Assembly (NCBI RefSeq): GCF_003430825.1
Contig: NZ_CP024047.1
Coordinates: 1,674,001 to 1,738,000, forward strand
Length of the DNA stretch: 64,000 nucleotides
Origin: Natrarchaeobaculum sulfurireducens
GTDB taxonomy: Archaea; Halobacteriota; Halobacteria; Halobacteriales; Natrialbaceae
Direction of reading: 5' to 3'
Shown here: piece after piece, positions 1-64,000 of the stretch
Layout of the letters: each line of letters starts with the position of its first letter
Position numbering within the stretch: position 1 is the stretch's first letter
The notes under the pieces: generated by a model
What the model was told of the DNA's origin: nothing
Seen by the model: only the letters and a program-made list of their open reading frames with translations
The model's database searches: none
Position numbers and translations under genes: made by a program

Positions 1-1424
1 GAGAGCGCGCCGATGTACTGTGGGAGGATTTCGTTCAGGATCGATCCGAAGCCGAAGAACAGTCCGACGAACATACCGGCGATCGCTCCCTCGCGGGTGG
101 CGTCTTCCCACCAGAGACCGAGGAAGAACACCGGGAACAACACGGTACCTGCCAGCGCGAAGGACATGCCGACGACCTCGGCGATGAGTGCAGGCGGGTT
201 CAGCGCCAAGACGGTGACGACGGCACCGAGGGAGAGGATCGTCAGGCGACCGACGATCAACTGCTCGCGCGGGGTCGCATCCGACTTGTAGAGGTTAGTG
301 TAGATGTCGTGTGCCGCAGCGGAGGATGCAGAGATGAACAGACCAGCGGTCGTGGCCAGACCGGCCGCGATCGCGCCAGCGGCGACGATACCGACGAGCC
401 ATTCGGGAAGGCCAGCGAGGTAGGCCGTCAGGACGACGAGGGTGTCCGACTCGGTGCCGGTCATCTCGGTGTACTCGCCGACGTTTTCCTGGTAGAGCAG
501 GGAGCCAAACGCCGCGTAGGCGGCGGTGCCGAGGAACAACAGGAGCGTAAAGAACAGCCCCCAGACGGTCGCCCAGCGAGCGTTGCGCTCGTTATCGGCC
601 GTATAGAACCGCACGAGCACGTGTGGCAGGCCACACGTGCCGGCGATCAGGCTGACACAGAGGGCGATCCAGTGGTAGTAGCTGGCGTTGGCGAACGGCT
701 CGGTGTACTGGCGTTCGATTTCCGCCATTGCGGTCGCCTGGTTACCGTACTCGACGAATGGCAGGGCCGTCGACCAGCCCTGGACCAAACCGGTGGCATA
801 CAGCCCGAGCAGGAACGCCGAGATGAGGATGACGTACTGCAGCGCCATGTTCTTCGTTGCGCCCAGCATGCCCGAAAGGGCGACGTAGCCGATCGTGATT
901 GTCATCAACAGGATCACGCCGACCTCGTAGGAGACGCCGAAGATGTACTGGGCCATCAGCCCGAGGCCGTTCCCCTGCGCGATGATGTAGACGAACGCGA
1001 TCAACAGCGTTGTCGACGCCGCGATCGCCCGTCCCAGATCGGAGTAGTATCGGTCACCGACGAAGTCGGGGGCCGTGTACTTCCCGAACCGGCGGAACTG
1101 TGCCGCGAGGAAGATGAGCAGGATGAAATAGCCTGTCGTCCAGCCGACGACGTACGCCAGCCCGAAGTAGCCGAGCAGGGCAACCGTCGACGCGACGCCG
1201 AGATAGGCGGCGACGCTCATCCAGTTGGCCGCGATCGCCATCCCGTTCTCAACGGCACCGATCGAGCGGCCAGCGACCCACATGTCGTCGACCGCCGCGA
1301 CGCGGAAGAACCAGCCGACGCCGAGGAACACGGTCAACATCGCTACCAGTGTCAGCGCCGGAAAGAGTTTGAATCCACCATCGAAGAGGTCTGACGCGAC
1401 CTCGAGAAGAACCGGCTCGATCAC
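1..1424 (-). CDS. Sodium:solute symporter large subunit (3' end outside window)
   Basis: Multi-pass membrane transporter of the SSS family, expected to move a carboxylate such as acetate with sodium across the cytoplasmic membrane. The reading frame is open from a GTG at 1424 to the window edge. It begins VIEPVLLEVASDLFDGGFKL and then shows many hydrophobic segments with family-like stretches such as DDMWVAGRSIG and VLVRFYTA. About 474 residues are present and the C-terminus is missing. The GTG overlaps the stop of the upstream small subunit by 2 bases (GTGA), so the two are translationally coupled. This pairing with DUF4212 is typical of the haloarchaeal and bacterial actP-like two-component symporters. 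The substrate is inferred, not shown. Confidence 0.85.
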   Translation of the reverse strand, partial: MIEPVLLEVASDLFDGGFKLFPALTLVAMLTVFLGVGWFFRVAAVDDMWVAGRSIGAVENGMAIAANWMSVAAYLGVASTVALLGYFGLAYVVGWTTGYFILLIFLAAQFRRFGKYTAPDFVGDRYYSDLGRAIAASTTLLIAFVYIIAQGNGLGLMAQYIFGVSYEVGVILLMTITIGYVALSGMLGATKNMALQYVILISAFLLGLYATGLVQGWSTALPFVEYGNQATAMAEIERQYTEPFANASYYHWIALCVSLIAGTCGLPHVLVRFYTADNERNARWATVWGLFFTLLLFLGTAAYAAFGSLLYQENVGEYTEMTGTESDTLVVLTAYLAGLPEWLVGIVAAGAIAAGLATTAGLFISASSAAAHDIYTNLYKSDATPREQLIVGRLTILSLGAVVTVLALNPPALIAEVVGMSFALAGTVLFPVFFLGLWWEDATREGAIAGMFVGLFFGFGSILNEILPQYIGAL

Positions 1425-1843
1425 TCGCGTTCACCACCGTCGGCAGCGACGGCCTGTCCGGAGTCGGCCGCAGTTTCGGTCTCGTGGTCGACACCGTACT
1501 TCGCGTCGAGTAAATCACGTCGCCAGGCGTAGACCGCCGAGAGGACCAGTGCGCCGATCGGCGAGCCGAGTGCGGTCAGGAAGTAGTGAAGCTGGAAGCC
1601 GAGCACGTAGGTGCCCGTCATGGCCTCCGGAGCGATTGCCGTCGCGGTCACGGGCCCGAACGTAAAGATAACCCAGACCGCAAACAGCCCCCAGATCACC
1701 TTGAGATGATCTCGCATGAACGGCGTCGCGGGCTTGAACATGTGGATTTTCTCGTCGAGATAGTCAACGGTCTCGGTTCCGCCGTCGGTCTCGAGTCGGT
1801 CGGTATCGTCCGCTCGCTCGCTCGTCGAGCGACCATCAGTCAT
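1421..1843 (-). CDS. DUF4212 small subunit of sodium:solute symporter
   Basis: A 140-residue membrane protein with two hydrophobic segments (around LKVIWGLFAVWVIFTFGPV and FLTALGSPIGALVLSAVYAW). The family is the small partner subunit of SSS symporters. I chose the ATG at 1843; a GTG 12 bases upstream (1855) would add four residues. The N-terminus is acidic and soluble, and the C-terminal tail is again acidic. It is the first gene of the two-gene operon with the large subunit. No separate enzymatic role is expected. Confidence 0.85.
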   Translation of the reverse strand: MTDGRSTSERADDTDRLETDGGTETVDYLDEKIHMFKPATPFMRDHLKVIWGLFAVWVIFTFGPVTATAIAPEAMTGTYVLGFQLHYFLTALGSPIGALVLSAVYAWRRDLLDAKYGVDHETETAADSGQAVAADGGERE

Positions 1844-2548
1844 AGTGGCGATCACTCAACTGCTCGTCGGTCGTCGCTGTAACTGCGGTACAACCACTCG
1901 TCAACCGTGTGAAGGGCACACGAGACGATTGTGACGTAACTTGTCTCACAAAAAACACGTCGGCTGTGTCGTTACCACGGGCGTTTCGCATACGAGTAAC
2001 AGTACAATTATCATGATGGATAAAGGTGCGTCCTTTTGCAATAATTGTGAAGAACCGATAGCAGAGCCAAGGGTAGTGAAACCAACCCACAACCTTCCAC
2101 ACAAAATTATCATGTAGTTTTGTGACCGTCGGTCGCAGCTCTCAGACAGTATCTAACGACCGAAACCCAGAACATGTCACAATAGCTTTCTTTTAGAACA
2201 ATCGGAGAAAGTCTGCTCGAGAACGGCAACAAGCTTTCTCGTGAAGTACCTCGGGGTCAAGCCCCGAGGCACTCTCGCTGTACCTCGGTAGAGACACCAT
2301 CACGTAGTGGACCGGTTTGGCCGTCGAAAACGGCTCGCAGTTCGCTCATTCGAACGACGTCCCGCCGACACAGTCTGCGATACCGGTCGGCCACTCGAGA
2401 CGGCGGAACCTCGAAATCAGGATGGAAACTCGTCGAAGGATGACGAGACGTCTACCTCGCGTGTGGACGCTGCGACAGCAAACCGGTCGTACGGACTCTC
2501 CTCGGCAAAACAGTCTCACAGACCTCCGCAGTCGAGCGGCGAGTACCG
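1844..2548. other. Non-coding stretch, possibly with decayed mobile-element DNA
   Basis: About 700 bases without a convincing gene. The first part (about 1930-2180) is AT-richer than its surroundings and should hold the promoter of the symporter operon. A strong inverted repeat lies at 2245-2273. From 2290 to 2548 several short frames are open, one of them with a C-G-R-C-D zinc-finger-like fragment, but none has a start, good codon use throughout and a recognisable product. I read it as degenerate sequence. Confidence 0.4.
2245..2273. repeat. Imperfect 12-bp stem hairpin, possible IS200/IS605-type end
   Basis: Left arm AGTACCTCGGGG (2245-2256), 5-base loop, right arm CCCCGAGGCACT (2262-2273), 11 of 12 pairs. 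It is about 275 bases past the stop of the nearest gene pointing at it, which is far for a terminator. From memory, very similar GTACCTCGGGG/CCCCGAGG stems occur at ends of haloarchaeal tnpB-type elements; I could not check this. Confidence 0.4.
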
Positions 2549-3214
2549 TCAGTCGCCGGTGTCAACCTCGATACGTTCGAACGCGCCCCGTCCGGTCCGC
2601 CGGTGGCCGTCGGCCAGCGCAGAAGAGAGCAGTCGGTGTTCGGCTTTCCGGAGGTGTTCGTGTAACGTCGCGCGACTGATCTCGAGTTCCTCGGCGAGTT
2701 GTTCGTTCGTGATCTTCCGCGGCCAATCGTAGTACCCTCGAGCGAGCGCTTCCGTGGCGACTTCGCGCTGTCGGGCCGTCAGCGGCGAGTCGGTGCTCGC
2801 CTCGAAGGGCTCGAGTTTCCCGAGCGTGACCGTACCGAACCCCTCGAGGTCGTCGATAATGCGCCTGAGATCTTCTCGTCGAAAGACGAGGACGTTGTAC
2901 TCTCGCTGGCGGCCGGAGACCGTGTTCGAGCGACGGAGCGTGCCGTGGTTGCGGTAGATGGCCGAGTAGGCGCCACAGGACGGTTTGGTCACGAGGAGGT
3001 TCTCCTCGTCGAGTCGCTCGACGTGTTCGACGTGATCTGTGGCCTCGAGTTCGGACTGGAACGCGTCGGCGTGCTCGCCGGCACACAGGACGAAGGTCAC
3101 GAACCCGTTCTGGATCTCCTCGATCTCGATTGGAAACGGCGCGTCGGCACTCGCCGTGAGGCGACGGAGAATACACTCTCGGTGCTGGGTGAAATGAATC
3201 GTCGCGGTAAACAT
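2549..3214 (-). CDS. Bat-type helix-turn-helix transcriptional regulator
   Basis: A 221-residue cytoplasmic regulator. The C-terminal third (about residues 145-200) carries the HTH_10 domain of the bacterio-opsin-activator family: LTARQREVATEALARGYYDW followed by TNEQLAEELEISRATLHEHL. The N-terminal 140 residues form the usual haloarchaeal Bat-associated sensor-like region (starting MFTATIHFTQHRECILRRLT) without a PAS or GAF signature that I can name. It is divergent from the hydantoinase cluster at 3528, so it is the obvious candidate regulator of that cluster. This link is inferred from position only. Confidence 0.8.
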   Translation of the reverse strand: MFTATIHFTQHRECILRRLTASADAPFPIEIEEIQNGFVTFVLCAGEHADAFQSELEATDHVEHVERLDEENLLVTKPSCGAYSAIYRNHGTLRRSNTVSGRQREYNVLVFRREDLRRIIDDLEGFGTVTLGKLEPFEASTDSPLTARQREVATEALARGYYDWPRKITNEQLAEELEISRATLHEHLRKAEHRLLSSALADGHRRTGRGAFERIEVDTGD

Positions 3215-3527
3215 CGGCTCGTACGGTGTGTGAACACACCCCTCTGTGAAAAAGATACACCCAGAGTTGGGGTCGGACGATGTCCACTCATGCTGCTGCC
3301 ATGTCGGCTTTGGCAGTTCGTGTACTGTTCGTCTCGTGGCTGTGTGCTGGGTGTGCCCGTTCGATCCGGTCCGCTATCGCTCGCTCGAGCGCCCGACGGG
3401 ACTCTACCGAACGGACACGACAGCCGACAGGGACGCCTATTCCGGACGATAGTTCATAAACAGCCAACAGCTGTTGGGGGAATCCTTACTCACCAACGTT
3501 CCGTCTCACCATATGGAGCGATATCAT
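3215..3527 (+). promoter_or_regulatory. Divergent regulatory region with 14-bp palindrome upstream of hyuA
   Basis: The 313-base gap between the Bat-type regulator and hyuA. It contains a TATA-like TTCATAAA (3453-3460), immediately followed by the perfect palindrome CCAACAGCTGTTGG (3464-3477). A GGAG at 3514-3517 sits 10 bases before the ATG at 3528 and supports that start. The palindrome is placed where a repressor would block the start of transcription or an activator would touch the polymerase. Confidence 0.55.
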
Positions 3528-5591
3528 ATGACATACAACCTCGGCGTGGACGTCGGCGGGACGTTTACCGACGTCATCGTCTTCGACGAAGCCACGCACG
3601 AACTGACGATCGATAAGGTGCTCTCGACTCCGGCGAACCCCTCAACGGGTGTCCAGCACGGTATCGAGGAGGCGACGGCCAAAGCGGGAACGTCAGTGGC
3701 CGACCTCGAGTTGTTGTTTCACGGGACGACCGTCGTGACGAACATGCTCTTAGAGGAGACCGGGTCGCGCGTCGGGCTGGTCACCACTGAGGGCCACGAA
3801 GACGTCCTCCACCTCGCACGGGCGTGGACTCCCGGCCCGCTGTACGGCTGGATGGCCATGGAGAAGCCCGATCCGCTGGCCGACCTCGTCGATACACGAG
3901 GCGTCGGCGGTACGATCGCCTCGCCGTCCGGCGAGGAGGTCGAACCGCTCGACGAGACGGCAGTCCGAGAGGCGGTTCAAGAACTCGAGGCCGCGGGCGT
4001 CGAGTCGGTGACGGTCGCGCTGTTGAACTCGTATCTCAATCCGGCCCACGAGGAACGCGTCCGCGAGATCATCGGCGAAGAAGCCCCCGAACTGCCGGTC
4101 TCGGTCTCCTCTGAGATCGTTCCGGAGTACGGCGAGTACGAGCGAACGCTGACGACGGTCATCAACGACTACGCGCGGCCGACGGTCATCGAGTACCTCG
4201 AGGATCTGGACGAGTCGCTGGCAGCGGCCGGCTCCACAGCACGGATGAACGTCGTCCGGTCCGACGGTGGACTGATGAGTTCCCGAGCAGCACAGCGTCG
4301 CCCGGTCGAACTCGCACTCTCGGGTCCCAGCGGTGGAGTCGTCGGCGCGGCGACGATTGCCTCGAAAAAGGGTGTCCCAGACGTATTGACACTCGACATG
4401 GGCGGGACGTCGACTGACGTTTCGCTCGTCGAAGACGGGACACCGGAGACGACCCGCCAGACGAAAGTCGGCTATCGGGAGTTCAAATCCCGGTCCGTCG
4501 ACGTGAACACGGTCGGCGCTGGCGGTGGCTCGATCGCCCGCGTACAGCTGAACGGCTCGTTGCAGGTCGGCCCCGAGAGCGCCGGCGCCGACCCCGGACC
4601 AGCGTGTTACGGCCAGGGTGGCGAGGAGCCGACGGTCACCGATGCGAACGTCGTCCTCGGGCGAATCCCGCCGTCGGTGCAACTCGGCGGGCGAATGGAT
4701 CTCGACCGCGAGGCGGCCCGCGAGGCCGTCGCCACCATCGCCGACCAGCGTGATAGCTCGGTCGAGGAGGCTGCCCAGGCGATCCTCGACATCGTCAACG
4801 AGAACATGCACGGCGCGCTTCGCGTCGTGAGCGTCGAGCGCGGCTACGACCCCCGCGAGTTCGGACTCGTCGCGTTCGGCGGCGCCGGCCCGATGCACGC
4901 AAACGCCCTCGCAGACGTGATGGACGCCTACCCGCTGATCGTTCCACCGGGCCCGGGCGTCATGTCCGCGTTCGGCTTTCTCACGTCCGACGTCCAGAAC
5001 GAGTTCTCAGAGACCTACCTCGAGACCGACCAGAACGTCGACGGCGACGATGTCGCCGGGAAGCTCGAGGCACTCGCAGCCGAGGCCGGCGAGTGGCTCC
5101 GTTCGGAGGGCGTCGACGACACAGACCACGAGTTCGAGTACTATGCAGACTGTCGATACTTCAGACAGGACATCCAGATGTCGATCCCAGTCGACCTCGA
5201 CGGCCTCCGCGGCGAGGCTGGCCTCGCGGAGATCAACGACGACTTCGAGCGTCGCCACGAACGACAGTTCGGCTTTACTCTCGAAGCGCCACTGGAGGTC
5301 GCGAACCTCCGGGTCATCGGCAAGGGGCTGATGGAGGGCGTCACCATCGACGAGACGGAACTGAGCGAAGCCGACCCGAGCGCCGCCGTGGTCGACTCGA
5401 GCGAGGTCTACTTCGACGGCACCGATTACGAGACGACGATCTACGATCGAGCCGAGCTGCGGCCGGGCAACGAACTCGACGGACCGGCGATCGTCACCGA
5501 CGACGACTCGACGGTCGTCGTCCAGCCGGATCACACGGCGCTGATCGACCGCTACGGAAACATCGAAATCACTCGAGGTGATGCACAATGA
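3528..5591 (+). CDS. hyuA: Hydantoinase/oxoprolinase family protein, subunit A
   Basis: A 687-residue ATP-dependent ring-opening amidohydrolase subunit. The N-terminus has the ASKHA-type nucleotide motif LGVDVGGTFTDVIVFD (residues 4-19), and further typical blocks are LFHGTTVVTN, LSGPSGGVVGA, DMGGTSTDVSLV and AFGGAGPMHA. Together these match the Hydantoinase N / Hydantoinase A / C-terminal layout of N-methylhydantoinase, 5-oxoprolinase and acetophenone-carboxylase-like enzymes. I start at 3528 rather than at upstream ATGs (3474, 3513) because homologs begin next to the VDVGG motif and a GGAG precedes it. It overlaps hyuB by 4 bases (ATGA), so the two form a complex. The exact substrate cannot be read from sequence. 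Confidence 0.92.
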   Translation: MTYNLGVDVGGTFTDVIVFDEATHELTIDKVLSTPANPSTGVQHGIEEATAKAGTSVADLELLFHGTTVVTNMLLEETGSRVGLVTTEGHEDVLHLARAWTPGPLYGWMAMEKPDPLADLVDTRGVGGTIASPSGEEVEPLDETAVREAVQELEAAGVESVTVALLNSYLNPAHEERVREIIGEEAPELPVSVSSEIVPEYGEYERTLTTVINDYARPTVIEYLEDLDESLAAAGSTARMNVVRSDGGLMSSRAAQRRPVELALSGPSGGVVGAATIASKKGVPDVLTLDMGGTSTDVSLVEDGTPETTRQTKVGYREFKSRSVDVNTVGAGGGSIARVQLNGSLQVGPESAGADPGPACYGQGGEEPTVTDANVVLGRIPPSVQLGGRMDLDREAAREAVATIADQRDSSVEEAAQAILDIVNENMHGALRVVSVERGYDPREFGLVAFGGAGPMHANALADVMDAYPLIVPPGPGVMSAFGFLTSDVQNEFSETYLETDQNVDGDDVAGKLEALAAEAGEWLRSEGVDDTDHEFEYYADCRYFRQDIQMSIPVDLDGLRGEAGLAEINDDFERRHERQFGFTLEAPLEVANLRVIGKGLMEGVTIDETELSEADPSAAVVDSSEVYFDGTDYETTIYDRAELRPGNELDGPAIVTDDDSTVVVQPDHTALIDRYGNIEITRGDAQ

Positions 5592-7441
5592 GCACTGAGA
5601 CACCCGACTTCGTCCGTGAGCACGACGTCGACCAGACCACACTCGACATCATCGAAAGTACGCTCTCGAACACCCGCGACGAGATGGACCGAGTCGTCGA
5701 AACGACCGCGATCAGTCCCGTCATCCGCGAGCAGTCGGATCAGTTCCCGCTCATCGCGGATGCGAAGGGCCGAATGGTCATGGGCCAGTTCGGCTCGGCG
5801 ATCGACACGATCCTCGAGAACTCACCGTTCGACCGGGACGACCTCGTTGACGGTGACGTCATCGCGACCAACGATCCCTACATGTGTGCTGGCGCTGTCT
5901 CGCACACGCCCGACATGCTCCTGTTGCGGCCAATCTTCTACGAGGGCGACCTCGTGGGCTACTCGAGCCAGTGGGGGAACCTGATGGACGTCGGCGGCAA
6001 GACTCCCGGCAGCATGCCCGTCCAGGCGACCACCATCTTCGAGGAAGGGATGCGACTCCCGCCGGTCAAACTCTACAAGGCGGGTGCGTTCGACAGCGAA
6101 CTCCTCGAGACGTTCGCACACAACACCCGGCTGCCAGAACACGCCGAAGCCGACATCAAGGCACTCGCAGCGGGGACGAAAGCCGCCGAAACGCGCGTCC
6201 ACGAACTCTGTGACCGCTTCGGCAAGGAGACCTACCTCGAGGCGACCGACGCCATTCTCGATCGAACCCGCGCCGGGATGATCGACCTCATCCACGAGTT
6301 CGTCCCCGAAGGCGAACGCTACACATTCGAGGACTACGTCGACGACGACGGGATGGGCAACGGTCCGATCAAACTCCACCTCGAGATCTACCGGGAGGGC
6401 GACACCGTCTACTTAGACTGGACGGGCACGGACGAGCAGGTTCCGGGAACGGTCAACTTCCTGTTGAACGAGAAGATGTTCAAGATGTTCACTGGGGTCT
6501 TCCTCATCATGGCATTCGACCCCCTGCTGACGTTCAACGACGGCTACTACGATCTCTTCGAGGTGACCTTACCCGAGGGCTCGGTCGTCCAGCCGGAGTT
6601 CCCGGCGGCACTCGGCAACCGGTTGCCGATGATGGCCCGACAGTTCGACGTCCTGCAGGCGACGTTCTCGAAGCTCATCGACGACTTCTCCGTCGCCGGT
6701 AGCTACGGCACCTCGCCGAACCTCGTCTACGCGGGCACCGACTCCGAAGGCAACGATTTCCAGATGCTCGAGATCCTCTATGGCGGCATTCCAGCGCGGC
6801 CGGGCGGTGACGGACTCGACGGTCACTCGTGGTGGCCGCTGTTCCGGACCGTCCCCGCTGAGTATCAGGAAGCGTACTACCCGCTTTCGATCGACGAGTA
6901 CAGCACGCGTGCCGATACCGGCGGCGCTGGTGAGTTCCGCGGCGGCCACGGCATCACGAAGGTCTACACCTTCGAGGAGTCGGGCGCGATCACCTTCCAG
7001 GACGACCGTGCACACACCTACCCGTGGGGCGTCGACGGCGGCACTCACGCGGCGACCAGCGAGAAGAAACTGATCCGCGCCGACGGCACCGAGGAGGAGT
7101 TGCCCTCGAAAGTCGAAAACGTCGGCGTCGAAGCGGGCGACAAACTCGTCTTCGCCACCGCCGGCGGCGGCGGACTGGGTGATCCGCTCGAGCGCGACAC
7201 CGATACCGTTGCTCGAGAGGTCGACCGTGGGCTCGTCTCCGAAGCAGCCGCACGCGAGGAGTACGGCGTCGTCCTCACGGACGGGACCGTCGACGAGGCA
7301 GCGACCGAGAACCGGCGCAAGGAGTTGCGGGCGAGCCGCGACGACCTCGAGTCGTTCGATTACGGCCCGCTTCCCGACGACGACGAACTCGAGACACGAA
7401 TCGCCGACGAACGCCGCGAGTTCGACGACAGACACGACTGA
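5588..7441 (+). CDS. hyuB: Hydantoinase B/oxoprolinase family protein, subunit B
   Basis: A 617-residue partner of HyuA. It shows the HyuB family signature early (ISPVIREQSDQFPLIADAKG, then GDVIATNDPYMCAGAVSHTPD) and a glycine-rich C-terminal block (GGTHAATSEKK, ATAGGGGLGDPLERD). Members act with HyuA in ATP-dependent hydrolysis of cyclic amides such as N-methylhydantoin or 5-oxoproline. The start ATG overlaps the hyuA stop. The amidase gene follows 28 bases after the stop, so the operon continues. Full family length with no visible lesion. Confidence 0.92.
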   Translation: MSTETPDFVREHDVDQTTLDIIESTLSNTRDEMDRVVETTAISPVIREQSDQFPLIADAKGRMVMGQFGSAIDTILENSPFDRDDLVDGDVIATNDPYMCAGAVSHTPDMLLLRPIFYEGDLVGYSSQWGNLMDVGGKTPGSMPVQATTIFEEGMRLPPVKLYKAGAFDSELLETFAHNTRLPEHAEADIKALAAGTKAAETRVHELCDRFGKETYLEATDAILDRTRAGMIDLIHEFVPEGERYTFEDYVDDDGMGNGPIKLHLEIYREGDTVYLDWTGTDEQVPGTVNFLLNEKMFKMFTGVFLIMAFDPLLTFNDGYYDLFEVTLPEGSVVQPEFPAALGNRLPMMARQFDVLQATFSKLIDDFSVAGSYGTSPNLVYAGTDSEGNDFQMLEILYGGIPARPGGDGLDGHSWWPLFRTVPAEYQEAYYPLSIDEYSTRADTGGAGEFRGGHGITKVYTFEESGAITFQDDRAHTYPWGVDGGTHAATSEKKLIRADGTEEELPSKVENVGVEAGDKLVFATAGGGGLGDPLERDTDTVAREVDRGLVSEAAAREEYGVVLTDGTVDEAATENRRKELRASRDDLESFDYGPLPDDDELETRIADERREFDDRHD

Positions 7442-7469
7442 GGGCTCTCGTCGAACACCACAGATTCCA

Positions 7470-8102
7470 ATGGACTGGCCACACGACTTCGACAGCTACG
7501 ACGAGTCCGACTTCGGCGCGAGCGTCGGCCTCGGCGACCGGCCCGCGCTCGTCGTCATCGACCTGATCAACGCCTTCACCGATCCCGAGACTGGACTGGG
7601 GGCGGACGTACGCGACGTCCTCGAGGAAACCGAACGGCTGCTCGAGGCCTTTCGTGAGCACGATCTACCTCGGTATTTCACGACCGTCGCCTACGAGGAG
7701 TCCTACGGCGACGCCGGTCGGTTCGTCGAGAAGGTCCCCGCGTTACGAGAGCTTCGCCTCGGCACCGACGCGGTCGCGGTCGACGACCGGATCGCGCCCG
7801 GCGACGACGAACGGGTGATCGTAAAAAAGTACGCGAGTGCGTTCTTCGGGACCGACCTCCAGACCGAGTTGACCACAAACCGAGTCGACACGCTCGTGAT
7901 CGCTGGCGTCACGACCAGCGGCTGCGTCCGTGCGACGGCCGTCGACAGCCTCCAACACGGCTATCGGACGATCGTTCCGGCAGATGCAGTCGGCGACCGC
8001 GCCGAAGGCCCACACCGGGCCAACCTCTTCGATATCGACGCGAAATACGGCGACGTCGTCTCGACCGACGACGTCATAGACCACCTCAAAGACGATGCGT
8101 AA
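7470..8102 (+). CDS. Isochorismatase-family amidohydrolase (N-carbamoylsarcosine amidase-like)
   Basis: A 210-residue cysteine hydrolase. The catalytic triad of the family is visible: Asp31 in LVVIDLINAF, Lys118 in VIVKKYASAFFGT and Cys151 in GVTTSGCVRATA. The GVTTSGC and SAFFGT forms resemble N-carbamoylsarcosine amidases and maleamate amidases more than isochorismatases. An upstream in-frame extension from 7179 lies inside hyuB and is rejected; the ATG at 7470 gives the normal N-terminus. Coming right after HyuAB, a role in removing the carbamoyl or amide group exposed by ring opening is the simplest inference. Confidence 0.85.
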   Translation: MDWPHDFDSYDESDFGASVGLGDRPALVVIDLINAFTDPETGLGADVRDVLEETERLLEAFREHDLPRYFTTVAYEESYGDAGRFVEKVPALRELRLGTDAVAVDDRIAPGDDERVIVKKYASAFFGTDLQTELTTNRVDTLVIAGVTTSGCVRATAVDSLQHGYRTIVPADAVGDRAEGPHRANLFDIDAKYGDVVSTDDVIDHLKDDA

Positions 8103-8165
8103 CTACACCGACACTCGACGAGCCGTATCGACACCTGCTTGCCCACGACAGACCTGGAACCGATC

Positions 8166-9113
8166 ATGACCGAGTACGGAGCGGCGCTGCGTGATCGACT
8201 CGAGCGCGAGGAGTTACTGGTCTGTCCCGGCGTCCACGACCCCCTGACGGCCGCCGTCGCGGACGCCGTCGGCTTCGACGCGATCTACATGACCGGCTAC
8301 GGGACCTCGCTGTCGGCGACCGGCTATCCCGACGCCGGCCTGATCACCATGCCGGAGATGATCGACAACGCCGCGAACATCCAGGAACGCATCGACGTGC
8401 CGCTCATTGCCGACGCGGACAACGGCTACGGCAACGCGACGAACGTCGTCCGGACCGTCCGGGAGTACATCAGCGCCGGCGTCGGTGCCATCCACATCGA
8501 AGACCAGACCTTCCCGAAACGCTGTGGCCACACGAAAGGTCGGGAGGTCATCCCGCGCGAGGAGGCCGTCGGCAAGATCGAAGCCGCGGCCGACGTTCGC
8601 GACGACCGCGCCCCCGAGTTCGTGCTCATCGCCCGAACGGACGCCCGCGGCACTGGCGACGGGTCGCTCGAGGAGGCGATCGACCGCGCGAACGCTTTCC
8701 TCGAGGCCGGAGCCGACGTCGCCTTCGTCGAGGGACCGACCGATGAGGCGGAACTCGAACGGATCGGCCGCGAGGTCGACGGACCGATCGTCTACAACTT
8801 CGTGGGCGACCTCGGCTCCTCACCGTACGTCGATCTCGCCGACCTCGAGTCGTGGGGCTTCGATCTGGTCGTCTTCCCGATCGCATCGACGCTGTCGACC
8901 ATCGCGCACGTCCACGAGGACCTCACTGCGTTCGCCGACGACCCGGTCGGAGCGATGCGCGGGATCGACGACGCGTTCAACGACCGGCCGCTCGGGAGCC
9001 TCCACGAGTTCTCCGGCTTCCCGGCTGTCCTCGAGTGGGAGCGCCGCTACCTCCCCGATGCCGACCAAGAGAAGTACGAGGGCTCACTCGGCGACGACCT
9101 CGAGGACGACTGA
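8166..9113 (+). CDS. Isocitrate lyase/PEP mutase family carbon-carbon lyase
   Basis: A 315-residue TIM-barrel enzyme. Family motifs visible are the metal site region LIADADNGYGN (residues 80-90), IHIEDQTFPKRCGH (109-122) and LIARTDARGTGD. The K-R-C-G-H form (118-122) is the catalytic lid of lyases (methylisocitrate lyase, 2,3-dimethylmalate lyase) and of oxaloacetate hydrolase; PEP mutases and phosphonopyruvate hydrolases lack it. The ATG at 8166 begins MTEYGAALRDRLE. It is 63 bases after the amidase and probably co-transcribed. The substrate is presumably a 2-methylmalate-like acid produced by the pathway, but this is inference. Confidence 0.85.
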   Translation: MTEYGAALRDRLEREELLVCPGVHDPLTAAVADAVGFDAIYMTGYGTSLSATGYPDAGLITMPEMIDNAANIQERIDVPLIADADNGYGNATNVVRTVREYISAGVGAIHIEDQTFPKRCGHTKGREVIPREEAVGKIEAAADVRDDRAPEFVLIARTDARGTGDGSLEEAIDRANAFLEAGADVAFVEGPTDEAELERIGREVDGPIVYNFVGDLGSSPYVDLADLESWGFDLVVFPIASTLSTIAHVHEDLTAFADDPVGAMRGIDDAFNDRPLGSLHEFSGFPAVLEWERRYLPDADQEKYEGSLGDDLEDD

Positions 9114-9262
9114 TCGACCGACGGCCAGCGACCTCGAGTGCCACTGGCCGGTTCGTTCGTCGGAACTCGAGCGTGCATTTGTCTGACGAGGGGCAGACGT
9201 AGAGCAGACGGCAGGCAGTAAACTATCACTGAATTCATATAGGGCGATGTGGTGGTCGGGAT

Positions 9263-9511
9263 ATGCAGCCGGGGGACACACCGAGCATCCAGGTCGTAAC
9301 GCAAGTCGCGAGCGCCGAGGGCATCGATCCGGTCGAGTTGACGCCCCCGCTTCACAACGTCGTCGATCCGGACGCACTGGACGCGTTCGTCCAGACGGCC
9401 GACGCAGAGGCGACGATCGAGTTTTCCTATCGAGACCACTCCGTTTGTGTCGACGGCACTGGTCGCGTGGTTCTGACGCAACGGACAGAACCGCCCGCGA
9501 CCCCCGAGTAA
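9263..9511 (+). CDS. HalOD1 output domain protein
   Basis: An 82-residue protein consisting of a single HalOD1 domain: PSIQVVTQVASAEGIDPVEL, LTPPLHNVVDPDALDAFV, then a short beta-rich end FSYRDHSVCVDGTGRVVL. HalOD1 is a haloarchaeal domain usually seen as a stand-alone protein or fused to signalling receivers, with unknown biochemical output. It lies about 150 bases after the catabolic cluster and is convergent with a second HalOD1 gene at 9602. Confidence 0.75.
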   Translation: MQPGDTPSIQVVTQVASAEGIDPVELTPPLHNVVDPDALDAFVQTADAEATIEFSYRDHSVCVDGTGRVVLTQRTEPPATPE

Positions 9512-9601
9512 ACTCATATCTGGTATCGAGTGACACGCCGACAAGAGGTGGCGAGGCGTGGCTTCGGTCGTGGAGTCGAGGCGTGACGGAACCGTGTCGG
9601 T

Positions 9602-9907
9602 TCAACTCGGTGCTGGTTCGACGCGGATCGTCCCCGACGCGGTGATCGTTACGAGACAGTCGTCGTACTCGAACGCCACCGTCCCCGTTGTTCGTCCATC
9701 GCCAGCCCGCGAGTCGAACAGTCGCTCGAGCGCGCCGGTGTCAATGGCCCCGTGAAGCGGCTCGAGGTCGATGACGTCGACGCCGCGATAGGTCGCAACA
9801 GCCTCGGCGACCGCGACGGTCAATGGCTCGTCGTCGTCTCGTTCGTACTGCACTTCGTCGTGTACACTCGTCCGATTCGTCGATGATCGTTTGCTCATAC
9901 CGGTCAT
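9602..9907 (-). CDS. HalOD1 output domain protein
   Basis: A 101-residue protein with an acidic leader of about 25 residues followed by one HalOD1 domain: LTVAVAEAVATYRGVDVIDL, EPLHGAIDTGALERLF, VAFEYDDCLVTITASGTIRV. Two possible ATGs (9907 and 9898) differ by three residues and I cannot decide between them. It converges on the other HalOD1 gene with 90 bases between the stops. The domain core matches that of the neighbour, so they may be an old inverted duplication. Confidence 0.75.
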   Translation of the reverse strand: MTGMSKRSSTNRTSVHDEVQYERDDDEPLTVAVAEAVATYRGVDVIDLEPLHGAIDTGALERLFDSRAGDGRTTGTVAFEYDDCLVTITASGTIRVEPAPS

Positions 9908-10061
9908 TCGTAGAACCCCATCGTGTAGACAGCGACCTCGATCCGCTTTCCACGTTCTCCGTAATGAGTGTGTTTGTAATCTGAATGTAACGTCTCGAGA
10001 ACGCCACGGGTATTTCAGAGTGGTATCGGGAAGTGATTACCAGTGGACGTTCGGTCAGCCG

Positions 10062-11729
10062 TCAATAGCCGATCGCGACGCCGTCTTTTCGGGGCTCTGT
10101 CGCCCCCGAGAGCGTCTCCCCACGACGACGAACGAGTTGGGCGCCGCCGAACATCACCGGTGGTAAGACGCGAACGTCGTGGCCCATTCGAGCAAGTGAG
10201 GCGGCCGCCGGCAGTCGGTCCTCGATGCCGAGGGTTCCGTCCTCGCGGTAGCGCCACCGCGGCGCGTCGAGTGCTGCCTGTGGATTCATCCCGTAATCGA
10301 CGAGGTTCGAAAGTACCTGGACGTGGCCCTGGGGCTGCATGTAGCCACCCATGACGCCGAATGCCAACCAGTCATCCTCGTCGAGTTTCGCGACGGCAGG
10401 GACGAGCGTGTGAAACGGCCGTTTGCCAGGCTCGAGGCTGTTCGGGTGCTCGGGATCGAGCGAGAACGAGGCCCCTCGGTTCTGGAGGGCAATACCCGTC
10501 TCGCCGGCGACGAGGCCGCTCCCGAAGCCAGCAAACCGGGAGTTGATGTAGGAGACGAGGTTCCCCTCGGCGTCGCCAACGGTCAGCAAGACCGTATCGG
10601 CGTCTTCGGCGTTTGCGTTCGGAACGCCGACCTGCGGGTCCGAAATGGGGTCGCCGCCGATCGCCGTCGCTCGCTCGCGGGCGTATGACTTGTCAGCCAG
10701 GGGCGGAATCTCCTCGAACTCGGGGTCCGTAACGTAGTGGTGGCCGTCGACGAACGCGAGTTTCATCGCCTCGGCAAAGGCGTGGATTCGCTCGGCCGAC
10801 TCGCGGGGATGGTCACCGGCACCGATCTCCTCGGCGATGTTGAGCGCCTCGAGGGCGATCAACCCCTGGTTGTTCGGCGGCAGTTCGTAGATCTCGGCGC
10901 CGTTGTAGGTGGTACACACGGGATCGACGAACTCGGGTTCGAACGCCGCGAGGTCGTCGTGGGTCAGAAAGCCGCCCGCAGACTGGACCTCCTCGACGAT
11001 CGCGTCGGCGATCTCACCCTCGTAGACGACGTCAGCGCCATCCTTGGCGATCTGCTGGAGGGAGTCCCCCAGACGCGGAAGCCGAACGGTCTGGCCCGGC
11101 TCGGGACTCTCGCCGTCGAAGAGGTACGCCTCGCGGGCGTGTTCGTGTGTGAACAACTCCTCTGCGCCCGTCCAGTGGTGAGCGATGACCGGCGAGACGG
11201 GATAGCCCTCGGTCGCGTACCCGATTGCCGGCTCGAGCACGTCGGCCAGCGAGAGGCGACCCAATTCCTGCACTGTCGTCTCCCAGCCGCGGGCCGTTCC
11301 TGGGACGGTCACCGCGTGGGGGCCGAGAAAGGGCATGCCGAGATCGTCCGCGCTCGCGTCGCCGTCGACCGCGTAGCCACGCGATTCGGGGTAGTAGCGA
11401 CTCGGGTCGTCGTGGTCCTCGAGCGACCCCCGGACGGCGTCGACCGTCGCGTTTTTTGGGGCGGGACCACACGACCGCAACGCCCCGACCTCGCCATCGG
11501 CGGTCCGGTAGAGTGCGAAGACGTCGCCCCCCAGCCCGGTCGAGGTGGGTTCGACGACGTTGAGCGCGGCGGCGGTCCCAACGGCGGCGTCGAACGCGTT
11601 CCCGCCTTTACGGAGGATCTCGAGGCCTGCCTGGGCGGCCAGTGGTTGGCTCGTCGCTACCAGTCCACGGTTCGCGTACGCCGTCGAGCGTCGCGAGTCG
11701 AATCGATCGAGGTCGACGGAGTCGTCCAT
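10062..11729 (-). CDS. ggt: Gamma-glutamyltransferase family Ntn-hydrolase
   Basis: A 555-residue gamma-glutamyltransferase-like protein that self-cleaves into large and small subunits. The nucleophile Thr379 lies in EDADTVLLTVGD, matching the TTHYSVVD block of bacterial GGT. Other family blocks are RGLVATSQPLAAQAGLEIL, GGNAFDAAVGTAAALNVVEP, STGLGGDVFALY, LPPNNQGLIALEALN and FGVMGGYMQPQGHVQVLSNL. There is no obvious signal peptide, so it is probably cytoplasmic and may be a GGT-like acylase rather than a glutathione enzyme (haloarchaea use gamma-glutamylcysteine). It stands alone on the minus strand. Confidence 0.88.
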   Translation of the reverse strand: MDDSVDLDRFDSRRSTAYANRGLVATSQPLAAQAGLEILRKGGNAFDAAVGTAAALNVVEPTSTGLGGDVFALYRTADGEVGALRSCGPAPKNATVDAVRGSLEDHDDPSRYYPESRGYAVDGDASADDLGMPFLGPHAVTVPGTARGWETTVQELGRLSLADVLEPAIGYATEGYPVSPVIAHHWTGAEELFTHEHAREAYLFDGESPEPGQTVRLPRLGDSLQQIAKDGADVVYEGEIADAIVEEVQSAGGFLTHDDLAAFEPEFVDPVCTTYNGAEIYELPPNNQGLIALEALNIAEEIGAGDHPRESAERIHAFAEAMKLAFVDGHHYVTDPEFEEIPPLADKSYARERATAIGGDPISDPQVGVPNANAEDADTVLLTVGDAEGNLVSYINSRFAGFGSGLVAGETGIALQNRGASFSLDPEHPNSLEPGKRPFHTLVPAVAKLDEDDWLAFGVMGGYMQPQGHVQVLSNLVDYGMNPQAALDAPRWRYREDGTLGIEDRLPAAASLARMGHDVRVLPPVMFGGAQLVRRRGETLSGATEPRKDGVAIGY

Positions 11730-11816
11730 GCCCCGTGTACGATCGACCGCGGACTAAAACGTTGGCGAGGCGGCGATCGAATCAGCCCGCGACCGTGATC
11801 GTGGGAACCGGTGGAC

Positions 11817-12869
11817 TCACTCGAGCGACAGCGGCGCGTGCTCGAGACGGTAGCCGTCGTCGATCTCGTCGACGTCGACGACCTCCCGAAGTCGAATGCC
11901 GCGTTCCATCTTCGTCACGACCGGCGTCTCGTAATGGTCGGCGTCGTAGCCCAGACGCTTGCCCGACTCGCGACGCTCCGTGACGAACTCGCGGTGGCGT
12001 TCGAGCCGCGTCCGTCCCACCGATCGAGAGAGCGACGGCACCGTCCCGACACGCTCGGCGAACACCTCGAGAAACGTCTCCTCGAGTTCGTAGCCCACGG
12101 AATTCCGCCCGGCACACATCGCCGCAAGCGTGGTCGTGCCCGTTCCCCAGAAGGGATCGAAAACCGTGTCGCCGTACGCTGAATACATACAGATCAGCCG
12201 ATACGGGATCTCGAGCGGAAAGGCGGCCGACCGCTCGCGCAGCTCGTCGTCGTCGAACTCGATCGCCTGCAGTTCGCCGCGAACCTCGGTCCAGACGTCT
12301 GAGAACCACTGGTTTCGCTCCTCCCAGAAGAACGCGGCCTCGTAGCGCCGGTCGGCACGGGGTTCGAACTCGCGGCGCTCGCTCCCCTTTCGGAAGACGA
12401 GGACGTACTCGTGTTCTAACGTGACGTAGGCGTTCGGCGGCACCGTCCCGCTGCCCATGAACTTCGCCGTGCTGTTGGCCGGTTTGCGCCAGAGAACGTC
12501 CGGAAGTGGGTCGAACCCGCGGCTCTCGAACGCCTCGAGGACGCGCGCGTGATTCGGATAGACGCGAAAGCTCCCGTCGAGTGAGCGGGTCGCGTCACCG
12601 ACGTTGAGACACGCGATGCCGCCGTCGACGAGCACCCGCTCGAGTTCGTCCCAGACGCGGTCGAGCTGGGCGTGCATCGCCTCGAACGCTCGCGAACCAT
12701 CCCCCGACTCGAGCGCATCGGCGACCGTCGGATCGAGATCCGAAAAGAGGTCGTCCCACATCTCGATCATCGGATACGGCGGGGACGTGACGACGAGTTC
12801 GACCGACTCGTCCTCGAGACTCGAGAGCTGCCGGGAATCGCCGGCGTAGACGCGGTGGGTCGTCTCCAT
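11817..12869 (-). CDS. DNA amino-methyltransferase (TSPPY type), candidate CTAG methylase
   Basis: A 350-residue S-adenosylmethionine-dependent DNA methyltransferase of the beta class. Catalytic motif IV VVTSPPYPMIEMWDDLF comes first (around residue 25-40) and the SAM motif FDPFWGTGTTTLAAM much later (around 235), the order expected of N4-cytosine or N6-adenine methylases. I start at the ATG at 12869 (METTHRVYAGDSRQL), not at the upstream 12911. No restriction endonuclease is adjacent, so it is an orphan. From memory it resembles the Zim protein of Haloferax, which methylates CTAG; this is a hypothesis that needs a comparison. Confidence 0.82.
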   Translation of the reverse strand: METTHRVYAGDSRQLSSLEDESVELVVTSPPYPMIEMWDDLFSDLDPTVADALESGDGSRAFEAMHAQLDRVWDELERVLVDGGIACLNVGDATRSLDGSFRVYPNHARVLEAFESRGFDPLPDVLWRKPANSTAKFMGSGTVPPNAYVTLEHEYVLVFRKGSERREFEPRADRRYEAAFFWEERNQWFSDVWTEVRGELQAIEFDDDELRERSAAFPLEIPYRLICMYSAYGDTVFDPFWGTGTTTLAAMCAGRNSVGYELEETFLEVFAERVGTVPSLSRSVGRTRLERHREFVTERRESGKRLGYDADHYETPVVTKMERGIRLREVVDVDEIDDGYRLEHAPLSLE

Positions 12870-13010
12870 CGATTCACAGTGTCTGCGACGCTGCCTTAGG
12901 TCCTTCGTCACCGTCGACCGATTTCAGCCAGATCTGTGTCGGGAACAGAAAGTGTGGACATCTCGAGGCAGTCGGGAAAGCGGAACCGGGGTTGGCGTCG
13001 AGAAATCCAG

Positions 13011-13586
13011 TTACTCCTCTTTCGTTTCGTCAGCCGGCTGTGCGTCCGCCTCGCTTGCTTCGGAGTCGTCCGTCTCCGTGTCGTCTGCCTCCGCGTCGTC
13101 AGAATCGACGCTCGTCACCGGCTCGAACTCCTCGATCGGCTCCCACTCGTCTTCGTCCTCGCCTGCAAGTCGGCGACGAAGGAGGACCGCGCCGACGATC
13201 ACGCCGAGAACGAGCAGAAGGCGAGGCAATCGGCTCCCGCCGGTTTCCGTCTCGTCTGTCTCGTCAGTCCCCGTCGTTTCCTCGATACTCTCGGAGACGC
13301 TTTCGGAGACCCCCTCGCTTACGTCCTCGATGAGTTCTGGCTCCATACTCTCCTCGAGCGACGGCGTTTCCAGCTCTGAGGACTGCTGGCCTGCGAGGAA
13401 TCCAATCGCTGCGCCGAGGCCGAATACGGCCCCCACGAGCGGCAGTCGACGCCCCGTGGTGGAGCCTTGGGACTCTTCGACCGCTTCGATGATCGTCTCT
13501 CGCATCGGCGTCTCGAGCCCTCGCTCGACGGCTTCTTTCACGAGGAGCTCGGACAGCGTCTCGTCCTGTTGTCCGGTTTCGGGCAT
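13011..13586 (-). CDS. Haloarchaeal two-helix membrane protein, function unknown
   Basis: A 191-residue protein I do not recognise by name. It has an acidic N-terminal helix-rich region, a hydrophobic segment LPLVGAVFGLGAAIGFLAG (about 48-66), a Ser/Glu-rich linker, a second hydrophobic segment LPRLLLVLGVIVGAVLLRRR (about 118-137), and a very acidic C-terminal tail rich in D, E, S and T. Such a layout fits a small membrane-anchored protein with both tails in the same compartment. It starts with MPETGQQDETLSELL. No operon partner is evident. Confidence 0.65.
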   Translation of the reverse strand: MPETGQQDETLSELLVKEAVERGLETPMRETIIEAVEESQGSTTGRRLPLVGAVFGLGAAIGFLAGQQSSELETPSLEESMEPELIEDVSEGVSESVSESIEETTGTDETDETETGGSRLPRLLLVLGVIVGAVLLRRRLAGEDEDEWEPIEEFEPVTSVDSDDAEADDTETDDSEASEADAQPADETKEE

Positions 13587-13966
13587 AATCCGCCACGATG
13601 TCAGCGCAGCATATAGCTCTGTTCACCGTTTCCCCTGGTTTACCGGTATGCAGGTGGCGTACGGACGTCTTACGCATGTGAACTATCTCGGTAAGCGATA
13701 GCTACTTCGCTCGCCGAGCCACCAGCGAGCGCAGGCCTGTCCAGCGGTTGGCCGCAATCAGGGGGCTAGCAGGTAACGACAACAGGCGTCACGACAGCGG
13801 GCAGATCCGACCCGAAGTATGGAACGGGCCACTGGCCACCGATCCACGGACGAGAGTCGATACCAGTCGTATAAACGTCATATTTCGGCAGTATAAAGTC
13901 ACAAACGGCGTGCATTCTCCGGGTAACGGATCACATAACGAAACACGGGCTGGACAAGGACGGACT
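13587..13966. other. Intergenic region without a gene
   Basis: About 380 bases between two divergent membrane-protein genes. An upstream extension of the plus-strand gene is open here but shows no protein-like composition (many R, N, H). An AT-richer TATA-like stretch TATAAACGTCATATTTC lies near 13868-13884 and another at 13890-13900 (GTATAAAG), which could serve the gene at 13967. Confidence 0.4.
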
Positions 13967-14620
13967 ATGAGCGTCATTCGTCAGCCGGGAGTCCTCGGTC
14001 GAGCCACCCGGCGTCGCGTCGTCGGCGTGACGGCGGCGCTCACGGCGGCAGTCGTCGAAACGCTCGCCGTTGGACTCTGGTTCGGGCTCGTCGTCGGTAC
14101 TCGCTCGACCACGACGGCACTCGCTGGACTCGGAATCCTCTTTTGTGGGTCGGTACTTCGCGCTGGTGTGTTCGGGGCGACAGTCAGCCACCTCGGCGAC
14201 CTCTTGCAGCCGCACCGAATCGGGGCTGCACTCGCGCTCACCGCCGGCTGGATCGTCTGGCTGTTCGTCGCAGAGCAACTCGGTGGACTCCGCGGAATCG
14301 CCGTCGGAACCGCCGTCCTCGTCGGCTTTCTCACCGCCCAGTTCGCCATCGAGCGACGAGCGTTTCGCCTCCGGGCACAGTTCCGCGACTCGAACACGAT
14401 TGGAACGCTGGTCCTTCCGGCGATACTACTGGCTGGTGGGGGAGCAGCGCTGCTCGCCGCGGTCTGGTTCACAGACTTGACGATCGTCTCGCCACCGCTC
14501 GCCCTCGAGGTGACGACGATCGTCGTCCGAATCGAAGCCGTCCAGATCGGCGTAGCCGTCTTCGGACTGTTGGCGTTTCTCGCACACCAACAGCGGTTCC
14601 AGCGCGTACTGGACCCGTAA
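13967..14620 (+). CDS. Polytopic membrane protein, function unknown
   Basis: A 217-residue protein with about six hydrophobic segments, for example VGVTAALTAAVVETLAVGLW, TALAGLGILFCGSVLRAGVF, IGAALALTAGWIVWLFVAEQ, GTAVLVGFLTAQFAIE, GTLVLPAILLAGGGAALLAA and VQIGVAVFGLLAFLAH. The ATG at 13967 begins MSVIRQPGVLGRATRRR, a positive N-terminus that should stay inside. I do not recognise a named family. The 3' end runs into the decayed FMN-reductase pseudogene on the opposite strand. Confidence 0.6.
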   Translation: MSVIRQPGVLGRATRRRVVGVTAALTAAVVETLAVGLWFGLVVGTRSTTTALAGLGILFCGSVLRAGVFGATVSHLGDLLQPHRIGAALALTAGWIVWLFVAEQLGGLRGIAVGTAVLVGFLTAQFAIERRAFRLRAQFRDSNTIGTLVLPAILLAGGGAALLAAVWFTDLTIVSPPLALEVTTIVVRIEAVQIGVAVFGLLAFLAHQQRFQRVLDP

Positions 14621-14629
14621 CCGACCTTA

Positions 14630-15130
14630 CTTCCTCTGCACCGACGTTCTGGTCGCTCTCAAACGAATCGGGATCCGGTTCGATCGTCGCGTACTGGACC
14701 GCTCGTCGTCCCAGCGTAGCGACTCGGTCTTCGAGTTCCGGATCGACGAACACGCCGTCATCGAACGCGGTGTTGGCGTTCGCCCCGCGGCCTCGTGAGG
14801 GACCACCCAGGTGTTCAACGCCCGACAGACCGACCGCATGCGCTCGAGAGCGGCCACCGGAAAGGCACCGCCCGAAACCGCGAGCAAGCCGACGGTCTTT
14901 CCCCGGAACTCGTCGAATCCACTGTAATCGAGGGCGGCCTTCAGCGGCGAGGAGTACGAGCCGTGATACGTCGGCGAGCCGAGGACGATGGCATCGGCTT
15001 CGGACAAACGGTCAGTCAGCCGCTGGGCGTCCCCGGTGTCCGCTCGGTCACAGTCCGCAGCGAAGATCGGTAGCTCGTACTCGCGAAGGTCGAGCAGTTT
15101 CGTGCTGGCTCCGGCCGTTCGCGTTTGCAT
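14630..15130 (-). pseudogene. Decayed NADPH-dependent FMN reductase (truncated, frameshifted)
   Basis: The frame from 15130 encodes a clear flavodoxin-like FMN reductase core: LLDLREYELPIF, ADAIVLGSPTYHGSYSSPLK, DYSGFDEFRGKTVGLLAVSG, RSVCRALNTWVVPHEAA. Near 14790 the frame breaks inside a G-rich stretch, and the family's C-terminal part (ANANTAFDDGVFVDPELEDR, VATLGRRAVQYA, DPDSFESDQNVG) continues in another minus-strand frame. The N-terminal strand and GSLR-type phosphate loop are missing, with a TGA six bases before the first ATG, and the expected stop after DQNVG is gone. The core could bind FMN poorly at best, so I call it a pseudogene. A single missing base could be a sequencing error, but the lost N-terminus cannot. 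Confidence 0.75.
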
Positions 15131-15190
15131 CAGTCAGTGACCAGTCAACGATCCGACGGAGCTATCCTCCACTGGACGAAAGCCGACAGC

Positions 15191-16150
15191 GTGGACTCGA
15201 TCGGCTCGATCTTGCTGACCGAAGCGCTCCCGCGGGTAGTGACGATCACGCTGTTGATCGGTGCTGGAGTGGCACTGGCGAACCTCGCCGTCGAGTACGG
15301 CCTCGTCGAGGCAGTTGCCCGCGTCGGACGCTATCTCACCGAGCCCGCGAACCTCCCCGACGAAGTCGGGACCGCGGTCCTCACGAACGCCGTTTCGGTC
15401 ACTGCAGGCTACGGGATGCTCGCGGAATTTCGCGAGTCCGGCCTGCTCGACGATCGGGCGACCCTGATCGCCGTCGTCATCAACACGTTCTTCGGCTTCA
15501 TCCAGCACATTTTCACGTACTACGGCCCGGTCCTGGTTCCGATCCTCGGGCTCCACGCCGGGCTCATGTACGTCGGTGCCCGTGCGAGTATCTCGCTTTC
15601 GATCACCGTTGTCGGCCTCCTCGCCGGCGCGCTCTTGCTCCGTGGCTACGACTACGACACCAGCACACTCGAGGCAGAGTTGCCGGACGACGAGGACCGG
15701 TCGACGCGCGGCAAACTCCGCCGGGCGGGATCGAAAACGGCGACGCGTCTCCGATCGATCGTCCCTCGACTGGCGATTATCTACTCGCTCGTGCTGGTCG
15801 GCGTCGAATACGTCGACCTCGAGTCGGCTGCGAGCGTCGCAGAGCCGCTCTCGTCGGTGGTTGGACTGCCCGGTGCAGCGGTGCCCGTGATTCTCGTCGC
15901 GACGGTCGATCCAACGAGCGGCGCGATCGCCATCGCGCCGATGATCGGCGACGTCTTCACGCCGACCGAGGCCGTGATCACGCTCCTGCTTGGCGGCCTG
16001 TTTTCGCTGACGGTCTCGACGGCCAAGCGGTCGATCCCGTTCCAGTACGGTATCTGGGGTGCGGAGTTCGGGACGAAAGTGATCGTCGTCAACACCGGCC
16101 TCCGAGCGGCGTTCATTCTCGTGGCGATTCTCGTGCTTCTCGCGTTCTGA
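15191..16150 (+). CDS. Nucleoside-recognition (Gate) domain membrane protein
   Basis: A membrane protein of about 319 residues with hydrophobic segments VVTITLLIGAGVALANLAVE, LTNAVSVTAGYGMLAEF, ATLIAVVINTFFGFIQHIFT, ASISLSITVVGLLAGALLLR, VPVILVATVDPTSGAIAIAP and LRAAFILVAILVLLAF. The arrangement and the PTSGAIAIAPMIGD stretch match the nucleoside recognition/Gate domain proteins, a family including spore-maturation and transporter-like members. I favour the GTG at 15191 (VDSIGSILLTEALPRV); a TTG at 15125 would add 22 residues overlapping the pseudogene start. The transported substrate, if any, is unknown. Confidence 0.75.
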   Translation: MDSIGSILLTEALPRVVTITLLIGAGVALANLAVEYGLVEAVARVGRYLTEPANLPDEVGTAVLTNAVSVTAGYGMLAEFRESGLLDDRATLIAVVINTFFGFIQHIFTYYGPVLVPILGLHAGLMYVGARASISLSITVVGLLAGALLLRGYDYDTSTLEAELPDDEDRSTRGKLRRAGSKTATRLRSIVPRLAIIYSLVLVGVEYVDLESAASVAEPLSSVVGLPGAAVPVILVATVDPTSGAIAIAPMIGDVFTPTEAVITLLLGGLFSLTVSTAKRSIPFQYGIWGAEFGTKVIVVNTGLRAAFILVAILVLLAF

Positions 16151-16192
16151 CGTCGAGAAGAGTCAGCTCGAGGACGTCGACGGCACCCGGCG

Positions 16193-17167
16193 TTATCGAT
16201 GCAGTCGGGCCACTGGCTCCCCGTCGCGCTCCAGGACGTCGACCAGCCCGTCGTCTTCTAAGTCCGCGAGCAGGCCCGCGAGCCACTCCCGGCCGTACTC
16301 GCCGTCAGGCGTGTAATCGACGCGAATGCGGTGGCCGAGCGTGTCGAACTCGAGTTCGTCGTACTCCCGTAACGTCGCGATCACGCGGCCGCGAAACTGC
16401 CGGCGGCTGCCGTCGAAACTGGGCTGGGTCGGGACGTCGGGGGCAGTAAAATCGCCGCTTGCGTAGGCCCCACACCACTCACGCCACGGGCAGCCGGCTT
16501 CGTCACAGCGCGGCGTCTGACCACAGGCGACGCCGCCGAGTTCCATGATCGCGTTGTTCCAGACACGCGAACGGCCCGCGGGCATGAGTTCGTTCGCGGC
16601 CTCCTCGAAGACTGTGTCGTCGTCAGGAACGTCGAACGCCCGATAACAGACGCGCTTGACGTTCGTATCGACGACCGCGTCACCGTTGTTAAAGGCGAAA
16701 CTCGCCACCGCGTTGGCGGTGTAGGGGCCGACGCCCATCAGTTCCTGCAGTTCGTCGGGCGTGGTCGGGAACTCGCCACCCGCTTTTGCGGCTTCGCCGC
16801 CTTCACGAGGTCGGTCCGGCCCGACTTCGCCCGCCTCGACCTGCCGGGCGGCCTCGTGGAGGTACTTCGCCCGGTTGTTGTAGCCGAGGCTATGACTCGT
16901 CCAGAAGCCTACGACGTCGGCCCGGTCGGCCGCCGCGAGATCGGCCGTCGTCGGCCACCGCTCGAGGAACTCCTCCCAGGCGTCGACGACGCGGTCGAGC
17001 TGGGTCTGCTGGCTCATCACCTCGCTGACCAAAATCGCATACGGCTCGTCGGTCCGTCGCCAGGGATACTCCCGATGGTCAGCCTCGTACCACTCGATCA
17101 GCGTCTCGCGGACATCCTCGAGGTCGTCGGGGAGGCTCCACTCGGTCGCCGCCTCCGTGTCGGTCAT
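16193..17167 (-). CDS. mutY: A/G-specific adenine glycosylase MutY
   Basis: A 324-residue DNA repair glycosylase that removes adenine mispaired with 8-oxoguanine. Catalytic Glu49 is in AILVSEVMSQQTQ, the helix-hairpin-helix is MGVGPYTANAVASF (144-157) and the catalytic Asp167 is in DAVVDTNVKRV. The iron-sulfur cysteines are C215, C221, C226 and C232 (C-x5-C-x4-C-x5-C), slightly different from the C-x6-C-x2-C-x5-C of E. coli. A haloarchaeal insert rich in E/G/A lies between residues 112 and 132. The C-terminus is shorter than the bacterial MutT-like domain and ends in a winged-helix-like stretch. I start at the ATG at 17167; a longer frame reaching 18091 is antisense to the next gene. Confidence 0.92.
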   Translation of the reverse strand: MTDTEAATEWSLPDDLEDVRETLIEWYEADHREYPWRRTDEPYAILVSEVMSQQTQLDRVVDAWEEFLERWPTTADLAAADRADVVGFWTSHSLGYNNRAKYLHEAARQVEAGEVGPDRPREGGEAAKAGGEFPTTPDELQELMGVGPYTANAVASFAFNNGDAVVDTNVKRVCYRAFDVPDDDTVFEEAANELMPAGRSRVWNNAIMELGGVACGQTPRCDEAGCPWREWCGAYASGDFTAPDVPTQPSFDGSRRQFRGRVIATLREYDELEFDTLGHRIRVDYTPDGEYGREWLAGLLADLEDDGLVDVLERDGEPVARLHR

Positions 17168-17257
17168 CGACGGGGCTTGGGACAGCGTCGGTTTAGCCGT
17201 ACTGGTCTCGCATGCCCAGTCGGGGCGTTCAAGCCGGCGGCGTGTGTTACTTCGGCT

Positions 17258-18109
17258 ATGCAAACGCCAGCGCAAAACGCACAGCTGGCCCTCCTGCTCG
17301 AGGTCGCCGGGACACCGAAACCGGGCAACGTCGACCGCCATCGTGACCTCACAGACCTGCGATTCGAACACTTCCTCGCGGGCGCGGTGGGGGCACAACG
17401 GGGCCTCGAGATGGCCCAAAACGGGGCCGCTGTCGGCCCGTCGTTCGAACAAGCCGTCGCGGAAATGGCCGATCAGGGCGGGGGGAACACCCAGTTCGGT
17501 GCACTGTTGTTGCTCGTCCCGCTGGTCAGGGCCGCTCGCGACGACCTCACGAAGCCCGTCGTCGAGGGAGTCGTCGAGGGGACGACGGTCGCCGACGCGG
17601 CAGCGTTCTACCGCGCGTTCGAGCACGTCGACGTCTTCGTCTCCGACCCACCGACCGAACTGGACGACCTCGACGTTCGCCGCGGGAGCGAGGCCATCCC
17701 AGCGATTGAAGACCGTGGACTCACGCTGTTCGACATCCTCGAGCGGGGCGTCCCCGGTGACGACGTCGCCCGCGAGTGGGTTACGGGATTCGAACGCTCG
17801 TTCGCGGCCGCGAACCAACTCGCCGACGCCAACGGCGCACTCTCGGAACGAACTGCGTCGGTATTCCTCTCGTTGCTCGGCGACCGCCCCGATACTCTCG
17901 TCGCGAAACGCTCCGGCGAGGCCATCGCCGCCGAGGTAACCGACCGTGCGGCTGCACTTGCCGACCGAAACGCCGTGCAGACGGACCGAGCGGCTGTCGA
18001 CGCTTTCGCCGACGAACTCGTCGAGCACGGGATCAATCCAGGGACGACCGCAGACGTGACCGCTGCCGGACTGTTCATCGCCCTCGAGCACGACATACTC
18101 GAGATATGA
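17258..18109 (+). CDS. Triphosphoribosyl-dephospho-CoA synthase (CitG) family protein
   Basis: A 283-residue all-helical protein. Family marks are LEVAGTPKPGNVDRHRD (16-32), QGGGNTQFGALLLLVPL and the C-terminal HGINPGTTADVTAAGLFIAL. In bacteria CitG/MdcB makes the prosthetic-group precursor of citrate or malonate decarboxylase, but no such enzyme is near, and archaeal CitG-like proteins probably do something else. The ATG at 17258 is used. The gene overlaps the DUF447 gene by 4 bases (ATGA), so the two are co-translated and likely work together. Confidence 0.8.
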   Translation: MQTPAQNAQLALLLEVAGTPKPGNVDRHRDLTDLRFEHFLAGAVGAQRGLEMAQNGAAVGPSFEQAVAEMADQGGGNTQFGALLLLVPLVRAARDDLTKPVVEGVVEGTTVADAAAFYRAFEHVDVFVSDPPTELDDLDVRRGSEAIPAIEDRGLTLFDILERGVPGDDVAREWVTGFERSFAAANQLADANGALSERTASVFLSLLGDRPDTLVAKRSGEAIAAEVTDRAAALADRNAVQTDRAAVDAFADELVEHGINPGTTADVTAAGLFIALEHDILEI

Positions 18110-18729
18110 GCGATGACACCGGAGACCCAGCTCGCGACGAGACTGGCGATCCCGACGACGGAGCGTGGCCGGTGGACCTGACAGGCGTCACCGAGTCGGT
18201 CGTCACGACCCTCGGCCCGAACGGCCGCTGGAACGCCGCTGCCCTCGGCCTCTTCGAGGGTGCGCCGATCACCGCGACGACCTGGGGGAACACTCGAACC
18301 CGACGGAACTTCCACCGCCAGGGGGGTGGCTACGTCCAGTTCGTCGATGATCCCGTCACGTTCGCCGAAGCTGCCTGCTCGATCGTCGAGTTCGACGAGC
18401 CCGTCCTCAAGGCCGCGGCCGCCTGGACGCGGGTGTCCGTCGAGCGGATCGATCAAGGAACCGACGAGGGAACCGAGTGGGAGCGGTGGGCGCTCGAGCC
18501 ACTCGAGTCGACCATCGAGCGTCGGACCGTTCCGACGATCGACCGCGGCTTCGGGGCCGTCATCGAGGCGACCGTCGCGGCCTCCCGGCTTGGCGTCGAC
18601 GGCTACGACCAGGACCGGCTTCGAACGCGCCTCGAATACTGCGCGTCGGTCGTCGACCGCGCGGGTGACGAGCGCGAGCGAGCGGCCCTCGAAGTCGTCC
18701 GGGAACACTCCCCCTGGAGACTCGAGTGA
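18106..18729 (+). CDS. DUF447 family protein (flavin-binding split-barrel type)
   Basis: A 207-residue protein of the DUF447 family: VTESVVTTLGPNGRWNAAAL, GAPITATTWGNTRTRRNFHR, GGGYVQFVDDPVTFAEAA and a helical C-terminus. The fold belongs to FMN-binding split barrels, and no enzymatic reaction has been assigned that I know of. It is translationally coupled to the CitG-like gene. From memory these two families also occur together in tetrahydromethanopterin-related clusters of methanogens and methylotrophs, which makes their coupling in an organism expected to lack that cofactor interesting. Confidence 0.8.
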   Translation: MSDDTGDPARDETGDPDDGAWPVDLTGVTESVVTTLGPNGRWNAAALGLFEGAPITATTWGNTRTRRNFHRQGGGYVQFVDDPVTFAEAACSIVEFDEPVLKAAAAWTRVSVERIDQGTDEGTEWERWALEPLESTIERRTVPTIDRGFGAVIEATVAASRLGVDGYDQDRLRTRLEYCASVVDRAGDERERAALEVVREHSPWRLE

Positions 18730-18741
18730 GTCGCGCGTCGG

Positions 18742-19743
18742 CTAGTCGCCGATTTTGGCCGCCGGGTCGGGAGCCCCACCGGACTCCTGGTGGTCTTCTT
18801 CGATCGGCTCCTCGTTCTCTGCTTTCTCTACGAGCTCGGCGAACCGATCGGATCGCTCCTCGACCCACGCCATCGTCTCGCTGTCCGGTGTGTGATCGCG
18901 CTGTTCGACGAGGAACGTCGTGATCACGACCGTTTTGACCCACGGCTTGACGATTCCGGTGTGGACGACCGCGACCATCCCACCGACCAGAAGCCACGAC
19001 AGGGCCTCGATCGTCGTCGGAAGGAAATCGAGGGCGACTGCAAGCGGGGCCAACACCATCGCCAGCACGAACGCAAGCGCGTACATCCCGAAGACGATCG
19101 CGATCGTCGATCCGAGGACCAGTTTCCAGGTCTTTCCGTAGAGAACGACGCCGTCCCGTGCCGACCGCCAGGTGTTCTCGGTATCGTCGACGAAGATGTA
19201 CGCGAGGATGGCATTGTCGAGATAGGACACGGCCATCGTGATCGACCGCTCGAGCAACGTGAACAAGACCTGAATATTTCGCGGGACCGGAACGGGGAGG
19301 AGTTGCTGAAACCGCGCAACCGATCGGCTCAGCTGTCTGAGAACAGCGTCGATCACTTCGTCGACGACCCACAGTCCGCTCGCCGAGAAGAAGTTTTCAC
19401 CGACCTGCTCGACGCCGTAGCGGATCTGGTTTTCAGGAACGGTGTCCGTCTCGACGGCAGTCGCGATGACGGCGATGTGACCGGCTTTCACCATGTAGAG
19501 GACGTATCGCTGTATCAGCCGCCACACGAACGCGAAGACGGCGAGTACAGCGAGCATAGCGACTGCGACGACAAGCAAACTCACCCCACCGCCAGCCCAG
19601 AGAAACCGATACACGAGCCACAGCGCGAGCCCGAAGTAGGCCACGCCGAGGAGTGCGAACAGGACACCGATACCGAACTGCAACAGGACGTACGGCCACG
19701 TCTTCTTGTAGACGCTGGTTGCCTTCCTGAAATGAAGTACCAT
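18742..19743 (-). CDS. Polytopic membrane protein, function unknown
   Basis: A 333-residue protein with hydrophobic segments PYVLLQFGIGVLFALLGVAY, LVVAVAMLAVLAVFAFVWRL, YALAFVLAMVLAPLAVALDF and IEALSWLLVGGMVAVVHTGI, and a long charged C-terminal tail (EERSDRFAELVEKAENEEPI). The N-terminus MVLHFRKATSVYKKTWP is positive. The central region (about residues 95-170) is soluble and helix-rich. I do not recognise a named family with certainty. It is convergent with the DUF447 gene and divergent from rps17e. Confidence 0.65.
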   Translation of the reverse strand: MVLHFRKATSVYKKTWPYVLLQFGIGVLFALLGVAYFGLALWLVYRFLWAGGGVSLLVVAVAMLAVLAVFAFVWRLIQRYVLYMVKAGHIAVIATAVETDTVPENQIRYGVEQVGENFFSASGLWVVDEVIDAVLRQLSRSVARFQQLLPVPVPRNIQVLFTLLERSITMAVSYLDNAILAYIFVDDTENTWRSARDGVVLYGKTWKLVLGSTIAIVFGMYALAFVLAMVLAPLAVALDFLPTTIEALSWLLVGGMVAVVHTGIVKPWVKTVVITTFLVEQRDHTPDSETMAWVEERSDRFAELVEKAENEEPIEEDHQESGGAPDPAAKIGD

Positions 19744-19969
19744 GCGATAGTTGGTTGCGTTTTCATAGTTAAACTCGAGGACAGCATCACCAGTGACACA
19801 CCGCGAACCTGGACCGAGATGGCTACGCCTTCGAATGGAGTCGACGAGCGGCCGTCGAGCGCTCGAGGCTCGTCCGGGACAGCTCGTTCGGTCGCCAGTC
19901 GACTCTCTTCGAACTCGGTCACCGACCGAAAGAGAAAGGGATTAAGAGCCTCTGGACGAACGATTGGAC

Positions 19970-20161
19970 ATGGCAATCAAACCGGCCTACGTCAAGAAGA
20001 CCGGGAACATCCTCCTGGAACAGTACCCGGACGCGTTCACGACCGACTTCGAACAGAACAAAGAGAGCGTCAACAAACTCACGAACGTCGAATCGAAAGG
20101 CGTCCGAAACCGGATCGCCGGCTACGTCACCCGCAAGAAGAGTTCGCAGGCCGCAGCGTAA
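19970..20161 (+). CDS. rps17e: 30S ribosomal protein S17e
   Basis: A 63-residue basic ribosomal protein unique to archaea and eukaryotes, part of the small subunit. The sequence MAIKPAYVKKTGNILLEQYP, FTTDFEQNKESVNKLTN, VESKGVRNRIAGYVTRKK is diagnostic. The ATG at 19970 removes two upstream in-frame residues. An AT-rich GATTAAGAG about 20 bases upstream could be the TATA element of a nearly leaderless transcript. The next plus-strand gene is asd, an association I recall from other haloarchaea. Confidence 0.95.
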   Translation: MAIKPAYVKKTGNILLEQYPDAFTTDFEQNKESVNKLTNVESKGVRNRIAGYVTRKKSSQAAA

Positions 20162-20377
20162 ATCGGCTGTTCTACTCGAGTTCGCTTCCCGTCAGCGAAC
20201 GCGCCGATAGCCACTCGAGACGTTCAAAGAACGATTACGACAGTGTTTGGCCCGAATCAGGATAATCGATCCAACGAGAGATGGGATCGAGCGATTGGAC
20301 ATACTGGCAAACAGTAGTCAGCGAAGAGAATTTGCCGGAGACACGGCGTCGTCTCACACGAGTTCTGTCCAACAGTG

Positions 20378-20635
20378 TCAGTGGTCGAAGCCCGGCTCCA
20401 TGAACGCCGCCATGAAGAGGGCGGTGACAGCGACGAGCAGCGCAAGCATGAATCCGACGAGGCCGGTCAGGATCGAGAGTTCGGTCCCAGCGACCGGCAG
20501 CGTCGACTCCTGATACCCCGTCCAGAGGAAGGCCACGCTGGCCAACAGGGAGATAACGCCGACACCTGCCGAGACGATGCTGAACGGCGATTTGAACAGG
20601 CCGATGTTGTCGGAACTCGTAGACGAGGCCGTCAT
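20378..20635 (-). CDS. Small two-helix membrane protein, function unknown
   Basis: An 85-residue protein with two hydrophobic helices, FSIVSAGVGVISLLASVAFL and LTGLVGFMLALLVAVTALFM, joined by a short polar loop. The start MTASSTSSDNIG at 20635 is preferred over a GTG-type start at 20644. It sits on the opposite strand between rps17e and asd. I do not recognise the family. Confidence 0.55.
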   Translation of the reverse strand: MTASSTSSDNIGLFKSPFSIVSAGVGVISLLASVAFLWTGYQESTLPVAGTELSILTGLVGFMLALLVAVTALFMAAFMEPGFDH

Positions 20636-20853
20636 TCGGACCACCCCTGGTCGTCGCCGACCGGTCGCTGAGCCGTTCCCATCGCGTGACGTTCGCGTTG
20701 CATTGGTCTCTAGATATCACCCCGGTTTCTTAATCCCTTCTATGCAGGCTCTTCAAGTACAGCGGCCACGTCGACGCCAAACGACCGGTGTAGAACCGAC
20801 CGGATCGACACAAATCCAAACGGTTTTGCGGGCACACGACCGAGTGGCGGAAA

Positions 20854-21888
20854 ATGGCAGTACGAGTTGGCGTACTCGGTGCGACCGGCGCCGTCGGACA
20901 GCGATTGATTCAGCTCCTCGAGCCCCACCCCGACTTCGAGATCGCGGCGCTAACCGCGAGCGAGTCGAGCGCCGGCAAGACGTATCGACAGGCGGCCAAA
21001 TGGCGCGTCGACAGCCCCATCCCCGCGGACGTCGCCGAGATGACCGTCACGGCGACCGATCCCGCGGAGGTCCCAAACGACGTCGACCTCCTCTTTTCGT
21101 CGCTCCCCTCGAGTATCGGTTCCGAGGTCGAACCCGACTTCTGTGAGGCGGGCTACGTCGTCTCCTCGAACTCCTCGAACGCCCGGATGGCGGAGGACGT
21201 TCCCCTCGTCATCCCCGAGGTCAACGCCGACCACATAGACTTGCTCGAGGTCCAGCGCGACGAGCGCGGCTGGGACGGCGCTCTCGTGAAAAACCCCAAC
21301 TGCTCGACGATCACCTTCGTCCCGACGCTCGCCGCGCTCGAGGAGTTCGGCCTCCAGCGAGTCCACGTCGCCACCCTGCAGGCCGTCTCCGGTGCTGGCT
21401 ACGACGGCGTCAGTTCGATGGAGATCATCGACAACGCCATCCCCTACATCGGCAGCGAAGAGGACAAACTCGAGACCGAATCGAAGAAACTGCTGGGTAC
21501 GTTCGAGGGTGCAGCACTCGACCTCCACGACGTCGAGGTCGGTGCGTCCTGTAACCGCATCCCGACGATCGACGGCCACCTCGAGAACGTCTTCGTCGAG
21601 ACCGAATCCGACGTGAGCCCCGAGGAAGCCGCCGAGGCTATGCGCGAGTACCCCGGCCTCGACCTGCCCTCGTCGCCGGGCCAACTCATCGAAGTCTTCG
21701 AGGAACCAGACCGACCACAGCCACGACTCGACCGCACCCTCGGCGATGGAATGAAGATCTCCGCCGGCGGTATCCGCGAATCGACGTTCGGCCTCCAGTA
21801 CAACTGCCTCGCCCACAACACGATGCGTGGCGCAGCCGGCGCGAGCGTCCTCAACGGCGAACTGCTGCTCGAGAAGGGCTACCTCTAG
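20854..21888 (+). CDS. asd: Aspartate-semialdehyde dehydrogenase
   Basis: A 344-residue enzyme that reduces aspartyl phosphate to aspartate semialdehyde with NADPH, the branch point to lysine, threonine, methionine and isoleucine. Visible are the NADP loop GVLGATGAVGQRL (6-18), SSNSSNARM (104-112) for phosphate binding, and the nucleophile Cys150 in VKNPNCSTITF. The acid-base His lies in IPTIDGHLENVFVE. This is the archaeal/fungal-type Asd. Full length, starting MAVRVGVLG. Confidence 0.95.
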   Translation: MAVRVGVLGATGAVGQRLIQLLEPHPDFEIAALTASESSAGKTYRQAAKWRVDSPIPADVAEMTVTATDPAEVPNDVDLLFSSLPSSIGSEVEPDFCEAGYVVSSNSSNARMAEDVPLVIPEVNADHIDLLEVQRDERGWDGALVKNPNCSTITFVPTLAALEEFGLQRVHVATLQAVSGAGYDGVSSMEIIDNAIPYIGSEEDKLETESKKLLGTFEGAALDLHDVEVGASCNRIPTIDGHLENVFVETESDVSPEEAAEAMREYPGLDLPSSPGQLIEVFEEPDRPQPRLDRTLGDGMKISAGGIRESTFGLQYNCLAHNTMRGAAGASVLNGELLLEKGYL

Positions 21889-22055
21889 AGCCCACTCGTT
21901 ATTTTCGACGCCACTGGCGAGAACGATAGCACCGGCTGGCCAAACACACAGACCAGCACACCTGTTCGTCTATACCGGTGTCGCCGGTGATCGAGAGCGA
22001 GTTACCCACGCAATTTGGCGGTGCGTACTAACGCACTGGCTTCGTACGACCGACC

Positions 22056-22487
22056 GTGTTACCCGTCATCTCCGACCCCGAATCGCTGCGTTCGCCGGCG
22101 TCGACGTCACCGGCGACCGACGACGCGGCCTCGCTGCTGTCGGACCCGCGGTATCGAACGATCCTCGAGCACCTCCAGACAACGGCCACGCCGACGTCAG
22201 TCGTCGACCTCGCTGACCACCTCGTGCTCGAGGAGACGGGCGACGAGCGAGCCCGTATCGCCGAGCTCGGGGATGCGCTGCTCGGAACCCGTCGGTGTCT
22301 CCGGCTCTCGCTTCGACACGCCCACCTGCCGGCGCTCGCCGACGCCGGCCTCGCCACCTTCGATCCCGCGACGAACCTCGTCTCGCTGGCCGACCCGGGA
22401 GCCGACCTCCTCGCTCGAGGGAAATCGGGCGACGAGCGCGAGATGACAGTTGCTCGGACTGACGGCGGCGAGTCATCCACGCGATAA
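22056..22487 (+). CDS. DUF7344-type winged-helix protein
   Basis: A 143-residue haloarchaeal protein with a winged-helix-like core: LSDPRYRTILEHLQTTATPT, VVDLADHLVLE, RLSLRHAHLPALADAGLATF, DPATNLVSLADPGADLL. This is the pattern of the DUF7344 domain, seen in many predicted haloarchaeal transcription regulators. The N-terminal 25 residues are low-complexity. The start at 22056 is a codon translated as the first residue of MLPVISDPESL; a later start is possible. Target genes are unknown. Confidence 0.65.
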   Translation: MLPVISDPESLRSPASTSPATDDAASLLSDPRYRTILEHLQTTATPTSVVDLADHLVLEETGDERARIAELGDALLGTRRCLRLSLRHAHLPALADAGLATFDPATNLVSLADPGADLLARGKSGDEREMTVARTDGGESSTR

Positions 22488-22576
22488 CGTCACCAGACGG
22501 AAGATAACTCGAGTTGGTTCGTCACTCGCCAGCATCTCGGCTCTCACTGGTCGCCTACCGTTCTTTTGACGTCACC

Positions 22577-22999
22577 TCACTTGGGGAGTGTAACGACGGG
22601 TACCTTCGCCTCCCTGACCAGCCGGCGAGCCACGTCGCCGGTCAGCAACTCAGCGATCCGGTTCCCCTTCCGGGGGTTGAACACGACCGCATCTGCCTCA
22701 CGCTCTTCGGCAGCCTCGAAGATCGTCTCGACGACGTCGGTGCCGTACAACGTCGCCGTCTCCACGGTTGCAGGCGAGTCCGCGAGTGCCTCGCGGGCGC
22801 GCTCGTAGATCTCCTCGGCGTACTCCTTGCGCCGCTCCAGGGGAGCTTTGTCGATCGCACCGCCACCCTTCTCGATCACGTTGACAAGGACGACGGTGCT
22901 CGAGGACTCGACATACGCTGCAAGCGCCGTTGCGGTTCGCTCGGCGTCGTCCGGGTCGGCGAGCGGAACGATCACCGTGTCGTCGAACGTAAGCGTCAT
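22577..22999 (-). CDS. Universal stress protein family
   Basis: A 140-residue UspA-fold protein: FDDTVIVPLADPDDAERTAT at the N-terminus, VVLVNVIEKGGGAIDKAPLE, ETIFEAAEEREADAVVFNPR and a C-terminal strand VREAKVPVVTLPK. The ATP-binding G-x2-G-x9-G(S/T) motif of nucleotide-binding Usps is not clearly present; only RKGNRIAELLTGDVAR is in that position. It is a single-domain protein and probably a non-ATP-binding Usp. No operon partners. Confidence 0.8.
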   Translation of the reverse strand: MTLTFDDTVIVPLADPDDAERTATALAAYVESSSTVVLVNVIEKGGGAIDKAPLERRKEYAEEIYERAREALADSPATVETATLYGTDVVETIFEAAEEREADAVVFNPRKGNRIAELLTGDVARRLVREAKVPVVTLPK

Positions 23000-23165
23000 C
23001 GACGTCCCCCGGTTCGCGTCGTCAATCCGTCGGTCGATACGACAGCACAGCTGCGAGCGTCGACGCCTGGGTGCTGGTTCATACGCACCATTGGAGATAG
23101 ACCGTCAAAAAAGTACACACGGGCGCGGCGATTACCGACTCGGTAGCCTCCGATCCAGCCTCGAG

Positions 23166-24176
23166 TCAGGGAACGACCTGATTCTCTAAAGCCGCGGCTG
23201 GCCCCTTTTCGTCCACTCGCCGGACGTTTGCGGCGACGATGTCGGCCAGTCGATCGTAGTACTTCGGCGTGTGTCCTGCGTTGTGTGGGGTGATCTGAAC
23301 GTTCCCGAGGTTCCACAGTGGGTGGTCTTCCGGGAGCGGTTCCGGATCAGTCACGTCGAGCGATGCGCCGCGAATCTGGCCCGAGCGCAATGCTGTGAGC
23401 AGCGCATCCGTGTCGACGACCGGACCGCGCGCGACGTTCACGATCACCGACTCCGGGCTAAGAGTCGTTAGCGCTGCACTGTCGACGAGCCCGCGTGTCG
23501 TCTCGGTGAGCGGACAGGCCAACACGAGATAGTCGGTCCGAGCGAGGGCACCGTGGAACGAATCGCGGTCGAAGCCGACCACGTCGTCCGTGGGCCCACC
23601 TTTTTCCGGAGAGTATCGAACGCCAACCGTTTCGACGCCGAACGGCTCGAGACGGTCTGCGACCGCCGTCCCGATCGCGCCCAGTCCGACGATCGTAACC
23701 GTCGATCCCTGCAGTTCGTGGGCCTTGTAGTGTCGCCACTCTCGACGGCGCTGTCTGCGGGCAGCGACGTGAAACCGCCGCGTGAAGTGCAGGATCGACC
23801 CAAGGACGTGCTCGCCCATGTTCGGCCCGTGAACCCCGGAAGCGTTCGTCACAGTGACACCACGGTCAGAGAGCGCGTCCATCGGCAAATGGTCGGTCCC
23901 AGCATACGCGCAGGCGAACACCTCGAGGTTCTCTGCAGCCTCGAGAAGGTCGTCCTCGAACGTCATCCCCGTGACGTACCGCGAGGTGCGGATCGCGTCT
24001 CGCTCTTCGGCCGGCGTCCGTGCGAGTTCGACCGTGTGGTCCGGCAGTCGGTCACGAATCGCCTCGACGTACCGTTCGACCGGCACGCCGTGGGTTCCCC
24101 GCCGCAGAACGAGGACGTTCGTCGAATCGGTTCCCGTCGGCTCACGTCCGGAATCGTCACCATCGTGTTCCGTCAT
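23166..24176 (-). CDS. D-2-hydroxyacid dehydrogenase family protein
   Basis: A 336-residue NAD-dependent dehydrogenase of the SerA/formate dehydrogenase-like family. Signature blocks are the Rossmann loop VTIVGLGAIGTAVADRLEPF, LVLACPLTETTRGLVDSAAL, VIVNVARGPVVDTDALLTAL and the catalytic region PLPEDHPLWNLGNVQITPHN with the acid-base His in ITPHNAGH. The ATG at 24176 (MTEHDGDDSGREP) gives an acidic leader; a longer frame to 24218 is less likely. The substrate is unassigned; glyoxylate, hydroxypyruvate or another 2-oxoacid are possible. Confidence 0.88.
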   Translation of the reverse strand: MTEHDGDDSGREPTGTDSTNVLVLRRGTHGVPVERYVEAIRDRLPDHTVELARTPAEERDAIRTSRYVTGMTFEDDLLEAAENLEVFACAYAGTDHLPMDALSDRGVTVTNASGVHGPNMGEHVLGSILHFTRRFHVAARRQRRREWRHYKAHELQGSTVTIVGLGAIGTAVADRLEPFGVETVGVRYSPEKGGPTDDVVGFDRDSFHGALARTDYLVLACPLTETTRGLVDSAALTTLSPESVIVNVARGPVVDTDALLTALRSGQIRGASLDVTDPEPLPEDHPLWNLGNVQITPHNAGHTPKYYDRLADIVAANVRRVDEKGPAAALENQVVP

Positions 24177-24295
24177 GTACGGGTGCTTGACCGACGTGAT
24201 TAAAAACGTTCGTCTCACGGTTACCAGCCCGTTGCCATCGATTCCAGGCCCGAAATGCAGGCAGTTTAATACGGGCCGCTGAGTCCACAGAGAAT

Positions 24296-25687
24296 ATGGA
24301 ACGCGTAGACGTCGCGATCGTCGGTGGTGGTCCCGCGGGTACGTCCGCGGCGGAACGGGCCGCTTCCCATGGCGCCGAGACGGTCCTGTTCGAGCAGGGT
24401 GTCCCCCGGGAGGACCGCGACGCGCTCGGGCCGGACTCGACCGACGCAGCCGGCATACTCGATTACTGGATCGACATTATGGATTTCGACTACCGAGAGA
24501 TTCCCGACGGCGTGATCCATCGGGAACTTGAGGCCACCGAATTCATCGGCCCGTCGTCAGCCCTCGAGTTGACGACGACGGGGATCGACGCGAGCTACCC
24601 CAAGTTCGGCTACACCTTTCACCGAACGCGAATGGACGACTGGCTCCACGAACGCGCGACCGACGCCGGAGCCGAGATCCGCATCGGAACGAGCGTCACC
24701 GACCTCGAGACAAACCTTCGAGCCTCGAGTCCAAAAGGACCAACCCACACGCTCACTCTCTCGAGCGGCGACCAGCTCGAAGCCCAGTACGTCGTCCTCG
24801 CTGACGGTCCACAACGTCGGGTGACGATCGACGCACTCGATCAGTTCACCCCACCCGGACGAAGCATCTCGAATCACCTCTCGCCACCCGAAGCCAACCA
24901 CATCGCCTACCAGGAGTACCGCGAGTTCCCTCCGGAGCTGTTCGAGGAGTTCGACGACCGGCTTAAATTCTGGTGGGGATATATCCCCGGCGAGACCGCC
25001 TACCCCTGGGTATTCCCTAACGACGGCACCGTCGCCCGTGTCGGGCTCACGATGCCGATTGGCATGCGGCTCGAGGATGTCGACAATCCAAGTTCATACG
25101 TGCTCTTAGAACCCGACGACGAAACACTCCCATCGGGCTCCGAGTACATCACCCGTCTGCTCGAACGTGAATACGGTGACGAGTACGACGTCGAAACGGA
25201 CATTCCGATCGCCGAAGACCGCGGCAAATCGAAGGGGACGGAAACGTACCCGATCTCGTCGACTCGACCGATCGACTCTCCCGTTGGTGCAAACATCGCC
25301 GTCGCCGGCGGTGCGATGGGAGCCACTTCCGCGTTCCACGAGGGCGGCTACCACGTCGCCGTCCGAACCGGAAAGATCGCTGGACGACTCGCTGCGACCG
25401 ACTCGCTCGAGCACTACAACGAACTCTGGAAGCGAGCGATCGGCGACGAAATCTTGCGCAACGTCGCCTTCGCCGACATCGTCGAGGACTACGAACCCGA
25501 CGACTGGGACCGGGCGTTCGACGTCGTTACCGACATGCAAGCTGACGGCGCCGACGACGTCTTGCTCTCGAAGCGGTACTCTGCAGGACTCGACGCGATG
25601 AAGATTCTGGCGGGCTACAAGAAGCGAAAGTACCGTTATCGCAACGGCAACTACGTCCAGTTTGTCGAAGACCAGTATCTCTACTGA
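24296..25687 (+). CDS. Geranylgeranyl reductase family FAD-dependent oxidoreductase
   Basis: A 463-residue flavoprotein. The N-terminus carries the FAD dinucleotide loop VDVAIVGGGPAGTSAAERAA, and later GRR-family blocks include KFGYTFHRTRMDDWLHERAT, VVLADGPQRRVTIDAL, WWGYIPGETAYPWVFP, VARVGLTMPIG and the second FAD site VAGGAMGATSAFHEGGYHVA. Relatives saturate the isoprenoid chains of archaeal lipids or act on menaquinone and carotenoid side chains. The gene is divergent from the hydroxyacid dehydrogenase with about 120 bases between starts. The substrate is not certain. Confidence 0.85.
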   Translation: MERVDVAIVGGGPAGTSAAERAASHGAETVLFEQGVPREDRDALGPDSTDAAGILDYWIDIMDFDYREIPDGVIHRELEATEFIGPSSALELTTTGIDASYPKFGYTFHRTRMDDWLHERATDAGAEIRIGTSVTDLETNLRASSPKGPTHTLTLSSGDQLEAQYVVLADGPQRRVTIDALDQFTPPGRSISNHLSPPEANHIAYQEYREFPPELFEEFDDRLKFWWGYIPGETAYPWVFPNDGTVARVGLTMPIGMRLEDVDNPSSYVLLEPDDETLPSGSEYITRLLEREYGDEYDVETDIPIAEDRGKSKGTETYPISSTRPIDSPVGANIAVAGGAMGATSAFHEGGYHVAVRTGKIAGRLAATDSLEHYNELWKRAIGDEILRNVAFADIVEDYEPDDWDRAFDVVTDMQADGADDVLLSKRYSAGLDAMKILAGYKKRKYRYRNGNYVQFVEDQYLY

Positions 25688-25989
25688 TCTCGGCTTTCGA
25701 CCAGTGCACTACGCTGGCTCCTCCATTCCGCTCCGATAGCGTATTGATCTGTCTTTATTCGAGGTGTAATCCGCTACGTCCCCCCGGGCGATGACCGCCG
25801 ACGAGTCATACCGCACCGTCCCGTTCGGATGCGATCTCCCAACCAAACCGTCCCCGGCAACTTCAGCGAGCCGAGACATGTCCGGAGCGGCCTAGCTCGG
25901 GGAAAACGTGATGAAAACGGCTCCGTTACCCTTGGCAAGTATACTTTGAAATGTATTACTCGGCTTCCCCTCCCTCGAGCGTCAGTCGA
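25688..25989. other. Intergenic region without a gene
   Basis: About 300 bases after the geranylgeranyl-reductase-like gene. Short frames are open on the plus strand (from 25829) but the predicted peptide has no recognisable character. I see no tRNA or strong hairpin here. Confidence 0.35.
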
Positions 25990-26260
25990 TCGTAGCCAGA
26001 CTGAAACCGTTAAACGGCTCCCACTCGTATGTTAATTGCGTGCCTCTAGTCCCCGTCCGAGTATACCCATTCGGGTGCGATGACGGAACGGCGAACCCGG
26101 GCACGCCACACTACTGAACTGGGGACCGCTTCTGTGTCCCCCACCCGGCACGAGGGTTAGCCAGCTGACACGGCATGCCGCCACGGGATGAGGCTGGACG
26201 TTAGTGTTCCGGGTGACACATCCAACTGCTTGATACTGGATAGACTCATCAGGCCGTCTT
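25990..26260 (-). mobile_element. Relic of an IS200/IS605 (tnpB-type) element with possible omega-RNA end
   Basis: The minus strand reads a short frame (26258 to stop at 26157) ending in DVSPGTLTSSLIPWRHAVSA, which I believe resembles the extreme C-terminus of some haloarchaeal TnpB proteins. It is followed by about 150 bases of structured GC-rich sequence with stems such as GGGGAC/GTCCCC and ACCC-GAAT-GGGT, and ends in a palindrome CCGTTAAACGG (26007-26017). Haloarchaeal tnpB elements end with a non-coding RNA that overlaps the 3' end of tnpB. The rest of tnpB is absent. This is recognition from memory and has not been verified; a different structured RNA is possible. Confidence 0.4.
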
Positions 26261-26481
26261 ATCGGTGACGCGTGATTTCGACCGTCCGTGAACAGTCGGC
26301 ACCAGCTCGCTATTACTGAAATGTATCTCGAACAAGATTATATTTTGTGAACATAGCTGTCGGCGAGCCGCCAGTAGCCGTTTGTGTGACAGCGACCAGT
26401 ACCAAGCGGCGCTGGCGCTGGCGCTGGCGGGGAACGCACGAAAGTTCGACACCGTACGCTATCCAGTTCACAAATACGGAT

Positions 26482-26509
26482 AGCCCCCAGAGCTGCTGCT
26501 CTGGAGGCT
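26482..26509 (-). terminator. rRNA operon terminator hairpin
   Basis: A 12-bp stem with only one G-U pair: arms AGCCTCCAGAGC and GCTCTGGGGGCT (minus-strand reading), loop AGCA. It lies 15 bases past the 3' end of 5S rRNA, exactly where transcription of the operon should end. Confidence 0.75.
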
Positions 26510-26524
26510 TAATCCTATATGAGT

Positions 26525-26647
26525 AGTCGGCGGCGAATCCACGTTCCCAGAGGGTCTCCCACTCCAGTACTTGCCGATACGCGGGCGAGCTTATCTTCCG
26601 TGTTCGGGATGGGTACGGGAGGTCCCTCGCCGCTCTGGCCGCCGTAA
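26525..26647 (-). rRNA. rrf: 5S ribosomal RNA
   Basis: The minus strand begins TTACGGCGGCC and contains the conserved CCCGTACCCATCCCGAACAC, GGAAGATAAGC and AGTACTGGAGTG blocks, ending CGCCGCCGAC, which pairs with the 5' end. About 123 nt, normal for haloarchaea. Ends are accurate to a few bases. It follows 23S in the operon. No tRNA-Cys follows it, unlike in several other haloarchaeal rRNA operons. Confidence 0.92.
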
Positions 26648-26706
26648 CGCCGATCGACGGAGTCGAACCGTCACAAGACCATCATCGGTCGTATGTCATG
26701 TCTAAT

Positions 26707-26728
26707 ACCGTGTGTACGTGTAGTCCAG
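26707..26728 (-). other. 23S processing stem, downstream arm
   Basis: A 22-base arm that is the exact reverse complement of 29786-29807 on the other side of 23S rRNA; the pairing continues after small bulges with GGACCCG-type sequence. This is the bulge-helix-bulge substrate from which the archaeal splicing endonuclease releases pre-23S rRNA. Confidence 0.85.
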
Positions 26729-26774
26729 TTTGCGTCTGGACCCGTTCTCGGGTCCGATCCAAATGCGTTGTAGT

Positions 26775-29692
<2,918 letters not shown>

Positions 29693-29950
29693 CGTTCATC
29701 GGATCGACGTTGCGATAGAATCGCAACGGAATGTCGTCACACCGAAGTGTGACGATTGTGACCCGGGAACGGGTCCAGTGGACGCCTGGACTACACGTAC
29801 ACACGGTCTCATCTGCACGCCCGCTGACTAACGGGCCTGCATCAACCCTTCCCACTCACGCTTGCGCGGAGTGGTGCATCGGTTTCGTTCGGATCAGATC
29901 AAAGTTCCTTGCCACACTTAAGGGCACGGATCTCGATCCCATCCGAGGTA
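29693..29950 (-). promoter_or_regulatory. tRNA-Ala/23S spacer with internal rRNA promoter
   Basis: The spacer carries CCCTTAAGTGTGGCAAGG (minus strand, about 29907-29924), nearly the same as the TATA region of an upstream rRNA promoter (CCCTTAAGTGTACGAGG at about 31974-31986). I read it as an internal promoter that would give extra 23S/5S transcription, as described for some haloarchaeal operons. The spacer also contains the hairpin GTCACACTTCGGTGTGAC near 29735-29752 and the upstream 23S processing arm. Confidence 0.6.
29786..29807 (-). other. 23S processing stem, upstream arm
   Basis: A 22-base exact reverse complement of 26707-26728. The adjoining GGACCCGTTCCCGGGTC (near 29761-29776) pairs with a matching block downstream of 23S, so the full helix is interrupted by bulges as in the archaeal bulge-helix-bulge motif. 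Confidence 0.85.
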
Positions 29951-30022
29951 TGGACCCACTGGGATTCGAACCCAGGGCATCCTCCTTGCAAAGGAGGCAC
30001 TCTCCCACTGAGCTATGGGCCC
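29951..30022 (-). tRNA. tRNA-Ala (anticodon TGC)
   Basis: A 72-base cloverleaf on the minus strand: acceptor GGGCCCA paired with TGGGTCC, D-arm AGCTCAGTGGGAGAG, anticodon arm CTCCTTTGCAAGGAG with anticodon TGC, T-arm CTGGGTTCGAATCCCAG. It lies between 16S and 23S, the standard archaeal position. No intron is visible and CCA is not fully encoded. Confidence 0.97.
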
Positions 30023-30061
30023 ACCCCTGTCTCACGTCTCACGACAGCGAGACAGGGTGTT

Positions 30062-30080
30062 ATGTTAGCCTTGGTAGTTC
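30062..30080 (-). other. 16S processing stem, downstream arm
   Basis: The plus strand here (ATGTTAGCCTTGGTAGTTC) is the exact reverse complement of 31783-31801 in the rRNA leader. Beyond it, after a small bulge, GGTGCC and GATCGG blocks pair again with the leader. Together they form the bulge-helix-bulge helix around 16S. Confidence 0.85.
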
Positions 30081-30205
30081 AAAGGTGCCCGATCGGCCGA
30101 CGATGGGTCGATCGAACGTAGACCGTGTGGCGCAAAGCGCCACGGTTCGCCGTAGCGTAAAACGCTACATAAGGTGGGTCAGGCCATCGGCCTGATCCCG
30201 ATCTG

Positions 30206-31677
<1,472 letters not shown>

Positions 31678-31782
31678 GCTATAACTCCCTGTGAAGGGAG
31701 GGTTTGGCGGTGAATGCTAATGCACTCACACTAAATGGGTCCACGTTCGGTGACCGCGATCGACGACCGATCTGGCGTCACC

Positions 31783-31801
31783 GAACTACCAAGGCTAACA
31801 T
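31783..31801 (-). other. 16S processing stem, upstream arm
   Basis: Plus-strand GAACTACCAAGGCTAACAT in the leader, a perfect 19-base complement of 30062-30080. It marks the leader segment removed by the splicing endonuclease during 16S maturation. Confidence 0.85.
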
Positions 31802-31869
31802 CAGATCCCATCTGTACGGCGGACCGCAGGGGTGAAATCCTCATTTCCTTCGGACCTAATCGTAAGCCA

Positions 31870-31890
31870 CCAGGAGTACATAACCCCTTC
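31870..31890 (-). promoter_or_regulatory. rRNA promoter, proximal (P3)
   Basis: Minus-strand GAAGGGGTTATGTACTCCTGG, with the TTATGTACTC box, lies about 200 bases upstream of 16S. It shares the pyrimidine/TTA(A/T)GTAC form of the two promoters further upstream. Assigned by similarity between the copies and to known haloarchaeal rRNA promoters. Confidence 0.5.
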
Positions 31891-31971
31891 GACTTCGAGC
31901 AGGCCCAAGACGACGGACCGAATCCAACGGCCCGTCCATCACGCGTTCTTTGCAACCGTATCCGAACAGCC

Positions 31972-31994
31972 TCGTACACTTAAGGGCAACGGAT
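31972..31994 (-). promoter_or_regulatory. rRNA promoter, middle (P2)
   Basis: Minus-strand GTTGCCCTTAAGTGTACGAG includes a TTAAGTGTAC box about 300 bases upstream of 16S. It is nearly repeated inside the tRNA-Ala/23S spacer, which strengthens both calls. Confidence 0.55.
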
Positions 31995-32051
31995 CGGTCG
32001 CGCTCCGGAAACCACATCCGGCGACGCGTTCTGCGTATCATATCGGAGTTG

Positions 32052-32072
32052 GCCCATGTATATAAGGGCGTC
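32052..32072 (-). promoter_or_regulatory. rRNA promoter, distal (P1)
   Basis: Minus-strand GACGCCCTTATATACATGGG includes a strong TTATATACA TATA box about 380 bases upstream of 16S. Three similar boxes spaced about 80-100 bases apart form a tandem rRNA promoter array. Confidence 0.6.
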
Positions 32073-32079
32073 GTCCTGT

Positions 32080-32558
32080 GGTCGCCAGAAGCGACCGGAA
32101 CGCAGCACGATTCATTACCCACCGTGAGCGCCGACTTCGATCGACGTTCCAACGAGGCGGGGATAGGTTCCTGCCTCCGTGCCGGAACACGGCCGGAGGG
32201 AACGTGGCCGCGTGGGCCACGTCGTTTGCATTCTAACCGAGTGCCGGGTCATTACATAAGGCCGTCGTCTTAGATACAGGGTGATCCACGTTGGGTAGTC
32301 ACGAACGAAAACGGCACACGTACTTCGAATTTCGTCTCGAGCTGCGCACAACGTGGTGATACAAAAGCGGTAGGATAGAGTGAAGTGCTATGCTCAGCAC
32401 AGAGCAGTGAAACCCACCTGTGCGATCACCGAAAAGAGCACGTGACCGGCTGACGGACGCCGAGCAGTAGAGATATGGATGACCCGTTAGCGTAGACGAA
32501 GCCGGAATCCGGAGACGGTAGCCGATAGGATTTAGCGACCACAGACGTAGAGTTGCGT
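32080..32558. other. Upstream rRNA flank, no gene seen
   Basis: About 480 bases between the distal rRNA promoter and the small membrane protein gene at 32559. Frames that open here on either strand have no protein-like sequence. The segment just before 32559 should hold that gene's promoter (AT-rich TAGGATTTAGCG near 32526). Confidence 0.35.
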
Positions 32559-32780
32559 ATGGATCGATCCGGATTCGTCAAACTCGCAGTTATCGGGTTC
32601 GGGCTCGTCATCGCGAGTTTTTTCGTCCGAGGGTTCGGCCAACTCGCGTTCGGACGCGACGTCGCCGAGTTGCTTCAGGCACCGATTATCCTAGCCGGGT
32701 TCGTGGTACTCGTTTACCTCTTCGTGCGGGCGACCTTAGACGCCATCGGAATCTGGGAGGTCGAGAACCCGGACGCGTAA
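32559..32780 (+). CDS. Small two-helix membrane protein upstream of hisD
   Basis: A 73-residue protein, MDRSGFVKLAVIGFGLVIAS followed by a second hydrophobic stretch APIILAGFVVLVYLFVRATL, ending in the acidic tail GIWEVENPDA. The ATG at 32559 is chosen over a TTG two codons upstream. It is 37 bases before hisD and may be co-transcribed. I do not recognise a function. Confidence 0.65.
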   Translation: MDRSGFVKLAVIGFGLVIASFFVRGFGQLAFGRDVAELLQAPIILAGFVVLVYLFVRATLDAIGIWEVENPDA

Positions 32781-32817
32781 GGAAACCGTTTTTCGACGAG
32801 CACACGAACGCACGCGT

Positions 32818-34116
32818 ATGGATGTTAATGTGCGGGCGATCGCGAATCTCGGGCCGGACGATCGCACCGCCTTTTTCGAGCGCGACGCAGGAATCGAAGC
32901 GATCAGAAACGACGTGCGTGAGATCGTCGATCGGGTTCGAACGGAGGGTGACGTCGCTGTCAGAGAATTTACTGAAGAGTTCGACGGCGTCACTGTTGGC
33001 AACCTCGAGATCACCGACGAGTGCGAACGAGCACTGGACGACGTAGACGAGGAGGTGCAGGCGGCCATCGAGACGGCTGTTGCGAACGTCAGGGAGTTCC
33101 ACGAGGCACAACTACCCGAAGACTGGCGCCGAGAGTTCACCGAGGGACGCGAGCTGGGGCGTCGCTTCCGGCCGCTCGAGCGCGTCGGGGTCTACGTTCC
33201 TGGGGGTTCGGCGGCGTACCCCTCGAGTGCGGTCATGGGCGTCGTCCCGGCGAAAGTCGCGGGCGTCGAGCACGTGTCGGTTGTAACGCCGCCGGCGGAC
33301 GAACTGAATCCAGTGACCCTCGCGGCGATTCACCTCGCGGGCGCGGACGCCGTCTACAGCGTTGGTGGCGCACAGGCCATCGGAGCGCTGGCCTCCGGGA
33401 CCGAGACGATCGATCGAGCACAGAAGATCGTCGGACCGGGGAACAAGTGGGTGACGGCTGCCAAAGCCGAAGTTAGAGGGGACGTCGAGATTGACTTCCT
33501 CGCGGGCCCGAGCGAAGTGGTCGTCGTCGCCGACGAGACGGCCGATCCTGGCCTTGTGGCGAGTGAACTGGTCGCCCAGGCCGAACACGACCCAAACGCG
33601 TCGGTGGTGGCCGTAACCGACGACGAACCGACCGCCGAAGCCATTGGGGCAGCCGTCGACGAACAGGCGGGCGCACGCGAGCGCGAAGAGGTAATCCGTC
33701 AAGCGCTGTCCAACGAGACGAGTGGCGTTCTCTATGGTCGGTCGATGAGTGAAGCGATCCTCTTCACTGAAGCGTATGCTCCCGAGCACCTCGGAATCGT
33801 CGCCGAAGACGACGAGGCGATCCTCGAGCGCATCGACAGCGTCGGCAGTGTTTTCCTGGGGCCGGACACCCCTGTCGCTGCGGGAGACTACGCGAGTGGG
33901 ACGAATCACGTCCTGCCGACTAACGGGGGAGCGCGTGTAACCGGTGGGCTGTCGGTCGAGACGTTCCTGCGTTCGACGACGGTCCAGCGACTCTCGTCGA
34001 CTGGTCTCGCAGAGATCGGTGATGCGATCACCACACTGGCCGAGGCAGAAGGACTCGAGGCCCACGCTGAGAGTGTCAGACGACGCCTCGAGCGGACCGA
34101 AGGGAGAGACCCGTAA
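32818..34116 (+). CDS. hisD: Histidinol dehydrogenase
   Basis: A 432-residue zinc and NAD-dependent enzyme that catalyses the last two steps of histidine synthesis (histidinol to histidine). Family blocks are RRFRPLERVGVYVPGGSAAY, YSVGGAQAIGALASGTETI, KIVGPGNKWVTAAKAEVRG, DFLAGPSEVVVVADE, AQAEHDPNASVVAV and YAPEHLGIVAED with the catalytic Glu-His. It starts MDVNVRAIANLGPDDR. No other his genes are nearby, as is usual in haloarchaea. Confidence 0.95.
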   Translation: MDVNVRAIANLGPDDRTAFFERDAGIEAIRNDVREIVDRVRTEGDVAVREFTEEFDGVTVGNLEITDECERALDDVDEEVQAAIETAVANVREFHEAQLPEDWRREFTEGRELGRRFRPLERVGVYVPGGSAAYPSSAVMGVVPAKVAGVEHVSVVTPPADELNPVTLAAIHLAGADAVYSVGGAQAIGALASGTETIDRAQKIVGPGNKWVTAAKAEVRGDVEIDFLAGPSEVVVVADETADPGLVASELVAQAEHDPNASVVAVTDDEPTAEAIGAAVDEQAGAREREEVIRQALSNETSGVLYGRSMSEAILFTEAYAPEHLGIVAEDDEAILERIDSVGSVFLGPDTPVAAGDYASGTNHVLPTNGGARVTGGLSVETFLRSTTVQRLSSTGLAEIGDAITTLAEAEGLEAHAESVRRRLERTEGRDP

Positions 34117-34217
34117 CCGCGCCACGTCGCTCGGTTTCTTCGGCAAGTAAACCAAATCAGGCTAGCATCACCTCGAGTGGCGTCACAGTTAACATCGTCG
34201 CGCCGGAATAAGGTGAT

Positions 34218-34592
34218 ATGAGCACGAACAGCGTGGACGGCGAAAGCGCGGAAACGCGCCCCAGGATCGAAGTGACAGAAAATGCGGCCGAGCAGGCGCT
34301 TTCGTTGCTCGAAAGCGAGGGGCTCGATCCCTCTGAGGCGGGCCTTCGTCTGTTCGTTCAGCAAGGCGGCTGTGCTGGCCTCTCGTATGGCATGCGCTTC
34401 GACGACGCGCCAGATGACGACGACACGATCTACGTACACCACGATCTGCGGGTGTTCGTCGACCCAGCGAGCCAGAAGTACATCGAAGGGAGTGTGCTGG
34501 ACTTCGAACAGGGACTCCAGTCACAGGGGTTCCACGTCGAGAACCCGAACGTCGTCAGCGAGTGTGGGTGTGGAGAATCGTTCCGGACATAG
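34218..34592 (+). CDS. HesB/IscA family iron-sulfur cluster assembly accessory protein
   Basis: A 124-residue A-type carrier protein. The three conserved cysteines are visible: GGCAGLSYGMRF in the middle and ECGCGESFRT at the C-terminus. The N-terminal 20 residues are acidic and variable, followed by RIEVTENAAEQALSLLESEG. A-type carriers take iron-sulfur clusters from the SUF machinery to target enzymes. It follows hisD by about 100 bases on the same strand. Confidence 0.92.
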   Translation: MSTNSVDGESAETRPRIEVTENAAEQALSLLESEGLDPSEAGLRLFVQQGGCAGLSYGMRFDDAPDDDDTIYVHHDLRVFVDPASQKYIEGSVLDFEQGLQSQGFHVENPNVVSECGCGESFRT

Positions 34593-34677
34593 CGGCTGTC
34601 GGTATCGACGTCCACGTCCGTTTTTCACTCGAGGCCCGTGACGCAGAGCGGTGAGACTCGAGAGAGCGGGCCGATCG

Positions 34678-34878
34678 TCAGTCCTCGAGTTCGAAGGCGA
34701 CGGTGACTTCGGCCTGGTACTCCCGGTTTTCAGCGCTCGCGATTTCGACGCCGAGTTCGTCGACTTCGATCCAGTAGACGTTCTGAAGCGTTGCCTCGGC
34801 GCGGTCGATGGCGTCGTCCGCGGCATCGTCAAAACTCTCCGTGCTGGTTCCGATCAGCGTGATCTTCTTGAACACCAT
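34678..34878 (-). CDS. Dodecin family flavin-binding protein
   Basis: A 66-residue protein, [20 protein letters not shown], then [18 protein letters not shown] and a final strand [14 protein letters not shown]. Dodecins form hollow dodecamers that store riboflavin or FMN and quench its photochemistry; the Trp in VYWIEVDEL stacks on the flavin in the halobacterial protein. The ATG at 34878 gives the standard N-terminus; a longer frame to 35112 is rejected. Confidence 0.92.
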
Positions 34879-35057
34879 TGCCTCCAGATGTACACCATGA
34901 TAGCTCATCAATGTATGGCTAGTGATTGCAGCAATCACAGTCTGTGACCTGTCGTCGGTCGTATCGGACCAGCCGGTCGACCGGGGCGGCTTGCGTGTGA
35001 TCGTACGGATATCCGATGCGAGAACGTTTTTACGGGTGCCGAAACGACGTATCGCGC

Positions 35058-36263
35058 ATGGCAGGTACTGACGATTCGATCGACGTATCCGAGATCGGCG
35101 AACTGACGCCACCGGAGCGAACGCTGATGGGACCCGGACCGAGCGACGTCAATCCACGTGTCCTGCGTGCGATGAGTACGCCGCTCGTGGGTCATCTCGA
35201 TCCATCGTTCGTCGAGATCATGGACGAGGTCCAGGAGCTATTGCGCTACACTTTCCGGACTGACAACCGGTGGACGATCCCGGTGTCGGGAACCGGCTCG
35301 GCCGCCATGGAGGCTGCGATCGGGAACGTCGTCGAGCCCGGCGATACGATGCTCGTCCCCACGAACGGCTACTTCGGCAGTCGGATGGCCTCGATGGCCC
35401 GCCGCGCTGGCGGAGAGGTCGCCGAAGTCGACGCACCGTGGGGCGAACCGCTCGATCCCGACGATGTCAACGACGCACTCGCCGAACACCAGCCAGACGT
35501 CTTCGGCTTCGTCCACGCCGAGACCAGCACCGGGGTCCTCCAGCCGGACGTCCCCGAACTCACCGCGGCGGCCCACGACCACGACGCACTCGTGATCGCC
35601 GACACCGTCACCTCTCTCGGTGGTGTCGAGTTGCGCGTCGACGAGTGGGGAATCGACGTCGCCTACTCCGGCCCGCAGAAGTGTCTCTCCTGTCCGCCGG
35701 GTGCGAGTCCACTGACGCTTTCGGACGACGCGATGGAGAAGGTACTCTCCCGGGACGAAGACCCACGCTCATGGTACCTCGACCTCTCGTTGCTCGAGGG
35801 CTACTGGGGTGACGAACGCGCTTATCACCACACCGCACCAGTCACGAACGTCTACGCGATCCGCGAGGCCCTGCGGCTGGTCGCTGAAGAAGGCATCGAG
35901 GAGCGCTGGGCCCGCCACGAGCGGGTCGCCGGCGCGTTGAAAGCCGGCGTCGAGGCGATGGGGCTCGAGATGAACGCATCCGACGAATACTGGCTGCCGA
36001 GTCTGAACGCCGTTCGCGTGCCCGATGGAATCGACGACGGCGACGTCTGTTCGGCACTGCTCGAGCGCTACGATCTGGAGATCGCGAGCGGACTGGGCGA
36101 TCTCGACGGCGAGATCTTCCGGATCGGCTGTATGGGCCACTCGGCCCAGCCGGGGAACGTGATCTTCGTCGTGACGGCACTCGGCGACGTACTCGAGTCG
36201 ATGGGTGCGGACGTCGATCCGGGCGCGGGCGTAACGGCGACACGACGCGCGCTGCGAGAATAA
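35058..36263 (+). CDS. Alanine-glyoxylate/serine-pyruvate aminotransferase family protein
   Basis: A 401-residue class V PLP-dependent aminotransferase. The typical start [20 protein letters not shown] (20-39), [35 protein letters not shown] and the PLP lysine K208 in [15 protein letters not shown] are all present. Family members convert glyoxylate to glycine or act on serine and alanine. The ATG at 35058 begins [14 protein letters not shown]. Gene stands alone. Confidence 0.9.
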
Positions 36264-36275
36264 GCTGAGCGGCGG

Positions 36276-36581
36276 TTAGGCCGAGACGCGCGGTCCCGGC
36301 GGGGCCCGTTCGACCTGATACTCTTCTCCGTCGACCACGATAATCGCCCACTCGTAGCTTGGCTGCTCTCGCTCGAGTGTCGCCTCGAGATCGTCGGCAT
36401 CATCCGGCTGGACGACGAAACAGTGGAACTGCCCGGATGACGTCGGAAGCGTATAGTTCTCGAGGACCGGGTTTACGTGGACGACCTTCCACGCGCGTTC
36501 GGCACGAAACTCCGGCCCAGTTCCCTCGACGGTGTAACCGAGCTCTGCGAATATCGACCTGGCCTGCTCGACGAGTCGCAT
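36276..36581 (-). CDS. Haloarchaeal hypothetical protein
   Basis: A protein of about 101 residues, MRLVEQARSIFAELGYTVEG, then AWKVVHVNPVLENYTLPTSS, GQFHCFVVQPDDADDL and a C-terminal Pro-rich end. It looks like a small alpha/beta protein with coherent, biased codon use. A start at 36596 (MGPVN) would add five residues. It is convergent with the aminotransferase, 12 bases apart. I do not recognise a function. Confidence 0.65.
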   Translation of the reverse strand: MRLVEQARSIFAELGYTVEGTGPEFRAERAWKVVHVNPVLENYTLPTSSGQFHCFVVQPDDADDLEATLEREQPSYEWAIIVVDGEEYQVERAPPGPRVSA

Positions 36582-36807
36582 GTTAACAGGACCCATTCAG
36601 TGCATAGCTACAACGGCAATCATCATAAACGTTGGCACTCGACAAGCGATTACCGAAAGAGACTGACGGTTGCACGCAGTGAGAGCCAGTTCGTGAACAC
36701 TCAAGCGATTACGTGCCGGTCAACTGAACAGTAATAGCATGTTAGGCCCTATCGGTGGCGTACGACCGGACAGCCCGGGAGCGATAAACGGTTTGTCGGT
36801 CCGACCG

Positions 36808-37047
36808 CTACTCGTGGGCGGCGTCCCACTCGGTGGGCTTGCGGAAGTTCCCACAAACGTTGCACTTGATCCGGCCCATAGAGTCCATCGCGTTGTCGAT
36901 GCGTTCACAGTTCGTACAGAACCAGCCGTATCGGCGGTCACCGCTGCGTGATTCGTACGCAACGAGGAAGGGACCCTTCGATCCCCGATCCCCATCGCTC
37001 GAGGAGACGTAGACCGTCTTCCCGTCCTCGGTCGAAGTCGGGCGCAT
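36808..37047 (-). CDS. Small zinc-ribbon protein
   Basis: A 79-residue protein with two Cys pairs, FCTNCERIDNAMDS and IKCNVCGNFRKP, which should bind one zinc ion. The N-terminal half (TVYVSSSDGDRGSKGPFLVA) is beta-rich. Matches the haloarchaeal DUF5816-type small proteins as I recall them. Function unknown. Confidence 0.7.
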   Translation of the reverse strand: MRPTSTEDGKTVYVSSSDGDRGSKGPFLVAYESRSGDRRYGWFCTNCERIDNAMDSMGRIKCNVCGNFRKPTEWDAAHE

Positions 37048-37226
37048 AGTCAGAGATTACGCTGCACGCGGTAAATGGCTGTCTGTCCGATACTATCGTC
37101 GCGAATAACGATCCGGGCGGGCAAAATCCACGATACGAAAGCAAGGTGCGTGAGTATGGGACGGTTACCCATCTAGGTTGGGGCCAACTGAAACCTTTAC
37201 CCGGCCGCGTATCGTTCGAGTCCGTA

Positions 37227-37637
37227 ATGGCGCTGGTCGTGGTCCCCGTTCGGTATCCCCTGTCGAAACACTCGAGGCGAACGCTCGAGCGGGCGATCCA
37301 GATCGCTCGCGAGCGTGATGCGACGTTAACGATCCTCCACGTTAATCTCTATCAGAACGGGAAGAAAGTGACGCGAATCGATCTGAAAAATGCCGTCGAA
37401 CGATCGTTCGGCCCCCTTGAAAACGTCCGATACGTCGTCCGGACGGGATTTCTGGTCGAAGAGAGTATTCTCGACGAGGTGGCAGCCGAAGACGCCGACG
37501 CGGTCGTCATCGGAAACAAACAGGCAAGCAGGCTGCACCGACTTTTCCGGCGGTTCACCGACAATCCAGACATCGACCGCTACTTGCGAAACCACCTCGA
37601 GTGTGAGGTTATCACGGTCGAGAGCGCACGCGCGTAA
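37227..37637 (+). CDS. Universal stress protein family, divergent
   Basis: A 136-residue UspA-fold protein: MALVVVPVRYPLSKHSRRTL, ATLTILHVNLYQNGKK, ILDEVAAEDADAVVIGNKQA, and a final strand LECEVITVES. The ATP motif is replaced by NKQASRLHRLFRRF, so it probably does not bind ATP in the usual way. The protein is unusually basic for a haloarchaeon (RLHRLFRRFTDNPDIDRYLR). It converges with the next Usp gene with 35 bases between stops. Confidence 0.8.
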   Translation: MALVVVPVRYPLSKHSRRTLERAIQIARERDATLTILHVNLYQNGKKVTRIDLKNAVERSFGPLENVRYVVRTGFLVEESILDEVAAEDADAVVIGNKQASRLHRLFRRFTDNPDIDRYLRNHLECEVITVESARA

Positions 37638-37672
37638 GCAGAAAACGAATCGTCGTTTGGCGTCGCAGCGGA

Positions 37673-38110
37673 TCAGGTTCCGGCGTCGCGAACCACGAAC
37701 ACCGGGACCGACGCGTTATCGACGACGCGTTCGGAGACGCTCCCGAGTGAGGTCACTTTCTCGCGTGGACTTTTCCCGCGCGTGCCGATAACGATGAGGT
37801 CGATGCCCTGTTCGTCGGCGTACTCGAGAATCGTCTTTGCGGGTGTTCCACTCTGGATCTCGCCGGTCGTCTCGAGGCCATCGTCTGCCGCGCGCGTCTC
37901 GATGTCGGCGACGGCGTCCTGTCCTTCGGCCTCGAGCGACTGGGCTAAAGTAGAGGCGTCGGCGTCGGACGCTGCAGCAGTGATCCGACTGTCGACGACG
38001 TACAGTGCATGAACCGTCGCGTCGTTGGCTGCTGCGATTGGGAGCGCGTGATCGAGCGTCTCGGAGACGGTATCGCTTCCGTCCGTCGGGATGAGAACGT
38101 CATCGTACAT
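37673..38110 (-). CDS. Universal stress protein, ATP-binding type
   Basis: A 145-residue canonical UspA protein: MYDDVLIPTDGSDTVSETLD, VHALYVVDSRI, ILEYADEQGIDLIVIGTRGK and the ATP motif G-T-R-G-(x9)-G-S in GTRGKSPREKVTSLGSVSER. I use the ATG at 38110; a longer frame to 38215 has a non-Usp leader. It lies directly downstream of the mechanosensitive channel gene on the same strand with 73 bases between, so the two may be co-expressed under osmotic stress. Confidence 0.88.
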   Translation of the reverse strand: MYDDVLIPTDGSDTVSETLDHALPIAAANDATVHALYVVDSRITAAASDADASTLAQSLEAEGQDAVADIETRAADDGLETTGEIQSGTPAKTILEYADEQGIDLIVIGTRGKSPREKVTSLGSVSERVVDNASVPVFVVRDAGT

Positions 38111-38183
38111 TTCGTAATCGTTTCGAGTTCGATCGGACGAGGTATAAAATACCACGGACGATACCAGCCGGCTGGAGTTTCGA

Positions 38184-39176
38184 TTACTGCTCGCCAGAGC
38201 CTGGGGAGTCCTCACCGTGTTGGGCGGCCGGGTCGATAAATTGGCCGTCGGGTCCGACGTCGTCGACGGTCATACGTGCAACGCCGCTCGTTTCGTCGAA
38301 GACGTGATGTCGGTGTGGATAGGCGAACTCGACATCGAGATCGGTGAATCGATCGCGTACCGCTTGTTGGACCATCGACCGATCGACTGCCTGTCGGTAC
38401 GGGTGTTTGAGCCAGACGTACAACTCGAGGACGATGCCGTTGTCCGCGTACTCGTTGATGACACACCGCGGTGCCGCGGCGTATCGTGCGCTGCCGATCC
38501 GAATGTCCGGACCGCCCGAGATGACGTTTTCAACACCTCGAGCAGCCCGCTCGGCTGTCTGACACGCCGACTCGAGATCGCTGTCGTAGGTGATCTCGAA
38601 CGACACGGCGATACGCGTTCGTTCGTCTTCGGCGGAGTAATTGATCACGTCCCGTTGTTGGATTTCGGCGTTCGGGATGACGATAAACGTATTTTGCAGG
38701 GTGAAGATCTTCGTGTAGCGAATCGTGATATCCTCGACGAACCCCTTGTGCCCCTCGTCGGTGATCTCGATCATGTCGCCGATCTCGTAGGGGCGGTCAG
38801 CGAGGACGAACACACCGTTGATGAAGCTCCCGACGAGCGGCGCGAGCACGACGGCGATCACCGCAGAGATCACGGTCACCGACAGGAGGATTTCGGTGCC
38901 GCTGACCCCGAGTATGCTCGCAACGGTGACGACCGTGAGCAACAGAACAGAGAGCCTGACTCCACGTAAGACGGTTCGCGTGACGCTCGGACGTTCGATT
39001 CGGCGGGCGACCGACCGACCCGTAAGTCGAACTGCGAGTTTCGAGAGATACCAGCCGACGACGAGCACGACGACAGCAAGCCCGATTTCGACTGCGTAAT
39101 CGGGAACGGGGCCGGGCAAAGTGCCCTCTACGTCCTCGACTGCGTCGGGCCCGTTCAGCTGAAAGACCGGTCGCAT
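38184..39176 (-). CDS. MscS-type mechanosensitive ion channel
   Basis: A 330-residue membrane channel that opens on membrane tension after osmotic downshock. Three hydrophobic segments (VEIGLAVVVLVVGWYLSKLA, GVRLSVLLLTVVTVASILGV, LLSVTVISAVIAVVLAPLVG) are followed by the MscS beta domain (GVFVLADRPYEIGDMIEITD, GFVEDITIRYTKIFTLQNTF, VIPNAEIQQRDVINYS). The pore helix is the Ala/Val-rich third segment. The C-terminus ends in an acidic tail. Start MRPVFQLNGPDAVED. Confidence 0.9.
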   Translation of the reverse strand: MRPVFQLNGPDAVEDVEGTLPGPVPDYAVEIGLAVVVLVVGWYLSKLAVRLTGRSVARRIERPSVTRTVLRGVRLSVLLLTVVTVASILGVSGTEILLSVTVISAVIAVVLAPLVGSFINGVFVLADRPYEIGDMIEITDEGHKGFVEDITIRYTKIFTLQNTFIVIPNAEIQQRDVINYSAEDERTRIAVSFEITYDSDLESACQTAERAARGVENVISGGPDIRIGSARYAAAPRCVINEYADNGIVLELYVWLKHPYRQAVDRSMVQQAVRDRFTDLDVEFAYPHRHHVFDETSGVARMTVDDVGPDGQFIDPAAQHGEDSPGSGEQ

Positions 39177-39415
39177 GGCATCACACTCATGCCCGTGGTG
39201 GTTAAGGGTTCTGACGGATCCGAACCAAGGTGAGGACTGCCTGTTCCGGAATCATACGGCTGATGGGCGACCTGGGGGAGGGTGGATGCAGACGACCTAT
39301 CGGCCACGAGTGACCGACGGGCGACCCGCCGACTGGCGACAAACTACACTATTTCGGAAATGCGTGCTACTCGATGTGTAATAAATCATTTACCCATCGA
39401 GAACGTACCCCGAGT

Positions 39416-40480
39416 ATGGCACCAGACGAACTGCGCTCGACGGTCGAGCGCGTCGGGGACCGGTTCAACCTCGGAGAGTACGAGATCGACGCCTATCTGA
39501 CCGTCCTCGAGCAGGGCCAGCTCACGGCAAGCGAAATCGCCGACCGGACGGACATCCCCCAGCCACGGGTGTACGACACCGTTCGGAGCTTGAGCGATCG
39601 CGGCCTGGTCGAACTGCGCGAGTCCCGTCCGATGAAAGTCGTCGCAATCGATCCGAGCGAAGCGTTCGATAACGTCCAGACGTCACTCGAGCGAATGATC
39701 GACGAACTCGAGGCCCGCTACACCGCCCCCGCTCGAGAGACCGAGGCGGTTTCACTCGTCAAGTCGCGGTCGACGATCCTTCGATACCTAGAGGAGGTCA
39801 TCGACGCCGCCGAGTACGAACTCTCGCTGTCGTTGACGCCAGATCTACTGGTTCGCTACGAAGACGAACTCTCGGCGACGATCGACGACGGCGTCAGCGT
39901 CGACCTGATCGTGACGCCAGCTTCCGAGGCCCCAGATCCGGAGGAGTTCGACTACTTCGAGGTCGCCACATCGGCCCGATCTCGGCGTGGAATCACGACC
40001 CCAGTCGTCGCTGTAGCCGACGGAAACTACTCGGTCTATGCGACCCAGGACGCCCTCCGTGACGACCAGGACCGCTACGGCGTCATCTTCAACCGGTCGG
40101 CGCTTGGGTTTCTGGTTTCCGCCTTCTTCGGAACGGTTCTCTGGACGACCGCCGAACGGACCCTCGGCGAGAACGGGACGGACCGCTCGTACCCACGTCG
40201 GTACGCCTCGATTCGCCGCTGTGTAAAAGACCTCATCGACGAAGGCGGAGAGTTCTATGCGACGATCGAGGGACGAGATGTCGAGGTCGGTGGAACGCGC
40301 ATCGTCCGCGGCCGCGTGCTCGACGTCTCCTTCGAGGTGAGCGAGGAGGTCGCCGCGTTGACCGTCGAAACCGAGGACGGTACGAACGTGACCATCGGCG
40401 GCCGCGTCGCCGCACTCGAGGACATCGAGGCCCACGAGATTCACATCGGGCGACACGAACCGCCGGAGATCAAAGACTGA
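39416..40480 (+). CDS. TrmB family sugar-sensing transcriptional regulator
   Basis: A 354-residue regulator. The N-terminal winged helix (residues 15-75: [40 protein letters not shown]) is followed by a helical linker ([20 protein letters not shown]) and a C-terminal TrmB sugar-binding domain ([43 protein letters not shown]). Length and layout match the haloarchaeal TrmB that controls gluconeogenic and glycolytic genes, so it may be that ortholog. The ATG at 39416 is chosen; an AATAAATC TATA-like element lies about 35 bases upstream. Confidence 0.85.
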
Positions 40481-40971
40481 GCGCTCGCTGCTGACCCATC
40501 GGGGGGACTCGGACAGCAGTCGGCCGTGACAATCCCGTCTTTTCTCCACGTCACCGTCTGACCAGTACTGTCGCCCGTGGTTCTCGAGGGTGGTGTGGGA
40601 ACCGTCATAGCGTACTCGACTGCGGGGTACCCCTTGGACACCTTTGCTCGCTGTTTCCGGGACGAGATCGGTGATCGCTACGCCGACGAACGTGACAGTG
40701 CGTATTCACTGTGTTTTCTACTGGACCGAGACTGACCGGCGGCCAACGCCAGCGCGCCGCCATCGTCAGCGCGATCGTTCATAGTCCATGATCTCACGAG
40801 TCGATCCGACCAGGAGTCAGGGCTAACGGCGGCCAAGGCCGAGTGAATTACCGCTCGGTTCTTTCCCAGAGCTAACTCGGGTGGCGATGGACAGAAGGTA
40901 GCGCAAAACGAAGATTCGATATAGCGAATACCGGTGTACCAGTTGGGATACAGACAGTCACGACACAACAA
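40481..40971. other. Intergenic region with one possible tiny gene
   Basis: About 490 bases between the TrmB-type regulator and the Gfo/Idh oxidoreductase. Apart from the small frame at 40577-40735 I see no feature. Frames on the minus strand across this region are antisense extensions over the next gene. Confidence 0.35.
40577..40735 (+). CDS. Possible small protein of 52 residues
   Basis: A GTG-initiated frame with protein-like content: AYSTAGYPLDTFARCFRDEI, GDRYADERDSAYSLCFLLDR. Its acidic, Tyr/Asp-rich composition resembles real haloarchaeal protein, and codon third positions are mostly G or C. A stop lies shortly upstream, so it could be the C-terminal remnant of a larger gene. No family recognised. 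Confidence 0.25.
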   Translation: MVLEGGVGTVIAYSTAGYPLDTFARCFRDEIGDRYADERDSAYSLCFLLDRD

Positions 40972-42039
40972 ATGACAATTGATCGACGCGGCATCAGGAC
41001 CGGAATCGTCGGCCTCGGGAATATCGGCCAGTATCACGCAGAGCGGCTCGTCGACCGAAACGTCACGCTCGTCGGTGGGATGGACGTCGTCGACGAGGCG
41101 AGACGTCGATTCGCTAGACGGTACGACGTCGACGTGTTCGAAGACCACCAGCAACTGTACGACACTGTCGACGCCGTGATCATCACGACGCCAAACAAGT
41201 ATCACGAGCAGTACGCGATCGACGCGTTCGAACGGGACCTCCACGTCCTCCTCGAGAAGCCACTCGCCCACTCGCTCGAGAGCGCGACACGGATCGCCGA
41301 CGCAGCAGCCGATGCCGAAAGTCACGGGATGGTGGGATTTAACAACCGATTTGCGAACGCGGTTCGGATCGTCCGCGACCGACTGGCACGCGGAGACCTG
41401 GGCGAGGTCACACACGTGGAGGCGAACTACGTCCGCAGACGAGGCATTCCCGGCCGGGGCTCGTGGTTCACTCGACGACAGATCGCCGGCGGCGGTGCGC
41501 TCATCGACCTCGGCGTCCACGCTATCGACCTCGCACTCTACCTTCTTGGCTACCCGCCGGTCGAGGAAGTCAGCGGTGTCACCCGCGGAACGTTCGGCGC
41601 GCGTGAGGATTACGCCTATCTAGAGATGTGGGCCGACGACGCCGGCCCGTCGGGATTCGACGTCGACGACTCCGCGAGCGCGTTCGTTCGGTGTCGCGAC
41701 GGGCGGACGATCAGCCTCGAGGTGGCCTGGGCGACGAACCGGCCAGCAACTCACGAGTTCATCATTCGCGGCACCGAGTCGGCAGCCCGCTTCGACTTAC
41801 TCGAGGGAGATCTGAGCTTTCATTCGGCGAGCAACGTCGGTGCCGACCATCTCGAGGATACGGGGATCGAAGCGACTCAGAACGACACCCACGCCGACGA
41901 ACAGCAGGCCTTCTTCGATCGCATCCTCGCGGAGAACCCCCACGATAACAGCGTCTCGGAGGCCCTGACCGTCCAGCGAGTCGTCGACGGAATCTACCGC
42001 TCGAGCGAACAGGAGCGGTCGATCGACATCGACGAGTAA
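40972..42039 (+). CDS. Gfo/Idh/MocA family NAD(P)-dependent oxidoreductase
   Basis: A 355-residue sugar or polyol dehydrogenase-like enzyme. The N-terminal Rossmann loop is GIVGLGNIGQYHAERLVDRN, the family EKP motif is DLHVLLEKPLAHSLESA, and the C-terminal domain has GGGALIDLGVHAIDLALYLL with the conserved Asp-x3-His. The substrate may be inositol, a deoxysugar or another polyol. It begins MTIDRRGIRTG. The TrmB-type sugar regulator upstream on the same strand may control it. Confidence 0.88.
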   Translation: MTIDRRGIRTGIVGLGNIGQYHAERLVDRNVTLVGGMDVVDEARRRFARRYDVDVFEDHQQLYDTVDAVIITTPNKYHEQYAIDAFERDLHVLLEKPLAHSLESATRIADAAADAESHGMVGFNNRFANAVRIVRDRLARGDLGEVTHVEANYVRRRGIPGRGSWFTRRQIAGGGALIDLGVHAIDLALYLLGYPPVEEVSGVTRGTFGAREDYAYLEMWADDAGPSGFDVDDSASAFVRCRDGRTISLEVAWATNRPATHEFIIRGTESAARFDLLEGDLSFHSASNVGADHLEDTGIEATQNDTHADEQQAFFDRILAENPHDNSVSEALTVQRVVDGIYRSSEQERSIDIDE

Positions 42040-42082
42040 CCGCAGGCTGTGGTTTTACGAGCGCTACGTGATAGGAAGCATC

Positions 42083-42394
42083 ATGAGAGTGACCCGCCAG
42101 CTCATGCTCGAGATCGAACGGCGTGAGGTTCCGGTCGGGGAATCGATAACCGTCCGCGTTCACGACGGAACGAACCGACCGATCGAAGATGCGACGGTCG
42201 AGGCTGGATCACGACGCTACCGAACCGACTCCAGAGGGATCTGCAAGCTCACACTCCAGTCACCCGGATTCTGGCGGCTTACCGCGCGCAAACTGCCGAC
42301 GGATCGGATCGCCTATCGAATGGCGACCGGACTCGTGCGGGCAGTTCCCAGATCGACGACCACTCCGTCGCGTATTCGATCCGGTCCGACGTGA
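42083..42394 (+). CDS. Carboxypeptidase-regulatory-like (beta-sandwich) small protein
   Basis: A 103-residue protein: MRVTRQLMLEIERREVPVGE, ITVRVHDGTNRPIEDATVEA, RRYRTDSRGICKLTLQSPGF, WRLTAR. This is the pattern of a transthyretin/carboxypeptidase-regulatory-like beta sandwich. The last 15 residues (VPRSTTTPSRIRSGP) look unlike the rest, and the +1 frame past codon 88 reads a more typical acidic end, so a small frameshift is possible. ATG at 42083 chosen. Located 43 bases after the oxidoreductase. Confidence 0.6.
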   Translation: MRVTRQLMLEIERREVPVGESITVRVHDGTNRPIEDATVEAGSRRYRTDSRGICKLTLQSPGFWRLTARKLPTDRIAYRMATGLVRAVPRSTTTPSRIRSGPT

Positions 42395-42622
42395 GCGACA
42401 GCGCTTGAAGAGGAAACGAGAGCGAATTCGAGGTGCTGCGAAACCAACCGGAACGAGCTCCGAGCAGGCGTCTGTTTTCGAATGAGTGATGAGTCTCCCT
42501 TCGTGTGCCTGACACGGACGGCAGCGGACCCCCGCGGGATCGGCCAGCCGACGCAGAACGAGAACTTCATCCTTCGGCTGGTCGCATGGAAGTCGGTACT
42601 GTCCCCAGGGTGATCGGGTCGC

Positions 42623-44026
42623 TCACCCGTCGCCGCGGGCCCGTTCGAACGTCTCGATCGCCATCGTCCTGCGCTCGCCGTGGTCGACGAGAGGGGCCGG
42701 ATAGTCGGGAGCGACCGCCTCACGTTCGGACGGCTCGAGTTCGTGCCAGCCGTGGATCTCGTCGGAGCTGGCATCCGCAAGTTCCGGAACGTACTGGCGG
42801 ATGTACTCGGCGTCGGGGTCGTACTCCCGGCCCTGTTTCATTGGGTTGAACACCCGAAAGTACGGCTGGGCGTCGGTCCCGGTCGAAGCTGCCCACTGCC
42901 AGCCGCCGACGTCGTTCGCCGTCTCGTGGTCTGCGAGGTGCCGCCGGAACCAGTCGTACCCCTCACGCCAGTCGATCAGGAGGTCTTTCGTCAGAAACGA
43001 CGCGACGAGCATCCGAACCCGATTGTGCATCCACGCCTCCTCGAGAAGCTGGCGCATTCCCGCGTCGACGATCGGGTAGCCGGTCCGACCCGCCTGCCAC
43101 GCTTCGAGTTCCTCGGGGTCGTTGTGCCACTCGATCCCGTTTTGATAGCCGGAGAAGTTCTCGGATACCGTCTCCGGATTGAACGCCAGGACGTGTGCGT
43201 AGAACTCCCGCCAGGCGAGCTGTCGCTGGAACTCACGGACGCTCGCTCGAGCGTCGCCGTCTTCCGCACGGTCGGCTGCGCGCTCGGTCGCGGCGTACAG
43301 TTCGCGAACGCCGACAGTGCCCCACTTGAGGTGTGGTGAAAGCCGCGAGGTCATCCCCGCTGACGGGACGTCCCGCGTTTCGGCATACCGGTAGATCGGT
43401 CCGGAGCAGAACGACGCGACGCGCTCGCGAGCAGCCGTCGGGGTCACCGACGGGAAAGACACCTCGGGCTCTTCGAAGCCTAACTCCTCGAGCGACGGGA
43501 GGGGGTCGCCACGAACCTCTCCGAGGTCGGCCGCCGTCGGAGCATCTACTGGCGATTGCTTCTCCCGGTCACGCCACTTTTTCCAGAAGTACGAAAAGAC
43601 CGAATAGTGCTCACCCTGGTTGGGCGTGATCGAGCCGGGTTCGTGACAGATCGCATCGTGGACCGACTCGAGCCTGACGCCGTCGTCCTCGAGCGCAGCG
43701 GTGACAGCCCGATCACGTTCGCTGGCGAGGCCGCTGTAGTCTTCGTTCCAGACGACGGTCGACGCTTCGACTTCTGAGGCAACCTGGGGAACGACCTTGC
43801 TCGCTTCACCTCGGCGAACGAGGAGATCGCTGTCGCGCTCACGGTACTGTTCCCGAAGTGCCGAAAGCCCGTCGAGCAGACATGCGACACGGACCGGCGA
43901 CGCATGCTCGAGGACGGTCGGGTCGAGCACGAACAGCGAGACGAGTGGCTCGTCGAACGATGCTGCTTGCTCGAGGCCACAGTTATCACGCACCCGTAAG
44001 TCACGGCGGTGCCAGAAGAGTACCAT
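42623..44026 (-). CDS. phr: Deoxyribodipyrimidine photolyase
   Basis: A 467-residue class I CPD photolyase that repairs UV pyrimidine dimers with light. N-terminal photolyase domain: MVLFWHRRDLRVRDNCGLEQ, with the antenna-binding region following. C-terminal FAD domain: GMTSRLSPHLKWGTVGVREL, QLAWREFYAHVLAFNPE, GYPIVDAGMRQLLEEAWMHN, RVRMLVASFLTKDLLIDWRE, GGWQWAASTGTDAQPYFRVF. The electron-transfer Trp residues are in place. Full length. Confidence 0.95.
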   Translation of the reverse strand: MVLFWHRRDLRVRDNCGLEQAASFDEPLVSLFVLDPTVLEHASPVRVACLLDGLSALREQYRERDSDLLVRRGEASKVVPQVASEVEASTVVWNEDYSGLASERDRAVTAALEDDGVRLESVHDAICHEPGSITPNQGEHYSVFSYFWKKWRDREKQSPVDAPTAADLGEVRGDPLPSLEELGFEEPEVSFPSVTPTAARERVASFCSGPIYRYAETRDVPSAGMTSRLSPHLKWGTVGVRELYAATERAADRAEDGDARASVREFQRQLAWREFYAHVLAFNPETVSENFSGYQNGIEWHNDPEELEAWQAGRTGYPIVDAGMRQLLEEAWMHNRVRMLVASFLTKDLLIDWREGYDWFRRHLADHETANDVGGWQWAASTGTDAQPYFRVFNPMKQGREYDPDAEYIRQYVPELADASSDEIHGWHELEPSEREAVAPDYPAPLVDHGERRTMAIETFERARGDG

Positions 44027-44100
44027 GCATCAGCGGTCGGGTTCGAGTACCGAAAACGTCGGGATACCGGTGATCGGCGGCGGGTGGTCTCTCGACAGCA

Positions 44101-44973
44101 CTACGATCTGCCTGGTCGCTCGAGCCGGTTAATCCGGGTCGCGAGATAGCCTCGAGCGTTCCAGTAGAGTTCGTCGATCGTGTACCGTCGAGCAACGTAG
44201 ACGCTGAACAGCGCGAGTAGCGTTCCCGCGACGACGTCGGAGAACCAGTGAATGCCGAGATACATCGTCGAAATCGCGACACTGATCGCGATGATTCCGG
44301 CAATACCGAGCCAGGCCGGATACTCTTCGCGCGTGTACCAGGCGAAAAAGAACACCGTCATCGCGAGGGACGTATGCAGCGAGGGGAAAACGTTCGTGTT
44401 CTGGTTTACCTCGTGTGTAAGCAGCCCCGACTGCGGGAACGCAATGTAGAGCAGCCCCTCGAACTCCCCCACGAGATTCCGTGGCCCGACTGCGATGAAC
44501 AGCATATAACAAAACAGGCCGATCCCGTAGTTCAACGCGAACGCGAAGATCAGATTACGCAGTTCGTCGGCAGACTCGAGTGCGAAGTACGCGACGAACG
44601 GGAACAACAGGAGAAACGCATAGCCATAGATATAGATAAAGACGAAGTAGGCGGTTAGCTCGGGCGTCTGAAGTGACTGGAGCGTGACGACTGGATTGAT
44701 GGGCAACACCACGTTCTCGACGTACTCGAGCAGCGGCGTGATACTGATGCCGATGACGTCTCGTTCGAGCCGGATGACGATGTCGACGGTCCCCCACCGA
44801 AAGAGTAAGACGAGCGCGAGGACACTCGCTGGGAGCAAACACGGTCTGAGCCGGGCACGAATGTCAGTCAGCGCCGTAGCCAATCGACGTGGGCCCACCA
44901 CGACGAGGGTCGCGACCGCGAGCATCGTGGCGACCATGATGGCCAGTTCGAGGACCACGGCGGCGAAAGACAT
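44101..44973 (-). CDS. PAP2-type phosphatase/phosphotransferase membrane protein
   Basis: A 290-residue membrane protein with about six to seven helices. PAP2 active-site blocks are visible: NVFPSLHTSLAMTVFFFAWY (motif with catalytic His) and TMYLGIHWFSDVVAGTLLAL (motif with second His and Asp). The first motif (KxxxxxxRP) is not obvious, as in the inositol-phosphorylceramide-synthase-like subgroup. It probably acts on lipid phosphates at the outer face of the membrane. ATG at 44973 (MSFAAVVLELAIMV) preferred to 44997. Confidence 0.8.
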   Translation of the reverse strand: MSFAAVVLELAIMVATMLAVATLVVVGPRRLATALTDIRARLRPCLLPASVLALVLLFRWGTVDIVIRLERDVIGISITPLLEYVENVVLPINPVVTLQSLQTPELTAYFVFIYIYGYAFLLLFPFVAYFALESADELRNLIFAFALNYGIGLFCYMLFIAVGPRNLVGEFEGLLYIAFPQSGLLTHEVNQNTNVFPSLHTSLAMTVFFFAWYTREEYPAWLGIAGIIAISVAISTMYLGIHWFSDVVAGTLLALFSVYVARRYTIDELYWNARGYLATRINRLERPGRS

Positions 44974-45028
44974 GATTGTCTCTACACTATGGAACAAGAG
45001 CCATTAACTCTTGCAGGTCGACTCGGAC

Positions 45029-46777
45029 TCATCTGAGAAGTTCGTCGTCTTCGTATCGATATCCCGCATCCTCGAAGAGTGATCGAACCCGAGTAGGGTT
45101 GACTTCGCCATCCGAGCCGGGGAATGTGGTGAGGTCGGACGGCTGGTCGAATCCCCATTCGTCGTCCCGAAGCCCGACCAGAGAGCTGTATCTCGTCGCT
45201 GGTTTCCCCTGGCCATCGAGAAACTCGGAGACAACGTATTCCCGGTCGACCAGTCTGGAGATTACCCGTCTGAACCGCGGATTTCCGAGGTCCTCGTGGT
45301 GGAGGTTGTATCCGATCATGTAAAACGAGGTGGAGGAGGCTGTTCGTAACATCGAGTCGGACGCGTCACTGAGCGCCTCACGTTCCGTAGACGAGATCAT
45401 CCCAGTTGTAAGGTCTATGTCTCCGTCCAGTAGCGATTCGACCATCGAGCCGGGGTTTGGATACGTTCGGAACCGCAGCCCCGAATACTGTGAAAAGTCC
45501 GACAACACGTCCGGCCGGTCGGCCGAGGAGTCACGGAAGACGTGTTCTTCGAACGGGTCGAGGACGATCTCGTCTGAAGTGACTTCGGTCAGTTCTAACA
45601 GCCCCGATCCGACCGGCTCTTGGTTATCAGTAGCGAGTGCGTCGGTACGATACTCGGCGATGACTTCGGAGCGGGACTCCCAGACGTGTTTCGGAAGGAT
45701 TGGTATCGTGAGACTCCGCTCCGCGACCGCGCGGTTCGAATCGCCGAACGAGAACGTAACTGTACGAGTATCCGTCTGTTCGACGGTCTGGAGTACGGTC
45801 TGTCGACATCGATACCGATGGGCCGGAACCCCACCCTCGACCGATCCCATCGACGTGTCTTCGAGAAACTCCATCGTGAACGCAACGTCGTCGGCATCGA
45901 GCCGTTCGTCGTCGTGCCAGCGCAGTCCCTCGCGCAACGTGATCGTCGCCTCGAGACCATCTGAGTCGTCCCAGTCGACCTCCTCGGCGAGCCACGGAAC
46001 GAGTTCGCCGTCTTCACCAACCGGTCTGGCGAGTGGATCGTACAGCAGCCCAAGCAACCCATCGATTCGGGTTCTGTCAGCTACGATCGGATTCAGCCGA
46101 TCCCCGAGTCCTTCGCCGAACACTCCGACGACGAGCGGGTCGTCTCGGGACCCATCGTCTGGCTCGCGAGAGAGTATCTCGTAATACTCGACGGGCCGGG
46201 TGGGTGGTGCCGGTGCCGAGATCTCCTCGCGTACGCCACCGATTCGGTCGGGAAATCCGATCACCGTATACGGCGTCGTTTCGTCGAAGTATTCGAATAG
46301 GTCAGTTAGCATGGCTTCACGATCGTCCTCGTTGGCCGTTCGCTGCTGTTCTAAGTGCCCATCGATGGTGACGTCCGAAAACTGCAGGGGGTTTTGCCAC
46401 CCCCGTTCGTTGACGAAGTCAGAGTGAAGCAACCCACGAAGCGCGTCCATCTCGTCGAAACCGGGATGGCGGACGACGAAGAGATCGTAGTCCTGCTCGA
46501 GTAATACATCCCGGTAGAGGTTCATCTCCGGGATTGGCTCGTGCGTGGTGTCGATTCCGGCCTCACGAAGGTTATCTCTGAGTTGACTCAATATTTTGGC
46601 GGCGACGACATCGTCGTCGGCCGGCACCGTCTTGATCGTCAGTTCGACCTGCGCCGGGGTCGTGTTTTCGGCTCGAGACCAGAGTCGCTCCGAACAGCCG
46701 GCGAGTGAACTCGCTGCTACGCTTCCCAGACCGGCAAGGGCGCCCCGCCGGGTTACAAACGGAGCGTCGTCTCCCAT
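45029..46777 (-). CDS. ABC transporter substrate-binding protein, family 5 (peptide type)
   Basis: A 582-residue extracellular lipoprotein. The N-terminus is a Tat signal with lipobox: VTRRGALAGLGSVAASSLAG followed by Cys28. The rest has the SBP family 5 layout (LRWHDDERLDADDVAFTMEF, STSFYMIGYNLHHEDLGNPR, FRRVISRLVDREYVV). Substrates are usually oligopeptides. No permease or ATPase genes are adjacent, so it is an orphan that must share a transporter encoded elsewhere. Faces away from cetZ. Confidence 0.85.
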   Translation of the reverse strand: MGDDAPFVTRRGALAGLGSVAASSLAGCSERLWSRAENTTPAQVELTIKTVPADDDVVAAKILSQLRDNLREAGIDTTHEPIPEMNLYRDVLLEQDYDLFVVRHPGFDEMDALRGLLHSDFVNERGWQNPLQFSDVTIDGHLEQQRTANEDDREAMLTDLFEYFDETTPYTVIGFPDRIGGVREEISAPAPPTRPVEYYEILSREPDDGSRDDPLVVGVFGEGLGDRLNPIVADRTRIDGLLGLLYDPLARPVGEDGELVPWLAEEVDWDDSDGLEATITLREGLRWHDDERLDADDVAFTMEFLEDTSMGSVEGGVPAHRYRCRQTVLQTVEQTDTRTVTFSFGDSNRAVAERSLTIPILPKHVWESRSEVIAEYRTDALATDNQEPVGSGLLELTEVTSDEIVLDPFEEHVFRDSSADRPDVLSDFSQYSGLRFRTYPNPGSMVESLLDGDIDLTTGMISSTEREALSDASDSMLRTASSTSFYMIGYNLHHEDLGNPRFRRVISRLVDREYVVSEFLDGQGKPATRYSSLVGLRDDEWGFDQPSDLTTFPGSDGEVNPTRVRSLFEDAGYRYEDDELLR

Positions 46778-47131
46778 ATCGGTGGGTCTACGCCGTCCCG
46801 TCGTATAGGACTTACTCTCGGATCGACATACTGACCCACACCAGTGTTAGACCCGCTGGTGAGCGTGAACGATCAATCGATGGCAATCGCCCGTGGACGG
46901 CCCGCTGATGATCGATCGTATTCTCACTCGTGACCGTCGGTAGGAAGCGACTATCGTGAATAAACGAAATTATGGATATCGTGAAAGTATTGATTTCGAC
47001 CGTATGCTCAGTATAACAATAGCTCACATTCGGTAGTGTCGAGACGTGGTATCCGTTCCCACCGCAGTCTCAGCAGTCGATAGGCAGGCGTCCGATGGAA
47101 TACGGTCTGGGAACGGCCACGAGAGACAACT
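46778..47131. other. Divergent promoter region, no gene
   Basis: 354 bases between the peptide-binding lipoprotein and cetZ. An AT-rich core (about 46955-47030, containing GAATAAACGAAATTATGG and AGTATAACAATAG) should hold promoters. I see no clear inverted repeat. Confidence 0.4.
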
Positions 47132-48292
47132 ATGAAACTCGCACTAATCGGCTTCGGTCAGGCAGGCGGAAAAGTCGTCGACGAGTTCCTGTCGTTCGAC
47201 GAGGCGATCGGCGGCGGCTTCATCGAATCGGCAGTCGCCGTCAACTCGGCGACGACGGACCTCCATGGACTCGAGAGAGTGCCGCAGGCAAACCGCGTCC
47301 TCATCGGCCAGGCTCGCGTGAAAGGCCACGGCGTCGGCGCGGACAACGAACTCGGCGCGGCGGTCACTGAAGAGGACATCGACGAGATCCAGGGTGCGAT
47401 CGATCGCATTCCAGTCCACGAGATCGACGCATTCCTCATCGTCGCGGGCATGGGCGGCGGCACCGGCTCTGGTGGCGCACCGGTGCTTGCATCCCACCTC
47501 AGGCGTATCTACAGCCAGCCCGTGTTCGGCCTGGGCATTCTCCCCGCAATGGACGAAGGTGGCATCTACACCCTGAACGCCGCACGGTCGTTCCAGACGT
47601 TCGTCCGCGAGGTCGACAACCTGCTCGTCTTCGACAACGACGTCTGGCGAAGCGCAGGCGAGTCGGTCGCCGATGGCTACGGACGAATCAACCGGGAGAT
47701 CGTCGAGCGGTTCGGCCTTCTCTTCGCCGCCGGTGAGGTCGGCCACGGTGATCACATCGCCGAGAGCGTCGTCGATTCCTCGGAAATCATCAACACGCTC
47801 AACGACGGCGTTTCGACGATCGGCTACGCCAGCGAAACGGTCGAGCCCTCGAGCGACGGCCTCCTCTCGACGTTCAAGAGCGACGATGGATTCGACGAAG
47901 GGCAAGCGACGAACCGAATGACGAGTCTCGTTCGCAAGGCGACGCTGGGTCGGCTCACGCTACCATGTGACGTCGGGAGTGCAGACCGCGGGCTCGTCGT
48001 CGCGACCGGGCCGCCTGAGCACCTAAACCGCAAGGGTGTCGAGCGCGGCCGCCAGTGGCTCGAAGACGAGACCGGGAGCATGGAGATCCGCGGCGGCGAC
48101 TATCCGATTCCACATCGCGACGAAGTCGGATCGATCGTCCTCCTCTCCGGTGTCACCGACGTCCCGAGAATCGAACAGCTCCAGCAGGTGGCTATCGAGG
48201 CCAAAGACCGAACCGAAACCCTCCAAGCGACTGCCGAAGAGGAGTTTACGTCGCTCGTCGACACCGGCGGCGAGCTCGACGCCCTGTTCTGA
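47132..48292 (+). CDS. cetZ: CetZ family tubulin/FtsZ-like GTPase
   Basis: A 386-residue cytoskeletal GTPase of the haloarchaeal CetZ family, which controls cell shape and motility rather than division. The tubulin signature is IVAGMGGGTGSGGAPVLASH (104-123). Other blocks are MKLALIGFGQAGGKVVDEFL at the N-terminus, LGILPAMDEGGIYTLNAARS and NREIVERFGLLFAAGEVGHG. The C-terminal tail (EEEFTSLVDTGGELDALF) is short and acidic. Several CetZ paralogs usually occur per genome; which one this is cannot be told here. Confidence 0.92.
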   Translation: MKLALIGFGQAGGKVVDEFLSFDEAIGGGFIESAVAVNSATTDLHGLERVPQANRVLIGQARVKGHGVGADNELGAAVTEEDIDEIQGAIDRIPVHEIDAFLIVAGMGGGTGSGGAPVLASHLRRIYSQPVFGLGILPAMDEGGIYTLNAARSFQTFVREVDNLLVFDNDVWRSAGESVADGYGRINREIVERFGLLFAAGEVGHGDHIAESVVDSSEIINTLNDGVSTIGYASETVEPSSDGLLSTFKSDDGFDEGQATNRMTSLVRKATLGRLTLPCDVGSADRGLVVATGPPEHLNRKGVERGRQWLEDETGSMEIRGGDYPIPHRDEVGSIVLLSGVTDVPRIEQLQQVAIEAKDRTETLQATAEEEFTSLVDTGGELDALF

Positions 48293-48724
48293 CACCGCCC
48301 TCGCCGCCGTTTTGAAGCCACCATCGACGAACGACAGGCACTATAGTACCACCTGCAACGATGTGCACACCGATCGCCGACCCGGCTGGCGAGCAGGTGC
48401 GCACTGACGTGCAGTGGCGACTATCGTACTGGACCACCGCCCGCTCGAAACCGTTCAGACACACATCGACGCAGCCGTCAGCGATGCCCGACGAAATGCT
48501 GCGACCGACGCGAACACAGACATGCAGCGAGGGATACTGATAGACAGGGCTGCACTCGAGCGTTCGGATCGATCCTGTGTCGAGCGTTCGGATCGATTGT
48601 ATAGCGCTCGAGCACACAAAATCGGTCGTTTCCGTGTCGCCCGGTTGCCGAGCAACTAGTCAATCTGTAATACTCTCACAGTAACTGGTTAATAACGAAC
48701 GTCGAGAGGAGTTACCGGATCGTC
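48293..48724. repeat. Intergenic region with short repeats
   Basis: 432 bases without a convincing gene. It holds the dyad GGTGCGCACTGACG..CAGTGGC (48396-48425), repeated near 54854, and a 17-base direct repeat CGAGCGTTCGGATCGAT at 48557-48573 and 48581-48597. Frames open on both strands across the direct repeat have no recognisable product. Confidence 0.5.
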
Positions 48725-48910
48725 ATGCGCGGAAACCAGCGGTCCGACGGATCGTGGACGATGCGTGAGACGGTAAAATCGGTCCTCTTTCGGACGTCCG
48801 GGTCGACGACTATCGAGGAGTGTCGTCGGTGTGGAAAGACGATCGAACACGGGGACAGCGACTGTCCAGCCTGTGGCTGTACAGAGACCGTCACGTACGA
48901 AATTACGTAA
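48725..48910 (+). CDS. Zinc-ribbon miniprotein
   Basis: A 61-residue protein with ECRRCGKTIEHG and SDCPACGCTETVTYEIT, two C-x2-C knuckles forming one zinc site. A shorter start at MRETVKSVLFRT is possible. Small haloarchaeal zinc-finger proteins of this kind are common and some affect biofilm formation and swarming, but the role of this one is unknown. Confidence 0.7.
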   Translation: MRGNQRSDGSWTMRETVKSVLFRTSGSTTIEECRRCGKTIEHGDSDCPACGCTETVTYEIT

Positions 48911-48960
48911 CGACGGACGGGCCCACGGCGTTCTCACGGCCGACCAGTCCCTCCCGAACG

Positions 48961-49662
48961 TCACTCTCCCAGTGGAATCGCGTCCGTATCGATGGCCCCT
49001 CGCCGTCCGTCGAGCACGTCGAATCGGTCGTCTCGCCTCCGCTCGAGCCAGTAGAGTAACCGTTCGGCCCACTCGAGTTTCCGGGCTTTCGGCTCGTCGA
49101 CCGATTGGTCGTCGAAGTCCCAGCCGACGAACACCAGTCGGTCGGCACCGAGATGGTCCGCCAGAAACGCAGCTCGGTCGCCGTCGGTAAAGCCGCCGAA
49201 GTTTTTCACGGACTCATACGGTTCCGCCTGCGTAGTCGGGAGGACGTACTCGTCGTCACAGTCAGGTACGACCTCCCGAATGGCCTCGAGATTGTCTCCG
49301 TGTGCGTGGACTGCGACGGGCGTCCCGCGTTCAGTGAGCCGCCGGACAGTGTCCGGGTTCTTGTCCAGGTCAGTGACCATGCAGTCGACGTCGACACCGC
49401 TGGACTCGAGAACGTCGACCGCCGTCGAGGCGGCGAACACGACGTCACCGATGCTTGCACGCTCGAGTGCGTCCGGCTCAGTCAGCGACGGTCCGGCCCC
49501 TGCGACAACGACGGTCGCGTCTCGGACACTCGAGAGCTCCGAGCGGTCGACGTCGTCAACCAGTGATGCGAGGCAGTCTCGAGCGCGTTCGTCACCCGCC
49601 CGGTCGTAGCCGAAGTCCCGACAGATCGCCTCGTAGACCGGCTCCCACTCCTCAAACTCCAT
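48961..49662 (-). CDS. mptE: 6-hydroxymethyl-7,8-dihydropterin pyrophosphokinase, MptE-like (DUF115)
   Basis: A 233-residue DUF115 protein. Blocks are VVVAGAGPSLTEPDALERAS, VFAASTAVDVLESSGVDVDC, MVTDLDKNPDTVRRLTERGT, VAVHAHGDNLEAI and GFTDGDRAAFLADHLGADRL. MptE-type enzymes add pyrophosphate to 6-hydroxymethyldihydropterin, replacing bacterial FolK in archaea. It lies downstream of folP on the same strand, which supports a pterin/folate role. ATG 49662 (MEFEEWEPVYEAIC) is preferred; 49674 adds MSIR. Confidence 0.85.
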   Translation of the reverse strand: MEFEEWEPVYEAICRDFGYDRAGDERARDCLASLVDDVDRSELSSVRDATVVVAGAGPSLTEPDALERASIGDVVFAASTAVDVLESSGVDVDCMVTDLDKNPDTVRRLTERGTPVAVHAHGDNLEAIREVVPDCDDEYVLPTTQAEPYESVKNFGGFTDGDRAAFLADHLGADRLVFVGWDFDDQSVDEPKARKLEWAERLLYWLERRRDDRFDVLDGRRGAIDTDAIPLGE

Positions 49663-50025
49663 ACGAATACTCATAGCCCAGGGCGTTTGGCTGTTCGCAT
49701 CGCAGCATCCACCGATGGCTGTGTCCTTCGTGACATCTACAGAAAGAACGGGTCGGGGAGCCCGAGAGAGTCCACCCACAGTACCAGACCGACAAATCGG
49801 TGTGAAAACACCGGGCTCGCCGGCCGACAGCGGGACCAGGTGATCACTGATTACGAGGATGCTACAACGGCACGGGCTCGCTTACCCACTGATACTCGTC
49901 ACTGGTCGGGTTACTGCCACAATAATTCCGTGTTGTGGGCCGGGTTTCGCCTCCAAAGTACCCCTACCCGAGAGGCCGCCCGGCGTCCAGTTCCTCATTT
50001 CGAAGCCTCCGGTATAAGCTTTCTC
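49663..50025. other. Gap between folP and mptE, no gene seen
   Basis: 363 bases. A weak hairpin CCACAA..TTGTGG (49917-49938) lies about 90 bases past the folP stop and could end transcription. An AT-rich TATAAGC near 50012 is on the folP end. No tRNA or coding frame convinces me. Confidence 0.35.
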
Positions 50026-51219
50026 TTACTGAAGCATGTTTTCGATGACAGGCCCGAGTTCGCCGAGGCCGCCTGCTTCGCCCTCGAGGCGGTCAGGGAT
50101 GCGGGAAATCGCGTCGAACGTGCCGATCAAAAGCCCGCCGCCGTCCCCGCTCGGGTAGACCTCGGCGTTCACGTCGGCGATCGTCGCTTCCATTCGAGTC
50201 CATTCACTGGTCGTGAGGCCTTCGAGTTCGAAGAACGCAGCGTAGTGTTCGTCAGCTACAGCCGGATCGATACCCCACTCGAGAAGGTGCGCCCGAAGGT
50301 CACCCGACGTCCCGATATCGAGTTCCCGAACCGACACCGCCCCTCTGGCGGCGCTCGAGCGTTCGGTGAACGCTTTTCCGATGAGTGCTGCATCGCGCGT
50401 TTCGGCGACGTCGTGCGTTCGGATCACGTGAGCACCGCGTTCGACGGCCATCGACGTCGCCGCCAGACTGACCGGAAGTCGCTCCTCGGTATCCCGGCCC
50501 GCGACCTCTCCGAGAAAGTTCTTCCGGTTGATCGAGACGAGGATCGGCTGGCCGAGTGCGCGAAACTCCCGGAGTCGGCGGAACGTCTCACGGTCGTTCT
50601 CGAGAGTCTGGGCCTCGCTCCAGCCGCCGAAGGCGGGATCGACGATGGTCTTGTCGGTGATTCCGTTCTGTTTCAGCGCCTCGTAGACTTGCTCAACGTA
50701 CCCGGCTTCGGCGGCCCAGTCAGCCGAGATGCGGCTCTCCCAGTCGGTTTCCTCGACGGCTCCCGGACGCTCTATGTCCGGCGGACTCGCCATCTTACCG
50801 ACGGCCACGTCGTACTCCGCACAGACCGTCGGCATCTTCGGGTCGGCGAAGCCACAGATGTCGTTGACCATGTCGAACCCCTGTGAGAGTGCTTCATCGG
50901 CAACCGTTGCGTACCGGGTTTCGATCGAGAACACCGCGTCGCCGGAAACGCTTTCGATCGTCTCGAGGGCGACGTGGAGTCGCTCGAGTTCCTCCTCGGC
51001 TGTGAGTACGTCGAACCGTTTGTTGGCAGACTCGAGACCGACGTCGACGATGTCGGCTCCCTCGTCGATGAGCGATTCGTCGACGTAGCGGGCGGCCTCT
51101 CCGGGGTCGTCGTAGACGCTTGGATCGTATGGCGATTCCTCGCTGACGTTCAACACGCCCATAATTCGGGGTGGATACTCGTCGCCGATCCCGAGTCCGG
51201 CCGCGTCGACGCTGTTCAT
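50026..51219 (-). CDS. folP: Dihydropteroate synthase
   Basis: A 397-residue TIM-barrel enzyme joining hydroxymethyldihydropterin pyrophosphate to p-aminobenzoate. Typical blocks are RIMGVLNVSEESPYDPSVYD, IDEGADIVDVGLESANKRFD, FDMVNDICGFADPKM, ILVSINRKNFLGEVAGR and RGAHVIRTHDVAETRDAALI. The C-terminal 110 residues after the barrel are an extra domain not found in bacterial FolP. ATG at 51219 (MNSVDAAGLGIGDE) chosen. Haloarchaea use folates, and this gene with mptE supplies the archaeal-bacterial hybrid route. Confidence 0.9.
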   Translation of the reverse strand: MNSVDAAGLGIGDEYPPRIMGVLNVSEESPYDPSVYDDPGEAARYVDESLIDEGADIVDVGLESANKRFDVLTAEEELERLHVALETIESVSGDAVFSIETRYATVADEALSQGFDMVNDICGFADPKMPTVCAEYDVAVGKMASPPDIERPGAVEETDWESRISADWAAEAGYVEQVYEALKQNGITDKTIVDPAFGGWSEAQTLENDRETFRRLREFRALGQPILVSINRKNFLGEVAGRDTEERLPVSLAATSMAVERGAHVIRTHDVAETRDAALIGKAFTERSSAARGAVSVRELDIGTSGDLRAHLLEWGIDPAVADEHYAAFFELEGLTTSEWTRMEATIADVNAEVYPSGDGGGLLIGTFDAISRIPDRLEGEAGGLGELGPVIENMLQ

Positions 51220-51385
51220 ACGCATCCTCAGGCCAGGAGATAAAAAGACGCCGCGGTTACGGCGGAGTTCCCCGCTATCTCGAGTCGTGGGTGGTCGTCT
51301 CCGGTCGAGAGGGATGGGCGGCTACGCTGTCTAGACAAGTAAGCACACTGATCGAGAGATGAAACAACCGTATCGAGCAGTCGCG

Positions 51386-52615
51386 TTATTCGGTCTCTTC
51401 GAGGACGGCTAGCCTGGAGTCTCGCAGGAGTACCTTCTTCACGATCGACGGGTTCTCGAGCAGGCGATGTTTCGCGTGCGCACCGCGGCCGCGCCCGCGA
51501 CCTTCGCGCTCGGATTGAATGACGTTGAGGAAGTTCTGTTCCTGAAGGATTTCCTGGACGCGCCGTTCGGAGAGTACGTCGAAATCGAGCTGGCGAGCGA
51601 CCTCTTTGTACTGGTTGTAGATGATCTTCGTCGGGAACTCTTTTTGTGTGCTGTTCTCGGTGAGCAGTGTCAGTGAGTAGAGGATCGCTTTCGCCTGCTG
51701 GGGCGAGCCTTCGATCAGTTCGTTGAATCGGTCGGCTTCGGTCTTCTCTTTCGCGTCGCGGACGTGGTTGGCCGTAACTCGCGTGGCATTTTGCTTCTTG
51801 GCAATCCGGCCGGCGTTTCGGAGGATGTCGATCGCCTTTCGTGCGTCACCGTGCTCCTGGGCGGCGAGTGCGGCCGTCAACGGAATCACGTCGTCGGACA
51901 GCACCCCGTCGTGGAACGCGTCCTGGCGTTTCTCGAGGATCTCGACGAGCTGGTTGGCGTCGTACGGCGAGAAGACGAGTTCGTCCCGTGAGAGACTCGA
52001 CTTGACTCGTTCGGAGAGGTGATCCGGGAAGTCGATCTTGTTCGAGATGCCGATGATACCGATGCTCGAGTTCGAGATGCGTCGGTTTTCGCCCGCTCGC
52101 GAGAGCTTGCGGAGGACTTCGTCGTCCTCGAGCATGTCGATCTCGTCCAGGATGACGATGGTCACGTCCGTACAACGGTCGACGGCCTGCCAAAGTCGTT
52201 TGTAGTAGTCGCCGGTGCCGAGGCCGCGGTCTGGAATCGAGACGCCGCTGTCACCGGGTTCGTTGACGAGTTGGGCGATCGTCTTGATGATCGATGCCTC
52301 AGTGTTCTGCTCGCCGCAGTCGATGAAGGCGTACTTTACTGTGACGTTGTCGCGTTCAGCCTCGGAGATCACCCGCTTTGTGACCGACCGAGAGATGAGC
52401 GACTTGCCAGTTCCCGTCTTTCCGAAGATGAACAGGTGGTTCGGTTCGCTCCCGAAAATCGCCGGGTTCAGGGCGTCCGCCACCCGCTGCATCTGCTCGT
52501 CACGGCCAACGATCCGGTCCGGACCGGGGAGGTGTGTGATCTCGAGCAACCGCTCGTCGGCAAAGACCGGATCGTCGTACCGAAAGAGTGGATCACGATC
52601 GTCGTTCGCGGACAT
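51386..52615 (-). CDS. orc1: Orc1/Cdc6 replication initiator
   Basis: A 409-residue AAA+ origin-binding protein. Walker A is FIFGKTGTGKSLISR (63-77), Walker B VTIVILDEIDMLEDDEVLRK (151-170), sensor 1 GIIGISNKIDF, and the C-terminal winged helix (about 310-400) contains AKAILYSLTLLTEN and LDFDVLSERRVQEILQ. The Glu/Arg-rich GRGRGRGAHAKHRL stretch lies in the wing. It is transcribed away from an adjacent ORB-containing origin, the standard position of the origin-linked haloarchaeal orc/cdc6 gene. Confidence 0.95.
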   Translation of the reverse strand: MSANDDRDPLFRYDDPVFADERLLEITHLPGPDRIVGRDEQMQRVADALNPAIFGSEPNHLFIFGKTGTGKSLISRSVTKRVISEAERDNVTVKYAFIDCGEQNTEASIIKTIAQLVNEPGDSGVSIPDRGLGTGDYYKRLWQAVDRCTDVTIVILDEIDMLEDDEVLRKLSRAGENRRISNSSIGIIGISNKIDFPDHLSERVKSSLSRDELVFSPYDANQLVEILEKRQDAFHDGVLSDDVIPLTAALAAQEHGDARKAIDILRNAGRIAKKQNATRVTANHVRDAKEKTEADRFNELIEGSPQQAKAILYSLTLLTENSTQKEFPTKIIYNQYKEVARQLDFDVLSERRVQEILQEQNFLNVIQSEREGRGRGRGAHAKHRLLENPSIVKKVLLRDSRLAVLEETE

Positions 52616-52717
52616 TGCAGTACCGGGTGGCTTCCAACCGAACTGAAATAAACCTATGGAGATCGATCGCGGGTGTAAATCCGCCGGCTCGAGTCGTTAC
52701 ACCCGCCTCACCGACCG

Positions 52718-52735
52718 TATTTATAATATATGACT
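52718..52735. other. AT-rich duplex-unwinding element of oriC
   Basis: TATTTATAATATATGA within an otherwise GC-rich region, 100 bases from the orc1 start and flanked by ORB-like boxes. It may also contain the TATA box of orc1. Confidence 0.6.
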
Positions 52736-52768
52736 CTGTCGCCGACCTCGCGCTTCTAACGCCGATTT

Positions 52769-52800
52769 GGGGGGGACTCACCTCGGTCGCGGATGTAACG
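52769..52800 (-). other. ORB box with G-string
   Basis: Minus-strand CGTTACATCCGCGACCGAGG followed by TGAGTCCCCCCC. Matches the origin recognition box core shared with the other boxes in this origin. Confidence 0.7.
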
Positions 52801-52828
52801 GAGACTCGAGGTGGGTTCTGGATAGGTG

Positions 52829-52860
52829 AGCGGGAGGGGAGCGAGAGGGGAGCGAGAGGT
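52829..52860. repeat. Purine-rich 11-bp tandem repeats
   Basis: The unit AGGGGAGCGAG occurs twice in a row within a longer purine-only stretch. It lies between the AT-rich element and the main repeat array of the origin. Confidence 0.55.
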
Positions 52861-52967
52861 GGTCGATGATGCGTTGATCAGACAGGAGAGATAGACGGTG
52901 GGAGAGGCGGAGGAAGCGGCAGGCACGATGGAAAATAGTTTCGACATGCTTGCTCGACCATACCAAC

Positions 52968-53066
52968 AGATCTCGTATCATGGTCCATGTTGCACCTAAC
53001 CGATCTCGTGCCACGGTCCGTATTGCACCTAACCGATCTCGTGCCACGATCCGCATCGCACCTAAG
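52968..53066. repeat. Three tandem 33-bp repeats inside oriC
   Basis: Units at 52968-53000, 53001-53033 and 53034-53066. Each starts (C/A)GATCTCGT, has a variable TCATGG or CCACGG-like middle, and ends with GCACCTAA(C/G). Units 2 and 3 differ at four positions or so; unit 1 is more diverged. There is no spacer, so it is not a CRISPR. The unit does not match the ORB core. Confidence 0.85.
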
Positions 53067-53070
53067 CATC

Positions 53071-53105
53071 GGAGGGGACACACACCCCCGTCGCGTTTGT
53101 AACGG
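53071..53105 (-). other. ORB box with G-string
   Basis: Minus-strand CCGTTACAAACGCGACGGGG followed by GTGTGTGTCCCC. Almost identical in reverse orientation to the box at 53226. Confidence 0.75.
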
Positions 53106-53170
53106 GTGAGAGAGGGGGTGGGTCTGATCTCATCTGGAGTGTTCCGAATAGTGGGCCAATTTCGACTGGA

Positions 53171-53199
53171 TTTTACACCCGCGATAGAGGTGTGTTCCA
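53171..53199 (+). other. ORB box
   Basis: Plus-strand TTTTACACCCGCGATAGAGG followed by TGTGTTCCA. Same core as the other boxes, without the long C-run. Confidence 0.75.
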
Positions 53200-53225
53200 G
53201 TACAGTACTCCCGGCTAAAACAAGC

Positions 53226-53255
53226 TTACAAACGCGACGGAGGTGTGTCCCCCCT
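53226..53255 (+). other. ORB box with G-string
   Basis: Plus-strand TTACAAACGCGACGGAGGTG followed by TGTCCCCCCT. Inverted with respect to the box at 53071. Confidence 0.75.
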
Positions 53256-53420
53256 CAGCAACCACCAGTCCTGCACGAAGCACCTGGCAAACGGCCCTCG
53301 TTTCCAGCAGACGCTTCCCTACAGAACGCGCGATTTTTGACGATTCGCCGTCAACCGACGACGTGAGTCCGGAACCGTCCGTTTACCGCCGCCGTTCCGA
53401 CCAGTGAACTCGAGACCGTC

Positions 53421-54188
53421 ATGACAGAATCACCCACCGCCTCCGACCTCCCATCAGACCGAACACCGCCAGCAGTCGCCGTCGTCGACGCACAATCGCC
53501 CGGCAACGTCGGAACGATCGCTCGAGCGATGAAGAACTTCGGCTTCGATGAGCTCCTGTTAGTCGATCCACCGGACCTCGATCCGGACGGTGAGGCGTAC
53601 GGCTTCGCCGGCCACGCTCGAGCGGACGTCCTTCCGAATGCAACCAAGCTATCGTTCGACGAACTCGCTACGAAGTACCATACGATCGGCTGTACGGCAG
53701 TCACGAACGAAGACGATCGGAGTCACATTCGATTTCCCTTCTCGACCCCAGCCCAACTCGCCGAACGGTTGCCAACGGTCGAAGCCCCGACGGCACTCGT
53801 CTTCGGTCGCGAACGGGTTGGACTGACGAACGACGAGCTAGCCAGAATCGACGAGATCTGCTCGATTCCAGCCAACGCGGCGTATCCCGTCCTCAACCTC
53901 GGGCAGGCTGCGACGATCACGCTGTATGAACTTCGGCCACTTACACTCGAGGCCGAGGAGACGCAACTTCCCGACCTCGAGCGGGTTCGTGCCTCGGAAG
54001 CAACGCTCGAACGGCTCTACGGCCAGTGGGGATCGCTACTCGAGGAACTCAACCACCCGGAAGAGAAGCGGCCCAAAACGATGCGAATGCTTCGGCGGGT
54101 CTACGGTCGAGCGGACCTCACCGAACGAGAGGCGAACACCTTCCTCGGGCTCCTCAGGCGGGCAACGGAACGTCCCGACGTGCGGTGA
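53421..54188 (+). CDS. SPOUT-family RNA 2'-O-methyltransferase, TrmJ-like
   Basis: A 255-residue methyltransferase of the SpoU/TrmH class. Motif 1 is AVVDAQSPGNVGTIARAMKN, motif 2 TALVFGRERVGLTNDELARI and motif 3 IPANAAYPVLNLGQAATITL, which form the knotted SAM site. Length, the NVGTIARAMKNFGF form and the C-terminal helical extension (TMRMLRRVYGRADLTEREAN) fit archaeal TrmJ, which methylates position 32 of some tRNAs. The start at 53421 follows the origin region. Target RNA not proven. Confidence 0.88.
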   Translation: MTESPTASDLPSDRTPPAVAVVDAQSPGNVGTIARAMKNFGFDELLLVDPPDLDPDGEAYGFAGHARADVLPNATKLSFDELATKYHTIGCTAVTNEDDRSHIRFPFSTPAQLAERLPTVEAPTALVFGRERVGLTNDELARIDEICSIPANAAYPVLNLGQAATITLYELRPLTLEAEETQLPDLERVRASEATLERLYGQWGSLLEELNHPEEKRPKTMRMLRRVYGRADLTEREANTFLGLLRRATERPDVR

Positions 54189-54210
54189 TATCTGACACTC
54201 GCTTCCACGT

Positions 54211-54260
54211 CTAGATCTAGTTCTAGTCTAGTTCTAGTCTAGTTATAAGCTAGTTCTCGT
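54211..54260. repeat. Array of seven CTAG sites in 11-bp tandem repeats
   Basis: CTAG occurs at 54211, 54217, 54223, 54228, 54234, 54239 and 54250. From 54217 the sequence is four 11-bp units: CTAGTTCTAGT, CTAGTTCTAGT, CTAGTTATAAG and CTAGTTCTCGT. It lies in the gap between two convergent genes. CTAG is strongly under-represented in haloarchaeal genomes, and outside the rRNA genes it is sparse in this window too. Confidence 0.85.
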
Positions 54261-54284
54261 TACAGAACGAACATACTGAACCCA

Positions 54285-54731
54285 TCACTTTTTGACGTCA
54301 GTGTGACAGTCGGGTGAACGGACTGGACACTCTTCGATCGATCGAAAGAAGGCGATCCCGTAGTCGTGGATTTCGGCGAAAAGGATCACGCATCCGGCGC
54401 TATCAGCCGTAGTGAACTCATCCCAGTCCCCGCTTTCGGCCTCCCGGACTCGGATCCGTAATGGCTCATCTGGCCAGACACAATCAATGGGCGTCCCATC
54501 CACTCCCGAGTCTAGCTTGTACGTGTCCTCGTGGACTACCTCGTCCGTATTGTTGTGCTCGAGTCTGAGTTCAACCGTGACGGACTCGTCACGATCATTT
54601 ATCAGAAGAAACCGTTGAAGGGTCCCATGGGACTCACCGGAGCCACCTAGACAGCCCGCCATAACTCCGGATCCAGCGATAGCACTTCCCTCGATGAACT
54701 GCCGTCGGTTCACAGTATAGTCTCGTGACAC
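54285..54731 (-). CDS. Tat-exported lipoprotein, function unknown
   Basis: A 148-residue protein with a Tat signal and lipobox: NRRQFIEGSAIAGSGVMAGC, Cys27. The mature part is an acidic beta-rich domain (GTLQRFLLINDRDESVTVEL, VHEDTYKLDSG, EPLRIRVREAES), of the kind often found in haloarchaeal surface lipoproteins. No domain name recognised. Convergent with the methyltransferase. Confidence 0.72.
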   Translation of the reverse strand: MSRDYTVNRRQFIEGSAIAGSGVMAGCLGGSGESHGTLQRFLLINDRDESVTVELRLEHNNTDEVVHEDTYKLDSGVDGTPIDCVWPDEPLRIRVREAESGDWDEFTTADSAGCVILFAEIHDYGIAFFRSIEECPVRSPDCHTDVKK

Positions 54732-54853
54732 GATGCAGGGGTAAAACCATCTAGACGGTAATACGAAACAGTTCGTATACCGATCACACCGTCTGGGGTT
54801 TGCACTTAGTCCCTCGCTCCGAACCGCGCTCCCCTCGTGCGATCGGGTGATCG

Positions 54854-54882
54854 GGTGCGCACTGACGTTCAGTGGCTACTAC
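54854..54882. repeat. Dispersed dyad repeat, copy at the 3' end of the DMT transporter gene
   Basis: GGTGCGCACTGACGTTCAGT plus GGCTACTAC, with CACTG..CAGTG arms. It agrees with 48396-48425 at all but about three positions. This copy overlaps the last codons of the transporter gene. Confidence 0.6.
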
Positions 54883-55933
54883 AGTTACCCTCGGCTCCCG
54901 TCGCTTCCTGAATTTTCTCGTTTGAACCGTCTTCGAGCACACTGCCGCCGTCCGTTCGGGGTTCCGTGCGGTTCGGTGGAATCCGAATCGGTTCTTTGCC
55001 CGCCGGTTTCGTCCACGATCGCAAGAGGTACCGGAGCGTCCGACGCTTGACAACGATGAAACCGACGAGGATCGTCACCAGACCGACAACCGTCACCGAG
55101 TCGACGACCGTTCCGAGCACGAGCCAGCTAACACCGATCGCGACCGCGGGTTCGGCATATCCGACGAGGTTGACCTGTACCGCACCGGTCCGATCGAGCA
55201 ACTCGAAATACACCAGGAATGCGAAGACGCCAGAGACGAGTGTGAGATAGAGGTACGAAACGATCGCCGTCGAACTCATCTCGATCGCCCCGACTGACTC
55301 CCCGCGAAGTCCCGCCCAAATAAGCAACACGCCAGCCCCGAACAGCATCGCCCACGCCTCGAGCGACTCGAGCGGTAGGTCCGACTCGAGTGGCTTAATC
55401 AGGACGCTCCCGAGCGCGAACGCGACGGCTGAGCCGAACACGAGCGCGGCTCCCAGGGTAAATCCGTCTCCGAGACCGGTCGGGTCCGGACGGACGACGA
55501 GGACGACTCCCATGAGTCCCAACACGAAGCCGACGATACCCAGGCGACCCAGCCGCTCGTCGGGCAGTACCACACCGGCGAACGCCACGGTGAGGATCGG
55601 TGCGGTGCTGACGATGGTTGCCGCGACTGCACCGGAGACGTACAGTTCGCCCATATACAACAGGCCGTGATAGAGTGCGATGACGAACGCGCCGACAACA
55701 GTGACCGCGAGCCACTCGTCGCGACCGGACGGCCGGACCCGGTCAGTGACCAGCATTGCATATCCCAGGACGAGTATTCCCGCCACGGCGTATCGTAATC
55801 CCGCAAACAACAGTGGCGGAACGTACTCGAGGCCGACTTCGATCGCAACGAAAGAGCTTCCCCAGCAAACAGCCAGCATCGAAAAGAGCACCGCATTCCG
55901 GGAGCTGGCTGGTACCGATGCTAAACGAATCAT
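54869..55933 (-). CDS. DMT superfamily EamA transporter
   Basis: A 354-residue membrane protein with ten hydrophobic helices in two EamA repeats, for example NAVLFSMLAVCWGSSFVAIE in repeat 1 and FGSAVAFALGSVLIKPLESD in repeat 2. Both EamA units end in typical VGFVLGLMGVVLVVRPD-like and LVTILVGFIVV-like helices. The C-terminal 50 residues are soluble and basic to acidic. EamA proteins export metabolites or amino acids; the substrate is unknown. A divergent Lrp-type regulator at 56113 may control it. Confidence 0.88.
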   Translation of the reverse strand: MIRLASVPASSRNAVLFSMLAVCWGSSFVAIEVGLEYVPPLLFAGLRYAVAGILVLGYAMLVTDRVRPSGRDEWLAVTVVGAFVIALYHGLLYMGELYVSGAVAATIVSTAPILTVAFAGVVLPDERLGRLGIVGFVLGLMGVVLVVRPDPTGLGDGFTLGAALVFGSAVAFALGSVLIKPLESDLPLESLEAWAMLFGAGVLLIWAGLRGESVGAIEMSSTAIVSYLYLTLVSGVFAFLVYFELLDRTGAVQVNLVGYAEPAVAIGVSWLVLGTVVDSVTVVGLVTILVGFIVVKRRTLRYLLRSWTKPAGKEPIRIPPNRTEPRTDGGSVLEDGSNEKIQEATGAEGNCSSH

Positions 55934-56112
55934 ATCCAGTTCGGAATTCTGACTTCCACTTAGGTGTTTCTACAACAAGACGTGAATTCTCGAAAGCAAA
56001 TCCACAGATGTGAATCAAACACAAGTAAGCACAGAATGCGGCACTGGTTTTGTAGGAAACTCCAATTAGGTAAGCCGAAGGACATTTACTCTGCCCCGAC
56101 GACAGTCCGCGT

Positions 56113-56595
56113 ATGGACGAGCGCGACGTCCGGTTGCTGAAGGCGATCGCCGAACTCGGCACGGGAAGTCCGGAACGACTCCACGACGAAACCGATATCC
56201 CCGTCTCGACGATCCACTATCGCCTCTCGAATCTTCGGGAGGAGGGAGTGATAACGAACGACCGGTACGACATCGATCTCGAGAAACTCGGTCTCGGCGT
56301 GACCGTCATCGTCGAGGTCCATGCCGATTACGAAGGGTCCTACGAGGAGTTTGCGGATCGAATGCTCACGGTCGAGGGAGTCACGAACGTCTTTTTTACG
56401 ATGGGCGAGACCGACTTCATCGTCATCGCCAGATTAAGCGACAGCGACATGGTCGAGCGGCTGATCGCCGAGTTCGAGGAACTCGAGGGTGTCGACCGGA
56501 CGGATTCGACGTTCGTCATCGCTGTGATCGAAGAACGGGACGCGTTACAGAGTTACGAGCTGGAGACGTTGCTCGAGGAGTTGACTGACGACTGA
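56113..56595 (+). CDS. Lrp/AsnC family transcriptional regulator
   Basis: A 160-residue regulator. N-terminal winged helix: MDERDVRLLKAIAELGTGSP, ERLHDETDIPVSTIHYRLSN, LREEGVI. C-terminal RAM/AsnC ligand domain: VIVEVHADYEGSYEEFADRM, VFFTMGETDFIVIARLSDSD. These proteins sense amino acids and act as dimers to octamers. It is divergent from the DMT exporter with 179 bases between, so control of that exporter is plausible. Confidence 0.9.
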   Translation: MDERDVRLLKAIAELGTGSPERLHDETDIPVSTIHYRLSNLREEGVITNDRYDIDLEKLGLGVTVIVEVHADYEGSYEEFADRMLTVEGVTNVFFTMGETDFIVIARLSDSDMVERLIAEFEELEGVDRTDSTFVIAVIEERDALQSYELETLLEELTDD

Positions 56596-56614
56596 TTCGG
56601 GGGCTACGGGGATT

Positions 56615-58483
56615 TCAGGTCCGGTTTTGGATCTCCTCACGGAGCAGTTGACTCACGAGGTCGCCGTCTGCTTTCCCCCGGAGTGCACCCATACACTCGC
56701 CCATCAGCGCAGAGAACGCCTGCATACCCTCGTCTTCGACTTGGGCTTCGTTGCGCTCGACGACCTCGGCGACAGCCTCGCGGACTGCGTCATCGTCGAC
56801 GCCGCCGAGTCCGGCCGCTTCCGCGGCCGCGTCGGCCGTCAGGGCTGGATCGTCTGCGAGGGCGGTGAGGAGATCCGGAACGCCCTCGTTCGGGAGGTCG
56901 CCGGTTTCCACCATTTCCAACACGTCCGAGAGGTGGTCGTCGGTCAGGCTCTCAATAGGGACGTCGTCCCGGCGGAGTTCGGTTAGGGTGGACTCGAGCG
57001 TCGAGGCGGCAAGTGTCGGGTCGATGCCGTCGGCTACGACCTCCTCGAACAGCGGCATGTGTTTGCCGTAGGCGACCTGCTCGGCGAGACCGGCGTCGAG
57101 ATCGTACTCGGCCTGATAGCGCTCGACCTTCTCGGTCAGCAGTTCCGGCGTTGGAACCTCGCTCGGGTCCGGTTCGACCGGTGGCACGTCGGTCTCGGGA
57201 TACATCCGTGCCGCGCCGGGGAGCGGCCGGAGATACCGCGTCGTTCCGTCGTCGTTTGCACCCCGAGTCTCTTCGGGGACACCCTCGAGTGCTGTTTTCG
57301 CCCGTTCTGCGACGGCTTCGATCGCGCTTTCGGCGACGTCGGTGTCGTCGGCGACGATGGCGACGGCGTCTTGGGGGTCGGCACCGACGGCCTCGCGAAG
57401 CGATGTGACTTCCGCCTCGGTGACGCCGTACGCTGGCAGTTCGTCGGTGTGGAAAATGCCGCCAGCGCCGTGGCGCTTTGCGTGGTCTGAGAACTCGGTG
57501 CCGAGTCGACGATCCGGCGCGATCTCACGACCGACCAGTCCGTCGAAGCCCGAGAGTAAGACGGCCATCACGGACCCACCGTCGTTCAGTGCGCCGCGGA
57601 GAACACCGCTGTCAGTCTCTGTGAACACGTCGGTCACGTCCTGAGGCTTGCCGATGGCGGCGTCTCGTTCGGCCAACTCGTCGGCGATCTCGACGAGTGC
57701 GACCTGTCGTCCGACCTCGTTACGGACGATGTCGTCGATGTCGTCGAGACTCTGGACGCCTTTGATCTCGACGCGAGAACCAGCCGCGATGGAGACGTTG
57801 ACGTCCTGGCGGATCGTCCCGAGTCCGCGCTTGACTTTGCCCGTCGAGCGAAGCAACATGCCGATGCGCTCGGCGGCCTCGAGCGCCTGCTCGGGACTCG
57901 AGATGTCCGGGCTGGTCCCGATTTCGACCAGTGGGATCCCGAGTCGGTCGAGGCTAAACCGGACGCCGTCGTCGGTTTCCTCGATGCGCTGGGCGCTTTC
58001 TTCTTCGAGCAACAGATCTTCGATCCCGACGGCTCCGTCGCTGGTTTCGATCTCGCCTTCGGTAGCGATCAACGTCGAGCGCTGGAAGCCCGTCGTGTTC
58101 GAGCCGTCGACGACGATCTTTCGCATGACGTTGGCCTGATCGACCGGTGCCATGTCCATCAGCTGTGCGACCTCGAGGGCGGTCTCGAGGGCTTCCTCGT
58201 CGAGTTCGTGGGGCGGTTCGTCGTCCGCTTCGACGAGACAGGTCGAGTCGTACGCGAGGTATTCGAACTCGCGGTCGACCTTGCTCTCCTCGACGGCGGC
58301 CGCGTCGAGTTCGCCCAGTTCGCTGCGCGTGGGGTGGAGATACCGGGTGAACGTCCGGGTTGCTTCTTCGGGTTCGCGAAGCTCGGTCGGACACTGACAG
58401 AACAGTTTCGTCGCCGTATCGAGTTGCTGGTGGATCTCCAGCCCGGCGACGAGTCCGAGTTCCTCGTAGTCGTACTCGGTCAT
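56615..58483 (-). CDS. gatE: Glu-tRNA(Gln) amidotransferase subunit E
   Basis: A 622-residue subunit of the archaeal GatDE complex that makes Gln-tRNA(Gln) from Glu-tRNA(Gln). GatB/E core: GLVAGLEIHQQLDTATKLFC with QCP (zinc site), NVMRKIVVDGSNTTGFQRST, GTIRQDVNVSIAAGSRVEIK. The AspRS-like insert (LSGFDGLVGREI) and the YqeY-like tail (EGMQAFSALMGECMGALRGK) distinguish GatE from GatB. The ATG at 58483 (MTEYDYEELG) is used; an in-frame extension to 58633 runs through a tandem repeat and is rejected. gatD is not in the window. Confidence 0.95.
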   Translation of the reverse strand: MTEYDYEELGLVAGLEIHQQLDTATKLFCQCPTELREPEEATRTFTRYLHPTRSELGELDAAAVEESKVDREFEYLAYDSTCLVEADDEPPHELDEEALETALEVAQLMDMAPVDQANVMRKIVVDGSNTTGFQRSTLIATEGEIETSDGAVGIEDLLLEEESAQRIEETDDGVRFSLDRLGIPLVEIGTSPDISSPEQALEAAERIGMLLRSTGKVKRGLGTIRQDVNVSIAAGSRVEIKGVQSLDDIDDIVRNEVGRQVALVEIADELAERDAAIGKPQDVTDVFTETDSGVLRGALNDGGSVMAVLLSGFDGLVGREIAPDRRLGTEFSDHAKRHGAGGIFHTDELPAYGVTEAEVTSLREAVGADPQDAVAIVADDTDVAESAIEAVAERAKTALEGVPEETRGANDDGTTRYLRPLPGAARMYPETDVPPVEPDPSEVPTPELLTEKVERYQAEYDLDAGLAEQVAYGKHMPLFEEVVADGIDPTLAASTLESTLTELRRDDVPIESLTDDHLSDVLEMVETGDLPNEGVPDLLTALADDPALTADAAAEAAGLGGVDDDAVREAVAEVVERNEAQVEDEGMQAFSALMGECMGALRGKADGDLVSQLLREEIQNRT

Positions 58484-58586
58484 TGGCGGGCACTCGGAGC
58501 CGGAGGGGTAAAAAACCGTCCAGTTACGCCGCCCGTGGGGCGGATCGGCCCACGACCGCCCGTCGTCACTCCCTTCCCACCGCCAG

Positions 58587-58708
58587 TCGTCGTCTCCAAT
58601 CAATCGTTGCCTGCCGCCGGTCGTCGTCTCCAATCAATCGTTGCCTGCCGCCGGTCGTCGTCTCCAATCAATCGTTGCCTGCCGCCGGTCGTCGCCTCCA
58701 ATCAATCG
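58587..58708. repeat. 34-bp tandem repeat, 3.6 copies
   Basis: Units at 58587-58620, 58621-58654 and 58655-58688, then a partial fourth to about 58708. Each contains TCGTCGTCTCCAATCAATCG and TTGCCTGCCGCCGG. The three full units are identical. The last partial unit enters the 3' end of btuD (its stop codon lies in the CCAATCAATCG part). No spacers, so not a CRISPR. Confidence 0.9.
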
Positions 58709-60033
58709 TCGTCCGCTGTCGATTCGGTCCGTGCGTCGACGCTCGAGACGGGTCGGCCGGTCATCGCGGCGCAAACACCCTCGAGAACGGCCACGGCGTC
58801 GGTTTCGACCGCTCGGCGGCGACACGCCTCGTAGTGCCATCGTGCTCGGTCGCCGGCGTGATTTCGCTCTGCGAGTGGCCGACGCTCGACGACGACCAGC
58901 GGTCCCGACTCACGAACCGCCTCGAGAACGACTTCGTTGCCCGGTCCGATCGTCACGTCCGCGAGGACCGTCACGTCGGCTGTTTCGACGGCCTGCTCGA
59001 GAGCAGCCCTCGTCTCAGCAGACGGCGGCGAGAACGGGGCCGTGTCGATCGCTTCGACGCCGAGTTCCCGCGCGGTCTCAGCCAGCGGGCCGTCGCTCGG
59101 AACCGGTCCGACCGAACAGTCGATCGCGGTCCTCGTGAGCCTCGAGAGGACGGTCATTGCCGTGGTTCCGGTTCCGAATACGTGAACCCGATCCGGGAGC
59201 GGAACGTCAACGGGTGAGCCGTCCGCCGACTCCTCGAGTGTGGCGGGGAGGGCGGTTACCACTGGCGTCCCGGTGACGGGATTTGGCGTGACAGCCGCCG
59301 AGACGTCAAAGGCGGAGGCGAGCGTCTCTGAGGTGAGGACGTCGGCAGGGTCGCCGTCGGCGACGACCGATTCGTTGGCGACGACCACCAGCCGGTCGCA
59401 GTACCGCGCTGCGAGGTCGAGATCGTGGATCGCAGCGACGACCGTTCGCCCGTCGTCGACCAGATCACGAACGAGCTCGAGTGTCTCGATCGCGTGGTTG
59501 ACGTCCAGGCTTGCGGTCGGTTCGTCGAGCAACATGATGGGGGTATCCTGCGCAACCGCGCGTGCAAGGACAACGCGCTGGCGTTCACCGCCGCTGACGT
59601 CGTCGATCGCCCGGTCGGCGAACTGTGCGGTGCGTGTCCGCTCGAGTGCTCGGTCGACGAGTTCGCGATCGGTCGCGCTCGGTGGCGAGAATCGTGAGCG
59701 ATGTGGATACCGCCCCATCTCGACGACGGTGCGGACGTCGAAGGAAAACGAGACCGACGTGTCCTGCGGAACGACGGCGACCAGCCTGCTCGCGTTGCGA
59801 GACGAGAGTTCGTGTAAGTCAGTTCCGTCGACGGCGACGGTGCCAGTGTCAGGCTCGAGTGTTCCCGACAGGACTCGGAGCAAGGAGGTTTTGCCAGCGC
59901 CGTTCGGGCCGACGAGGCCGACGAGTTCGCCGGGGTCGACGACGAACGAAACGTCTGAGACGACGTCTATGTCGCCGAACGAGATCCCGACGTTCCGCAC
60001 GTCGATGGAGCCGTGTGATTCGTCGTCGCTCAT
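58702..60033 (-). CDS. btuD: Cobalamin ABC transporter ATP-binding protein with C-terminal extension
   Basis: A 443-residue protein. Residues 8-260 form an iron/B12-type ABC ATPase: Walker [21 protein letters not shown], signature [20 protein letters not shown], Walker [18 protein letters not shown] and the switch His in [13 protein letters not shown]. The remaining 180 residues ([60 protein letters not shown]) are a separate alpha/beta domain not found in bacterial BtuD. It overlaps btuC by 4 bases. Confidence 0.9.
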
Positions 60034-61049
60034 AGTGAGTGTACCTCCCGTCGTTTGAGCAAGAAGAGGAAGAAGGGGGCACCGAGAGCCGCCGTCACGA
60101 TCCCGACGGGAACCTCTGCGGGGCCGGCTCGTGAGAGCGTGTCGGTCAGCACGAGAAACGTCGCGCCCGCGAGCGCGCTGGTCGGGAGGAGAATCCGGTG
60201 GTCCGGGCCGACGACCAGCCGCATCATGTGCGGGACGACCAGCCCGACAAAGCCGATGACACCGGCGACCGCGACGCCGGCGGCCGTCACGATGGTCGCG
60301 AGCGCGAGCAGTAATACCTTGGTACGTTCGACGTTCACGCCGAGCGCCTGGGCGTCTTCCTCGCCGAGTAAGAGGACGTTCATTTCGCGGGTGTACGCTG
60401 CAAGGCCGACGACGCCGACGAGGATGATCGGGAGCGTGAACTCGAGGTCACTCCAGCCACTGCGGTGGAGCCGGCCCATCATCCAGTACACGGCCTCTCG
60501 GAGGTTTTCCCCGCTATGGACCATCATGTACGAGATCATCGCACCGAGAAACGCTTGCAGTGCAACGCCGGCCAGAAGCAAGGTCGCAACCGGCGTTCGA
60601 CCACCTTCGGTCGCGATTGCGTAGACCAAAAACGCCGTCACAAGCGCGCCGACGAACGCCGGGATGTGTACCCCACCGAGCGCGGCAGGAACGAGCGCCG
60701 GGAACGCGATCGCCGCCACGGCGCCGGCTGCTGCGCCTGATGAGACGCCGATGATCGACGGATCGGCGAGCGGATTCCGAAAAAAGCCCTGCATGACGGT
60801 CCCCGCTGCGGCGAGCGAGAAGCCGACGATCGCGGCCAGCAAGATCCGGGGGAGCCGAACGTTCGAAATGATCGTCTCTTCGGGCCCCGGCACCTCGAAG
60901 GCGAACAGGCCCGTCATGTTCAACACGACCTTCGAGACCGTGATCGGATCGATGCGAACCGGTCCGAGCATCGCGCTCGCGACGACGACCGCGACGAGCG
61001 TCACGGTGAGTGCGAGCGACCACCCGAGAGTCCGGCGCAAGATCGACAC
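60030..61049 (-). CDS. btuC: Cobalamin ABC transporter permease
   Basis: A 339-residue FecCD-family permease with about ten helices. Family blocks are [80 protein letters not shown] (ATPase-coupling region) and [21 protein letters not shown] start at the GTG at 61049 ([10 protein letters not shown]); the TTG at 61109 would give an odd polar leader and collide with the btuF start. Divergent from btuF, coupled to btuD. Confidence 0.9.
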
Positions 61050-61108
61050 GGCTGAAACCTCGCTTGCAGTAGTCAAATATTTGTTGACAGGGATGGGTGG
61101 TCCACTCA
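61050..61108. promoter_or_regulatory. Divergent btuC/btuF promoter region
   Basis: Only 59 bases separate the starts. The centre holds the palindrome CAAATATTTG (61074-61083) inside GTCAAATATTTGTTGAC, which can serve as TATA element in both directions. Any regulator binding here would switch the whole transporter at once. Confidence 0.5.
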
Positions 61109-62197
61109 ATGCGCAAGCTACTGGTCCTCTGTATCACCGTGTTGCTCGCCGTCGCCACGTTTACACCTGCCGTCGCTGCGGGTGGGGTGGCGGCCGTCTC
61201 GGAAGAATCGCCGACGTGTGAGTTCCCGCTCGAACTCGAGGACGGAACGGGCGAAACCGTAACCCTCGAGGAAGAGCCGGAGTCGGTCGTCGCGCTCCAG
61301 CCGAGTGATGCCCAGACGGTCTTCGAAATCGGTGCCGATGACAAGCTCGTCGGGATGCCCGTCGGGGAGTTCACTGCGTACCTCGACGCCGACGAGGAAC
61401 TCGATATCTCCGAAGGCGACGGCGTGACGCCAGTCACCGAGGAAGTGATCGACCGCGAACCCGACGTCGTCCTCGCGGCGAACGCACTCGCCGGCGACGA
61501 TGTCGTCGACCAACTTCGCGATACAGGCCTCGAGGTGTACGTTTACTCGACCGAGGAGTCCCTCGACGGCGTCGCGGAGAACGTCCGGCTCACCGGGGAG
61601 CTCCTCGGCGAGTGTGAGGGCGCCGACGAATCGCTCGAGTGGATGGACGACCGCCTCTCCGAGATCGAAGCGGCCGTCCCGGACGAGGACCGACCGCTCG
61701 CCTACTACGAGATGGGTGACGGGTACACTGCGGGTCAGGGGACGTTTCAGGACGAGATCCTGACGACCGCTGGCGTCGACAATCTCGGCGCTGAAGCTGG
61801 CCTCGAGGGGTGGGAGACGGTGAGTGAAGAGGTCGTCCTCGACGCAGATCCCGAGTGGATCGTTTACGGTGCGGACTTCGGCGAACCGCCGGTCGCAGAG
61901 TCGGTGATGGGGACGACGGCCTACCAGAACGAACAGTTCGTCGCCGTCGATAGCCAGTTTATGAGCCAGCCCGGCCCGCTCGTCGTCGAGGCGATCGACG
62001 AAATCGCTCAGGTGGTCCACGGGGACGAGTTCGAAGACGATGCAGCAGCTGCTGACGACGCCGACGGAGAGGCCGATGATACCGGCGGCGACGAGACCGA
62101 TGCCACTGATGGCGACGCCGAGTCGATTCCCGGCTTCGGCGTTGCTGTGGCTGCCCTGGCTTTGATCGGCGCGATTGGTCTGTTCGTCCGTCGATAG
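61109..62197 (+). CDS. btuF: Corrinoid/cobalamin-binding protein with PGF-CTERM anchor
   Basis: A 362-residue secreted substrate-binding protein of the BtuF class. Signal peptide: [20 protein letters not shown]. Binding-protein blocks are [40 protein letters not shown] and [20 protein letters not shown]. An acidic linker rich in D, E, A, T and G follows, ending in the archaeosortase signal [20 protein letters not shown] and FVRR. So the protein is cleaved and lipid-anchored at the cell surface by ArtA. Divergent from btuC/btuD. Confidence 0.9.
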
Positions 62198-62328
62198 CGC
62201 CTCGGTCGGTGACTTCGGTTCGACCGACTGCCCATCGCAGCTTCTGCTCGAGTGTGAGCGAAGGTCGACCCGCGTCGATGCGTCTCGTTTTGAAAAGCGT
62301 TTACACGTCGGCCTGCGCAGGTAGGCGT

Positions 62329-62610
62329 ATGGTCGAGAACGTCATCTGGCCCGCCTATCTCGATGCTGACCGGACGCGCTCGGAAGGCCGGCGCGTGCCA
62401 CAGGAACTGGCCGTCGGGGAGCCGACGGTCGACGAGATCGCGAAGGCAGTCCAACAGATCGGGTACGACGCCGTCGTCGAACGGGACAAGAGCTACTCCC
62501 GCGAGCCATGGGCTGAACGTGGCCGCGTCGTCGTCCGCGGTGCCGACGACTCCACGAAGAACGATCTCGTCCAGGCCGTCGCGGCGTACGTTGCCGCGAT
62601 GCGCGAGTGA
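62329..62610 (+). CDS. srp19: Signal recognition particle protein SRP19
   Basis: A 93-residue protein that binds helices 6 and 8 of 7S RNA and helps SRP54 assemble. The sequence [40 protein letters not shown], and [20 protein letters not shown] with RVVV is diagnostic. The ATG at 62329 is used; 40 upstream in-frame residues are not SRP19-like. gar1 starts 2 bases after its stop. Confidence 0.95.
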
Positions 62611-62611
62611 G

Positions 62612-62860
62612 ATGCGCCGGGTTGGCTCCGTCGTCCGGACTGCCCAGGGACTTGCGATCCTCCGGGCCGAACCGAGTGACGACGCCGCGGACGTCGACGC
62701 CCATCGCGACGAGATCGGGACGACTGTTCTCGACGACTCGCTCGAGGAGGTCGGTCGCGTCGTCGACGTCTTCGGTCCCGTCGATCGACCCTATCTGGCA
62801 GTGACGCCGTACGACGTTCACCTTCCGTCGCTGGTCAGTTCGACTCTATACGCGAGATAA
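62612..62860 (+). CDS. gar1: H/ACA ribonucleoprotein subunit Gar1
   Basis: An 82-residue beta-barrel protein, MRRVGSVVRTAQGLAILRAE, VLDDSLEEVGRVVDVFGPVD, RPYLAVTPYD. It is a core subunit of the H/ACA pseudouridylation complex. Its start lies 1 base after the SRP19 stop, so the two are co-translated, a linkage I recall from other haloarchaea. Confidence 0.9.
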   Translation: MRRVGSVVRTAQGLAILRAEPSDDAADVDAHRDEIGTTVLDDSLEEVGRVVDVFGPVDRPYLAVTPYDVHLPSLVSSTLYAR

Positions 62861-62953
62861 CGGGGACGACGGAGGCGACTGATCGAGGTGTTGGCAACGA
62901 ACTGTGTTGTCGACGCCCCGACGTTGCATGGCCCCATCGACGACTGGCTCCGC

Positions 62954-63433
62954 TCAGGGGAGCCCGTCGTCCGGCCGGTAGCAGTTGTATTCGTAGCTGA
63001 CCGACTGGACGATTTCGTCGTCTGAATCGATGACCGCTACGTCCACCACGCCGTGTTGAGCTGGCGGACCGAGCACGACGGCATAGAGTTCGCCGTCGTC
63101 GCCGAGGGCTGAGTCGATGTCCGGCTCGAGGTCGCTCATGTTTCGGTTGTCGGTGATCGGGACGTCCGCGAGGAGGTCGCCGTCGCGGTCGCGAACGGTG
63201 ACGGCAGCGATCGAATCGTCCGTCGGCGCGTCCTCGTCGACGAGTATCCCGAGTGAGAGCTGTTCGTCACCGCGAACCACTTTGATTCGACGCAACGGGC
63301 CGTCCTCGCGATGATCGCCTCGCCCTGAACACCGAGCGGTTGTCGGATCACTGCCAAGACAGCCTGCACTCGTCGCTGTGAACCCGACGGCGAGTCCCGC
63401 GAGGAAGGTCCGTCTGGACGTATTGGAGGGCAT
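62954..63433 (-). CDS. Tat-exported lipoprotein, function unknown
   Basis: A 159-residue protein: Tat signal and lipobox SRRTFLAGLAVGFTATSAGC, Cys25. The mature part has an Ig-like, beta-rich pattern (RIKVVRGDEQLSLGILVDED, IAAVTVRDRDGDLLADVPIT, GVVDVAVIDSDDEIVQSVSY). ATG at 63433; a longer frame to 63529 adds an unlikely basic leader. Divergent from the presenilin-like gene. Confidence 0.75.
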   Translation of the reverse strand: MPSNTSRRTFLAGLAVGFTATSAGCLGSDPTTARCSGRGDHREDGPLRRIKVVRGDEQLSLGILVDEDAPTDDSIAAVTVRDRDGDLLADVPITDNRNMSDLEPDIDSALGDDGELYAVVLGPPAQHGVVDVAVIDSDDEIVQSVSYEYNCYRPDDGLP

Positions 63434-63558
63434 GTGTTCAATTCGTTGACGCGTCGGGATCATAGGTGTTCCGAACCGCAGAGACGACGGCCGACGGCCG
63501 CTCGAGCGGTGCGGTCGAGAGGAAAACACCCATAGCGTCCGGGGCCAAACGGCGGGCT

Positions 63559-64000
63559 ATGAACCATCGGATCCGGGTTTTTGGCGCCGTCGCGGCGACG
63601 GTGGGGATCTTTCTCTCCGTCCAGATCGGTGCGCTCGCGTTGATCGAGCCGTTCTACGAGTCGGAACTGCAGGCCGTCGACGATCCCCAGAACCCGACCA
63701 ACAGCGTCGTCTACTTTGGTATTATTTTGCTCGCGACTGCGTTCATGCTCGCGGCGTTCAAGTATGACCTCCAGTTGTTGATCCGGGCGATGGTCGTCGG
63801 TGTAAGCGTCATGCTCGCCTGGTTCGTCTTCGACGAACTCGTTCCCTCGGCGGTTACGGTCGGCTCGATCAACCTCCTGGCCGCCCTCGCTGCACTCGGA
63901 CTCGGAATGGCGCTGTTAGGCTATCCCGAGTGGTACGTCATCGACCTCTCCGGGATCGTCATGGGTGCCGGGGCGGCTGCACTGTTCGGGATCAGTTTCG
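63559..64000 (+). CDS. Presenilin/PSH-type intramembrane aspartyl protease (3' end outside window)
   Basis: The first 147 residues of a membrane protein: MNHRIRVFGAVAATVGIFLS, then NSVVYFGIILLATAFMLAAF, LLIRAMVVGVSVMLAWFVFD, SINLLAALAALGLGMALLGY and VMGAGAAALFGISF. The segment order and the LLIR...MVVGVSVMLAW stretch match archaeal presenilin homologs of the A22 family. The catalytic YD and GLGD motifs should follow beyond the window, so this call cannot be fully checked here. Confidence 0.7.
   Translation, partial: MNHRIRVFGAVAATVGIFLSVQIGALALIEPFYESELQAVDDPQNPTNSVVYFGIILLATAFMLAAFKYDLQLLIRAMVVGVSVMLAWFVFDELVPSAVTVGSINLLAALAALGLGMALLGYPEWYVIDLSGIVMGAGAAALFGISF

Follow-up and report, generated by a model that had tools for sequence, protein, structure and literature searches.

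A CTAG cluster behind trmJ as a functional-looking, origin-linked element in Natrarchaeobaculum sulfurireducens

The 64,000-nucleotide stretch of Natrarchaeobaculum sulfurireducens DNA analysed here (the window) carries a short array of CTAG sites that is real and non-random, and nearly all of the family Natrialbaceae retains an orc1-linked cluster of this kind. We regard the array as a functional-looking, origin-linked element. Its best explanation, to which we give about an even chance, is an origin-linked CTAG cluster of an oriC1-type origin that has moved past trmJ and takes part in methylation-sensitive control of firing. The features of the window on which the following analysis draws are listed below.

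51386-52615, minus strand: orc1/cdc6 initiator gene of an oriC1-type origin, 409 aa (Pfam Cdc6_lid and Cdc6_C; TIGR02928, E 1.9e-123)
52616-53420, no strand: orc1-trmJ intergenic origin region, 805 bp, from which the two genes diverge
53071-53103, minus strand: left ORB-like element carrying a G-string, GAGGGGACACACACCCCCGTCGCGTTTGTAAC, in inverted orientation with respect to the right one (read from the sequence)
53226-53254, plus strand: right ORB-like element, TTACAAACGCGACGGAGGTGTGTCCCCC (sequence and motif positions)
53421-54188, plus strand: trmJ, SpoU-family RNA methyltransferase (Pfam SpoU_methylase; TIGR00050, TrmJ/YjtD family)
54211-54253, no strand: CTAG cluster of 7 CTAG, built of CTAGTTCTAGT units (sequence and Tandem Repeats Finder)
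54285-54731, minus strand: small ORF, 148 aa, with a lipoprotein-like start, convergent with trmJ (open reading frame)
11817-12911, minus strand: probable orphan m4C CTAG DNA methyltransferase, 364 aa, with an SPPY motif (PF01555, E 8.7e-36)

As described in the initial annotation, seven CTAG sites are packed into about 43 bases (54211-54253). Our reading places their starts at 54211, 54217, 54223, 54228, 54234, 54239 and 54250, with steps of 6, 6, 5, 6, 5 and 11 bp. The description of the array as 11-bp repeats holds in part. Tandem Repeats Finder detects an 11-bp period at 54210-54257 (4.3 copies, 86% matches), but the exact unit CTAGTTCTAGT is present in only two places, 54217-54227 and 54228-54238, and the ends of the array are degenerate. 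The suggestion of a common face of the DNA for all sites had to be abandoned. Since the steps are mostly 5-6 bp, neighbouring sites are separated by about half a turn and thus sit on opposite faces, and the clusters of relatives display no 10-11 bp phasing.

The window contains 37 CTAG, whereas 70 are expected from its trinucleotide counts and dinucleotide shuffles of the window give about 105. CTAG is therefore depleted in this stretch, in line with the rarity assumed at the outset, and 7 of the 37 sites are found in the array alone. Throughout the whole genome (3.79 Mb), at least three CTAG separated by no more than 25 bp occur at five places only: the array itself (7 sites), C3:12-98 (6), C3:3346426-3346478 (4), C3:1228731-1228751 (3) and C1:16197-16229 (3). 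These were located by a triplet pattern search, in which the array is the densest cluster of the genome; GATC, being common here, was useless as a null. Within the window, the stretch 25892-31621 is also richer in CTAG, with 12 sites in 5.7 kb. It corresponds to an rRNA operon (5S, 23S, tRNA, 16S), which accounts for the CTAG density at 26-32 kb. CTAG is reported to be less depleted near rRNA genes, and the density over this operon agrees.

The surroundings of the array point at an origin of replication. The ORB-like pair between orc1 and trmJ is inverted and both elements harbor G-strings, a combination published as the signature of haloarchaeal oriC1 (PMC3528665). Measured from the right ORB, the array is 957 bp away, close to the earlier estimate of about 1 kb from the origin. 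Its placement in a gap between convergent genes was also correct, with trmJ ending at 54188 and the minus-strand ORF occupying 54285-54731. Hence trmJ stands between the origin and the array, which starts 22 bp past the trmJ stop codon. The orc1-trmJ gap of the window (52616-53420) holds no CTAG; nearly all relatives have a cluster there. The small ORF at 54285-54731 has no match in Pfam or NCBIfam and has a 68% identical relative in genome G027. Two further tandem repeats were noted in the window: a 33-bp repeat in three copies (86% matches) at 52965-53065, in the orc1-trmJ gap and adjoining the left ORB, and a 34-bp repeat in 3.8 copies (97% matches) at 58580-58709, at the start of the minus-strand ORF 56615-58633.

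A link to the origin is indicated by a census of 99 Natrialbaceae genomes, in which the orc1 ortholog was accepted at E <=1e-180, about 3.6 kb upstream of orc1 was taken, and a cluster was defined as at least 3 CTAG separated by no more than 25 bp. Of the 99 genomes, 92 have a cluster in the 2 kb upstream of orc1, with a median of 5 sites (range 3-10) and a median span of about 39 bp. The enrichment is restricted to the vicinity of the gene: 94 clusters were counted in the 197,536 bp within 2 kb of orc1 versus none in the 155,664 bp of the further 1.6 kb, and CTAG density falls from 3.36 to 0.39 per kb. The right ORB served as reference point for distance. The cluster usually sits about 100-270 bp outside the ORB pair, and in the orc1-trmJ gaps with both landmarks its start is 111-270 bp from the right ORB on the outer side, apart from a single case at 622 bp. 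CTAG triplets occur in 80 of 125 family genomes, frequently in the vicinity of trmJ and orc1. The seven genomes without a cluster at orc1 are G002, whose contig stops short of the region, G127 and G128, with two CTAG left, and G017, G019, G023 and G092.

A comparison across loci allows the contributions of the two flanking genes to be separated. In the locus scan, loci with orc1 and trmJ adjacent have the cluster between the genes in nearly all cases, and loci with the genes apart have none at trmJ. At locus L121, where orc1 is found elsewhere, the cluster is beside orc1, and at other loci diverged orc1/cdc6 paralogs have clusters at a distance of about 110-680 bp. Absence at trmJ without orc1, together with presence where orc1 has moved, indicates that the cluster follows orc1 and not trmJ. 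This bears directly on a role of the array as operator or terminator for trmJ or for the small gene facing it. The start of the array only 22 bp behind trmJ would fit such a role, but in most relatives the cluster is upstream of trmJ, where trmJ is located elsewhere the cluster stays with orc1, and in G003 trmJ has no such small gene alongside. As the cluster follows orc1, we reject a regulatory element of trmJ, and consider the operator or terminator reading as a whole very unlikely.

The position behind trmJ is shared with few genomes. A first comparison of named family loci contained none with the array there. The congener G003 displays 8 CTAG in 43 bp behind trmJ, in the same place as the array of the window, so the displaced form is present in the window and in its one testable congener. 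In another genus, the clusters of G016 and G124 are likewise behind trmJ, while those of their sisters G121-G123 are unshifted. On a trmJ tree the two displaced groups are separate, with moderate branch support and with the state of G002 not covered, which suggests at least two displacements. Given that the cluster can be on either side of trmJ, its position relative to this gene is free, whereas its nearness to the origin is not.

The sequence between CTAG sites differs between genera and the CTAGs themselves persist. This difference in the intervening DNA shows that the number of CTAG is what is kept, rather than any longer sequence. The same observations bear on the proposal that recent slippage or duplication produced the array and that it has no function. 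The 11-bp tandem period with its 86% match speaks for this proposal. However, G003 has a cluster in the same place, relatives have theirs with other spacer sequence (92 of 99 genomes near orc1), and neighbouring control DNA has none. Close relatives therefore do carry the cluster, contrary to what the initial annotation had named as grounds for doubt, and recent slippage fails as the whole account; we would assign it a slight chance at best. It may explain the 11-bp regularity alone, which is probably a local tandem duplication inside a selected cluster.

Composition offers another way to look at the clusters. In 42 orc1-trmJ gaps, 286 CTAG were seen versus 166 expected, and they are clustered in 40 of the 42. 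No other palindromic tetramer combines strong enrichment with clustering in these gaps. Among other AT-rich tetramers, TTAA is seen 18 times versus 50 expected, AATT forms no clusters, and TATA and ATAT are clustered in 4 and 2 gaps, respectively. Mean GC is 0.38 in cluster DNA versus about 0.55 in the gaps. This low GC, near the ORBs, could be taken as a hint at an AT-rich accessory region for unwinding or entry at the origin, in which the CTAG excess would be a by-product of base composition. We reject the by-product explanation on the basis of the tetramer comparison, other AT-rich palindromic tetramers being neither enriched nor clustered. Moreover, the cluster is outside the ORB pair and can be about 1 kb off behind a gene, which makes an AT-rich accessory region improbable. 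Spacing within the clusters is not uniform: of about 420 steps, 94 are of 5 bp and 66 of 6 bp, with 4 bp rarer at 28, and the arrangement CTAG-A/T-CTAG is present in 52 of 92 genomes.

A candidate for the enzyme acting on these sites is encoded in the window itself. The protein of 11817-12911 shares 48.9% identity over 90% with the methyltransferase of the Methanothermobacter plasmid NC_001337, which we take to be pFZ1, the plasmid that encodes M.MthZI. This enzyme has been characterised as forming m4C at CTAG and is homologous to HVO_0794 (PMC5867850), the protein shown by Ouellette et al. (2018) to make m4C at CTAG in Haloferax volcanii (PMC5867850). Judged by its sequence, the window thus encodes a probable CTAG-type methyltransferase. 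The CTAG methyltransferase family has been described as orphan (Fullmer 2019; Ouellette 2018, PMC5867850), and m4C at CTAG is documented in Natrinema pallidum, a member of the same family as our organism (PMC12160562). As a side observation, the matched methyltransferase stretch of G101, G102, G017, G080 and others contains a stop codon.

Across 391 Halobacteria, a methyltransferase match (E <=1e-20) was found in 333. CTAG triplets occur in 209 of the 333 positive genomes versus 17 of the 58 negative ones (Fisher p 2.6e-6), a class-level correlation that is confounded with phylogeny, as most negative genomes belong to one clade. Within genus g33, triplets are present in 3 of 7 positive and 9 of 39 negative genomes (p 0.36), and presence there does not follow the enzyme. 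An orc1 search in 80 genomes of another family, some with and some without the methyltransferase, gave only 5 matches, the gene being too diverged at the threshold used. Eight of the 17 triplet-bearing negatives carry 4-5 CTAG at 281-286 bp from an orc gene on one plasmid-like replicon family (loci L278, L279, L283, L284, L285, L288, L289 and L290). That these eight keep their sites indicates that a cluster can exist without the enzyme, at least for a time.

These exceptions give weight to the main rival, in which a CTAG-binding protein, for instance of a partition (centromere-like) or nucleoid-organising type, would land on the cluster near the origin independently of methylation, and the methyltransferase link would be incidental or modulating. 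Persistence of clusters at plasmid-type orc genes in the eight negative genomes agrees with such a site, and the dominance of 5 and 6 bp steps, with 4 bp rarer, suggests a steric rule. The SegB motif of Sulfolobales, TCTAGASTCTAGA, contains two CTAGs (PMC12284271), which was the reason to consider partition. When the motif was searched for, its core AGASTCT was seen once versus 2.4 expected, and the SegB consensus was not clearly enriched over spacer-shuffled controls. We identified no partition gene beside the cluster in the window, and at the level of the class the clusters' link to the methyltransferase, though confounded with phylogeny, is strong. On balance we consider the methylation-independent site rather unlikely, and favour methylation-sensitive origin control over it.

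Methylation-sensitive control has exceptions of its own to accommodate. G017, G019, G023 and G092 have the methyltransferase and an orc1 without cluster, and the negatives described above keep theirs. In Haloferax volcanii, CTAG is enriched at one origin only, and a mutant lacking multiple RM genes, including that of the CTAG enzyme, grows without defect (Ouellette et al. 2018; PMC5867850). Most orc genes of the present genome are also without a cluster: the remaining ones and the starts of plasmid-like contigs have none. Two of the orc1/cdc6 genes found do have one, and these two clusters are the largest in the genome. The second of these, C3:12-98, comprises 6 CTAG in 87 bp at 663 bp from another orc1/cdc6 gene (L155, L300-L303), and continues across the contig junction to 9 CTAG in about 335 bp. 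Clusters distant from orc genes were seen in two other genera (L165 8319-8415, L166 8070-8126, L167 8154-8210 and L168 8064-8083), immediately after a gene that encodes a winged-helix protein; they may represent a second kind of CTAG site.

A sequence of events can be proposed for methylation-sensitive control at this origin. The probable orphan CTAG methyltransferase of the window would make m4C at the sites of the array, and the cluster would be hemimethylated right after the origin fires. A putative protein would then read the cluster or its methylation and delay re-initiation or mark the new origin copy, comparable to the action of GATC clusters, Dam and SeqA at the oriC of E. coli, with the density of CTAG in a short patch favouring cooperative binding. 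Under such a scheme the exact position of the cluster would be of minor importance provided that the origin is near, and selection on the number of CTAG would keep the cluster, while the 11-bp pattern would probably have arisen by local tandem duplication within it. A more specific form would be a relocatable, methylation-read origin element in which selection maintains a certain minimum of CTAG sites, many of them half a turn apart, no further than about 1-2 kb from the origin; such an element could be rebuilt across a gene and would be acted on by a SeqA-like archaeal reader. We offer this only tentatively, as a possibility; we know of no SeqA-like reader. The notion of a methylation or protein-binding landmark put forward in the initial annotation was the right kind of answer, in view of the probable CTAG methyltransferase gene and the family-wide linkage to the origin.

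The clusters touch on the question of whether archaea use DNA methylation in replication control. In this family nearly all genomes of the census carry the element; it is specific for CTAG, is subject to sequence turnover at a kept number of CTAG, stays with orc1 and has moved past a gene at least two times. With the natural variants of the cluster, what CTAG methylation does at origins becomes open to direct tests in culturable halophiles; for one of the Natrialbaceae, Natrinema sp. J7, vectors built on chromosomal origins are available (PMC5350488). Fullmer et al. (2019) regarded the function of CTAG methylation as an open question.

Several known systems resemble parts of this arrangement. 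The oriC of E. coli, with GATC, Dam and SeqA, similarly places dense sites of an orphan methyltransferase beside an origin. There the mark is m6A at GATC, in contrast to the m4C at CTAG predicted here, and our sites are outside the initiator boxes. The sites of SegB, a ribbon-helix-helix protein that binds archaeal centromeres (PMC12284271), are likewise short palindromes that contain CTAG and are tied to chromosome segregation, but their spacing differs and they are scattered over the chromosome, whereas the array is one cluster at one origin. The G-rich inverted repeat that acts as enhancer at Haloarcula hispanica oriC1 also serves as an accessory element at this type of origin (PMC3936714), but is G-rich and located inside the ORB pair (PMC3936714).

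The closest precedent is the work of Blow et al. (2016), who correlated CTAG clusters at haloarchaeal orc1/cdc6 genes with a conserved orphan methyltransferase (PLoS Genet, Fig 6D; PMC4752239) and proposed a role in replication (PMC4752239); the motif is printed as CATG in their main text and as CTAG in the figure legend (PMC4752239). Looked at in the same way, the array is a non-coding cluster beyond chance, in an orthologous orc1/cdc6 location, accompanied by a methyltransferase gene recognised from sequence only. Common to both data sets are non-coding CTAG clusters at orc1/cdc6, more than one origin per genome and an encoded CTAG-type methyltransferase. The constant position outside the ORBs, the sequence turnover and the displacement behind trmJ were not found in the open-access papers searched, which is weak evidence of novelty. 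What differs here is that trmJ separates the cluster from a CTAG-free origin gap and that the sites form a regular 11-bp two-site tandem. Origin CTAG clusters have thus been known since 2016, and the array adds one in an unusual position.
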